A stretch of 43,798 nucleotides of DNA from Clostridia bacterium (GTDB lineage Bacteria > Bacillota > Clostridia > Oscillospirales > CAG-272). The notes beneath the pieces were generated by a model. It made no database searches and had not been told where the DNA came from. It saw nothing but the letters and a program-made list of their open reading frames with translations. How positions within the stretch are numbered: the stretch's first letter is position 1; every line of letters starts with the position of its first letter. The translations under genes and the position numbers were made by a program. Location of the stretch: contig JAFTJZ010000024.1 of assembly GCA_017456145.1 (NCBI GenBank), forward strand, positions 1 to 43,798, read 5' to 3'. Of this stretch, positions 1-43,798 are shown one piece after another.

Positions 1-338
1 CTGAAACCTTTTTGTGAAAAAGGTTTCAGGACTTCCAAAAACTTTTGGACAACCGATAATACAACGATCCTGCCGAAAAATAATTGAGAGTTTTTGAAGA
101 TCCTTAAGAAACTTTTTTCAAAAAGTTTCTTAAGCGGGGCTTGGGGCAGCGCCCCAACATCTTGCCTTCGGCGACCTGAAACCTTTTCGTGAAAAAGGTT
201 TAAGGACATCAAAAAACTTTTGGACAACCGATAATACAACGATCCTGCTGAAAAATAATTGAGAGTTTTTGAAGATCCTTAAGAAACTTTTCTCAAAAAG
301 TTTCTTAAGTGGGGCTTGGGGCAGCGCCCCAACTTTTC
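1..338 (-). repeat. R1 intergenic repeat, tandem copies A and B
   Basis: Two head-to-tail copies with a period of 175 bp (CTGAAACC at 1 and again at 176). Read on the minus strand, each copy has a GGGGC...GCCCC stem-loop, a long A/T-rich hairpin (TTAAGAAACTTTTT pairing with AAAAAGTTTCTTAA), a spacer, and a second hairpin GAAACCTTTTT/AAAAAGGTTTC. The first copy may continue beyond the window edge. The array lies directly 3' of the minus-strand gene ending at 348, in that gene's sense, so it could serve as its transcription end. Related copies are at 16231, 24712, 28185 and 39920. There is no coding potential that I trust here. Confidence 0.85.
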
Positions 339-347
339 CCATTTCCG

Positions 348-1385
348 TTAAGACATGGTTACAGTCACAATAAATCCGGCCTCGTTGTCGCCAGAAACGG
401 TATAAGGATGATCGGAGGGGACGGGCAGGGAGGTATCGCTGCCGTCGATGGCGGCAGGGACGTAATAAATCTCGTGAGAGATGCCGTCGTCGGTGGTTAC
501 CGCAAGGGGCGTGCTTTTAGAATACCCCTGAATATACGGAATATACTCCTCCAGACACATATCGTTGATCTTCATGATATAGGCGTGGACGTAGCCGACA
601 TAGCGGAAATAGTAGTTGTAATCCGAGACCTGCGTCAGTGCCTCCTTGCCGTCGGGATAGCGCACCGTAAAGCCGTATTTGTAACAATTGTCGAAGATCC
701 AATCATAGATGGGATCGGAGGAAAGCCCTGTTGTCTTACCGTCGTTGGTGATGACGTTGAGCGCAAAGGAGAGTCCCGTGTGGCTGTCACTGTAGCCGGG
801 AGGTACGCTTTTACCTTCCTGTTCGGCGTAGGTGCGGTAGGCGGTGCTGACGATGACGTTCGGAATGGCGGTCTGCGCGTAGAAGGCCTGCATCATCTTG
901 TCCAGCGCGTTGTAGGCGGTTTTGTCCATCAAAAGGGAGGAACTGGGCAACTGAAAATAGTTGCTGAGCGTGCCGCTGAGCGCCTGACTGTCGTAGACGT
1001 TGATCAGATTCTGATTGATGGTGGGGAAAATATATTCATGTGTCGTGTTGACCAAAATCAGATTACCGCGACGCACGGCGTCGGGAGCGACAGGTACGTA
1101 GGTGGTGTTGGGATCATCTGCAGGGAGCTCATCCTCACCGTTGCTCGGATCTTCCCCCTCGGAGGGCAGGTTCCCTTGTATATCGTTCTGCTCGCCGTCG
1201 GGAGAATCGGAGGTATCATCGGCGAACAGAGAGACAATGTTGCCGACGATCAGAATAAAGAACATCAAAAGGATCAGCACAAAGCAGACGGCGATCGCAA
1301 GAATGATCTTTCTCTGCTTGGCGGCCCTTGCCGCAAGGCGGCGCTGACGCGCGGTGGTCGGACGGGGCGTGTAGTTGTTGTCCAT
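348..1385 (-). CDS. VanY-like (peptidase M15B fold) membrane protein, catalytically degenerate
   Basis: 345 residues. A basic N-terminus is followed by one membrane segment (about 27-53), an acidic linker (about 55-95) and a C-terminal domain recognisable as the VanY/D-Ala-D-Ala carboxypeptidase fold, by STAYRTYAEQ (180-189), YGFTVRYPDGK and FRYVGYVHA...LEEYI. The topology implies an external domain anchored at the membrane. The zinc and catalytic positions are not conserved. The usual SxHxxGxAxD block reads SDSHTGLSFA (199-208), with Ser at the His and Ala at the Asp. The usual EPWH reads YNYY (256-259), losing both the general base Glu and the last zinc His. It is therefore probably a non-enzymatic peptidoglycan-binding or regulatory relative. 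The ATG at 1385 follows GGCAGG. It lies 117 bp downstream of pnp but behind a terminator. Confidence 0.8.
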   Translation of the reverse strand: MDNNYTPRPTTARQRRLAARAAKQRKIILAIAVCFVLILLMFFILIVGNIVSLFADDTSDSPDGEQNDIQGNLPSEGEDPSNGEDELPADDPNTTYVPVAPDAVRRGNLILVNTTHEYIFPTINQNLINVYDSQALSGTLSNYFQLPSSSLLMDKTAYNALDKMMQAFYAQTAIPNVIVSTAYRTYAEQEGKSVPPGYSDSHTGLSFALNVITNDGKTTGLSSDPIYDWIFDNCYKYGFTVRYPDGKEALTQVSDYNYYFRYVGYVHAYIMKINDMCLEEYIPYIQGYSKSTPLAVTTDDGISHEIYYVPAAIDGSDTSLPVPSDHPYTVSGDNEAGFIVTVTMS

Positions 1386-1440
1386 TGGAATACCTGCCTT
1401 TCTTTGGTTTTGCGTGCTTTGCGTTTTTGAAAAAGTAAGA

Positions 1441-1485
1441 AAGCAAAAGGGAAGATCGTTCTCCGTGTGTGAAAAGGATCTTCCC
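1441..1485 (-). terminator. Rho-independent terminator of pnp
   Basis: On the minus strand a GGGAAGATC/GATCTTCCC stem (1477-1485 with 1449-1457) is followed by TTTTGCTTTC. It sits 18 bp after the pnp stop and separates pnp from the VanY-like gene. Confidence 0.75.
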
Positions 1486-1502
1486 CGTGCCGTGATTATA
1501 AA

Positions 1503-3647
1503 TTATTGAGCGTCTTTGATGGAGAAGTCCATTCTGCCCTTCTTGTCCAGACCCATATACTTGACCTTGACCGCAGAGCCGACGTCGATACCTGCGTCGG
1601 TGACCTTGTTGATGCGGCGGTTGGCAATCTTGGAGATGTGGACCATGCCCTCCTTGCCGGGTGCATATTCGACAAAGCAGCCGACATCCTCGTTGGGCTT
1701 ATCCTTGCTTGCCAGAATCTTGACGACCGTTGCGTTGTAGATCGCGCCGACCTCAGGCTCAAAGACAATGGCGTCGATGGCAGCCTTGGCAGCTACAGCC
1801 TGATCACCGTTGACGGCAGCGATGCGGATGGTACCGTCATCTTCAATATCGATCTTGGCACCGGTGTCGGCAACGATCTTCTGAATGACCGCACCGCCTT
1901 TACCGATGACCTCGCGGATCTTGTCGGGATTGATGTGCATGGTGGTCATCTTGGGTGCGTAGCGGGAAACCTCGGCTCTGGGCGCGGGAATTGCCTTGAG
2001 AATGACCTCGTCGATGATATAATCGCGACCTGCATGGGTCTGCTCCAGCGCCTGCTTGATGATCTCGGGGGTCAGACCGTCGATCTTGAGGTCCATCTGA
2101 ATGGAGGTGATACCTTTGTGCGTACCGGCAACCTTGAAGTCCATGTCGCCGTAAAAGTCCTCAAGACCCTGAATGTCGATCATGGTGTCCCAGGAGCCAT
2201 CCTCCGCGGTGATCAGACCGCAGGAAATGCCCGCAACGGGTGCCTTGATCGGAACGCCCGCATCCATCAGTGCCAGCGTGGAGCCGCAGACCGAGCCCTG
2301 AGAGGTCGAACCGTTGGAGGAAACGACGTCGGAGACCAGACGGATGGCGTAGGGAAATTCCTCTGTGGAGGGAAGAACGGGAACGAGCGAGCGCTCAGCC
2401 AGAGCACCGTGACCGATCTCGCGGCGGCCGGGGGAACGGGTCGCCTTTGCCTCACCGGTGGAGAACCCGGGCATATTGTAGTGGTGCATATATCTCTTTT
2501 CGGTCTCGTTGTCGATACCGTCAAGCATCTGTGCCTCGTCCAGCGTACCCAGCGTTGCAACGGTCAGCACCTGCGTCTGTCCGCGAGTGAAAAGACCGGA
2601 ACCATGGGTTCTGGGCAGCACACCGACCTCGGACGTCAAGGGACGGATCTGGTTCATCGCACGGCCGTCCACACGCTTTTTGTCAACCAGCAGCCAGCGG
2701 CGAACGATCTTCTTTTGCAGCTTGTAGATCAGCTCCTCCATGATGTCGCCGATCTCGGGATACTCCTCGGAGAACTTTTCGACGATGGCGTCCATGATCG
2801 GAACCATCTTGGCATCGCGCACCGTCTTGTCGTCGGTGTCCAGTGCCTCCATGATGTCCTTCTCGAAGGCATCAAAGACCTTGTCGAACATATCGTGATC
2901 CAGATCGCAGGAGGGGTATGCGAATTTCTCCTTGCCCAGCTCGTCAACGATGGCGTTGATGAACTCCAGCACGCCCTGGTTCTCCTTGTGCGCCAGCATG
3001 ATGGCATCGTACATAACGTCGTCGGGAACCTCGTTAGCACCCGCCTCGATCATGACCACCTTCTTGGTGGAGGAGGCAACAGTCAGCTCCAGATCGGAGA
3101 CCTTGCGCTGCGCCTCGGTGGGGTTGACGACGGGCTTGCCGTCGACAAGACCAATGTGAACACCGGAGATCGGGCCGTTCCACGGAATATCGGAGACAGC
3201 CAGCGCGGTGGATGCGCCGATCATGGCGGCAACCTCGGGCTCGCAGTCGGGATCGACCGACATGACGGTCAGGGTCAGCGCGATGTCGTTGCGCAGATCC
3301 TTGGGGAACAGGGGGCGAATGGGGCGGTCGATGACGCGGGAGGTCAGAACGGCCTTCTCAGAGGGCTTACCCTCTCTCTTGAGGTAACCGCCGGGGATCT
3401 TGCCCGCAGCGTACATTCTCTCCTCAAAGTCAACCGACAAGGGCAGAAAATCGATGCCGTCGCGGGGCTTTGCGGAAGCGGTGGCACAGCAGAGAACTGC
3501 GGTGTCGCCGTAACGAACCAACACGGAGCCATTGGCAAGACCTGCGATCTTACCGAACTCCATGACCAGAGGTCTGCCGGCCAGCGTGTAGTGGAAGACC
3601 TTGTGGTTTTTGAATTGCATCTCGGAACTTGTGATGGTAATGGACAT
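1503..3647 (-). CDS. pnp: Polyribonucleotide nucleotidyltransferase (PNPase)
   Basis: A 3'-5' phosphorolytic exoribonuclease of mRNA decay; the family forms trimers in the cytoplasm. 714 residues, the usual length. The order is a first RNase PH domain (about 10-150), the helical linker, the second catalytic RNase PH domain (about 320-540, with RTHGSGLFTRGQTQVL and GDMDFKVAGT), a KH domain with VIGKGGAVIQKI near 580, and a C-terminal S1 domain with GCFVEYAPGKEGMVHISKI. The start is ATG 3647, preceded by GGAGGA (3656-3661) with 8 nt spacing. It lies downstream of rpsO in the conserved rpsO-pnp order. A terminator-like hairpin lies between the two genes, so pnp may be expressed by read-through or from its own unseen promoter. 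Confidence 0.97.
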   Translation of the reverse strand: MSITITSSEMQFKNHKVFHYTLAGRPLVMEFGKIAGLANGSVLVRYGDTAVLCCATASAKPRDGIDFLPLSVDFEERMYAAGKIPGGYLKREGKPSEKAVLTSRVIDRPIRPLFPKDLRNDIALTLTVMSVDPDCEPEVAAMIGASTALAVSDIPWNGPISGVHIGLVDGKPVVNPTEAQRKVSDLELTVASSTKKVVMIEAGANEVPDDVMYDAIMLAHKENQGVLEFINAIVDELGKEKFAYPSCDLDHDMFDKVFDAFEKDIMEALDTDDKTVRDAKMVPIMDAIVEKFSEEYPEIGDIMEELIYKLQKKIVRRWLLVDKKRVDGRAMNQIRPLTSEVGVLPRTHGSGLFTRGQTQVLTVATLGTLDEAQMLDGIDNETEKRYMHHYNMPGFSTGEAKATRSPGRREIGHGALAERSLVPVLPSTEEFPYAIRLVSDVVSSNGSTSQGSVCGSTLALMDAGVPIKAPVAGISCGLITAEDGSWDTMIDIQGLEDFYGDMDFKVAGTHKGITSIQMDLKIDGLTPEIIKQALEQTHAGRDYIIDEVILKAIPAPRAEVSRYAPKMTTMHINPDKIREVIGKGGAVIQKIVADTGAKIDIEDDGTIRIAAVNGDQAVAAKAAIDAIVFEPEVGAIYNATVVKILASKDKPNEDVGCFVEYAPGKEGMVHISKIANRRINKVTDAGIDVGSAVKVKYMGLDKKGRMDFSIKDAQ

Positions 3648-3794
3648 TTTGTCATTCCTCCGTTTTTATATTTTATTTGCGGCGGAACCCGTCCCGAGGT
3701 TTAACACTTAATCGCACTGCCAAGGGAGCCTTGGCGGCAGGATTAAATGCTAAATCCCTGATGGTTGGGTCACGCGCGAATTTTCACTGTTTTC

Positions 3795-3852
3795 TTAAAA
3801 AGCAGAATACCGGAGCGAAGAACGCAAGTTCTCACAGTGTTCCTCACTCCGG
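3795..3852 (-). terminator. Hairpin terminator between rpsO and pnp
   Basis: A minus-strand stem CCGGAGTGAGGAA (3852-3840) pairs with TTCTTCGCTCCGG (3822-3810), allowing G-U pairs, and is followed by TATTCTGCTTTTTAAG. It begins 11 bp after the rpsO stop. It probably acts as a partial terminator that sets the rpsO to pnp ratio. The remaining 130 bp before pnp hold a further small CCAAGG/CCTTGG hairpin but no clear promoter. Confidence 0.7.
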
Positions 3853-3863
3853 GTGCTATCTGA

Positions 3864-4133
3864 TTACTTTCTCAGGTTGAGCTTTGCGACGATCGCACGG
3901 TAACGCTCGATGTCGGTCTTCTGCAGGTAGCCCAGAAGATTTCTTCTGTGGCCGACCATCTTCTGCAGACCTCTGCGGCTGTGGAAATCCTTGGGATTAG
4001 CCTTGAGGTGCTCGGTCAGGTTGGCGATTCTGGAAGTCAGGATCGCGATCTGAACCTCGGGAGAACCGGTGTCGCCCTCGTGGACGGCATAGGTCTCGAT
4101 AATCTTCTGCTTTTCGTCTTTCTGCATGGTCAT
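3864..4133 (-). CDS. rpsO: 30S ribosomal protein S15
   Basis: 89 residues, the normal S15 length. It binds 16S rRNA in the platform of the small subunit. Diagnostic segments are [13 protein letters not shown] and [22 protein letters not shown]. The reading frame stays open further upstream, but the start is set at ATG 4133 because AAAGG lies 11 nt before it. The second ATG (4127) would be too far from that site. The promoter at 4254-4282 gives a leader of about 110 nt. It contains a CACGG/CCGTG hairpin, which could be an autoregulatory S15 site as known for S15 mRNAs elsewhere; that role is inference. Confidence 0.97.
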
Positions 4134-4253
4134 GGTAGTATTCACCTTTCTGAATGAAATATTTGTCGGCGGGCAACTAAGCGTTCGGCGGGTGAACGTA
4201 CACGGTATGCATCCGTGCGATATCCGATAGCCGAGTTGACGCCATACGCAATT

Positions 4254-4282
4254 ATTATACCACGCTTTGCTCCGTTTGTAAA
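4254..4282 (-). promoter_or_regulatory. Promoter of rpsO(-pnp)
   Basis: The minus strand reads TTTACA (4282-4277), a 17-nt spacer, then TATAAT (4259-4254). It is one mismatch from a perfect sigma-A promoter and predicts transcription starting near 4247. Confidence 0.85.
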
Positions 4283-4343
4283 GGGGTTTTTCGATTTTTA
4301 TTTTGACTTTTTTGTGAACATTCCCGTGTTTTCGGACAAGCGA

Positions 4344-4387
4344 CAAAAAAATGCCCCGCGCAGCGTACTTTCGCAGCATAGCGGGGC
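4344..4387 (-). terminator. Rho-independent terminator of the propeller-like gene
   Basis: A minus-strand GCCCCGC/GCGGGGC stem (4387-4381 with 4359-4353), with inner GC-GCG pairing, is followed by ATTTTTTTG. It begins 5 bp after the stop at 4393. Confidence 0.85.
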
Positions 4388-4392
4388 TGAAA

Positions 4393-5496
4393 TCAATTCA
4401 GCGTCAGGGGGATGATGTCCTCATCGGTTATGATACCTCCCGTTAATGGAAGTGAGAAAAAATAACGCTTAGGACTGAGAATTTTGGTTGCAATGAAGGT
4501 TTCTTCGTCATAATCCAATAGCCCTCCGCATATTACACCTGTGCCATCGAAATACAGTCCGACAGTCGGCTCAAAGCGATACCGATCCAATGCAAAGGTG
4601 ACCTCTTCTGTCATAGTTGCAAGGTCGATAATTCCCGCGCTACCGCTGTCCAAAGAAAAAATATATCTGAGATCCCCATCCGTCGGAGCATTCGGATCTG
4701 CCCAATGATGTAGCTTTCCTGCCCGATCAACAACATAACTGAATATAGGCTCCATATCGTGTATCACATATAACAGTTTCCCGTTCTGTATCGTTCCCAA
4801 ACTGGCATTTTCCAAAGGCAGCTCGGGCTCGGCATCGGGGGAATCCAAAGGGATTCGATAAATTTTATCTTGAACTGCCATATAGCGGTCAGGATCAAAT
4901 GTAGCATGATAACGATCCAGTATTTCCTGCGGCACGGAATAATACAAGCGTTCACGCAGATCGAAATAAAAGTAGTCGCTGTCAATGGCTCGCCCTCTGA
5001 AATGTGTTCTGTCCATATTGATCACCTTGACTGCATCGGAAAATTCTTCCGTCAAATTGATTGCATATACACTTGCGATGATGGTATCGGCGTACAAGGT
5101 GTCGCCCTCGATATAGGATGCAAACATAAGCTCATCGATGTCGCATAAGATGCGAATCTCTCCGCTTTTGGTGTCGAGAGAGCACATGGACATTCCCGAC
5201 GGGCTTTCCGAACGATATGCGGTATAATAAATCGTCTGCGTATACGGATCAAAGCGCCATGTGCTCCCTGTTGAGGAAAGATTCACGCCGACAACCGTCG
5301 TTGTTTGTGTCGTTTGGTCATATCGGAAAATTGTGTTGCCCATAGAATCGGCATCGAAATAAAGGACCACCCCCGTTTCGCTTTCTAACTGTGATATGAT
5401 AAAATATTTGCCTCGGCTCATGATATACTGCGGACATTTAGAATCCTTATGTCCCTTGAATAGTGTGGTAAGTAGAGTGATCCATCGTATTTTCAT
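4393..5496 (-). CDS. Uncharacterised beta-propeller-like protein
   Basis: 367 residues from ATG 5496, chosen because GAGG lies 7 nt upstream; ATGs at 5499 and 5526 are in frame but less well placed. I do not recognise a named family. The protein has short repeating beta-strand patterns of the type found in WD40-like and DUF5050-like sensor domains: [59 protein letters not shown], and [14 protein letters not shown]. There is no convincing signal peptide, lipobox or membrane helix, so its location is uncertain. The gene is visibly AT-richer than its neighbours and sits in a patch with a possible gene remnant and a tiny ORF, which suggests acquired DNA. No promoter of its own was found. It may depend on read-through from the promoter at 5909-5937. 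Confidence 0.7.
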
Positions 5497-5553
5497 CATA
5501 TCACCTCGTTTGAAAACATTCATCATTCAAGCTCTGAGTTTCGCAATTATTAT

Positions 5554-5703
5554 TTATCCAAAATCATCAACGTAGGTATCGGTGAGTAGATCGTCAGACA
5601 AATATGTACCAACGAATATGAACAACTGGTAATCTTTCCCGTTATTACGATCTCTATCTTCATAACATGAATAAATGCACGACACGGAATCGAGCGATGC
5701 ATC
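5554..5703 (-). pseudogene. Possible gene remnant (C-terminal fragment)
   Basis: An open frame of about 49 codons runs from just after a TGA to a TAA at 5554-5556. It has protein-like composition, with YEDRDRNNGKDYQLFIFVG followed by TYLSDDLLTDTYVDDFG, but no ATG and no ribosome binding site. It overlaps no other gene and shares the low GC of the propeller-like gene downstream. It may be the surviving tail of a deleted gene, or a chance open frame. Low confidence. Confidence 0.25.
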
Positions 5704-5711
5704 TCAAGACA

Positions 5712-5760
5712 GAAAAAAACAGCGCGTACAAGTCCCGACTTTTTTCAGACTTGTACGCGC
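5712..5760 (-). terminator. Strong terminator after the 26-codon ORF
   Basis: A perfect 13-bp inverted repeat GCGCGTACAAGTC/GACTTGTACGCGC (5748-5760 with 5722-5734) with a 13-nt loop is followed on the minus strand by TGTTTTTTTC. It lies 13 bp after the small ORF stop. Confidence 0.85.
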
Positions 5761-5773
5761 CGTTCGCTGTATT

Positions 5774-5854
5774 TCAATTTCCTTTCCAAAGCTCGATGCC
5801 AAGGGGCAACACGGCGCAGCACAAGTATGCCTGAAAAACATTTGTTTTGCACAT
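5774..5854 (-). CDS. Small ORF, 26 residues, unknown (peptide or leader peptide)
   Basis: ATG 5854 to TGA 5774. A good ribosome binding site (AAGGGGTGA, about 8 nt upstream) precedes it. The peptide begins MCKTNVFQAY, continues with LCC (Cys12-Cys13) and a short hydrophobic run AVLPLGI, and ends ELWKGN. It is the only reading frame between a perfect consensus promoter (5909-5937) and a strong terminator (5712-5760), so the unit is a compact transcript of about 190 nt. I do not recognise the peptide. It could be a short membrane-active or metal-binding peptide, a leader peptide in an attenuator ahead of the gene starting at 5496, or an accidental ORF in a small RNA. Confidence 0.5.
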   Translation of the reverse strand: MCKTNVFQAYLCCAVLPLGIELWKGN

Positions 5855-5908
5855 GATGCTCACCCCTTTTCTCTGCTTAGAAAGCGGAACACATACTTCC
5901 TTACTTAC

Positions 5909-5937
5909 ATTATAGCACAGAAAGAATTAGTTGTCAA
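5909..5937 (-). promoter_or_regulatory. Perfect consensus promoter of the small-ORF transcript
   Basis: The minus strand reads TTGACA (5937-5932), 17 nt, TATAAT (5914-5909), both hexamers exact. It lies 21 bp beyond the stop of the TauE-C gene. A short GCAATTG/CAATTGC palindrome overlaps that stop and may insulate the two. Confidence 0.85.
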
Positions 5938-5957
5938 TATTATATATGCAATTGTTG

Positions 5958-6326
5958 TCAATTGCTAACGTTCTTTTTGCTCCGTCGAAATGCAAGCAGC
6001 CCCGCGCTGACCAGAAACAGCCCGAAAAGACGCGAGACCCATGCCTCGGGCAACCCGATGGCAAGGCGTGTGCCGAGCAGAGAACCGAGAAGTCCTCCGA
6101 CGGCAAGCGTCATCACGAGCAGCGCGGGCGTGTGCCGTCGCGTCAGGTGAATGCAAAGGGAGGCCGCCGAGGCAAAGATGAAAAAGAGCAGATTGAGTCC
6201 CTGCGCTGCGATCTGCGGGGTGTCGCGCACGGCGGTCAGATACAGAACGAGCAAGCCGCCCGAGCCGACCCCCATACCCGAGAGCACCGCAATCAGCAGT
6301 GCAGCAAGCATATCAACAACGACCAT
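5958..6326 (-). CDS. TauE/SafE-family permease, C-terminal half subunit
   Basis: 122 residues. It is a hydrophobic membrane protein with about four helices, matching one repeat of the TauE/SafE (TSUP) anion exporter family. The family glycine signature is seen early (LSGMGVGSGGLLVLYL), and a typical second block GGLLGSLLGTRLAIGLPEAWVSRLFGLFLV follows. Full-length members have two such repeats in about 250 residues. Here the partner half is the gene just upstream (6422-6847), so the two probably pair as a heteromeric transporter. Start ATG 6326 has AGAGGA upstream. The substrate is unknown; sulfite, sulfoacetate and related organosulfur anions are typical of the family. Confidence 0.85.
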   Translation of the reverse strand: MVVVDMLAALLIAVLSGMGVGSGGLLVLYLTAVRDTPQIAAQGLNLLFFIFASAASLCIHLTRRHTPALLVMTLAVGGLLGSLLGTRLAIGLPEAWVSRLFGLFLVSAGLLAFRRSKKNVSN

Positions 6327-6421
6327 ACGTTGATCTTCCTCTCTCCGTCTTTTTTCATGCAAGCTCCGTAAAGACTCGCACGTCCCGCGGATGCGGCTCT
6401 CATTTGCGAGCCGTGCCGTTC

Positions 6422-6847
6422 TCAGCCGAACAGCATCCGCGCACCGCTGACCAGCAGCAGTATGGCGAACAATCGGCGCAAAAACGGCAATCGCACACGG
6501 TCCAGAGCCAAGCCGCCGATCACACCCCCCGCAAGTGCGGGGAGCAGATAGGGGGAAAAAGCAGCATAAGTCAGCTGTCCCTGCGCGGTATATTGCAGTG
6601 CAGAGAGCAGCGAGACGGGCAGCATGGCAAGCAGAGACGCTGCATAGACGTCTCTTGCATCTCCCGCCGACGCCGCGTCCGCGGTTGCGGCGTGATGCTT
6701 TTGCCAGGCGCCCAGTACCAGCACGGCGATGATCCCACCGCCTGCGCCGAGCAGACCGTTGACCACTCCGGCGCACAACCCCGTCAGTCCTGCGATCGCG
6801 ACCGCGCGGACGGCTTTATGCGGATGATAAAATCGTGCTTTGTACAT
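6422..6847 (-). CDS. TauE/SafE-family permease, N-terminal half subunit
   Basis: 141 residues from ATG 6847 (GGAGA 7 nt upstream; longer in-frame starts lack a site). An opening helix carries the family signature VVNGLLGAGGGIIAVLVLGAW. It is followed by DVYAASLLAMLPVSLLSAL and a closing pair of helices (LLPALAGGVIGGLALDRV, FLRRLFAILLLVSGARMLFG). It is one half of a two-repeat TauE/SafE transporter. The other half is encoded 95 bp downstream on the same strand. I see no sign that a single ancestral ORF was broken by a recent frameshift: each half has its own start and ribosome binding site. Split forms of this family are, as I recall, common in Clostridia. Confidence 0.87.
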   Translation of the reverse strand: MYKARFYHPHKAVRAVAIAGLTGLCAGVVNGLLGAGGGIIAVLVLGAWQKHHAATADAASAGDARDVYAASLLAMLPVSLLSALQYTAQGQLTYAAFSPYLLPALAGGVIGGLALDRVRLPFLRRLFAILLLVSGARMLFG

Positions 6848-6956
6848 GACGTTCTCCGATGCTCTTTTTCGGTGGCTCCACACCCGCCGACCATATGATG
6901 GTGCGGGTGCGCCTCCCTTTGCTGACCGTTCGCCGCCGCGGCGGTCGCGTACGATA

Positions 6957-6986
6957 ATTTTAATGAAAAATTAAAATAAATCGCAA
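6957..6986 (-). promoter_or_regulatory. Candidate promoter with overlapping palindrome, TauE pair
   Basis: On the minus strand TTGCGA (6986-6981), 18 nt, TAAAAT (6962-6957). The -10 side overlaps an 8-bp inverted repeat ATTTTAAT-gaaaa-ATTAAAAT (6957-6977), which could be an operator. It is divergent from the ftsK promoter. The rest of 6848-6956 shows nothing else. Confidence 0.4.
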
Positions 6987-7005
6987 GAAAAGACGATTCT
7001 GCCAC

Positions 7006-7034
7006 TTGAAAAAATCACAAAAAAATGGTATACT
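7006..7034 (+). promoter_or_regulatory. Promoter of ftsK
   Basis: TTGAAA (7006-7011), 17 nt, TATACT (7029-7034). It predicts a leader of about 300 nt before the TTG start at 7347. The leader holds a 7-bp hairpin GCAGCCA/TGGCTGC (7303-7327) just before the ribosome binding site. No credible upstream ORF or known riboswitch was recognised. Confidence 0.75.
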
Positions 7035-7346
7035 ATACATTGGTATCTTGTTTGTACAGATACGTCTGCGCATTTGTGCGGTACAGATACATCTTGATGC
7101 GACCTCGCGGCGGCAAATGTTCTTTTTGACGGCGTTGACGACGATCGGTGTACGCATAGTTTGTACCACCGCGGCGACTTCATACGCGCACAACGTAAAC
7201 TTTGGACGGAAAAATTTGTCCGCTTTGCCGTTGAGCGACGCGAGGACAGGCAATGATACATTGAATGACAGATGACGACTTTTTTGAAATAGAGGGGTGC
7301 TTGCAGCCATCGTGACGCGGTGGCTGCGGCAAGAAAGGAGACCGTT

Positions 7347-10300
7347 TTGGCAACGAGCAACAACAAAAACAATAAAAACGGAAAGCGGGAAAAGGCAGAT
7401 TGGTTTGAGGCGCTGTGCACCATGGGGGAGAGCAGCGACAAAAGCAAGTCCGCGGGAAAGAATAGCAGTACCACCGCAAAAAATACACGTAAGAGCGGGG
7501 CGAGCAATACCGCCTCGCGTACCCGCGTCCAAAATCGCTCGGACGATCCGTTTGAGAACGATCGCCCGCCCTTTGATGATGCCGATATTCCTCCTTTTGA
7601 CGCAAGCGAGGAGACGGTAGCGGATTCGGTATTCAAGGAGCAGAGCGCAAGCGGTCGCAGCAAGAGTCAGACGCAGCGTAAGAGCCGCAGCACGCAAAGC
7701 GGGAAGGGAAAGAGTGCAGGGAAGGGCACTGCCGCATCCACCCGCGCCAAGACGAAGCAGAGCATGGGCGGCGAGCGCCGCGTGGCGGATGTTATCTATT
7801 TTCTGCAGCCGTATGCCGTTTTCCTGCTCGGTGCGCTGCTGGCAATTGAGATGCTGTTGTCCTTTTTTATGAGTGGCGGCGAGTATGCTTGGACGCGTGA
7901 TACCCAGCCCTTCCGCTGGTTTGGCTATTATCTGGAATATCTTCTGTTCGGCCTTTTTGGCTACGGCGCATATCTCGTCCCTGCGATGATGATGTACCTC
8001 TCCTTTGATCGGCTGCGCAACGGAAAGCGCCGCACGGGTAAGGGGATCATGGCATCGGGGATAGTGCTTTTACTGCCTGCCGTGATTCACGTTTGTCTGG
8101 TGAATGCGGCTGTGGCAGGCGTGCCTGATACGGCGCGGATCGGTGAGCTGTATACCACGGGTGCCGCGCACATGAGTGCGGGGGTCATTCCGGGACTTCT
8201 GGCTTATATTTTTAACGTCGGACTGGGCGTGATCGGCACGGTCATCGTGGGTGTCTTTTTATTGCTGCTGCTGGGGGTGCTGCTGGTGGGGCTTACCCCC
8301 GCCATGCTCTGGGAGCGTTTGCGCGAGGCGATGCAGGATCGAAAAGAAAAAACGCGTCGTGTCCGTGACCGTGAGATGGAGCTGCGTGAGGAGCGGGGTC
8401 TTGCCCCCCGTGATGCGCTGGTACGCAGTGCGCTTGACCCCGAGCAGAAGGCGGCAGCCGATATGGATCGACGGATTCATCGCCGTCTGGATCGGGAGCA
8501 GGAGAGGATGGAGCAGGAGGCGCTGCGAGAGGCAGAGCGCTCCGATCGCATGGAGCGCGCCAAAACGGCAAAGCGCCGCGCTGCGCCGCCCACCGTACAG
8601 AGTGAGCCGTCGGAGGACGAGTTTGATCCCGTAGGTGCGCTGATCAGCCGCCAGACGCTGAAGGACACGCAACAGAAGGCGGAGAAAAAGCAAGACAAAG
8701 ACAAGGCACCAAAGAAGAAAAAAGAAGAAGAGAACACTTTGCCCGTAGCCCATATGGAGGCTGCGGACGAGCTGCCCGACATGACGGCGGTGGACGAGTC
8801 GGTCAAGGAGGATACGCTCGACGCGATCTTCGGTGAGGTCATCGAGCTGCCCGAGGAGGAGGATCCTGCGTATGCGCGCAAGGAAAAGAGCAAAAAGGGT
8901 CGCGCAGTGGAGATTCCCGCCGAGGAGGAAAAGCCCGAGGAGGATGAGCTGAACGTCTATCCCGCGCATGCCGAGATCGAGCTGGATCTGGAGGCTCCCA
9001 TGCCCGAAGACGATGAGATTGCCGAGCTGTTTACGGGAGGTGCGACGGTCGTCGCTGCGCCCGCGGAGCCGAGTGCTGCGCCCGCAGAGGCCGAGATCAT
9101 GCCTGCCGATATTGACGAGCTGTATGAGGATATGGACGGCGCCCTGCTCACAGACGAGGAGGAGGGAATGCAGACGCTGCAGGGAGACGGCGGTGTGACC
9201 ATCAAGGTAGAAACGCTCACCCGAGAGGAGAGAGAGCGTGGTGCGAAGATCGTCACCCCCGCGCAAAAGGAGGAGTTCGCCAAGGTGCGCCCTTACACCT
9301 TCCCGAAGATCGATCTGCTGGAGCCCGAGCCCGGGGACGGCGGTGTGACCGAGGTCATGCTGCAGCAAAAGGCGATCCGTCTACGTGACACGCTGACCAG
9401 CTTTAACGTGCGGGTGGAGAGCGTAACCTACGTGGGCGGTCCGACCGTCACGCGATATGAGGTCAAGCCCGCACCGGGCGTCAAGGTAGCGTCCATTACC
9501 CGTTTGTCGGACGATATTGCTATGGGGCTGGAATCCTCGGGCGCGGTGCGCATTGAGGCTCCGATCCCGGGTAAGAATGCGGTGGGTATCGAGGTACCCA
9601 ACGACAAGAGAAACACGGTCTATCTGCGCGGGCTGATCGACGCCGAAACCTTCAAGGGGGCAAAGAGCCGCGTGACCTGCTGCCTTGGCAAGGGTGTGGG
9701 CGGTATGTCGGTGTATCTTGACATCAACAAGATGCCCCACCTTCTGATCGCCGGTGCAACGGGTACGGGTAAATCGGTTTGCATCAACAGCCTGATTATG
9801 AGCCTTCTTTATAAGGCAAAGCCTGATGAGGTCAAGCTTTTGATGATCGACCCCAAGACGGTCGAGTTCAGTGTTTACAAGGATATTCCGCATCTGATGG
9901 CGCCCATCATCTGCGATCCCAAGCGGGCGGCGGGTGCACTCAATTTGGCGGTGCAGGAGATGGAGCGCAGGTATGAGCTGATGCGCACGGTCGGTGTCCG
10001 CAACATTGCGGGTTACAACACTGCCACCGAGAATGACCGTTACGAGCACCCCTATATTCCGCAGATGGTCATCATCATCGATGAGCTTGCCGACCTGATG
10101 ATGACGGCAAAAAATGAGGTCGAGGCGTCCATCGTTCGCTTGGCGCAGAAGGCGAGAGCGGCGGGAATCCATCTGATCCTTGGTACGCAGCGCCCCTCGG
10201 TCGACGTCATCACGGGTCTGATCAAGGCCAACGTGCCCTCGCGTATTTCGTTTACCGTAACCTCGCAGATCGACTCCCGTACCATTCTGGATAACGCGGG

Positions 10301-10769
10301 TGCGGAAAAGCTGCTGGGTATGGGTGATATGCTCTACGCGCCCATCGGCTCCTCCAAGCCCCAGCGTGTTCAGGGCTGCTTTGTCAGTGACGATGAGGTT
10401 GAGAGGATCGTGGATTATATCCGTCGTAACAACGACGAGGTGAGATACGATCAGAACTTCCTGGATAATTTGGACCGTGAGGCGGAGCTGATCGGCAACA
10501 AGCGCGAGGCGCGTGACGAATATGACGACGACGGCGAGATCGGTGATCTTGATCCCAAGTTCTACGAGGCGCTGGGCGTTGCCGTCAAGAATAAGCGCAT
10601 TTCCACCTCGCTTTTGCAGCGTACCATTATGGTTGGCTACGGCAGAGCCGCCAAGATTCTTGACCAGATGGAGGAAAAGGGCTTTATCGGCCCTGCCAGC
10701 GGCAACAAGCCCCGTGAGATTCTCATTTCCGAGGAGGCTTACCGCGAGCTGATGGTGAATCAGGATTGA
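7347..10769 (+). CDS. ftsK: DNA translocase FtsK/SpoIIIE
   Basis: 1140 residues. A membrane-anchored ATPase that pumps double-stranded DNA during chromosome segregation or sporulation. The start is taken as TTG 7347 because AAAGGAG (7334-7340) lies 6 nt upstream; the frame extends to a GTG at 7320 without a site. Order: a basic Ser/Lys/Arg-rich N-terminus (1-145), about four membrane helices (about 145-320), a long charged Glu/Lys-rich linker (to about 640), then the motor with RYEVKPAPGVKV, Walker A GATGTGKS (803-810), Walker B VIIIDELADL (Asp912) and GTQRPSVDVITG. The C-terminal gamma winged helix (ISTSLLQRTIMVGYGRAAKI) reads DNA polarity sequences. Whether it serves division or sporulation cannot be told from sequence. 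Confidence 0.96.
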   Translation: MATSNNKNNKNGKREKADWFEALCTMGESSDKSKSAGKNSSTTAKNTRKSGASNTASRTRVQNRSDDPFENDRPPFDDADIPPFDASEETVADSVFKEQSASGRSKSQTQRKSRSTQSGKGKSAGKGTAASTRAKTKQSMGGERRVADVIYFLQPYAVFLLGALLAIEMLLSFFMSGGEYAWTRDTQPFRWFGYYLEYLLFGLFGYGAYLVPAMMMYLSFDRLRNGKRRTGKGIMASGIVLLLPAVIHVCLVNAAVAGVPDTARIGELYTTGAAHMSAGVIPGLLAYIFNVGLGVIGTVIVGVFLLLLLGVLLVGLTPAMLWERLREAMQDRKEKTRRVRDREMELREERGLAPRDALVRSALDPEQKAAADMDRRIHRRLDREQERMEQEALREAERSDRMERAKTAKRRAAPPTVQSEPSEDEFDPVGALISRQTLKDTQQKAEKKQDKDKAPKKKKEEENTLPVAHMEAADELPDMTAVDESVKEDTLDAIFGEVIELPEEEDPAYARKEKSKKGRAVEIPAEEEKPEEDELNVYPAHAEIELDLEAPMPEDDEIAELFTGGATVVAAPAEPSAAPAEAEIMPADIDELYEDMDGALLTDEEEGMQTLQGDGGVTIKVETLTREERERGAKIVTPAQKEEFAKVRPYTFPKIDLLEPEPGDGGVTEVMLQQKAIRLRDTLTSFNVRVESVTYVGGPTVTRYEVKPAPGVKVASITRLSDDIAMGLESSGAVRIEAPIPGKNAVGIEVPNDKRNTVYLRGLIDAETFKGAKSRVTCCLGKGVGGMSVYLDINKMPHLLIAGATGTGKSVCINSLIMSLLYKAKPDEVKLLMIDPKTVEFSVYKDIPHLMAPIICDPKRAAGALNLAVQEMERRYELMRTVGVRNIAGYNTATENDRYEHPYIPQMVIIIDELADLMMTAKNEVEASIVRLAQKARAAGIHLILGTQRPSVDVITGLIKANVPSRISFTVTSQIDSRTILDNAGAEKLLGMGDMLYAPIGSSKPQRVQGCFVSDDEVERIVDYIRRNNDEVRYDQNFLDNLDREAELIGNKREARDEYDDDGEIGDLDPKFYEALGVAVKNKRISTSLLQRTIMVGYGRAAKILDQMEEKGFIGPASGNKPREILISEEAYRELMVNQD

Positions 10770-10790
10770 TGGAGGGTCTTCGGCGACCAA

Positions 10791-10815
10791 GGGGCTGCGT
10801 CATTGGCGCAGCCCC
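10791..10815 (+). terminator. Stem-loop after ftsK
   Basis: A perfect 9-bp stem GGGGCTGCG/CGCAGCCCC with a 7-nt loop lies 21 bp after the ftsK stop. No T-run follows (TGAATAAAAAAAGC instead), so termination is plausible but atypical. Confidence 0.45.
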
Positions 10816-10917
10816 TGAATAAAAAAAGCTGACGGCAGGCATTTTTCACGTGGAATTTGCGTTTTTTGCCTGCAAAGCGGTTAAAATGGCGGTGTTTAGT
10901 CGCAAATCAAAAGCGAC

Positions 10918-10957
10918 GGGGGTGAGTCAAATGCATTTTAGCATTTGACTTACCCCC
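10918..10957. terminator. Bidirectional stem-loop between convergent ftsK and SGNH genes
   Basis: A 17-bp stem beginning GGGGGTGAGTCAAATGC pairs, with one G-U, with the arm ending TTACCCCC around a 6-nt loop. Moderately T-rich sequence follows on either strand. It lies 15 bp after the stop of the minus-strand SGNH gene. Confidence 0.65.
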
Positions 10958-10972
10958 GATTATTTGCATTTA

Positions 10973-11767
10973 TTACGCTCTCTCCGTTCCGATAAACCCG
11001 ACGCGCATAAAGTTCTCCGGTTGGCGGCGGATGATATAATCAATGTAGGATGCCATCATTTTTGCCGTCAACAGGTAGCCTGCCGGATTCATGTGACCAC
11101 CAAGGAAGAAATTGCGATAAAATTCCGTATCGTACGCGGGCGCGTATTGCCGCAGATCGATGACGTGCGTGCGATCCTCTCCAAAAAATTCCGCCAAGGC
11201 GTACATAAGACGTGCGTGCTCATCGGCACGTGCCTCTCGTGCAGGAGTGTTCTGCGGTGTTGATGGAATGGTCACAAGAAAGAAGTGCGCACCCTTTTGC
11301 AGCTCGGCATAGCGCTGAATGATCTGCGCGTAGTACCCCGCAAAGGTCGGCTTGTTTTGCTGCCAGTTCTCGCGGCAAATGTCATCGGTCGATCCCATGG
11401 GGAAGGTCATGTTGTTGAGCACGTCGTTGACACCCAGCGCAATGATATATGCGTTTGCCGCCGACTCGGCAGACCAATATCCGTTCGCCTCGGCAAAGCG
11501 AAGGCAGTATTCGGCAGCCGACATACCGCCGCGCGAGAAATTGTATACCTTGCTGCCGGCCATGCGACCGAGATGCTGTCCCCAGGAATGGTCGAACATA
11601 TCGTGGTAGGTTTTGACACCGTCTGCATTGACGTCCTCAAATTCGCCGGAGGACAGGCTGTCTCCCACACAGGCAATGGTGCGGAAAATTCCCGTCATGC
11701 CGCCGTCGGTGACAAGACGATCAAGCGGGCGCTCGTCAGGCGAGAGATAATAATCGGTGATCTTCAT
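10973..11767 (-). CDS. SGNH/GDSL hydrolase
   Basis: 264 residues, no signal peptide or membrane helix, so probably cytoplasmic. The block I motif IACVGDSLSSG holds the nucleophile Ser37. The oxyanion Gly is in YNFSRGGMSA, the Asn block is ALGVNDVL, and His225 is in GGHMNPAGY. The Asp usually three residues before that His is absent (FLGGH), which occurs in some SGNH members. It probably removes acyl (often acetyl) groups from a small substrate; given its neighbours, a carbohydrate ester is a reasonable guess. It lies 25 bp after the ROK regulator with GGAG upstream of ATG 11767, so the two are co-transcribed. This places it in the sugar locus rather than with ftsK. Confidence 0.85.
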   Translation of the reverse strand: MKITDYYLSPDERPLDRLVTDGGMTGIFRTIACVGDSLSSGEFEDVNADGVKTYHDMFDHSWGQHLGRMAGSKVYNFSRGGMSAAEYCLRFAEANGYWSAESAANAYIIALGVNDVLNNMTFPMGSTDDICRENWQQNKPTFAGYYAQIIQRYAELQKGAHFFLVTIPSTPQNTPAREARADEHARLMYALAEFFGEDRTHVIDLRQYAPAYDTEFYRNFFLGGHMNPAGYLLTAKMMASYIDYIIRRQPENFMRVGFIGTERA

Positions 11768-11792
11768 GCGGTGATGACTCCTTTTGTTGTTT

Positions 11793-12941
11793 TTATTTTA
11801 ATTTCTGTGTAAAATAAGCCTCGAAAATGGCGTCGGCGCTGGAGGAGAGGGTGGCGTTTTCCTGCATAAGTGCGGGCAGGACGTGTACGGTCTGAATCCC
11901 TGCAACGGTGGAATGCGCGCGGATCCGTTGCTCGATTTTCCCAAAGAGCAGCTCCGACTTGTAATTCAATTCTCCGTACAGAACGATTGCCTCGGGGTTG
12001 ATCAGGTTGACGTAATTCACCAGTGCATGGGAGAGTATTTGTGCGATGTAGTCAAGGATCTCCAGCGCGGCAGCATCCCCCGCCTCGGCACGATCGACCA
12101 CGGTGTGATAATCGGCAAAGTTGAAATGGTGCTTGAGAGAATCCATCGCAATATACCGTTCCAGACACCCGCGGTTGCCGCAGGCGCAGGGAATCCCCTC
12201 CCGCTCAACCGAGGTGTGACCCAGCTCGCCCGCGTAACCGCCGTGTCCGCGGTACAGCCTGCCGTCCGAAAAGAACGCCGATCCGATGCCGTCGGTCACC
12301 ACGATGAAGATCCAATTTTGCAATGTCCCGCGGCGCAGACTCCGCTCATGCATGGCGAGAAGTGTTGCGTTGTTGTCCAGATAGACGGGCAGATCGCTCA
12401 TGCGTTCCAGATGCTCTCGCACCGAAAAGCCGTGGAACAGTGACAGTCCCGGCGGGGTGTGGATGATACCCTTCCTGTAATCCAGGGGGCCGGGGGCACT
12501 GACGCCGATGCCGATCAGCTTTTCCTTTTCGATCTCGTGCGCGGCACACATCTCGGTTGCGGCGTGGTAAAGAGCATCAAGAGCAGAGGCGGGTGAGGTG
12601 AAATCGGCGGTGGAGAAGGTGCGGCTGTCCACAATGCTGTAGGCGAGATTGACCAAACACACCGACAGCCGCCGACGGTGCAGGGCAATTCCCATCGCGT
12701 AGCGATAATCGGCGACGATGGCAAGAGAGGTGCGAGGACGTCCTACGCCCGCGCCTTCGGCGATGCCCGTTTCCACAAGCGCACCCTTGGCAATCAGATC
12801 TCCGACTATGGAGGTCACGGTTGCCTTGGAAAGTCCCGAGGTCTGGGCAAGCTGGGCGCGGGACAGCGCACCGTTGCGCAGACATTCATACAAAAGGGCG
12901 GTGTTGTTGCTTTTGATGCTTTTGGTGTCGGATTTTTTCAT
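11793..12941 (-). CDS. ROK-family transcriptional regulator (XylR/NagC type)
   Basis: 382 residues. The start is ATG 12941, with AAGGAG 8 nt upstream; the open frame reaches 13025 without a site. The N-terminal winged helix-turn-helix (LSRAQLAQTSGLSKATVTSIVGDLI) is followed by the ROK sugar-kinase-like domain. This includes DGIGSAFF and the zinc site GIPCACGNRGCLERY. Such proteins are cytoplasmic repressors released by a sugar or sugar phosphate. The gene is divergent from the glycyl radical operon and shares a 156-bp intergenic region with two facing consensus promoters. A TTTGTT...AACTAA operator-like site overlies the start of the divergent transcript, and a near copy lies upstream of the UroD-family gene. 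The inducer is unknown; XylR-like operator shape and a sedoheptulokinase-like kinase point to a ketose or related compound. Confidence 0.9.
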   Translation of the reverse strand: MKKSDTKSIKSNNTALLYECLRNGALSRAQLAQTSGLSKATVTSIVGDLIAKGALVETGIAEGAGVGRPRTSLAIVADYRYAMGIALHRRRLSVCLVNLAYSIVDSRTFSTADFTSPASALDALYHAATEMCAAHEIEKEKLIGIGVSAPGPLDYRKGIIHTPPGLSLFHGFSVREHLERMSDLPVYLDNNATLLAMHERSLRRGTLQNWIFIVVTDGIGSAFFSDGRLYRGHGGYAGELGHTSVEREGIPCACGNRGCLERYIAMDSLKHHFNFADYHTVVDRAEAGDAAALEILDYIAQILSHALVNYVNLINPEAIVLYGELNYKSELLFGKIEQRIRAHSTVAGIQTVHVLPALMQENATLSSSADAIFEAYFTQKLK

Positions 12942-12996
12942 ACGGTAGTCTCCTTTTTCGGGGGATCGTGGGGGGCGCGGAGCGCTTTCCTTTTCT

Positions 12997-13025
12997 ATTG
13001 TACCATTTTTTTTGCAAAATGTCAA
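12997..13025 (-). promoter_or_regulatory. Promoter of the ROK-SGNH unit
   Basis: The minus strand reads TTGACA (13025-13020), 17 nt, TACAAT (13002-12997). Its -35 box forms an inverted pair (TGTCAA-7 nt-TTGACA) with the -35 box of the divergent promoter. Confidence 0.85.
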
Positions 13026-13032
13026 ATCCTAC

Positions 13033-13061
13033 TTGACAAAATGGGAAAAATATGCTAAAAT
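13033..13061 (+). promoter_or_regulatory. Promoter of the glycyl radical operon
   Basis: TTGACA (13033-13038), 17 nt, TAAAAT (13056-13061). It faces away from the ROK promoter, and the candidate operator starts 3 bp after its -10 box. Confidence 0.85.
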
Positions 13062-13064
13062 TTG

Positions 13065-13086
13065 TTTGTTTGAATGTCGAACTAAT
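13065..13086 (+). promoter_or_regulatory. Candidate ROK operator, copy 1
   Basis: Half-sites TTTGTT and AACTAA separated by 9 nt, with flanking TG and CG, overlap the expected transcription start. It resembles the XylR operator half-site TTAGTT/AACTAA as I recall it. It matches copy 2 (29574-29595) at 16 of 22 positions, all mismatches but one lying in the middle. Confidence 0.65.
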
Positions 13087-13097
13087 GCGGAGGGCGT

Positions 13098-13814
13098 ATG
13101 CATCTCAATATTTTCGGAAAAGGGTTCAATTATTCGCAGGACGGACCGGGCAATCGGCTGGTCTATCATCTGTCCGGCTGTCATCTGCGCTGTCCGTGGT
13201 GCTCCAACCCCGAGGGATTGTTTGGCAGCGGCAGGGTGGTGGAGGCACAGGAGATTGTCCGCGAGGTCCTCTCGGCACGTCCCATGTTCTTTGACGGGGG
13301 TGGCGTGACGTTTACGGGCGGAGAGTGCACACTGCAGGCTGCGGCGCTGCTTTTTGTGATCGGGCAGCTCAAGGCAGCGGGGGTCAATGTCGCTATGGAG
13401 TCCAATGCGGCGACGAAGGATTTTCTCTCCCTTGCAAGCGTGTGCGATATCGTGATCGCCGACTACAAGCATCCCGATGCAACGATACTTCGCACAGTGA
13501 CGGGCGGAGACTTAGCTTTGATCGAGTCAAATCTTTCTTCCCTGATCGGGCAGCGTTTCGTTCACCTTCGCATTCCTCTTGTCCACGCGTTCAACGACGA
13601 CGATGCAGCCATTGACGGTTTTGTCCGTTTTTTCTCGCAGCTGCCGCGGGAGCGTTATGACGTGGAGATTTTAAGCTATCATGAATACGGGAAAGAAAAG
13701 TGGCATACATGCAGCAAGGAATACACGGTCACCGACGGGTATGTCGAGCCGCAACGGATTCAAGCACTGACGGCGACCTTGCGCGAGGCGGGGGTCCGCG
13801 TCATCAAAACATAA
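13098..13814 (+). CDS. Glycyl radical enzyme activating enzyme (radical SAM), short form
   Basis: 238 residues. It uses S-adenosylmethionine and a [4Fe-4S] cluster to install the glycyl radical on its partner, the next gene. The cluster motif is CHLRCPWC (CX3CX2C, near residue 28), followed by SNPEG and then GGGVTFTGGE. WCSNPE and GGGVTxxGGE are typical of activases for dehydratase-type glycyl radical enzymes. The extra ferredoxin-like segment with two more cysteine clusters, usual between those motifs, is missing, so only about 45 residues separate them. Start ATG 13098 follows GGAGG. It ends 23 bp before the radical enzyme gene, so the two form one operon under the promoter at 13033. Confidence 0.93.
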   Translation: MHLNIFGKGFNYSQDGPGNRLVYHLSGCHLRCPWCSNPEGLFGSGRVVEAQEIVREVLSARPMFFDGGGVTFTGGECTLQAAALLFVIGQLKAAGVNVAMESNAATKDFLSLASVCDIVIADYKHPDATILRTVTGGDLALIESNLSSLIGQRFVHLRIPLVHAFNDDDAAIDGFVRFFSQLPRERYDVEILSYHEYGKEKWHTCSKEYTVTDGYVEPQRIQALTATLREAGVRVIKT

Positions 13815-13837
13815 ATTCAATTTCGGAGGAATCATCC

Positions 13838-16201
13838 ATGAAACATATCGGAAACGCACAAAAAATTACCACACTTGCCAAGGAGCTCTTTCGTGAGGAG
13901 CGCGCGACCATGCGCCTTGACGGATGGTTCTATATTAAGGAAATACGTCGCGATTCGGATGCGGCACTGTCCCATCTGCCTCCCGTTGAGAAGGCGGGCG
14001 AGCAGCTGAAGATCATCGCGGAAAAACTGCCGATCTCGATCAGCCAATACGCCGTGTTTGCGGGAACCCAGCGAGATGCCTTTGCCCGCAGCTATGCATT
14101 GATCAATCCCTCTTTCCGCGTGGAGGGCTTTTCCGGCTATTGCGATCCCACCGCGGTTTATGGGGACATTGAGCCGAACGAGGAAATTTCTGCTGAGCGT
14201 ATTGCCGCCATGCAGGAATACGACAAGCAAACCGATTTTGTCACCTCTCTTGCCGACGTATATAAAAAATATGAAGAATACACCGACGAGGTGGAGTTTT
14301 TCGTCGAGCAGGTAACAGGACACGTGATCCCGGATATGCGTCCCGCACTCAAGCACGGCGTGGAGTATCTGATGCAGACACTGCGTGACAAGGCGAACGA
14401 GGGCAGTGAGAAACAGCAGTCGCATCGCCGCGGTATGCTGGCGTCTCTGGAGGCGGTGCTCATCCTCGCCCGTCGCTATCGTGCGTTGGCGCGCAAGCTG
14501 GCTGCCGATGCGGAACATGAAGAGGACAAGGCGCGTTACGGTCGCATTGCCGATGCGCTGGAGCGTGTTCCCGCCAAGGGCGCGACCAATCTTTTCGAGG
14601 CCATTCAGAGCTTTATGCTGCTTTGGCAGACCATGTGCATCGAGCAAGCGCCCAACCCCTTTGCGTTTTCCGTTGGAAACGCCGACCGCATTTTTGAGCC
14701 TTACCGTGCCATGGAGGCGCTTGGACGTGACGATACGGCTGCGCTGCTCAAGCATCTCTTGGTGTTTTATAACGTCGGCGACCGCAGCTGGGCGATCTCG
14801 CAGAATCTGATCATCGGCGGCCGCGACGTCGACGGAAACGATCTGACCAATCCGACCTCGCTGGCGCTCTTTGATGCATATTTTGATATGAATTTGCCGC
14901 AGCCGATTTTGTCGGTCAAGCTGCACAAGAACACGCCCGATGTCATTTACGAGGAGATGGGACGTTTCTTCTTCACCCCCGGCTGCCTGACGCCCTCGCT
15001 GTTTAACGATGATGCCATGTTTGAGGTGCTCATCCGCGCAGGCGTGGCGAGGGAGGATCTGCCCGATTATTCCATCGCGGGCTGCCAGGAGCCGCTGATC
15101 ATGGGGCGGGACAGTGGCAACACCACCAACTCCTGGCTCAATCTGGGCAAGGTGCTGGAGCTGACGCTGACGGGCGGCATCAGTGCCATCAGCGGCAAGG
15201 AGATCGGCAAGACCGAGGAAATTCCCGCCAAAGAGCTGCTGCAGACTATTCGGGAGCAGTTTTATGCGCGACTGGAAAAGACGGTCGCGAATATGACCGA
15301 TGTGGCCAACGGCGCGTCGGTGGCGCTGTCGAATCTGCCTGTGCCCATGCTGTCCACGCTGATGGGCGGCATTGAGAGCGGCTACGATATGCGCGACGCA
15401 ACCGATTGCGGCACCAAGTATCACGGCTCCGGCTGCCTGATCCACGGCAGCGCGGTCGTCGCGGACAGTTTCATCGCCATCGACCACTATCTGAAGGACC
15501 ATCCCGACGGCGCACAACGACTGCTCGCGGCACTGAAAAATAATTTTGAGGGGGAGGAGGAGCTGCGTCAGACGCTGCTCTCCTATCCGAAGTTCGGTAA
15601 CAATGACGACGAGGCCGATACCGAATGTGCCTCTCTCTGCGCCCGTGTTGCGGATATGGTACGCGCCGGAAAGAACTATCTGGGTTATCCCTTCCGCCCC
15701 GATTTCAGCACGCCATCCACCCATCTTTTGTATGGCTACTGGGTAGGTGCGCTGCCCGACGGCAGACGTGCACGGGAAATGCTCAACTACGGCATCGACC
15801 CGCTGCACGGTGACGCCAATCTGGGGCTGGGATTCCGCACGCTGTCCTCCATGAAGCTGCCTCACGACAAAATGTGCGGGGGCGAGGCTTGCCACCTTGG
15901 CATCGATCCCAAATATTTCCGCGGTGAGACGTTTGCCGAGCGGGGAATGGAGTTCAAGAGAAAGGTTATGACACCCCTTTTCTTCAATCCAATGGCAACC
16001 GACATCCCTCCCTTCTACGTTTATCTCAATATTACCACGCCCGAAATTCTCCGCAAGGTGCTGGCGAATCCCAAAAAGTACGCGCCCGGCGGCGTGTATA
16101 TCATGCGCATCCACGGTACCTTCGTCAATTTCCTTGACCTCTCACCTGCAATTCAGCAGGACATCATCACCCGCCTTGATCCCGCATCGACGGCGTGTTG
16201 A
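13838..16201 (+). CDS. Glycyl radical enzyme of unknown substrate
   Basis: 787 residues from ATG 13838 (GGAGGA 13825-13830). The N-terminal PFL-like domain carries the thiyl radical site SIAGCQEP: Cys416 with Glu418, the Cys-x-Glu pattern of C-O lyases and dehydratases rather than the Cys-Cys of pyruvate formate-lyase. The C-terminal radical loop is MRIHGTFVNF with Gly760, 27 residues from the end as expected. It departs from the usual RV(S/A)GY by having His before and Thr after the Gly. The enzyme should be an oxygen-sensitive cytoplasmic homodimer. Its neighbours are a dedicated activase, a ROK regulator, a sedoheptulokinase-like kinase and mannose-6-phosphate isomerase. The likely substrate is therefore a sugar, polyol, anhydro-sugar or a phosphate of one; YbiW and PflD of E. 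coli are reported to act on anhydrohexitol phosphates. The exact reaction cannot be assigned. Confidence 0.93.
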   Translation: MKHIGNAQKITTLAKELFREERATMRLDGWFYIKEIRRDSDAALSHLPPVEKAGEQLKIIAEKLPISISQYAVFAGTQRDAFARSYALINPSFRVEGFSGYCDPTAVYGDIEPNEEISAERIAAMQEYDKQTDFVTSLADVYKKYEEYTDEVEFFVEQVTGHVIPDMRPALKHGVEYLMQTLRDKANEGSEKQQSHRRGMLASLEAVLILARRYRALARKLAADAEHEEDKARYGRIADALERVPAKGATNLFEAIQSFMLLWQTMCIEQAPNPFAFSVGNADRIFEPYRAMEALGRDDTAALLKHLLVFYNVGDRSWAISQNLIIGGRDVDGNDLTNPTSLALFDAYFDMNLPQPILSVKLHKNTPDVIYEEMGRFFFTPGCLTPSLFNDDAMFEVLIRAGVAREDLPDYSIAGCQEPLIMGRDSGNTTNSWLNLGKVLELTLTGGISAISGKEIGKTEEIPAKELLQTIREQFYARLEKTVANMTDVANGASVALSNLPVPMLSTLMGGIESGYDMRDATDCGTKYHGSGCLIHGSAVVADSFIAIDHYLKDHPDGAQRLLAALKNNFEGEEELRQTLLSYPKFGNNDDEADTECASLCARVADMVRAGKNYLGYPFRPDFSTPSTHLLYGYWVGALPDGRRAREMLNYGIDPLHGDANLGLGFRTLSSMKLPHDKMCGGEACHLGIDPKYFRGETFAERGMEFKRKVMTPLFFNPMATDIPPFYVYLNITTPEILRKVLANPKKYAPGGVYIMRIHGTFVNFLDLSPAIQQDIITRLDPASTAC

Positions 16202-16230
16202 GGTAAGACGAGGGGTACGAGGGGGGACGA

Positions 16231-16382
16231 GGGGCTCTGCCCCTGACCCCCGCCAAAGAACCTTTTGAAAAAAGGTTCTTTGGAATCTCCAAAACCATTT
16301 GAAAAATGATTGGCTTAATTTTTAACGGTTCTGTTCTGACCAAACGGACAGCATCGCCCATGTGGGGCCCCTTCCCCACAAG
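16231..16382 (+). repeat. R1 intergenic repeat, copy C
   Basis: GGGGCTCTGCCCC stem, then the hairpin AAAGAACCTTTT/AAAAGGTTCTTT, then CTCCAAAACCATTTG, closing with CATGTGGGGCCCC and CCCCACAAG. It begins 30 bp after the glycyl radical enzyme stop, in the same sense, preceded by short ACGAGGGG repeats. Confidence 0.75.
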
Positions 16383-16419
16383 ATAAGTGAAAAATTAGTT
16401 TTTCATTGGTGGGAACCCC

Positions 16420-16845
16420 GATCTTTATCAAATTCCAAATGACCGTTTCGATCTCAAGATAATATATTCCTTACCCAACTCCACCAAGTTCCAAATGACC
16501 ACTTCCAACCCATCTCGAGGCGGTGCCGAAGAGATGGAGGAATGATTGAAACCTTCCCCCTCGCGCGCGACTCAGCAACCGCAAGGTTGCGTTAGCGCGC
16601 AGCAGCAGGGGGATGTATAAGGGGGCAAGCCCCCTTATACACGCTTTTTTTGGTTCGTTTTTTTGGGGTGTGCCAAAAAAATGAACATAAACTAATTATA
16701 GTTAGAAAGCTGTGTTCGCACAAACTTAATTCAATTTGGAATTTCAACAACCCGCGGGAGGGGAACCCCCTCCCCTACAGAGTTTTAGCAAAATCCCATA
16801 TAACCGTTTCGATCTCAAGATAATATATTCCCTACCCAAATCCTC
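16420..16845. repeat. Direct repeat pair bracketing an inserted segment
   Basis: A 41-bp sequence starting ACCGTTTCGATCTCAAGATA at 16442 recurs at 16803 with 39 of 41 matches. Weaker similarity extends about 20 bp further upstream of each. The two are 361 bp apart and enclose the R2 element. The second lies just before the ribosome binding site of the kinase gene. The pattern suggests an insertion or duplication of the kinase leader. The whole interval 16202-16865 holds no gene that I can support. Confidence 0.7.
16561..16725 (+). repeat. R2 multi-hairpin element, copy 1
   Basis: In order: an outer stem GCGCGC/GCGCGC (16563-16600) enclosing an inner stem GCAACC-gcaa-GGTTGC; a perfect 12-bp stem GTATAAGGGGGC-aa-GCCCCCTTATAC (16615-16640); TTTGGTTCG; a stem TTTTTTTGG/CCAAAAAAA; then TGAACATAA and TGTTCGCACAA. 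Copy 2 (22956-23122) has the same order with different but still complementary arms. It lies upstream of the kinase gene. Confidence 0.75.
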
Positions 16846-16865
16846 CCCCAAGAAAGGACATACCC

Positions 16866-18188
16866 ATGTACCTCGGAATCGACATCGGCACCACCTCCAT
16901 CTGCGCGGTGGTCATCTCAAAGAACGGAACCCTACTTCACTCCGTCACAGAACAAAATACCTTCGGCTATGCGAACGGTGCCACCCGTATGCAAAATGCG
17001 GACGGTATTGCAAAAAAATGCCGCGAAATCTGCGACACACTCAACGCCCAATACCCCATCCAAAGCATCGGTGTCAGCGGACAGATGCACGGCATTCTCT
17101 ACGTCGATGCGGACGGCAACGCCCTATCTCCCCTCTACTCCTGGCAGGACGAGCGCGGAAATCTCCCTGCCGGTGACGGCAGCTATGCCGAGCAGCTCCG
17201 CGCACTGACCGGCTACCCGATTTCTACCGGCTACGGCTGCTGCAGTCTGTACTACGATATGAAAAATCGTGCCATTCCCGAAAATACCGCGGCTTTTTGC
17301 ACCATAGGTGACTACGTTGCCATGCAGTTGTGCGGCCGAAAAACACCGTTGCTCAACGATACCTGCGCTGCATCCCTCGGGTTGTTTGACCTTAAGGCGC
17401 GCCGCTGGGACGATGCTGCGATCCGCGCCGCCGCACTTCCTCGCCATCTTTTCCCCGAAACCACGGGGGAGGTCGCCATGCTGGGAAAGACGCCCGTCGG
17501 CGCGACCGTCTATACCTGCATCGGCGACAATCAGGCCTCGGTCTATGGCTCGGTGCGCGATGAAAATGCGTTCCTGCTCAATATCGGTACGGGCAGCCAA
17601 ATCTCTGTGGTCTCACGTCAATACGTCGCTCCCACCGTCGGTGAGGTGCGTCCGTATCTCAACGGCGCGTATCTCATTGCGGGCTGTCCCTTGTGTGGCG
17701 GCTATTCTTACCGATTGCTCAAGGACTTTTTTGCCGACGTGAACAGCGAGATCACCTACGACACCATGAACGCATGGGCTCTCCTTGCCCTGGAGGCACA
17801 GGAGAAGGGGAACTGCACGGTGCCCGACGTCCGTCCCACCTTCCGCGGAACTCGCGAGGATCCCGCCAGCCGCGCCTCAATTACCGGACTCTCGGAGACG
17901 AATCTCCGCGCACCCGCCTTGACGCTTGGCGTACTCAAAGGCATCAGCGGCGAGCTCAAGGAATTTTATACCGCCTTTTGCGCGTTACTTGGCCGACGGA
18001 CGCAGGCAGTCGGCGCGGGCAATGCCGTGCGCATGAATCCCGCTATGCGCCGCGTTCTGCGGGAGGATTTCGGCTGCGAGGTCTTCATCCCCGCCCATAC
18101 CGAGGAAGCCTCCTTTGGTGCAGCACGTGCTGCGGCGGAAACCTATACGGGCGAGAATTTCAGCTGCTGGATTCAATATCAAGCATAA
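16866..18188 (+). CDS. FGGY-family carbohydrate kinase, sedoheptulokinase-like
   Basis: 440 residues. It transfers phosphate from ATP to a sugar hydroxyl. N-terminal GIDIGTTSICAVV is the phosphate-binding loop of the FGGY/actin fold. The segments IGVSGQMHGILYVDADGN, YSWQDERG, STGYGCCSLYYDMKN and GDNQASVYGSV...LLNIGTGSQISV match what I recall of sedoheptulokinases better than xylulokinases or glycerol kinases. The substrate may still be another ketose or a polyol. AAAGGA precedes ATG 16866. The gene follows the glycyl radical enzyme in the same direction but is separated by 664 bp of repeats, and no promoter is evident there. It is tightly followed (26 bp) by the isomerase gene. It probably supplies or processes a phosphorylated intermediate of the same pathway. 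Confidence 0.85.
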   Translation: MYLGIDIGTTSICAVVISKNGTLLHSVTEQNTFGYANGATRMQNADGIAKKCREICDTLNAQYPIQSIGVSGQMHGILYVDADGNALSPLYSWQDERGNLPAGDGSYAEQLRALTGYPISTGYGCCSLYYDMKNRAIPENTAAFCTIGDYVAMQLCGRKTPLLNDTCAASLGLFDLKARRWDDAAIRAAALPRHLFPETTGEVAMLGKTPVGATVYTCIGDNQASVYGSVRDENAFLLNIGTGSQISVVSRQYVAPTVGEVRPYLNGAYLIAGCPLCGGYSYRLLKDFFADVNSEITYDTMNAWALLALEAQEKGNCTVPDVRPTFRGTREDPASRASITGLSETNLRAPALTLGVLKGISGELKEFYTAFCALLGRRTQAVGAGNAVRMNPAMRRVLREDFGCEVFIPAHTEEASFGAARAAAETYTGENFSCWIQYQA

Positions 18189-18214
18189 AGATATAAAGAA
18201 AAGAGGACTTACAC

Positions 18215-19294
18215 ATGAATAAGCAAGCATTGGTACAGAAACCGATCTTTTTTGATCGTAACCGCGTTTATCGCGTTTACACGGGGGGGATGCCCTACGT
18301 CGCGTTTTTCAATGACCCCGACGGCTATGACGTCGGTTTCGATGGCGGCGCGGACGGTAACTTCCCCGAGGAGTGGGTGGCGTCCGGCGTCAAGGCGCTC
18401 AATGAGAAAACGTTTGGCGAGCGCGATGGCGTGTCGGTCGTCAAGGGAACCGGTATTTATTTTGACGATCTGCTGACCGAATATCCCGAGGAAATGCTGG
18501 GCGGTGGGCGTTTTGATTGCTTGGTCAAGGTGCTTGACAGCGCTGTTCGTCTGCCCTTTCAGGCGCACCCCACCAAGGAATTTTCTCGCAAGCATTTCGG
18601 CAGCAACTACGGTAAAACCGAAGCTTGGCTGGTGCTTAGAACGCGTGAGAATGCCCGTATCTACTTCGGCTTTAAGGAGAAGATGACCAAGGCGGACATT
18701 GACCGCCTGGAGGAGGAGAGCGAGACGGACAAGACGGTGTTTGACGATCTGCTCTCTTACGTGGAGCCCAAGATCGGCGATGTGTTTCTGATCCGTGCAG
18801 GTATGGTTCATGCGATCGGCGCGGGTTGTACCATCCTGGAGCTGCAGGAGCCGACCGACTTTACCGTGCAGCCCGAGCGTTGGTGCGGAGATCATCATCT
18901 GAGCCCTCATGAAGAGTATCTCGGCTTGGATAAGGATATCGCGCTTGACGTGTTCGACTTCTCCCTGTACGGACCTGCCGCAACCGAAAGCGCAAGACTT
19001 CTCCCTCGCGTGGTCGAGGCGTGCGACGGCTACCGCAAGGAGGTGCTGATCAGCTACGACGACACACCCTGCTTTGCCCAGAATCGTTACACCCTGACGG
19101 GCGGTAGTATGGTGCTGGATGCAGCACCTGCGCTCTATATTTGCGTGGATGGCGAGGGTGAGATTATCGGCGAAGATTACGATATGCCCATCCGCCGCGG
19201 CAGCTACTTCTTCCTGCCGTACGCCGCCAAGGGCAAATTCACTGCCAAGGGCAGCTGCACCATCGTCGAATGCTTGCCGAGTAAGCAGGATTGA
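18215..19294 (+). CDS. manA: Mannose-6-phosphate isomerase, class I
   Basis: 359 residues, a cupin-fold zinc enzyme interconverting mannose 6-phosphate and fructose 6-phosphate. The metal ligands are visible as Gln116 and His118 in FQAHP, Glu136 in GKTEAW and His199 in AGMVHAIG. A C-terminal cupin half ends the protein. AGAGGA precedes ATG 18215, 26 bp after the kinase stop, so the two genes are co-transcribed. A strong terminator follows at 19400. The product links the locus to fructose 6-phosphate and glycolysis, and to the alpha-mannosidase encoded at 24974-28057. The family contains members with other cyclic-sugar specificities, so the substrate in this pathway could differ. Confidence 0.92.
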   Translation: MNKQALVQKPIFFDRNRVYRVYTGGMPYVAFFNDPDGYDVGFDGGADGNFPEEWVASGVKALNEKTFGERDGVSVVKGTGIYFDDLLTEYPEEMLGGGRFDCLVKVLDSAVRLPFQAHPTKEFSRKHFGSNYGKTEAWLVLRTRENARIYFGFKEKMTKADIDRLEEESETDKTVFDDLLSYVEPKIGDVFLIRAGMVHAIGAGCTILELQEPTDFTVQPERWCGDHHLSPHEEYLGLDKDIALDVFDFSLYGPAATESARLLPRVVEACDGYRKEVLISYDDTPCFAQNRYTLTGGSMVLDAAPALYICVDGEGEIIGEDYDMPIRRGSYFFLPYAAKGKFTAKGSCTIVECLPSKQD

Positions 19295-19399
19295 TATGAT
19301 ATATGATTTGTGGGAAACTTCTTGAGAAGAAGGTGATCGCAAGCGATCTTCGAGTTTGTCTTGATGGCGTCAAGTCATCAAGGCAAACATCGGTTCCCC

Positions 19400-19441
19400 G
19401 CGCCCTTTCATGAACTTTGTAAAAGAAAGGGTGTTTTTTTT
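19400..19441 (+). terminator. Terminator of the kinase-isomerase operon
   Basis: Stem CGCCCTTTC/GAAAGGGTG (one G-U) is followed directly by eight T residues. An earlier hairpin, GTTTGTCTTGATG/CATCAAGGCAAAC at about 19353-19387, also lies in this 280-bp gap. Confidence 0.85.
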
Positions 19442-19501
19442 CGGGATGGCAGAAATCAACCTGAAGTAGAGAGTTGAATTTAAAAATCAAAAAACATACG
19501 A

Positions 19502-19530
19502 TTGCAAGTTGAATTTTTCTGTGATATAAT
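19502..19530 (+). promoter_or_regulatory. Promoter of the first XRE regulator
   Basis: TTGCAA (19502-19507), 17 nt, TATAAT (19525-19530). Downstream sequence TATAATATTCACACAAG is nearly the same as at the second regulator's promoter, a candidate shared operator. Confidence 0.8.
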
Positions 19531-19574
19531 ATTCACACAAGATAGCTATCTGAAAAATCTTGGAGGATACAAAT

Positions 19575-20393
19575 ATGTTAGATCAAAAAATATTCGGCGA
19601 AAAGCTTCGCAATCACAGAAAAAAGCTGGGAATGACGCAGGAGGAGGTTGCCGAGGCGGTGGGGGTATCTCCGCAAGCCATCTCCAAATGGGAGGCGGGC
19701 GACTGTCTGCCCGACTGTTTCAATCTCAAGACCATCAGCGATGTGTACGGTATTTCGGCGGATGTGCTGCTGGAAACGCAGGAAAGCGATAACATCGGTG
19801 CGGTGGCGAGCAAGATCGAGCAGCTTTGCACGGAATTTGTTTGGGCAGCTGCCGGCAATGGGCGTTACTCGGCCAATCTGCGTCGGGAGCTTGGCGAGGA
19901 TCTGTGGCAGATGTGGAAGGGAATTTATTTTGCCGAGGTTGGCAATCGGGAGCTGCAAAGGCAGAGTAAAGAGCGGGGAAATTTACGCATCATTGGCTCG
20001 TTTGGCACCAAGCTGTGGGATGATGATGGCGTGGCGTGTGTCATTCGGTCATCGCTGCTCGACAGGCTTGCCCCCTCTGCTCCCGACACGACGTCCGTCC
20101 TGCAGGCACTTTGCAGTGAGGAGGGGCAAAGGCTGATTCTGGCGCTGCGTTGCGATAAGCCGACACCCAAGCAGGAGATCGTCGAGCAGACGGGGATGGA
20201 GCTCTCGCATCTCAACGAGCTGTTGCTGCTGTTCACCGAGAACCGCATCATCCACTTTGAGGCAGAAAACCGCGCGGAAGATCGTGGATATATCATCAGC
20301 GGGCACTGCGGCGTCGCGGCGCATATGGTGCTCGCGGCGGCGCACGTCCTCCAAAAAATGACATATGAGGTCTCGCAGTTTTTGAACGGGTAA
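19575..20393 (+). CDS. XRE-family transcriptional regulator with unknown C-terminal domain
   Basis: 272 residues from ATG 19575 (GGAGGA 7 nt upstream). The N-terminal Cro/C1-type helix-turn-helix (residues about 8-62) reads LRNHRKKLGMTQEEVAEAVG, then VSPQAISKWEAGDCLPD and ISDVYGISADVLL. The rest is not a recognised sensor. It contains a winged-helix-like stretch (PTPKQEIVEQTGMELSHLNE, about 205-225) that could be a second DNA-binding or dimerisation part. It has its own promoter. It is followed by a second XRE regulator whose promoter shares sequence with this one, suggesting mutual or common control. The target is unknown. Confidence 0.85.
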   Translation: MLDQKIFGEKLRNHRKKLGMTQEEVAEAVGVSPQAISKWEAGDCLPDCFNLKTISDVYGISADVLLETQESDNIGAVASKIEQLCTEFVWAAAGNGRYSANLRRELGEDLWQMWKGIYFAEVGNRELQRQSKERGNLRIIGSFGTKLWDDDGVACVIRSSLLDRLAPSAPDTTSVLQALCSEEGQRLILALRCDKPTPKQEIVEQTGMELSHLNELLLLFTENRIIHFEAENRAEDRGYIISGHCGVAAHMVLAAAHVLQKMTYEVSQFLNG

Positions 20394-20453
20394 GGGTTGA
20401 CTTCTTGCGGCAAAACTCAACTCAAAATGGTTTTTTTCTCAATTACCGAGAGG

Positions 20454-20482
20454 TGGACAGCACGGCAAATATCTGTTATAAT
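20454..20482 (+). promoter_or_regulatory. Promoter of the second XRE regulator
   Basis: TGGACA (20454-20459), 17 nt, TATAAT (20477-20482), followed by ATCCACACAGG, which parallels the sequence after the first regulator's -10 box. Confidence 0.75.
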
Positions 20483-20534
20483 ATCCACACAGGAACGGTA
20501 CCGCCTGAAAAAGCAACCGAAAGGAAGAAACAAT

Positions 20535-21659
20535 ATGTCATTTGGTCAAGCCATCAAAACCTTACGAAGAAAAGCAGATCTGACACAGGAGCAGCTCGCC
20601 GAAATGCTTTCCATCTCTCCGCAGGCGGTCAGCCGTTGGGAAACCGACGCCGCCATGCCCGATATCTCCATGCTCCCCGCCATATGCAATCTGTTCGACG
20701 TCTCCTCGGACGAGCTGCTCGGTATCAGCGCCGAGCGCAAAAAGGAGAAGATCGATCAGATCGTGTCGCATTATTTCTCCTTTTCCTCCCGCGGATATTA
20801 TAAGGAGGCAAGAGAGGTACTGGAGGCGGGGATGAAGGAATATCCCAACTCTTATCGGCTGATGATGAATATGATGCACCTGTCCTACTGGCAGTGGTGT
20901 GAGGATGTGGACTGCACCGAACAGGAGAGAACTGCATTCCGCGACCAAGCGGTATCCCTTGGTGAGAGGATTCTGGAATTTTGCACCGAGGACTCTACCC
21001 GACAAAACGCGATACAGATTCTTTGCTATGCCTATCCGCGTATGGGCAAGGAGGATAAAGCCGTCGAGCTCGCCAATCAAATGCCGAGCATGTCTATCAG
21101 CAAGGAGGTCATGCTGTCCCGCATTTATCAAGGAAATGCGCGGTATCAGGCAACGCAGGAGGAAATGCTGTATGCGCTCTCGCTGCTGGTCAGCGGTATT
21201 CAGACCATCAATACCGTCGACAATGCGGGTAAGCGGTTTTATACCGAGGACGAGGATGCTCTGCTGCGGGAAAAGGTGATCGCCATTTTGCACATCGTAT
21301 TTGAGGATGGCAATTTCGGATTTTATCATTGCGATCTGCAGGACGTGCATCAGTCACTGGCAGCCTATCACGCCAAGAAAACGGATGCGGAAAAGACGCT
21401 GCATCACCTGCGCTGCGCCGCCGAGCACGCGATCGGCTTTGTGCAGGCATTTTCGGGCAAAAATCGTGCTTATACCTCGCTGCTGTTCCGCTGGCAGCCG
21501 ATCGGCTCGTTTTCAACGGGAAATAAAAACAACTGCGCGTTGCAGCAACTGCTCGATATGGACGATGCAAGATATGATTTTATCCGTGAGAGCGAAGGCT
21601 TTGCCGAGATCAAGGCGCTGCTGGAGCCATACGCCGCAACTTGGGAAGTCCGCGAATAA
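20535..21659 (+). CDS. XRE-family transcriptional regulator with helical repeat C-terminus
   Basis: 374 residues from ATG 20535 (AAGGA about 9 nt upstream; the open frame begins at 20397 without a site). The N-terminal Cro/C1 helix-turn-helix reads IKTLRRKADLTQEQLAEMLS and ISPQAVSRWETDAAMPD, then LFDVSSDELLGI. The remaining 300 residues are mainly helical with TPR-like pairs (YYKEAREVLEAGMKEYPNS, CYAYPRMGKEDKAVELANQ, TDAEKTLHHLRCAAEHAIG). These resemble the peptide- or protein-sensing parts of many clostridial XRE regulators. No membrane segment. It lies 141 bp after the first regulator but has its own promoter. Target unknown. Confidence 0.87.
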   Translation: MSFGQAIKTLRRKADLTQEQLAEMLSISPQAVSRWETDAAMPDISMLPAICNLFDVSSDELLGISAERKKEKIDQIVSHYFSFSSRGYYKEAREVLEAGMKEYPNSYRLMMNMMHLSYWQWCEDVDCTEQERTAFRDQAVSLGERILEFCTEDSTRQNAIQILCYAYPRMGKEDKAVELANQMPSMSISKEVMLSRIYQGNARYQATQEEMLYALSLLVSGIQTINTVDNAGKRFYTEDEDALLREKVIAILHIVFEDGNFGFYHCDLQDVHQSLAAYHAKKTDAEKTLHHLRCAAEHAIGFVQAFSGKNRAYTSLLFRWQPIGSFSTGNKNNCALQQLLDMDDARYDFIRESEGFAEIKALLEPYAATWEVRE

Positions 21660-21701
21660 AGCCACGAAGATCCCCACAGTGCATATTCAGTCCACCCGCT
21701 C

Positions 21702-21730
21702 TTGACAAATGTCGCATAAAGGGGTATAAT
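21702..21730 (+). promoter_or_regulatory. Perfect consensus promoter of the MBL-fold gene
   Basis: TTGACA (21702-21707), 17 nt, TATAAT (21725-21730). It predicts a short leader of about 25 nt before ATG 21763. Confidence 0.85.
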
Positions 21731-21762
21731 ATACCGGTATCAACATCACAAGGAGGTGCGGC

Positions 21763-22656
21763 ATGAGCGCACGCAAGCAAAAACGGATTTTTGCCGTCCT
21801 TGGTGGTGCGATGGGTTTGGTGGCGCTGGTGCTGTTTTTGTTGCTGCCGCGCATGCTGCCGCCAACGGACACCGCGCAAAGGCAAGCGCGCATCGAGAAT
21901 GCCGATCTTCAAATTCACGTCATCGACGTGGGGCAGGGAGACGCTATGCTGCTCATGACCGACGGCGGATGTGTATTGATCGACACGGGAACCAATGAGA
22001 GCGAGGACGCGCTGCGGGCGTACCTGAACGGCTGCGGTGTGGAGCGGATCGATTATATGTTCCTCAGCCACCCGCATGAGGACCACATGGGCGGCGCGGA
22101 TATGGTGCTGCGTGAATACGAGGTGGGCACGCTGGTCATGTCCGATCTTGCCCCCGACGCCGACGTGGGAATGCAGTTCACGACGGCGTTGGTGGAGAGT
22201 GAGACCGATGTCGTCGTACCCTCCGTCGGGGACGTGTATGTGTCGGACGGCTTGTCTGTTACCGTGCTTGCACCTCCCGACGGCGGGTTTGAGAGTGTCA
22301 ATGACAACTCGCTTATCCTGCGCGTGGAATACGGTGAATGCTCGGTTATGACTACGGGTGACGCCGAGGCAGAGGTGGAGGCGTGGCTGCTTGCCAATTG
22401 TGATCCTGCGCTCCTTGACGTCGATCTGCTCAAGGCGGGACACCATGGCTCGGACACCTCGACGGGGGCGGATTTCCTTGCCGCGCTGTCGCCTGACTAT
22501 GTTGCGATCTCCTGCGGGAGAGGTAATACCTACAATCATCCCGTTCAAAGTGTCCTTGACGCCATTGTGCGCGCGGGTGCACAGGTTTGCCGTACCGATA
22601 CCGACGGGACGCTGGTTTTTCTCTCCGACGGTGTGACGCTGTGGAGGGAGAAGTGA
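21763..22656 (+). CDS. ComEC/Rec2-like metallo-beta-lactamase-fold hydrolase, membrane anchored
   Basis: 297 residues. A basic start and one hydrophobic segment (about 8-31) act as a signal anchor, placing the enzyme outside. The MBL domain resembles the C-terminal hydrolase of ComEC: LQIHVIDVGQGDAMLLMTDG, LIDTGTNESEDALRAYL, the metal motif SHPHEDHMGG (about 102-111), TTGDAEAEVE, and LLKAGHHGSDTSTG. Stand-alone clostridial proteins of this type are often annotated as competence-like or extracellular hydrolases. The natural substrate could be nucleic acid or a phosphodiester and is not established. AAGGAGG precedes ATG 21763. It follows the second XRE gene but has its own strong promoter. Confidence 0.9.
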   Translation: MSARKQKRIFAVLGGAMGLVALVLFLLLPRMLPPTDTAQRQARIENADLQIHVIDVGQGDAMLLMTDGGCVLIDTGTNESEDALRAYLNGCGVERIDYMFLSHPHEDHMGGADMVLREYEVGTLVMSDLAPDADVGMQFTTALVESETDVVVPSVGDVYVSDGLSVTVLAPPDGGFESVNDNSLILRVEYGECSVMTTGDAEAEVEAWLLANCDPALLDVDLLKAGHHGSDTSTGADFLAALSPDYVAISCGRGNTYNHPVQSVLDAIVRAGAQVCRTDTDGTLVFLSDGVTLWREK

Positions 22657-22902
22657 TCGGGCGGAATGATGTGTTCGCGCATTCTTCATTCTGTTTGGAT
22701 TTTTTACGACCTGCGGACCGCCCGGAGGTCGGTCCCTACAGGATTGAGAAATTTTGAACAGAGCAAAAAATTTGAGCAGAGCAAAAAACAACAGTTTTCC
22801 ACAACCCTTGTCTTCCGTGCGAAGCACGGCGGTAGAAAGGCAGAGCGTTAAAAGAACCGAACAAATAAATTTTAGATTTTCTTCCCGTAGAAACTTCTCT
22901 GT

Positions 22903-22931
22903 TTTTCGTCGTGGCTTTCCCACGACGAAAA
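22903..22931. repeat. Perfect 12-bp stem-loop in the 22657-23152 gap
   Basis: TTTTCGTCGTGG and CCACGACGAAAA around a 5-nt loop. It lies upstream of R2 copy 2. The same gap also holds CCGTGC-gaa-GCACGG near 22815 and a duplicated GAGCAAAAAA stretch near 22755-22795. No gene is supported between 22657 and 23152. Confidence 0.6.
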
Positions 22932-22955
22932 GCAAGATTTTGGAGCCGTGTCAGC

Positions 22956-23122
22956 CGCGTGCGATTGAGCCAAACGATGGGAGATCGTTTGGCGGTAGCA
23001 CGCGAAGAACGGGGTACATAGGGGCAAAGCCCCTATGCGCGTTTTCTTTGGTTCGTTTCTTTGACGCGTGTCAAAGAAATGAACATAAATCAATTAGCGT
23101 CAGAAGATTATGTTCGCACAAT
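22956..23122 (+). repeat. R2 multi-hairpin element, copy 2
   Basis: Same order as copy 1. Outer stem CGCGTGC/GCACGCG (22956-23004); inner stem GCCAAACGAT/ATCGTTTGGC; stem CATAGGGGC-aaa-GCCCCTATG (23017-23037); TTTGGTTCG; stem TTTCTTTGAC-gcgt-GTCAAAGAAA (23056-23079); then GAACATAA pairing over a distance with TTATGTTC (23108-23115) and CGCACAA. It ends 31 bp before the next start codon. Confidence 0.75.
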
Positions 23123-23152
23123 CTATATCATCCCCCCACGAAAGGAAATACC

Positions 23153-24706
23153 ATGAATCACATCACATACCAAGACTTTTTAAGAAATGATATGACATTG
23201 GAGCCTTTCGGCATTCTCCCGGGCGAGAGCCGCAGCACCTACTTTTGTACCCCACGAACCTCCACCATTCTCGGTTGGACCGGCGTGGACGGTATCCATT
23301 ACGTCCAGATCAAAAAGCTCGGAGAGATGGTGTTCGCCGTCAATCCTTATGCCGACCCGGGGCGACACGCGCATCCCGTGGCACAAAATTTTGAGGATTT
23401 TCTTCGCCTGCTTGTTAAATGCGGGCACGAAAGCTATCTGGAGCAAGCGCATGGTTGGACCTGGGAGCAGTATGAGAATTTTTCTCAGGAAAACACCATG
23501 ACCGCCGAGCAAAACGACGCTGCCGAGCAGATCATGGCGCGCTTTGACCTGACCCCCATCTCCGACGTATATACCTACGTCAAGGAGCTGGATGCCGCAT
23601 TTGACTATAGCACCATCCCTTATCCCGCCGATTATTGGGAGTACGTTCCCCGTGATGCCGTTCCCGCAGAGCGGGAGTGGAAGGTTTATTTCCGTCGCTC
23701 CTTTGGCGAGTCTGCCGGTCGCGGCGAGCGGGCAGGGGAGGAGGTGCCGCTTGATGTGCACTTTTCCTGGGATGGACGGCAGTGGCGTGTTCCCGCAGTC
23801 TACCTGTGTGCCAAGGGTCTTGTCGTCGATCTGGTCGCCACCGCGGCGGTAGAGGAGGTGCAAAGCTATCTGCAAAAGTGGAGCGATAAGGGAGCACTTT
23901 CCCCCGCCGAAGAATACGCCGCCCGGGCAGAAAGCCCGCTGCGAGACGATTTTGTCCCGACTGCCGTGATCAATGGGCAACCGTCGCGCCTCAAAAGCAT
24001 GGGTGGTATAACGCTGCTTGCCGACGACAGAGAGCTTTCTCCCACCGAGCGACAGGCGCTCTCTCATTACGGGCTGGACGAGCATACGCCGACGCTGCTC
24101 TGCCGTATCGCCTTTCCGTGGGCGACCGCTAAAAAGCCAAAGCTCCGCTCGCTGCAGCTGCAGCTGTCGCGTCGCCCGACAACGCTGACGGGAGAGCCGT
24201 TCACGGTATGCGGAGCAGGGGAGCGCGTGACCTTTACACATCCGATTCGCGGTACAGAGCATACGCTGTCTGTCCAAGAACTGCATCGCAGCGAGATGCA
24301 CCATGGCGCGGCAGCCATGGCGCAGTATCAGCTCCCGTCTCATAGCGTACAGATGCTCTATACTCTCTCGCCCGACCTGCCCGACAGCGAATTGGTCGTA
24401 CGGGACGTGCGGCACAACGATACGCCGATCCTTGTGCGGCAGGACAAGTCGCGCAAGGATGACTTTGTCTCGGTCACGGCAGTCAGCACGGCGCAATCGA
24501 TACAGAAGGTGGACAGCGAGTCGGCGGCCATTGCGATCATCGGGGGGGCGGACGGACCGACCACGATGGTGGTAGGGCGTGCGATGGGGCAGCCGATGCA
24601 GCACGCGGCACACTCGGCGCTGACCTTCGAGCCGCAGGACGTCGTTACCTGGCATCCAACCTTTCGCGCCAAGCTGTGCGAGGACGTGACGGTGCAGATT
24701 GTTTGA
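23153..24706 (+). CDS. Uncharacterised protein with an internal IIGGADGPT motif
   Basis: 517 residues from ATG 23153 (AAAGGA 6 nt upstream; the open frame extends upstream to 22754 through repeats without a site). I do not recognise the bulk of the protein. The first 110 residues (ILGWTGVDGIHYVQIKKLGE, HPVAQNFEDFLRLLVKCGHE, LEQAHGWTWEQYE) resemble clostridial SMI1/KNR4-like hypothetical proteins. Near residues 458-470 stands AIAIIGGADGPTTMVV, closely like the SIGIIGGADGPT signature of sodium-pump decarboxylase beta subunits. The protein has no membrane helices, so it is not that subunit. The motif is known to me as a recurring tag in unrelated clostridial proteins, function unknown. Proteins of this length with this C-terminus may be cytoplasmic. 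An R2 element precedes it and an R1 element follows. Confidence 0.8.
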   Translation: MNHITYQDFLRNDMTLEPFGILPGESRSTYFCTPRTSTILGWTGVDGIHYVQIKKLGEMVFAVNPYADPGRHAHPVAQNFEDFLRLLVKCGHESYLEQAHGWTWEQYENFSQENTMTAEQNDAAEQIMARFDLTPISDVYTYVKELDAAFDYSTIPYPADYWEYVPRDAVPAEREWKVYFRRSFGESAGRGERAGEEVPLDVHFSWDGRQWRVPAVYLCAKGLVVDLVATAAVEEVQSYLQKWSDKGALSPAEEYAARAESPLRDDFVPTAVINGQPSRLKSMGGITLLADDRELSPTERQALSHYGLDEHTPTLLCRIAFPWATAKKPKLRSLQLQLSRRPTTLTGEPFTVCGAGERVTFTHPIRGTEHTLSVQELHRSEMHHGAAAMAQYQLPSHSVQMLYTLSPDLPDSELVVRDVRHNDTPILVRQDKSRKDDFVSVTAVSTAQSIQKVDSESAAIAIIGGADGPTTMVVGRAMGQPMQHAAHSALTFEPQDVVTWHPTFRAKLCEDVTVQIV

Positions 24707-24711
24707 TGTAC

Positions 24712-24866
24712 AAGGGGCTCTGCCCCTTGGCCCCACGCTCCGCGGGGCCTCCGGCGACCAAGAACCTTTTTGAAAAAAGGTTCTTGGAACTCCAAAACTT
24801 TTGGAAAAATTATTTGCAAATTTTTAAGCGGTTCTGGGCGGATGCAGCGTCCATGGATAGATGGGG
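24712..24866 (+). repeat. R1 intergenic repeat, copy D
   Basis: GGGGCTCTGCCCC, then the CGCTCCGCGGGGC region, hairpin CAAGAACCTTTTT/AAAAAGGTTCTTG, CTCCAAAACTTTTGG and a closing ATGGGG. It starts 5 bp after the stop at 24706 in the same sense. Confidence 0.75.
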
Positions 24867-24881
24867 TGACAAAGAATAGAA

Positions 24882-24927
24882 AAGGCATAACCAATCGAAA
24901 ACCTCGGTGGTTATGCCTTGCTTTTTT
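24882..24927. terminator. Bidirectional terminator between convergent genes
   Basis: A perfect 12-bp stem AAGGCATAACCA/TGGTTATGCCTT is followed by GCTTTTTTATG on the plus strand and TTCTATTCTTTG on the minus strand. It serves both the gene ending at 24706 and the mannosidase ending at 24974. Confidence 0.88.
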
Positions 24928-24973
24928 ATGAAATTCTTAGGCGGTTGCAGAGCAGTGCCCTGCGCTCTTTTGG

Positions 24974-27900
24974 TTATCTGTAAACCAGCACCGTCTTGAT
25001 CTCGAACGGACGGAACTTAAGCTTGACCGCGCCGTCTGTCATAGGCAGCTCGGCGATCGGCTCCTCCAGCATGTTGGTCTCGACAACACGAGTTGCGCCG
25101 TTGAGTGCCAGCGTGCAGGTGGCGGCGTTGCGCTCTGCCTCGTACAGACGCAGAACATACGCGCCGGGGATGTCCTCAGCCACCTTGACCGCCTCGCAGA
25201 TGACGCCGGGGGCGGAGAGGGAAAACAACGCGGGGGCGTTGATCTTGCCGTCGATCACCACGGGCTTGTAGTTGAAGTCATAAGCGGGACGGATGACCGT
25301 TTCGGCATCAAAACCACCCATATGAGGCAGCAGAGCGTAGCTCATGTACTGCACGCCGCAGTCGGTCACGGGATCGGGACGTACACCGCCGGTCTTGAGC
25401 GTCAGACGCATATCGCTGCCCTCGCAGGAAAGACCGTATTTGCCGCTGTTGAGAATGGCGGCACCGTAACGGGTCTCGGACAGATCCGACCACTTATGGT
25501 TGCAGATCTCGAACTTGGTTGCTTCATGCGGTGTGTTGCGGGTGGTCGGGCGGTCGATGTGACCAAATTGGATCTCACTTTTGACGGTCATCGAACGCAG
25601 CGCCAGATCAAAGCCCGCCTTGAGCATATTGTGGCGTTCGTTCCAATCCAGCTTGACGTCGTAATCGATGCGGCGGGTGTTGGCGTAGAAGACCGTATCT
25701 ACCACAGCCGTCGAGCGACGAGTCAGACGATAGGTTGCGCGGATGCGGTATTCCAGCGCGCCGCAGCTGACGACCTCACAGCTTACGGGAGCGAGCACGG
25801 GGCGCATGGTGGCCAGCGCGTCGTCATCGATATCCCAGTTATCCCAGTCGCGGGGCATATCCTCGCCCAGCCACAGCGTGCCAAGCGGCGCACCGCCGTC
25901 GCGGCGCAGCTCGCGGTCAGCCTCGGTGTCGTACAGAGATGCAATGTAGCCGTTTTCGTCAAATGTGACCTGATAGTAGGGGGTGGTCAGCGTGTCACCG
26001 TCGCGGACGAAGGCGGAAATGGCGGTGTCTGTGGCTCCTGCGGACAGGGTAGCCGCTCCCATGGCGGGCAGATGAACCGCGACGGCAGTCTTAGGTGCAC
26101 CATCGGCATCGGTATAGCTCTGACACAGTGCGCCGTCAAAGGAGACCTCACCGTCAAAGGTGGCGATGGTATCGCGAGCAAAGGATAGCGTATTGTACAG
26201 AGAAACGGTGCTCGCCTTGCTTTCGGTCATTCGGGCGGCATATTCCTGCACCTTGGCGCGGGCGCGGTCGATGACCTCGTGGAACTCGGGCAGCGTGCGC
26301 TCGTAGACCTTGGAGATGCAGGTGCCGGGCAGAATGTCGTGGAATTGATTGCGCAGAAGGTGCTTGTAAAGCTCGTCGCGCTCCGAAAGATTGCTGTCAC
26401 CCGCCAGCACGGAGAACAGCTCCATGTCGTGCAGAGCAATTTCGGACAGACGGTTGCACAGCTTGACCTCGTGCATCTTGGTCAGCGTACCGCGATGCAG
26501 CTCCAGATACAGCTCGCCGTCAAAGACGGGCAGCTCATCACGGCGCTCCTCCAGCTTTTGCATGAACTTGGATACCGTGGTATTCTCGACCTCGGGCATA
26601 CCCTGAAGACCCTGCGAGCGCTTGAGAAATTCCATCATGGCGTGGGTAGGTCCGCCGCCGCCGTCACCAAAGCCGTACGACGCCAGACGCATATCGCAGG
26701 AGCGCTTGTCAATAAGATCGCGGGTCATGGAGGACAGAGAGGCAACGTCGGGAATAAAGTGGATGCGGTTGAGGTGGGAGATGACCTCCGAGCCGTCAAG
26801 GCCGCGCCATACGAAGGACTGCATGGGGAAACGGGTCAGATCGCCCCAATCGATCTTGGTGGTATAGAAGTATTTGACGCCACAGCCCTGCATGATCTGG
26901 GGGATGGTGGCATTATAGCCGAAGGTGTCGGGGAGCCAGAAGGAGTCAGAGCGGTAGTTCAGATATTTCTCGGTGAACCGTTGACCGTACAGGAACTGAC
27001 GGACCATGGCCTCGCCGCCGGTAATGTTACAGTCGCATTCGACCCACACGCCGCCGTTGGGCTCGTAACGTCCCTCGGCGACCTTTTGCTTGATGCCCTC
27101 AAAAATGTCGGGATAATATTCACGCATCCAATCCAGATGCAGGGCGCTGGACTGGACGAAGGTGTACTCGGGGTACATATCCATCAGCGTCAGCACCTGT
27201 GCGTAGGTACGGGCGCACTTGCGGATGGTTTCGTCGACTGTCCACAGCCAAGCGGTATCCATATGGGAGTGACCGATGACACCGACGTAGCCGCGAGATG
27301 CCTCGCCGCCGTTCTTTTTCAGGACGGGGGCAAAAATCTCGCGCATGGCTGCGGCGCTCTCGCGCAGCTCGTCCTCGGATGCCTGACGGGTATCCTGAAT
27401 GAGGTAGGGGAAGGCGTTCATCAGCGCCTGATGCGCCTGCATGGCGGCGAAGTTGTCCGCAGGCAGACGAGCCATCTGGAGTACGGTGGCAAGATCGAAG
27501 ACGAAATCGCGCATATCCTTGTCCATGACGACCAGCTTGATACCGCGGTAGGTATGGACGTAGGAGTCAGGGTTTGCCTCATCGGTATCATAATTTTCAA
27601 ACGGGGCGCAGCCGGGGCAGTGGTGACCTGCATAGCATTCGAAGTCGAGCGTGACCGTCTCGCCGGCACGGGCGCAGTCAGAGATGAACATGGCGCTGTG
27701 CTCACCGCCTAAGAAACGGTTTTTGGAGTTGATGATACCGGCGGGTTTACCATTCTTAAAGCAGAGGATCTCGACGGCCTCGACATCGGGGATGACACAA
27801 AGGATCTCACCGTCGGCGGTTTGTGGGACGGTGATGGAAGCATGCAGCCAGATGTTACCCCACTCATGGCCCCACCGCTGACCGGGGGTGATGGGAGACA

Positions 27901-28057
27901 TGGTGGCGGCATCAGGGGGCAGGCGGAGGTGTTCGTCGGTCTGCATGGCAGTGACGTCGGTGATGTCGGCAACGTGGCGGAACATCAGGGGGACGTAGCG
28001 GGAAAGGGTACGGTCGAATTTGCCGTAGGTGCGATTGATGTAGGATTCGTTCTTCAT
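24974..28057 (-). CDS. Alpha-mannosidase, glycoside hydrolase family 38
   Basis: 1027 residues, a retaining exo-alpha-mannosidase of the bacterial GH38 type, without signal peptide and so cytoplasmic. An N-terminal beta domain comes first. The catalytic (beta/alpha)7 barrel has GHSHMDTAWLWTVDETIRK (about 262-280, zinc ligands) and FWLPDTFGYNATIPQIMQG, with the nucleophile Asp near 375. The GH38 helical region contains LLRNQFHDILPGT. Beta-sandwich domains follow to the end. Start ATG 28057 has AAGGAG upstream. It would release mannose from imported mannosides. The mannose-6-phosphate isomerase in the locus at 18215 could use the product after phosphorylation. R2 copy 3 lies directly upstream in sense, and the UroD-family gene precedes it on the same strand. 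Confidence 0.94.
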   Translation of the reverse strand: MKNESYINRTYGKFDRTLSRYVPLMFRHVADITDVTAMQTDEHLRLPPDAATMSPITPGQRWGHEWGNIWLHASITVPQTADGEILCVIPDVEAVEILCFKNGKPAGIINSKNRFLGGEHSAMFISDCARAGETVTLDFECYAGHHCPGCAPFENYDTDEANPDSYVHTYRGIKLVVMDKDMRDFVFDLATVLQMARLPADNFAAMQAHQALMNAFPYLIQDTRQASEDELRESAAAMREIFAPVLKKNGGEASRGYVGVIGHSHMDTAWLWTVDETIRKCARTYAQVLTLMDMYPEYTFVQSSALHLDWMREYYPDIFEGIKQKVAEGRYEPNGGVWVECDCNITGGEAMVRQFLYGQRFTEKYLNYRSDSFWLPDTFGYNATIPQIMQGCGVKYFYTTKIDWGDLTRFPMQSFVWRGLDGSEVISHLNRIHFIPDVASLSSMTRDLIDKRSCDMRLASYGFGDGGGGPTHAMMEFLKRSQGLQGMPEVENTTVSKFMQKLEERRDELPVFDGELYLELHRGTLTKMHEVKLCNRLSEIALHDMELFSVLAGDSNLSERDELYKHLLRNQFHDILPGTCISKVYERTLPEFHEVIDRARAKVQEYAARMTESKASTVSLYNTLSFARDTIATFDGEVSFDGALCQSYTDADGAPKTAVAVHLPAMGAATLSAGATDTAISAFVRDGDTLTTPYYQVTFDENGYIASLYDTEADRELRRDGGAPLGTLWLGEDMPRDWDNWDIDDDALATMRPVLAPVSCEVVSCGALEYRIRATYRLTRRSTAVVDTVFYANTRRIDYDVKLDWNERHNMLKAGFDLALRSMTVKSEIQFGHIDRPTTRNTPHEATKFEICNHKWSDLSETRYGAAILNSGKYGLSCEGSDMRLTLKTGGVRPDPVTDCGVQYMSYALLPHMGGFDAETVIRPAYDFNYKPVVIDGKINAPALFSLSAPGVICEAVKVAEDIPGAYVLRLYEAERNAATCTLALNGATRVVETNMLEEPIAELPMTDGAVKLKFRPFEIKTVLVYR

Positions 28058-28089
28058 GTGAGAGGTCTCCTTTTTTAGTTTGTGTCAGC

Positions 28090-28184
28090 TTGTGCTAACA
28101 AGGTTTGATGCTCTTGTGGGAGCTTATGTTCACTTCTTTGGCGCGCCCCAAAAGAAGTTTAGCGGTAAACTTCTTTTTTACAAT
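28090..28184 (-). repeat. R2 element, partial copy 3
   Basis: On the minus strand: hairpin GAAGTTTA/TAAACTTC (28173-28154), then CTTTTGGGGCGCGCCAAAG and AAGTGAACATAAG (to about 28123), matching the second half of copies 1 and 2. The nested first half is replaced by R1 copy E. It sits just upstream of the mannosidase start in its sense. Confidence 0.6.
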
Positions 28185-28310
28185 CTTGTGGGGCAGGGGT
28201 CCCCACATGGCATATAGAGCTGTTCGGAACAACTGTTGCAGTAACAAATCCGGCAAAAAATTCCTAAAGGTTTTTGGGGGTCCAAGGGGGTCAGGGGCAG
28301 CGCCCCTGAT
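28185..28310 (-). repeat. R1 intergenic repeat, copy E
   Basis: On the minus strand: GGGGCGCTGCCCC (28306-28294), CCCCCAAAAACCTTTAGG, TGTTCCGAACAGC, then CATGTGGGGACCCC and GCCCCACAAG. It closely follows copy C in order. It starts about 20 bp after the stop of the UroD-family gene in the same sense. Confidence 0.7.
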
Positions 28311-28330
28311 TCCTCCTGTCGTTCTCTTTC

Positions 28331-29479
28331 TCAAATCTCCCCCGCGTCACACTTGGCGTTGTAAGCGTCAACGTAATCGCGGACGAGCTTGATGCGCTCA
28401 ATGTTGCCCGTCGAGGACATTTCGTCGGAGATACCGAGAATCAAGCGGGGGGCGAATTTATCGATCAGCTCCTGCACGGTGTCGAGCAGCTGCTGTTCGG
28501 GGTAGATATCGTCAAAGAGAATGGCGGGGATGCCGTCGACAAGGAAGACCTCATCGCCAAGCGCCTCCTTGATCTCGTCGATGGTGACGTCGCCCTGCGG
28601 AACAGGAGTCATCGCCTCGATGCCGTCAAGGCCGCACTTGCGTGCGTATTTGAGCAGCGGCTTGCAATCGCCGTCCCAGTGGGCAAAGGTGAATTTACCT
28701 GCCTTGTGCAGCTCCTCGTTGCGGCGTATGTAAGCGGGCATGATGTATTTTTCAAATAAGCGCGGGGAGACGACACCGCCGTGGACGTTGTCGCCGTAGT
28801 TGATCCACTCCAGAGGACAGTCCTTGATGACCTCGATCATGCGCATGACGCTACCCTCGGCTGCCTCGAAAAATTCCTCCATCGTTTCGGGGAAGTCAGA
28901 AAGGCCGTAAACGGTGCCCTCGACGCCCATGATCTCGACGATGGTCTTCTGGATGGTCACGCGGGGGACGAAGATGGAGGGCAGACCCATGTTGCCCCAC
29001 TCGGCGACCATGTTGTCGTAATGCTGCTGGTTCCAGCGCCAGAGTGTGTTGTTCTCCAGCCAGATCATGACCTTCAGATCTTCCTCGGTCTTGGCGGGGA
29101 AGGTCTTGAAGTACCAGCCGCCGTTGGAGTCGTTGCTTGCCCACAGATAGGACACCGTACCGACCGGTGTTTCGATGTGGATCTCTCTTTCCATATCGGA
29201 GATGGTTTTGCTCCAGCGCTTGACCGGCTCCTTGTCGTATGCCTGAACGCAGCCGTTGAACTCGTACACGCGGGGAGAGACGTCCAGCGTGCAGTACAGA
29301 TCGTGACGGGACAGTCCGTCGTAGGGAGGCGGCAGTGTGCCGTCACGGAAAATGCGGTCGTGATACCAGCAATCGATGCGGGGCTGGAAGAGGACCTTTT
29401 TACCTGCCTTGCCGCGGATGATATCGCGGTTGAGAGAGAGAAAATCTCGTTTGCATTGCATAGCCATAATGGGGTTCAT
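28331..29479 (-). CDS. Uroporphyrinogen decarboxylase (URO-D) family protein, function unknown
   Basis: 382 residues, matching the URO-D/corrinoid methyltransferase TIM-barrel family (VEGTVYGLSDFPETMEEFFE, GDNVHGGVVSPRLFEKYIMP, FTFAHWDGDCKPLLKYARK, GIEAMTPVPQGDVTIDEIKE, RLILGISDEMSSTGNIERIK). It is not a haem-pathway HemE, which has different N-terminal motifs, and it lacks the His-x-Cys zinc motif of MtaA/MtbA-type methyltransferases (it has HWDGD). Members near glycoside genes are frequent, but their role is not established. Start ATG 29479 is favoured by AGGA 7 nt upstream; ATGs at codons 5 and 7 are alternatives. Two tandem promoters precede it. A near copy of the ROK operator follows the first -10 box, linking it to the glycyl radical operon. 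Confidence 0.8.
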   Translation of the reverse strand: MNPIMAMQCKRDFLSLNRDIIRGKAGKKVLFQPRIDCWYHDRIFRDGTLPPPYDGLSRHDLYCTLDVSPRVYEFNGCVQAYDKEPVKRWSKTISDMEREIHIETPVGTVSYLWASNDSNGGWYFKTFPAKTEEDLKVMIWLENNTLWRWNQQHYDNMVAEWGNMGLPSIFVPRVTIQKTIVEIMGVEGTVYGLSDFPETMEEFFEAAEGSVMRMIEVIKDCPLEWINYGDNVHGGVVSPRLFEKYIMPAYIRRNEELHKAGKFTFAHWDGDCKPLLKYARKCGLDGIEAMTPVPQGDVTIDEIKEALGDEVFLVDGIPAILFDDIYPEQQLLDTVQELIDKFAPRLILGISDEMSSTGNIERIKLVRDYVDAYNAKCDAGEI

Positions 29480-29524
29480 CCTTTCATCCTGATGCCGTGT
29501 CGTTGTGCACGGCTGTATGGGTAT

Positions 29525-29553
29525 ATCATATCATAATATGAAGAAAATGTCAA
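29525..29553 (-). promoter_or_regulatory. Proximal promoter of the UroD-family gene
   Basis: The minus strand reads TTGACA (29553-29548), 17 nt, TATGAT (29530-29525). It gives a leader of about 40 nt. It lies downstream of the candidate operator. Confidence 0.75.
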
Positions 29554-29573
29554 CAGGAATTTACACGGAACCG

Positions 29574-29595
29574 ATTAGTTCGGAGCACAAACTAA
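29574..29595 (-). promoter_or_regulatory. Candidate ROK operator, copy 2
   Basis: Minus-strand perfect inverted half-sites TTAGTT and AACTAA separated by 9 nt begin 4 bp after the TATAAT of the distal promoter. Apart from the third base of the left half-site and 5 central bases, it equals copy 1 at 13065-13086. Confidence 0.65.
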
Positions 29596-29599
29596 AAGA

Positions 29600-29628
29600 A
29601 TTATATCACATATTTGCGGTGATGTCAA
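29600..29628 (-). promoter_or_regulatory. Distal, operator-controlled promoter of the UroD-family gene
   Basis: The minus strand reads TTGACA (29628-29623), 17 nt, TATAAT (29605-29600), a perfect consensus. It lies 75 bp upstream of the proximal promoter. Confidence 0.78.
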
Positions 29629-29654
29629 GGGGGAAGAACAATAAATTTCCGCAA

Positions 29655-29691
29655 GTAAAAGAAAAAGGACAGCCGTGAGTAGGACTGTCCT
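29655..29691 (-). terminator. Terminator of rpsT
   Basis: The minus-strand stem AGGACAG/CTGTCCT is followed by TTTTTCTTTTAC. It begins 28 bp after the rpsT stop. Confidence 0.85.
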
Positions 29692-29719
29692 CATTCTATG
29701 GGTGCGCATGGGATGAAAA

Positions 29720-29986
29720 TTACTTGCCCATTGCGTTGAGCTTCTTGGTGAACTGGCTCTTCTTGTGAGCGGCCTGGTTCTTGTGAATGATACCGTAAGC
29801 AGCAGCCTGGTCGATCTTCTTGACGGCGTTCTTGTAAGCGGCCTGAGCAGCCTCCATGTCGCCTGCCTCCAGAGCAGCGTTGTACTTCTTGATCTCGGTC
29901 TTGAGCTGGGTCTTGACCATCTTGTTCTGCAGCGTCTTCGCAGCAATAACGCGAACGCGCTTTTTCGCGGACTTGATATTCGGCAC
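29720..29986 (-). CDS. rpsT: 30S ribosomal protein S20
   Basis: 88 residues, the normal size. Binds 16S rRNA early in 30S assembly. It begins MPNIKSAKKRVRVIAAKTLQ, is highly basic and all-helical, and ends AAHKKSQFTKKLNAMGK. The start codon is GTG 29986, with GGGAGGTG 6 nt upstream; GTG starts are common for this gene. It is monocistronic, with its own promoter (30080) and terminator (29655), flanked by accessory genes on both sides. Confidence 0.97.
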   Translation of the reverse strand: MPNIKSAKKRVRVIAAKTLQNKMVKTQLKTEIKKYNAALEAGDMEAAQAAYKNAVKKIDQAAAYGIIHKNQAAHKKSQFTKKLNAMGK

Positions 29987-30079
29987 GATTTACACCTCCC
30001 TTTCCTGAATATTGACTTTTATGACATTGAGCACGCGCGACTGAGAGGGTTCGCACGTGTTTCATCCATAGACCATAGT

Positions 30080-30108
30080 ATTATAGCACGCTTTGAGAAA
30101 AATTGCAA
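30080..30108 (-). promoter_or_regulatory. Promoter of rpsT
   Basis: The minus strand reads TTGCAA (30108-30103), 17 nt, TATAAT (30085-30080). The predicted leader is about 85 nt. Confidence 0.8.
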
Positions 30109-30163
30109 GAGGTTTTTGAAAAAAATTGCAAAACTTTTCACATTTTTTTGTAAAACCGCTCGG

Positions 30164-31645
30164 TCACTCTCGTTTTTGCTTTGCGTTGAAGGTCCCTTCG
30201 TATTCGCCAAGGAAATCCTCCGCGCATTTGAACATGGTGACGACGGCCTCGTCGTCTCGGAAGGCGAAGATGGCGCGCAGATTGCCGAAATAGCGATCGA
30301 TGATCTGTACCCGCAGCGCCAGCTTTTGCTCCTCGCGCCAAGCAGCTGACACGGCTGCATCGTAGAGGAATCCGTCTGTTGTGCGCACACCGCCTGTGTC
30401 GTTGGAATAGCCGAACTGCGGAAATTTACAAAATTCATTGCGGCAGAGCCCGAAGGGGAGCTCCTTTTCACCCTGCGCGTTGACGTAGCGCAGCACACCG
30501 CCATCGCCCTCAAAGGTGAAGGTAAATTCGGTAATGCCGGTGCGGTTGGTAGCGCAGAGGTAGGTCTTGCCGTTGAGCTTATCGGCAAAGGGAACGTATG
30601 CCTTGCCCGTTGCCGTCAACAGCTTGAGATCACTTGTCTGCGCGGCAAGTGCCTCCTCGGCCGCAGCGTCGCGGGGCAGGGGAGTCTCCTTCATGCGATA
30701 AACGACAAGATCCAGCAGAGGACGCAAAATAGCGTCGTAGCCCTTGGGATTGCCCTGCAGATCTGCGGTGCAGCAGAAGATGAAATCCAAGGCGGGGAAA
30801 CACAACGTCAGCTGCCCACCCATGCCGACAAAGGCAAAGCCGTCGTTCTCGCAGTGCCAGATCTGATAACCGTAACCGTGGGTGAGGACGGCAAGCCAGC
30901 CGTCTTCGTCATTGTCAACCAGCGCAGAGGTCGCCTGCTTGAGGTACGCCGCGTTCATCAACCGTTTGCCCTGCCAGATACCGCCGTTCATGACAAAACG
31001 ACCGAATGACATCATGTCCCGCGTGGTGCAGACCAGCGCACTGTCGCCCCAAGTATCGCCGTTGGGTGTTTTGAGCATGGTAGCGGTCTTGAAGGTGCCG
31101 AGATGGCGGAAAATTCGTTCGCTCAAAAAGTCGAACAGAGACATTCCCGACAACCGCTCGACCAACGCCGAGAGTACCTGGCTGCCGGCACTGTCATACT
31201 GCCAGATGGTGCGGGAGGGACGCAGCGCATTGCTGTTGTTCAGATACAGATGGGTGCGGTCGGGGTCGCCCGCAGTGAACCAAGGGGGACTGATGTGGCA
31301 CGTCTCCATCATCAGCATCTCGCGGATGGTCTGTCGCATCAGCTGTGGGGGCAGATCCTTGTCGATCTTGTCGGGGAAGTAGGAGACGATGGGGTCGTCC
31401 AGTGATAGCTTGCCGTCTTCCTCCAAAAGTCCGATGGCAATGCTGACATAGCTTTTGGTCTGTGAATACATCCGATGACAAAAATCGCGGTGGAACGGCG
31501 CCCAATAATATTCCGCGAGCAGCTGCTCTCCCTTCATCATCAGAACGCTGTGCATGGCAAGCCCCGAGCGGGCAAGGCTCCTGAAAAACTCAACCAGATG
31601 AAATGAGGATATTCCCGCCTGTTCGGGAGTGATCTTTTCGAACAT
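30164..31645 (-). CDS. Serine hydrolase, beta-lactamase/transpeptidase-like fold
   Basis: 493 residues without signal peptide, so probably cytoplasmic. The family (class C beta-lactamase-like, PF00144 type) hydrolyses esters, amides or peptides through an acyl-enzyme. Ser61 and Lys64 in SQTKS form the SxxK motif, Tyr150 in QYDSAGS is the YxS motif, and GYGYQIW with FVGMGGQ marks the third region. A C-terminal extension of about 150 residues (from about 345) looks like a lipocalin-type beta domain seen in relatives of this family. Start ATG 31645 has AAGGAGG 6 nt upstream. Its own promoter lies at 31797-31825, leaving a 145-nt leader with a GGGTCGG/CCGACCC hairpin. The substrate is unknown. 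Confidence 0.9.
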   Translation of the reverse strand: MFEKITPEQAGISSFHLVEFFRSLARSGLAMHSVLMMKGEQLLAEYYWAPFHRDFCHRMYSQTKSYVSIAIGLLEEDGKLSLDDPIVSYFPDKIDKDLPPQLMRQTIREMLMMETCHISPPWFTAGDPDRTHLYLNNSNALRPSRTIWQYDSAGSQVLSALVERLSGMSLFDFLSERIFRHLGTFKTATMLKTPNGDTWGDSALVCTTRDMMSFGRFVMNGGIWQGKRLMNAAYLKQATSALVDNDEDGWLAVLTHGYGYQIWHCENDGFAFVGMGGQLTLCFPALDFIFCCTADLQGNPKGYDAILRPLLDLVVYRMKETPLPRDAAAEEALAAQTSDLKLLTATGKAYVPFADKLNGKTYLCATNRTGITEFTFTFEGDGGVLRYVNAQGEKELPFGLCRNEFCKFPQFGYSNDTGGVRTTDGFLYDAAVSAAWREEQKLALRVQIIDRYFGNLRAIFAFRDDEAVVTMFKCAEDFLGEYEGTFNAKQKRE

Positions 31646-31796
31646 GGTAAGCCTCCTTGCGTAATGCTTGATTTATTTGAGCGCGAAAAGCAAGCTTGTC
31701 GGGTCGGCGTAACGAGACCGTTTTTTCATTCGATCCCGACCCTCACCAAATCGGGAAACGCCGAGAAAAGGAAACCAAACAAGCGCATATAGAAAA

Positions 31797-31825
31797 ATTA
31801 TACCACGCACCGTGAAAAAAAGCAA
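31797..31825 (-). promoter_or_regulatory. Promoter of the serine hydrolase
   Basis: The minus strand reads TTGCTT (31825-31820), 17 nt, TATAAT (31802-31797). It is divergent from the rpoB promoter 130 bp away. Confidence 0.7.
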
Positions 31826-31958
31826 GATACTTTTTCCGTAAATGTGTCCGGTAAAAAATCACGATTTCATTCAATGAAATTTTTTGCCGTATTTTTGGTT
31901 ATTTTTACTCCCGATGCGAATTTTTAAGAAAAATAACGATTTTTTTTGCAAAAACCTC

Positions 31959-31987
31959 TTGACAAACGGCTAAAAAAGTGATACAAT
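31959..31987 (+). promoter_or_regulatory. Promoter of rpoBC
   Basis: TTGACA (31959-31964), 17 nt, TACAAT (31982-31987). The leader of about 220 nt contains a GGAAATGC/GCATTCC hairpin around 32148-32180. No rplJ-rplL genes precede rpoB, so this promoter is needed to express rpoBC. Confidence 0.85.
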
Positions 31988-32216
31988 GATAAACTGCATT
32001 AAAATCGCCTACTTTCGGGAACTTTTGTGCAAAATGCGAAACAACCCCGCCTGCACCGGGTGAAATTTCGTCGGTTTGACGTTTGTGAGAAATCGAGAAC
32101 TTTTGATATATAAAGTGAAGTTTCTTGTGAATGTCGCCGAGTTCCCGCGGAAATGCCGATCGGCTCAGACGCGCATTCCGTAAGCGGCAAGAACTTGAAT
32201 GGAGTGATTGTATTCA

Positions 32217-35200
32217 ATGATCAACGTGAAAGAACACAAGCTCGGTCAGAACGTAAGAATGAGCTTTTCCAGATCCCGTAATTCTCTGGAATTGCCCAAT
32301 CTGGTGGAAATCCAGACAAAATCCTTTAAGTGGTTCCTGGAGGAAGGACTTGCGGAGGTCCTGCGCGACGTCTCCCCCATCACCGACTATTCGGGAAATC
32401 TGTCCATCGACTTCCTTTCCTATTCTTTGGACACCAAGCCCAAGTACACCATCGAGGAGTGCAAGGAGCGTGATGCAAACTACGCCGCACCCCTGAAGGT
32501 CAAGGTCCGCTTGACCAATAAGCAGACCGATAACGTGACGGAAAGTGATATTTTTATGGGTGAGTTCCCCTTGATGACCGAGACGGGTACCTTCGTCATC
32601 AACGGCGCGGAGCGTGTTATCGTTTCGCAGATCATCCGTTCCCCCGGTATGTATTATGCATCCGACATCGATAAAACGGGTAAGCATACCTATACCACAC
32701 AGGTCATCCCCTACCGCGGTGCATGGCTGGAATATGAGACCGATATCAGCGGCGTTATGTACGTCCGTATCGATAAAAACAGAAAAATGCCCTTGACCAT
32801 GTTCATCCGTGCGCTGGGCGTAGAGTCCCGCGAGGATATTTATGCCCTGTTTGGCGAGGACGATCATCTGACGGTCACCTTTGAGAAGGACGAGTCCGAA
32901 ATGCTGGCGGAGCGCGATCATTCCACCCCCGGCGTCGAGGCGCTCAAGGAGATCTATAAAAAGCTGCGTCCCGGCGAGCCTGCGCTGGTCGAGTCCGCAC
33001 AGCTTTTGATCAATAACTATTTCTTCGATCCCAAGAGATATGATATCGCTCCCGTGGGTCGATTCAAATTCGATAAGAAAATGGCGATCGCTCCCCGTAT
33101 TGCGGGTCGCCGCATTGCCGCCGATATCGTCAGCCCTCTGACGGGTGAGGTGCTTTATGAGGCGGGGACGGTGCTGACCGAGGAGATGGCGCGTGCCGTG
33201 CAGAATGCCGCCGTCAATGAGGTCATGCTTACGCTGGATAACGGCGAGACCATCAAGGTTCTGGGTAACAATACCATCGAGCCCGAGCATCTGATCGGCT
33301 GCGATCTGAAGGATTGCGGTGTCCGTGAGAAGGTGCGCACCGCCGTGATGCTGGAGATCATGGAGGCTGCCGGCGGAGACATTGATGAGATCCGCGCCAT
33401 GTCTAAGGCTCGTATTGCCGAGCTGTGCCCCAAGCATATTACAAAAGATGATATTTTCGCGACCGTCAGCTATCTGCTCAACCTGATGCACGGCGTGGGT
33501 GAGGTGGACGATATCGACCACCTTGGCAACCGCCGCATCCGTTCGGTCGGTGAGCAGCTGCAAAATCAGCTCCGCATCGGTTTTTCCCGTATGGACAAGA
33601 TCGTCAAGGAGCGCATGACCACGCAGGATAACGACAAGCTGACCCCCCAGCAGCTGATCAACATCCGTCCTGTGACCACGGTCATCCGTGAGTTCTTCGG
33701 ATCGTCTCAGCTGTCGCAGTTCATGGACCAGAATAACCCGCTGGCTGAGCTGACCCATAAAAGACGTCTGTCTGCACTGGGTCCCGGCGGTCTGACCCGT
33801 GACCGCGCCTCCTTTGACGTCCGTGACGTTCACTATACGCACTACGGTCGTATGTGCCCCATCGAGACCCCCGAGGGTCCGAACATCGGTCTGATCTCTT
33901 ATCTGACCACCTACGCCCGTATCAGCGATTACGGCTTTATTGAGGTGCCTTACCGCCGCGTTAAGCACGTCAAGGACGAGACCACAGGCGAGATCGTCAG
34001 CTATGTGACCGATGAGATCGACTACATGACCGCTGACGTCGAGGATAAGTATGTCGTCGCGCAGGCCAACGAACCGGTTGCCGACGACGGCAGATTGCTC
34101 AACAAGAAGGTCACCGCCCGCGACAGAGCGGAGATCCTTGAGATCGACGCATCAAGCGTCGATTATATGGACGTTTCCCCCAAGATGGTGGTGTCCGTCG
34201 CGACTGCTTGTATCCCCTTCCTTGAGAACGACGATAACTCCCGTGCACTGATGGGCTCGAACATGCAGAAACAGGCTGTGCCGCTGATGGTGACCGATTC
34301 GCCCATCGTTGCAACGGGTATGGAGTACAAGGCTGCCGTAGACTCCGGTGTCGTGGTCGTGGCGAAAAATGCCGGCTGCGTCGAAAGAGTGGAGGCATCC
34401 AAGATCGTTGTCGTTTGCGAGGACGGTCACAAGGACGTTTACGATCTGATCAAGTTCAAGCGTACCAACCAGGGTACCTGCTTTAACCAGCGCCCCGTTG
34501 TCCGCAAGGGACAGATGGTCGAGGCGGGTCAGGTCATTGCCGATGGCCCTGCTACCGATAACGGCGAGATCGCACTGGGTAAGAACGCGCTGATCGGCTT
34601 TATGACCTGGGAGGGTTATAACTACGAGGACGCAGTCCTGCTCAACGAGCGTATGGTTCGCGATGACGTGTATACGTCTTTGCATATTGAAGAATACACG
34701 CACGAGGCCAGAGACACCAAGCTCGGCCCGGAGGAGATCACTCGCGAGATTCCCAACGTCGGTGACGACGCGCTCAAGGATCTGAACGGTGAGGGTATCG
34801 TCAAGATCGGTACCGAGGTTCGCTCGGGCGATATTCTGGTCGGTAAGATCACTCCCAAGGGCGAGACCGAGCTGACCGCAGAGGAAAGACTTCTGCGCGC
34901 CATTTTCGGTGAGAAGGCAAGAGAGGTGCGCGACACCTCCCTGCGTTTGCAGCACGGTGAGACCGGTATCGTCGTTGACGTTAAGGTATTTTCGCACGAT
35001 CGTGGCGACGAGCTGCCTGCAGGCGTCAATAAGGTCGTTCGCGTGTATATCGCACAAAAGAGAAAAATTTCCGTCGGTGACAAAATGGCAGGTCGCCACG
35101 GTAACAAGGGTGTCGTTTCCCGTATTCTGCCGCCCGAGGATATGCCCTTCCTGCCCGACGGTACGCCGTTGGATATCGTGCTCAACCCGCTGGGCGTGCC

Positions 35201-36161
35201 TTCCCGTATGAACATTGGTCAGGTGCTTGAGGTTCACCTCGGCATTGCTGCACGTAAGCTGGGCTGGAAGATCGAGACGCCTGTGTTTGACGGCGCCAAC
35301 GAGAAGGACATCAGCGAGTGCTTGGCTGCTGCCGGCGTTTACCGCGATATCTTCCCGCAGGAGAACCCCGAGGGTAAGACGCAGTATGAGGAGATCACGG
35401 ACGAGGAGGGAAACAAGTCCATCCGTCCGCTCACCGCAGAGCAGCTTGCCGATCACGAATATATGGAAACCCTTCGCGCAGAGAAGAGACTCAAGCTGTG
35501 CGACGGTAAGACCGTGCTTTACGACGGTCGTACGGGCGAGCCCTTTGACAACCCCGTCACGGTCGGTATTATGTATTATTTGAAACTTCACCACCTGGTC
35601 GACGATAAGATCCACGCCCGCTCCAACGGTCCTTACGCGCTGGTTACCCAGCAGCCCTTGGGTGGTAAGGCGCAGTTCGGCGGTCAGCGTTTCGGTGAGA
35701 TGGAGGTCTGGGCACTGGAGGCGTACGGCGCTGCTTACACGTTGCAGGAGATCCTGACGGTCAAGTCGGACGACGTCAACGGTCGTCGCCGTGCTTACGA
35801 GGCAATCATCAAGGGACAGAATATTCCCACGCCCGGCGTTCCCGAATCCTTCAAGGTTTTGGTCAAGGAGCTGCAGTCGTTGGCTCTGGATGTCCGTGTG
35901 CTCAACGCACAGGGTGAGGAGATCCAGCTCTCGACGTTGTGCAACGATGATGAACCCGTGCCTTATGCAAAGGCAGACGTGGCCGCGATCGAAGAGGCAA
36001 TCGGTCAGACGGTTGAAACCGACGAGATGCATGATTCCTTCTTCATCGATCACGATGAGAGCAGCGAGGATGATCTTGGCGACGAGGACGGCGATGCCTT
36101 CTACGGCACCTACGACAGCGAGGATGACGACGGCGATGATTACGATGAATATGATGAATAA
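32217..36161 (+). CDS. rpoB: RNA polymerase subunit beta
   Basis: 1314 residues; forms the catalytic pocket of RNA polymerase with beta prime. Clear landmarks are [19 protein letters not shown], the rifampicin pocket [20 protein letters not shown] and [14 protein letters not shown] (about 492-525), [19 protein letters not shown], and [15 protein letters not shown]. The residues classically altered in resistance (Asp, His and Ser in [14 protein letters not shown]) are wild type. The tail is strongly acidic ([14 protein letters not shown]...YDEYDE). ATG 32217 is chosen as start, giving [13 protein letters not shown]; a TTG at 32208 is in frame but only 3 nt from GGAG. It is followed 14 bp later by rpoC. 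Confidence 0.97.
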
Positions 36162-36175
36162 GGGAGAGTGTGAGA

Positions 36176-39100
36176 ATGGCTTTGGAGCGTAACGAATTTT
36201 CTGCGATTAAAATAGGTCTGGCGTCTCCGGACATGATCCGCGAGTGGTCTTACGGCGAGGTTACCAAGCCCGAGACGATCAACTACAGAACCCTCAAGGC
36301 AGAGGTCGGCGGCCTGTTCTGCGAGCGCATTTTCGGCCCGACCAAGGATGGCGCTTGTATGTGCGGAAAGTACAAAAATTCGCACAACAAGGAGGTCATC
36401 AAATGCGAAAAATGCGGCGTCGATGTCACCACCAAAAAGGTGCGCCGCGAGCGTATGGGACACATTGAGCTTGCCTGCCCCGTATCGCACATCTGGTATT
36501 TTAAGGCAATTCCTTCTCGCATGGCGCTGATTCTGGATATTTCCCCCAAGCTGCTCGAGCAGGTGCTCTACTTTGCCGAAAACGTCGTACTGGATCCCGG
36601 CACGACGCCGCTGCAAAAGGGCACGGTGCTCTCCGAAAAGCAGATGGTCGAGTATCGCGAGATGTATGCCAATGCATTCCGCGTCGGTATGGGCGCGGAG
36701 GCGATCCGCGAGCTTTTGCAGGGGATTGACGTTGGCGAGCTGTCCAAGCAGCTCAAGACCGACCTGATCACGGCGACCGGTCAGAAAAAGACCCGTATCA
36801 TTAAGAGACTGGAGGTCGTTGAGGCCTTCCGCAAGTCGGGCAACCGTCTGGATTGGATGATCCTTGATGTGGTTCCCGTGCTGCCCCCGGACATCCGTCC
36901 CATGGTGCAGCTGGACGGTGGCCGCTTTGCTGCCTCCGATATCAACGAGCTGTATCGCCGTGTGCTCAGCCGTAACAACCGTCTGAAAAAGCTCTTGGAG
37001 ATCCGCACCCCCGAGATCGTGGTGCGCAACGAGAAGAGAATGCTGCAGGAGGCAGTGGACGCGCTGATCGACAACGGTCGCCGCGGCAAGCCCGTCACGG
37101 GCCCGTCCAATCGCGCACTCAAGTCGCTCTCCGAGATGCTCAGAGGTAAGCAGGGACGTTTCCGTCAGAACCTGCTTGGTAAGCGTGTTGACTATTCCGG
37201 TCGTTCGGTTATCGTCGTCGGCCCGAATCTGAAGATCTATCAGTGCGGTCTGCCTAAGGAAATGGCGATTGAGCTGTTCAAGCCCTTCGTCATCAAGAGA
37301 TTGGTCGAGATGCAAAAGGCGACCAACGTCCGTGACGCACAGAAGAAGATCGATAAAGCATATGAAAATCCCTGCGTCTGGGACGCACTGGAGAACGTCA
37401 TCAAGGAGCATCCCGTGCTGCTCAACCGCGCACCGACGCTGCACCGTCTGTCCATTCAAGCGTTCGAGCCCGTGCTGGTTGAGGGTCGTGCCATCAAGCT
37501 GCACCCGCTGGTCTGCCCTGCGTTCAACGCCGACTTCGACGGTGACCAGATGCCGGTTCACGTGCCGCTGTCCGCAGAGGCACAGGCAGAGGCGCGTTTC
37601 CTGATGCTCTCCGCCAATAACCTGCTCAAGCCCATGGACGGTAAAGCCGTGACCATTCCCTCGCAGGATATGATCCTTGGCTCTTATTATCTGACCATGA
37701 TCAAGAAGGGCGAGCCCGGTGAGGGCAGCGCCTTCCGCGATTTCGACGAGGCGATGATGGCTTACGCCAACGGTGAGCTCGGACTTCACGCCGAGTGCCG
37801 TGTTCGCGTTACCAAGGAGATCGACGGTGAGATGCGCTCCCGCGTTATTACGACTACGCTGGGTCGTCTGATCTTCAACCGTCCCATCCCGCAGGATCTG
37901 GGCTTTGTCGATCGTTCCGACCCGAACGATCTTGACAAGCAGTTTGAGCCCGAGATCAGCTTTGTCATCAAGAAAAAGCAGCTCGGTCAGATCATCGACT
38001 ACTGCATCAAGCAGCATGGCGTGGCAGTTTGTGCCGATATGCTGGATGAGATCAAGTCGATGGGCTACAAGTATTCTACCCGCGCATCCTTCTCCATCTC
38101 GGTGTACGATATGACCATTCCCGAGGAGAAACCCGCTTACCTTGCCGAGGCACAGAAGAGAGTGGATACCATCTACCGCCACTTCTTGCGCGGTGAGTTG
38201 TCCGAGGAGGAACGCTATAATAACGTCGTCAATATCTGGCGTCAGACCACCAACGATGTTACGGCTGCCCTGCAGAACAGCTTTTCCGAGTTCAACCCGA
38301 TCAAGATCATGTCTGACTCGGGTGCCCGTGGTTCGATTGCGCAGATGCGCCAGCTGGCAGGTATGCGCGGACTGATGTTCGCAACCGACGGTAAGACCAT
38401 CGAGATCCCGATCAAGTCCAACTTCCGCGAAGGTATGAAGATCCTGGAGTATTTCATGGGTGCGCGCGGATCGCGTAAGTCGCTGTCCGATACCGCACTT
38501 CGTACCGCAGACTCGGGTTATCTGACCCGCCGTCTGGTCGACGTTTCGCATAACGTCATCATCCGCGAGGAGAAGTGCGACACCACCAAGGGCGCATGGA
38601 TCAACGCGATCATTGACGAGAGAGATAAGAACGTGCTGGAGTCCCTGGAGGACCGTATCATTGGTCGATATACCATCGGCGCCGTGGTTGATCCAACAAC
38701 GGGCGAGGTCATCGTCGGCGACGACGAGATGATCACCGAGGAGCAGGCAAAGGCCATCGTCAAGGCAGGTATCGATAAGGTGTATATCCGCACCGTTATC
38801 CAGTGCCATGCCAAGGACGGTATTTGTGCACGCTGCTACGGTGCCGACCTGGCATCGGGCTTGCCCGTCAACGTCGGTGAGGCGGTCGGTATCATTGCCG
38901 CACAGTCCATCGGTGAGCCGGGTACGCAGCTGACCATGAGAACCTTCCACTCCGGTGGTGTCGCGGGCTCGGATATCACGCAGGGTCTGCCCCGCGTTGA
39001 GGAGCTGTTTGAGGCTCGTCAGCCCAAGAAACCTGCTATCATGACGGAGCATTCCGGTATTGCCCGTATTCAGATGGGTGAGGTTCCCGGTATCAACGAG

Positions 39101-39817
39101 GTTCACATCCATTCCGAGGAGACCGACGAGCTGGTCAAGTACGTGATTCCTTACGGTATGCGTTTGTCTATCATGGACGGTGAGCACGTCACGCGCGGTC
39201 AGGGTCTGACCGAGGGTAACAAGGCGCCCGCCGACATTATGAGAATCCTGGGTCTGGATGCCGTATATGAATATGTAATCAAGGAGACGCAGCGCGTCTA
39301 CCGTTCGCAGTCCTGTAACGTCAATGACAAGCACATTGAGATCATCGCCCGCCAGATGACGCGCAAGATGCGCATCGAGGACAGCGGTGACACCGATCTT
39401 TTGCAGGGCGTTCTGGTCAACATTGACGAGCTTGAGGATGCCAACAAGGAGATCGAGGCTCGCGTGGCTGCGGGCGAGGATCTGCTCAAGCCCGCTGTCG
39501 CAAGCCCTGTGCTGTTGGGTATCACCAAGGCGGCACTGCAAACGACGTCCTTTATGTCTGCTGCCTCCTTCCAGGAGACCACCAAGGTGCTCACTGAGGC
39601 TGCCATTTGCGGTAAGGTCGATACGCTGTGCGGTCTGAAGGAGAATGTCATTATCGGTAAGCTGATTCCTGCAGGTACGGGTCTGCTCTGCTATCGCGGC
39701 GTGGATGTCCTGCCGACGCCCCACACCGAGGACGACGTAGATGATATCTCCGATGCCGATATCGTACTTCCTGCCGTGGAGGATACGCCCGCTGAGGCAG
39801 TTGCTGCGCAGGCGTAA
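36176..39817 (+). CDS. rpoC: RNA polymerase subunit beta prime
   Basis: 1213 residues. The N-terminal zinc site is CMCGKY...CEKCGVD (about 61-80). The lid-rudder region includes [19 protein letters not shown]. The magnesium-binding active site is [16 protein letters not shown] (about 451-466). The second zinc cluster contains [16 protein letters not shown]. The trigger-loop/bridge area has [20 protein letters not shown] and MRTFHSGG. Start ATG 36176 with GGGAG 9 nt upstream; a GTG at 36170 is too close to that site. It is co-transcribed with rpoB. R1 copy F lies about 100 bp after it. Confidence 0.97.
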
Positions 39818-39919
39818 GGATTTGCGTGTTATACCCAAGCCCTTTTTGCCCGAGCCTTTTTCGCCTCCGTTTGGGGGCTATCCCCAAATGATTGATGCTG
39901 AAACTACCATCCTACAAAA

Positions 39920-39998
39920 CGATGAAGAGTTTTGGAGGATTCACAAGGAACTTTTTTCAAAAAGTTCCTTGTGCGGGGCTTGGGGCAGCGCCCCAACT
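39920..39998 (-). repeat. R1 intergenic repeat, copy F (antisense to rpoC)
   Basis: Contains hairpin CAAGGAACTTTTT/AAAAAGTTCCTTG and GGGGCTTGGGGCAGCGCCCC (39975-39994). It runs opposite to rpoC, unlike the other copies, which are in sense with the gene before them. Another stem, TTTGGGG-ctat-CCCCAAA near 39869-39888, precedes it. Between 39818 and 40299 there is no gene. Confidence 0.7.
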
Positions 39999-40132
39999 CC
40001 TTTGTTTCTTACAAAACATTCCGAAAACGGCAAGAGTTCTCTCCGCGGCGCTGAATAAATGGGATTAAATGCGTCAAATAATCCATCGCGGTGAGCCGCA
40101 TTTTGTGTAAAAGAGAGAAATTTCAAGAATGC

Positions 40133-40161
40133 TTGACAAATGACGCGAGGAATGTTATAAT
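40133..40161 (+). promoter_or_regulatory. Promoter of rpsL-rpsG-fusA-tuf
   Basis: TTGACA (40133-40138), 17 nt, TATAAT (40156-40161), a perfect consensus. The 130-nt leader ends in a hairpin with outer ACAGC/GCTGT and inner CCGAA/TTCGG pairing (about 40225-40258), a possible ribosomal-protein binding site. Confidence 0.88.
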
Positions 40162-40299
40162 AATAGCGTCTGTGTAACGGGATAACTATGCCAATTTTCC
40201 TGTGACACGGCGTTGAATTTGTGACAGCCACATACCGAATGAACTTTCGGGTGCTGTAAATAAACATTAAATTTTCAAAGAAGGAGGAACCGAGAGACA

Positions 40300-40716
40300 A
40301 TGCCAACCTTTAACCAGCTCGTCAGACAGGGCCGCACCGATAAGCAGTACAAGTCGAAGGCGCCCGTTCTTCAGCATGGATTCAACACGCTGACGAATAA
40401 AATGACGGACCAGAGCAACCCTCAGAAAAGAGGCGTTTGCACCAAGGTTTCCACGACTACCCCGAAAAAGCCGAACTCTGCTCTTCGTAAGATCGCAAGA
40501 GTCCGTCTGACCAACGGTATCGAGGCAACCACCTATCTCCCCGGCATCGGACACAACCTGCAGGAGCACAGCGTCGTCCTCATCAGAGGCGGACGTGTAC
40601 GTGACCTCCCCGGTGTTCGTTACCACATCATCCGCGGTACCCTGGATGCTCAGGGCGTTGCAAACCGTAACCAGAGCCGTTCCAAGTACGGCGCAAAGAG
40701 ACCTAAGAAGAAGTAA
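40300..40716 (+). CDS. rpsL: 30S ribosomal protein S12
   Basis: 138 residues. Decoding-centre protein of the small subunit. The core [22 protein letters not shown] and [20 protein letters not shown] is fully conserved, and the lysine sites linked to streptomycin resistance (PKKPN) are wild type. Compared with the 124-residue E. coli protein there is a segment of about 14 residues before PQKRGVC ([15 protein letters not shown]), which I know as a normal feature of many clostridial S12 proteins. AAGGAGGA precedes ATG 40300. First gene of the str operon. Confidence 0.97.
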
Positions 40717-40872
40717 TCTTTCTGCGGTCGGGTATCATTTCAAACCGTTCGCAGTCAAGCCCACCCAAGGGTTAGTTAGAGTTCCTAAATTTAATGTTTA
40801 TGTTACTTCACCTAACTCTTTGAAAGTGCTTACAGAAGAATGCTTTTGAGTACCTGTGAATTCATCTTATAA

Positions 40873-41364
<492 letters not shown>

Positions 41365-41382
41365 TATTAACGGAGGTTTATC

Positions 41383-43422
41383 ATGGCAAGAGAATATACC
41401 CTTGAAAACACCCGAAATATCGGTATTATGGCGCACATCGATGCCGGTAAGACCCATAAGATGGGTGAAACCCACGACGGTGGTGCAACCATGGACTGGA
41501 TGGAGCAGGAGCAGGAGAGAGGTATCACCATCACCTCCGCTGCTACCACCTGCTACTGGAAGGGTCATCGTATCAACATTATCGATACCCCCGGTCACGT
41601 TGACTTTACCGTAGAGGTTGAGCGTTCGCTCCGCGTACTGGACGGTGCTGTTACCGTTCTGTGTGCAAAGGGCGGCGTTGAGCCCCAGTCTGAGACCGTT
41701 TGGCGTCAGGCTGATAAGTACCGCGTTCCCCGTATGTGCTACGTCAACAAGATGGACATTATGGGCGCGGATTTCTATCGCGTTGTCGGTATGCTGAAGG
41801 AAAGATTGCACGCAAATGCAGTGCCGATCCAGCTGCCTATCGGCTGCGAGTCCTCCTTCCGTGGTATCATCGACCTGATGAACATGGAGGCTGACGTTTA
41901 CTACGACGAGCTGGGTAAGGACGTTCGCGTCGAGCCCATCCCCGACGATATGCTTGAAAAAGCACAGGAATATCGCAACGCAATGGTCGAGTCCATCTGC
42001 GAGACCGACGAGGAGCTGTTTGAGCGCTACTGCATGGAAGAGGAAATCACCGTGGACGAGCTCAAGGTCGCTCTGCGTAAGGCTTGCATCGATAACAAGA
42101 TTGTGCCCGTCGTTTGCGGTTCTTCCTACAAGAACAAGGGCGTTCAGAAGATGATCGACGCTGTCGTTGACTTCATGCCCGCTCCGACCGACGTTCCCGC
42201 AATCAACGGTGTCAACCCCGATACCGGTGAGGAGGAGGCACGTCACTCTTCCGATGATGAGCCCTTTGCAGCACTGGCATTCAAGATCGCAACCGACCCC
42301 TACGTCGGAAAGCTCTGTTTCTTCCGCGTATACTCCGGTTCCGTTTCTACCGGTACCAACGTGTACAACTCCAGCAAGGGTAAGAAGGAAAGATTCGGTC
42401 GTATCCTGCAGATGCATGCCAACGAGCGTTCCGACCTTGAGGTCGTCTACGCAGGTGACATTGCAGCTGTCGTTTCTACCAAGTACACCACCACCGGTGA
42501 CACCTTCTGTGACGAGGCTCACCCCGTCATTCTGGAGTCTATGGAGTTCCCTGAGCCTGTTATTCGTCAGGCCGTCGAGCCCAAGACCCGCGCAGGTCAG
42601 GAAAAGATGGGTATTGCTCTGGCAAAGCTGGCAGAGGAGGACCCCACCTTCCGCACCTACACCGACGACGAGACCGGTCAGACCATCATCGCCGGCATGG
42701 GCGAGCTGCACCTTGAGATCATCGTAGACAGACTTCTGCGTGAGTTCAAGGTCGAGGCTAACATCGGTAAGCCGCAGGTCGCATACAAGGAGACCATCCG
42801 CAAGAAGGTCGACTATGAGTGCAAGTACAAGAAACAGTCCGGTGGTTCCGGTCAGTACGCACACGTCAAGATCATTCTTGAGCCCAACGAGCCCGGTAAG
42901 GGTTATGAGTTTGTCAACGCTGTCACGGGCGGTGCAATTCCGAAGGAGTTCATTGAGCCCACCAACCAGGGTATCCAAGGCGCAATGCAGAGCGGTGTCC
43001 TGGCAGGCTATAACGTCGTTGACGTAAAGGTCACCCTGTACGACGGTTCTTATCACGAGGTCGACTCCTCCGAGATGGCATTCAAGATCGCCGGTTCCAT
43101 GGCGTTCAAGGAGGCTATGAAGCTGGCGGATCCCGTGCTGACCGAGCCGCTGATGAAGGTCACCACCATTACCCCCGAGGACTATATGGGCGCAGTTATC
43201 GGCGACTTCAACTCCCGCCGTGGTGCGATCCAGTCTCAGGAGGTCAACAACGGCACTTGCGACGTGGTTACGTTCGTACCGCTGTCCGAGATGTTCGGTT
43301 ATGCAACCGATCTGCGTTCCAAGACGCAGGGTCGTGCGCAGTATTCCATGGAGCCCTCTCACTTTGAGCAGGTTCCGAAGTCCATCCAGGAGAAGATCAT
43401 CGCAGAGCGCGCAAAGCGCTGA
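41383..43422 (+). CDS. fusA: Elongation factor G with a 13-codon deletion in the GTPase domain
   Basis: 679 residues; a translational GTPase that drives translocation. ATG 41383 follows GGAGG, 18 bp after rpsG. Conserved parts are the P-loop AHIDAGKT (17-24), switch I region [17 protein letters not shown], switch [15 protein letters not shown], and domains II-V to the end ([22 protein letters not shown]). The protein reads GKTHKMGE, whereas EF-G normally has a Thr-rich turn and the helix ERILxYTG between GKT and THKMGE or HKMGE. The missing stretch is 13 residues, and 679 plus 13 gives the normal 692. The lost helix carries the residues after the P-loop and packs against the nucleotide site, so this copy as read should be inactive. 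The rest of the frame is intact. It may be a true deletion, a strain variant or a sequence error. Confidence 0.93.
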
Positions 43423-43535
43423 TGAACGTCTGTTGAGGACATCCCGACGCACCGCTGTGTGAGTCAATATAACTTTATTAAAGTTAAAAATCAAAATAAA
43501 ATCAAATCAAAAACAATTTACGGAGGAAATTCAAA

Positions 43536-43798
43536 ATGGCAAAGGCTACATTTGAACGCAACAAGCCCCATGTAAACATTGGTACCATCGGTCACGTTGA
43601 CCACGGTAAGACCACTCTGACCGCAGCGATCACCAAGACGCTGGCTCTGAAGACCGCAGGCGCAGTTGAGGCTATGGCTTACGATCAGATCGACAATGCT
43701 CCCGAGGAGAGAGCAAGAGGTATCACAATCAACACCCGTCACGTTGAGTACGAGACTGACAACCGTCACTACGCTCACGTTGACTGCCCCGGCCACGC
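43536..43798 (+). CDS. tuf: Elongation factor Tu, N-terminal part (cut by window end)
   Basis: The first 87 codons are present. EF-Tu brings aminoacyl-tRNA to the ribosome as a GTP complex. The start [20 protein letters not shown] is followed by the P-loop GHVDHGKTT, complete here with its following helix [11 protein letters not shown], unlike the neighbouring fusA. Switch I is [20 protein letters not shown], and the DCPGH motif is reached at the window edge. GGAGG lies 9 nt before ATG 43536. The 113-bp gap after fusA is AT-rich with an AACTTT-att-AAAGTT palindrome and no clear promoter. Confidence 0.97.

Follow-up and report, generated by a model that had tools for sequence, protein, structure and literature searches.

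Glycyl radical enzymes (GREs) carry out key chemistry in the gut, including the conversion of choline to trimethylamine and of tryptophan to skatole, and according to a review many abundant gut GREs are without known function (PMC11574389). The fingerprint published for the family is RVXG[FWY] (PMC11528403). PflD and YbiW are the GRE lyases of 1,5-anhydromannitol-6-phosphate and anhydroglucitol-6-phosphate in anhydroglycolysis (PMC12441222). In E. coli their genes lie beside fsaA or PTS genes and their radical loop reads RVAGYS, whereas the GRE described here has the loop RIHGTF and is encoded beside an FGGY carbohydrate kinase (KIN) and a cupin resembling phosphomannose isomerase (PMI-like). 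Common to both are the GRE fold, a Cys-x-Glu site, a sugar-linked neighbourhood and, beside a few members, an FSA gene.

The locus lies in a stretch of 43,798 nucleotides from a Clostridia bacterium (the window). Genes were called from ORF length and support across loci rather than with a gene finder, and the following features were recognised:

10973..11767, minus strand: SGNH/GDSL hydrolase adjoining the ROK gene (PF13472, 54.6 bits)
11793..12941, minus strand: divergent ROK-family transcriptional regulator (PF00480 above cut-off)
12997..13061, no strand: imperfect inverted repeat between the ROK and activase genes, 29-nt arms, 72% complementary (from a repeat search)
13098..13814, plus strand: GRE-activating radical SAM enzyme, 238 aa (PF04055 and PF13353 above cut-off)
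13838..16201, plus strand: GRE, 787 aa, with Cys416, Glu418 and, in the loop RIHGTF, Gly760 (PF02901, E 9.7e-98; numbering from ATG as 1)
16202..16865, no strand: long gap between GRE and kinase with two 56-nt direct repeats (16430-16485 and 16791-16846, 89%)
16866..18188, plus strand: FGGY carbohydrate kinase KIN, 440 aa (PF00370 and PF02782 above cut-off)
18215..19294, plus strand: divergent class I PMI-like zinc cupin, 359 aa (phmmer to 1qwr, E 1.6e-17)

All six genes were at the positions given in a preliminary description of this DNA, and the GRE site GCQEP with Cys416 and Glu418 and the loop with Gly760 were exactly as read there.

Conservation was followed in 84 loci, namely the window, L028-L030 and L031-L110; L025-L027 were left out because they lie on the same contigs as L049, L069 and L103. 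The relatives were the best 80 of 276, and the counts thus describe near relatives. Genes for the activase, KIN and the PMI-like protein recurred with the GRE in this set. The activase was directly upstream of the GRE in all 82 loci having at least 700 bp of upstream sequence. In 62 of 77 loci a gene of the KIN family (cluster c2) follows the GRE within 3 kb; there are 63 with L069, whose KIN the count missed because the ORF overlaps the GRE. An FGGY kinase, c2 or other, was present in 69 of the 77 (70 with L069). A PMI-like gene was within reach in 43 of 74 loci. The preliminary description had made its reading depend on the kinase and isomerase being kept beside orthologues of the GRE, and this they are. 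The operon that recurs combines a Cys-x-Glu GRE with a dedicated activase, an FGGY kinase and a zinc PMI-like cupin; a chance grouping is excluded by the PF02901 match of the GRE (E 9.7e-98) and by the recurrence of the gene set over the 84 loci.

The GRE belongs to an isolated subfamily, with 60-74% identity to the 80 fetched loci versus 19-26% to 22 other GREs. In a tree with nine orthologues, whose ORFs were chosen by the pattern R[VI]xG[YFWT] (L021 had no usable ORF and was left out), the clade support of the subfamily was 1.0. The GRE reached no NCBIfam cut-off, and no description of the subfamily was found among the matches listed in the open-access literature. Close clustering with a characterised enzyme of non-sugar substrate had been named as a test in the preliminary description; the GRE instead stands apart from characterised GREs in a clade of its own, and its identity to the closest dehydratases of solved structure is about 25%. 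The hallmarks of the superfamily are present: a PFL-like fold, Cys416 in the middle of the protein, Gly760 near the C-terminus and an activase encoded nearby. The departure from RVXG[FWY] lies in the loop, where RIHGT is found with the glycine retained. Within the 84-locus set every one of the 83 complete orthologues has both RIHGTF and GCQEP, as do the GREs of L122-L129; the GRE cluster as a whole has 87 members, among them three paralogues with other loops and the L085 protein, which is without its C-terminal end. The CxxxCxxC motif of the activase starts at residue 28. The activase is of the short form without a cysteine-rich insert, and scored 152.7 bits with TIGR02494, under the cut-off of 174.35.

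An AlphaFold model of the GRE showed the GRE fold and matched eliminases and one decarboxylase about equally, and therefore names no substrate. The top structural match was the Archaeoglobus fulgidus GRE PFL2 (2f3o; Z 42.7, rmsd 2.7 over 730 residues), which is 24% identical and has no function in its PDB title. Arylacetate decarboxylase 7e7l (Z 38.5) tied with the eliminase matches, and this tie lowers our confidence in the best explanation given below. Cys-x-Glu is found in GRE eliminases and arylacetate decarboxylases alike. Sequence favours the dehydratases, the best PDB profile matches being B12-independent glycerol dehydratase (491.9 bits) and 1,2-propanediol dehydratase (456.4 bits). 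His164 of glycerol dehydratase aligns with His162 of the GRE, and its His281, Ser282, Tyr339 and Asp447 with Phe275, Ala276, Ser321 and Thr430. Of these, His281, Ser282 and Asp447 are substrate residues of the dehydratase, and their replacement by Phe, Ala and Thr sets the GRE apart from glycerol and propanediol dehydratases. Unlike these enzymes, it is also without a constant aldehyde or alcohol dehydrogenase partner. Dehydrogenase clusters extended to no more than five loci each, and therefore the product is probably taken by the kinase and the isomerase.

KIN contains both FGGY domains, like xylulokinase, and its best model is XylB (TIGR01312), with 123.1 bits versus a cut-off of 380.25, which places it outside the xylulokinases proper. 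It may also resemble sedoheptulokinase, as the preliminary description had it, although the model libraries used yielded no sedoheptulokinase model. Identity of the KIN family to other FGGY kinases encoded at the same loci averaged 20.8%; L088 carries a XylB gene, above its cut-off, directly upstream of the activase. In genomes without the GRE, KIN relatives adjoin a GH32-family protein at 8 of 13 loci (four confirmed by Pfam, four by similarity); G045, a further such genome with the kinase, is outside these 13 neighbourhoods.

The last gene had been called a class I phosphomannose isomerase. The protein is homologous to 1qwr and has the zinc ligands of class I mannose-6-phosphate isomerase (ManA): Q116, H118, E136 and H199 were present, together with Q219, in all 27 aligned sequences. 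It is not a canonical enzyme of this class, since TIGR00218 gave 59.1 bits versus a cut-off of 116.2 and Gln219 replaces, in 27 of 27, the Arg of the Tyr-Arg pair of 1qwr. A search of the genome with PF20511 at E 0.001 matched only another locus and not the PMI-like gene. Judged by its sequence, the protein is a divergent paralogue. Of 15 genomes that have the GRE, 11 contain a PMI-like sequence scoring above 500 bits (4 of these 11 sequences were in the query alignment), versus 0 of 65 without it, so that for the isomerase the co-occurrence across genomes that the preliminary description had proposed to check is borne out; in G314 the PMI-like gene is on a different contig from the GRE. A sister PMI-like clade comes after another type of GRE in L156 and L158, with one cupin gene between.

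The separate clade of the GRE, the retention of kinase and isomerase beside it and the co-occurrence of the isomerase across genomes together lend good support to an uncharacterised radical step in sugar metabolism, and the recurrence of the gene grouping in related gut bacteria points to an undescribed breakdown of a sugar-like compound. Beyond this we tentatively favour a radical-dependent sugar catabolic route in which a radical C-O lyase acts at the fructose/mannose level and phosphorylation probably follows the radical step. The activase would install a radical at Gly760, from which it would move to Cys416. Abstraction of a hydrogen adjacent to a hydroxyl and cleavage of a neighbouring C-O bond would follow, with Glu418 as putative general acid or base, by analogy with other GRE eliminases. 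Less certainly, the substrate may be a small unphosphorylated polyol, anhydro-sugar or glycoside and the product a monosaccharide of fructose/mannose type, which may be a deoxy sugar. The PMI-like cupin might convert this product from aldose to ketose or back, and phosphorylation by the FGGY kinase might then bring it into hexose-phosphate metabolism; some relatives may use an FSA-type aldolase for this entry. Until the sugar appears, the operon is probably kept repressed by the ROK protein. It is a more doubtful proposition that a GRE with a non-fingerprint loop, acting on an unphosphorylated hexitol, anhydrohexitol or fructose/mannose conjugate, would catalyse the first committed step, with isomerase and kinase later, as the radical-first counterpart of anhydroglycolysis in gut Clostridia.

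The order could be reversed, with an anhydro- or other sugar first phosphorylated by the FGGY kinase and the resulting sugar phosphate opened or dehydrated by the GRE, in the manner of YbiW and PflD. The structural matches include these two as their sugar GREs, with AM6P and AG6P named in the PDB titles, and YbiW shares with the GRE the Thr at the position of Asp447. The operons of L063, L064 and L105 include a gene for FSA, the aldolase downstream of YbiW and PflD; L088, L091 and L108 have one in the vicinity, and L094 has a GldA-type gene downstream. FSA was not enriched with the GRE, however (7 of 15 genomes with it versus 30 of 65 without), and none was found in the source genome with TIGR00875 at E 1e-20 (a draft assembly; completeness 95.38, contamination 7.49). 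Moreover, KIN comes from a ketose-kinase family with relatives adjoining GH32, and the GRE is no closer to PflD (25.2% identity) or YbiW (22.5%) than to glycerol dehydratase (25.9%). NF007437, which from its length we take to represent PflD, gave 168.5 bits versus a cut-off of 1109, and PflD and YbiW fall in a separate clade. We consider a kinase-first order rather unlikely.

A division of labour, in which kinase and isomerase recycle fructose or mannose from a conjugate while the GRE degrades what remains, a polyol or acid aglycone, seems rather improbable. Glycosidases do occur near single loci: GH32 genes belong to the operon in L049, L077 and L092, and in L097 one follows the GRE three genes downstream (partly by similarity); DUF2961 (GH172-type) occurs in L049 and, by similarity, L069, GH38 in the window and, by eye, in L029 and L098, and a GH2-type protein in L129. 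In most of the 84 loci, however, the operon is without a glycosidase, and GH38 is common regardless of the GRE (12 of 15 genomes with it, 42 of 65 without; 11 copies in the source genome). Still less probable is a branch of cyclitol or inositol breakdown with the cupin acting like IolB on a deoxy-sugar. A sister PMI-like gene does lie in an iol operon (L155, with IolG, IolD and IolE above cut-offs; L159 by similarity), and in L072 GRE and KIN are followed by genes for a PfkB kinase and a class II aldolase, but the iol-linked proteins fall in another clade (288-297 versus >500 bits), no iol gene constantly accompanies the GRE, and the L072 kinase is best matched, below cut-off, by ribokinase. 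That the GRE is a degenerate, inactive protein is very improbable: its loop deviates and the Pfam search gave no second GRE domain even with the threshold at E 0.1, but loop and site are invariant in the complete orthologues and the activase is retained alongside.

Links of FSA and of GH38 to the module were dropped on the genome counts given above. The same fate befell a de-acylation step suggested in the preliminary description, as the SGNH gene is not kept with the module: it had no cluster partner in any other of the 84 loci and no tblastn match in the six orthologous regions L025-L030. The ROK protein scored 153.7 bits with Mlc and 146.7 with NagC, both under the equivalog cut-offs, and the inverted repeat at 12997..13061 may, as a weak candidate, be its operator. 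In L098, where KIN and the PMI-like gene are missing, the genes after the GRE encode a protein resembling D-lyxose/D-mannose isomerase (258.3 bits, under the cut-off of 350), a SIS protein and a ROK-cluster protein. By record titles the subfamily occurs in Clostridia from sheep, goat, yak, buffalo, deer, horse and chicken guts and in cultured strains, and its substrate is therefore testable now. Laboratory strains with an orthologue include Blautia schinkii DSM 10518 (L105) and Extibacter muris DSM 28560 (L091). The module would bring a further nutrient route, and its RIHGTF loop would illustrate how much drift a radical site and its activase can undergo without loss of activity.

The module spans positions 11793-19294 of the window. 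It comprises the genes below, listed with a neighbouring SGNH hydrolase gene; the two minus-strand genes are transcribed in the direction opposite to the operon of the glycyl radical enzyme (GRE).

10973-11767, minus strand, SGNH hydrolase
11793-12941, minus strand, ROK regulator
13098-13814, plus strand, GRE activase
13838 (ATG) to 16201, plus strand, GRE, 787 aa
16866-18188, plus strand, FGGY kinase
18215-19294, plus strand, class I phosphomannose isomerase (PMI)-like cupin

GRE residue numbers are counted from this ATG; the alignment query began one codon upstream, so that numbering there is higher by one. Cys416, Glu418 and Gly760, named in the preliminary description, exactly matched the window sequence. 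The unusually long gap between GRE and kinase contained two 56-nt direct repeats (16430-16485 and 16791-16846, 89% alike), whose 21-nt core occurred in 5 copies on four contigs of the genome.

PFL-like was the only domain that Pfam reported in the GRE, and no second GRE domain was found even at E 0.1. Against the broad PFL2-3 subfamily model of NCBIfam the protein reached 241.8 bits of the 678.2 required; its best score against an NCBIfam equivalog was 177.7 bits, where the cut-offs are at least 994. Among solved chains the best match was glycerol dehydratase; next came a propanediol dehydratase and another diol dehydratase, then A. fulgidus PFL2 (9rco among these). Orthologues were found in 7/295 genomes drawn from the same family (own genome included), the other six at 61-66% identity; beyond them the next best match had 31% identity and the rest at most 33% among the matches listed. 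At E 1e-150 the order-level draw gave 10/394 genomes and the phylum-level draw 1/398, the genome itself. A scan of named genomes yielded 276 relatives, the best 80 of which had 60-74% identity and came, judging by title, mostly from gut metagenome genomes, plus some isolates. Placed among known GREs, as had been proposed, the enzyme fell into a separate clade: in a tree of 9 orthologues and 22 other GREs (19-26% identical to it) the orthologues grouped with support 1.0, a stem of 1.68 and a mean inner depth of 0.48. By sequence, the enzyme is thus assigned to an isolated subfamily.

The GRE fingerprint is given in a recent paper (PMC11528403) as RVXG[FWY]. The loop RIHGTF, called atypical in the preliminary description, departs from it. 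RIHGTF and GCQEP were both present in 83/83 orthologues with a complete C-terminus in a set of 84 loci (the window and near relatives), the 84th being cut short. Since the two motifs are kept together across orthologues, the loop is a conserved departure rather than a sequencing slip. Both also occurred in L122-L129, further loci of which L122 repeats the genome of L061. Three unrelated GREs within the 84-locus set, and the other comparators, had R[VI]xG[YFW] loops. The alignment also placed a three-residue insertion in the radical-loop region and, ahead of residue 315, a loop shorter than that of glycerol dehydratase, HypD, PflD and YbiW.

The activase lay directly upstream of the GRE in all 82 loci with enough sequence. 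A kinase of the window's family (c2) followed within 3 kb downstream in 62/77 loci (63 counting L069, where its ORF overlaps the GRE), and this or another FGGY kinase did so in 69/77 (70 with L069); the second kinase group was mainly XylB-like, with rhamnulokinase-like members too. In 43/74 loci a PMI-like gene was found in the span from 9 kb upstream to 5 kb downstream of the GRE. Gene order was variable: many loci consisted of activase, GRE, kinase and PMI-like gene alone, the last two were exchanged in L127-L129, and the PMI-like gene was divergent in L123. In several loci, among them L088, L091, L094 and L108, a XylB-like kinase and dehydrogenases were accompanied by a sugar ABC importer and a GntR regulator, the last two labels being our own from sequence. 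The activases of the 84 loci occurred in a short form and in one with 80-99 Cys-rich residues between the CxxxCxxC and GGE motifs; the latter accounted for 26/85 cluster members, a count that takes in activases of neighbouring GREs. A second, unrelated GRE was close by in three loci (L068:18580-20844, L072:7129-9195 and L079:14873-17497); that of L072 has its own activase and shares the operon.

The association of kinase and isomerase with the GRE, suggested by the window, held across 80 chosen genomes, 15 with and 65 without the orthologue. The kinase (>400 bits) was found in 15/15 versus 14/65 (Fisher p 1.2e-8) and the PMI-like protein (>500 bits) in 11/15 versus 0/65 (p 1.3e-10), neither value being corrected for relatedness; the query alignments were built from GRE-linked members, including 4 of the 11 PMI-like genes. 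In genome G314 the PMI-like gene lay on a contig other than that of the GRE, so the link is not one of neighbourhood alone.

In GRE-free loci the kinase family adjoined a GH32-family protein in 8/13 cases (Pfam-confirmed in L142, L143, L144 and L148, by similarity in L140, L141, L145 and L149), and in the kinase tree these kinases were partly intermixed with GRE-linked ones, which favours a fructose-type ketose as the predicted substrate. FGGY kinase ORFs of L141-L144, L148 and L149 opened with a DNA-binding sequence of MerR type, confirmed by Pfam in L142 and recognised by eye in the others; such a protein may be a sugar-sensing kinase-regulator.

At the position where the PMI structure 1qwr has Arg, the PMI-like protein carries Gln219 (27/27 sequences), although Q116, H118, E136 and H199 are retained. 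In a sister clade Arg occupied this position in 4/8 sequences. Members of that clade followed another GRE type in L156:3-3957 and L158:6404-11420 (loop RVTGFT, then a cupin and the isomerase; no match to [AGS]C-x-E in these GREs). They also formed the last gene of iol operons (IolG, IolD, IolE) in L155:2329-7955 and, by similarity, L159:63-5671, where they may stand in for IolB. The pairing of a PMI-like gene with at least two GRE types supports a link between a GRE metabolite and a sugar isomerase.

FSA is the aldolase of anhydroglycolysis. In the span used for the PMI-like gene it was found in 6/74 loci, never together with that gene, and at E 1e-20 was found in 7/15 genomes with the GRE versus 30/65 without it; the same search did not find it in the window's own genome. 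GH38 occurred in 12/15 versus 42/65 genomes, and with 11 in the window's genome was too common to serve as evidence. On these counts, neither the aldolase gene nor the mannosidase gene is a defining feature of the pathway. A 1-deoxyketose as product would suit kinase and FSA; an ordinary hexose would suit kinase and PMI, though it is unusual for GREs. No one product accounts for all three. Of the radical-based sugar pathway put forward in the preliminary description, an uncharacterised GRE within a sugar operon is well supported; as to C-O cleavage, substrate and order of steps, we infer a C-O lyase belonging to a sugar pathway at the fructose/mannose level, and the kinase and isomerase would probably act after the radical step.

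Further along the window, on the minus strand, lay a GH38 alpha-mannosidase (24974-28057) with an adjoining URO-D-family protein (28331-29479); by eye, L098 too carries URO-D proteins and a GH38-like protein, within its GRE operon. A beta-lactamase-fold protein (30164-31645, minus strand; PF00144, 85.4 bits) is perhaps an esterase or peptidase.
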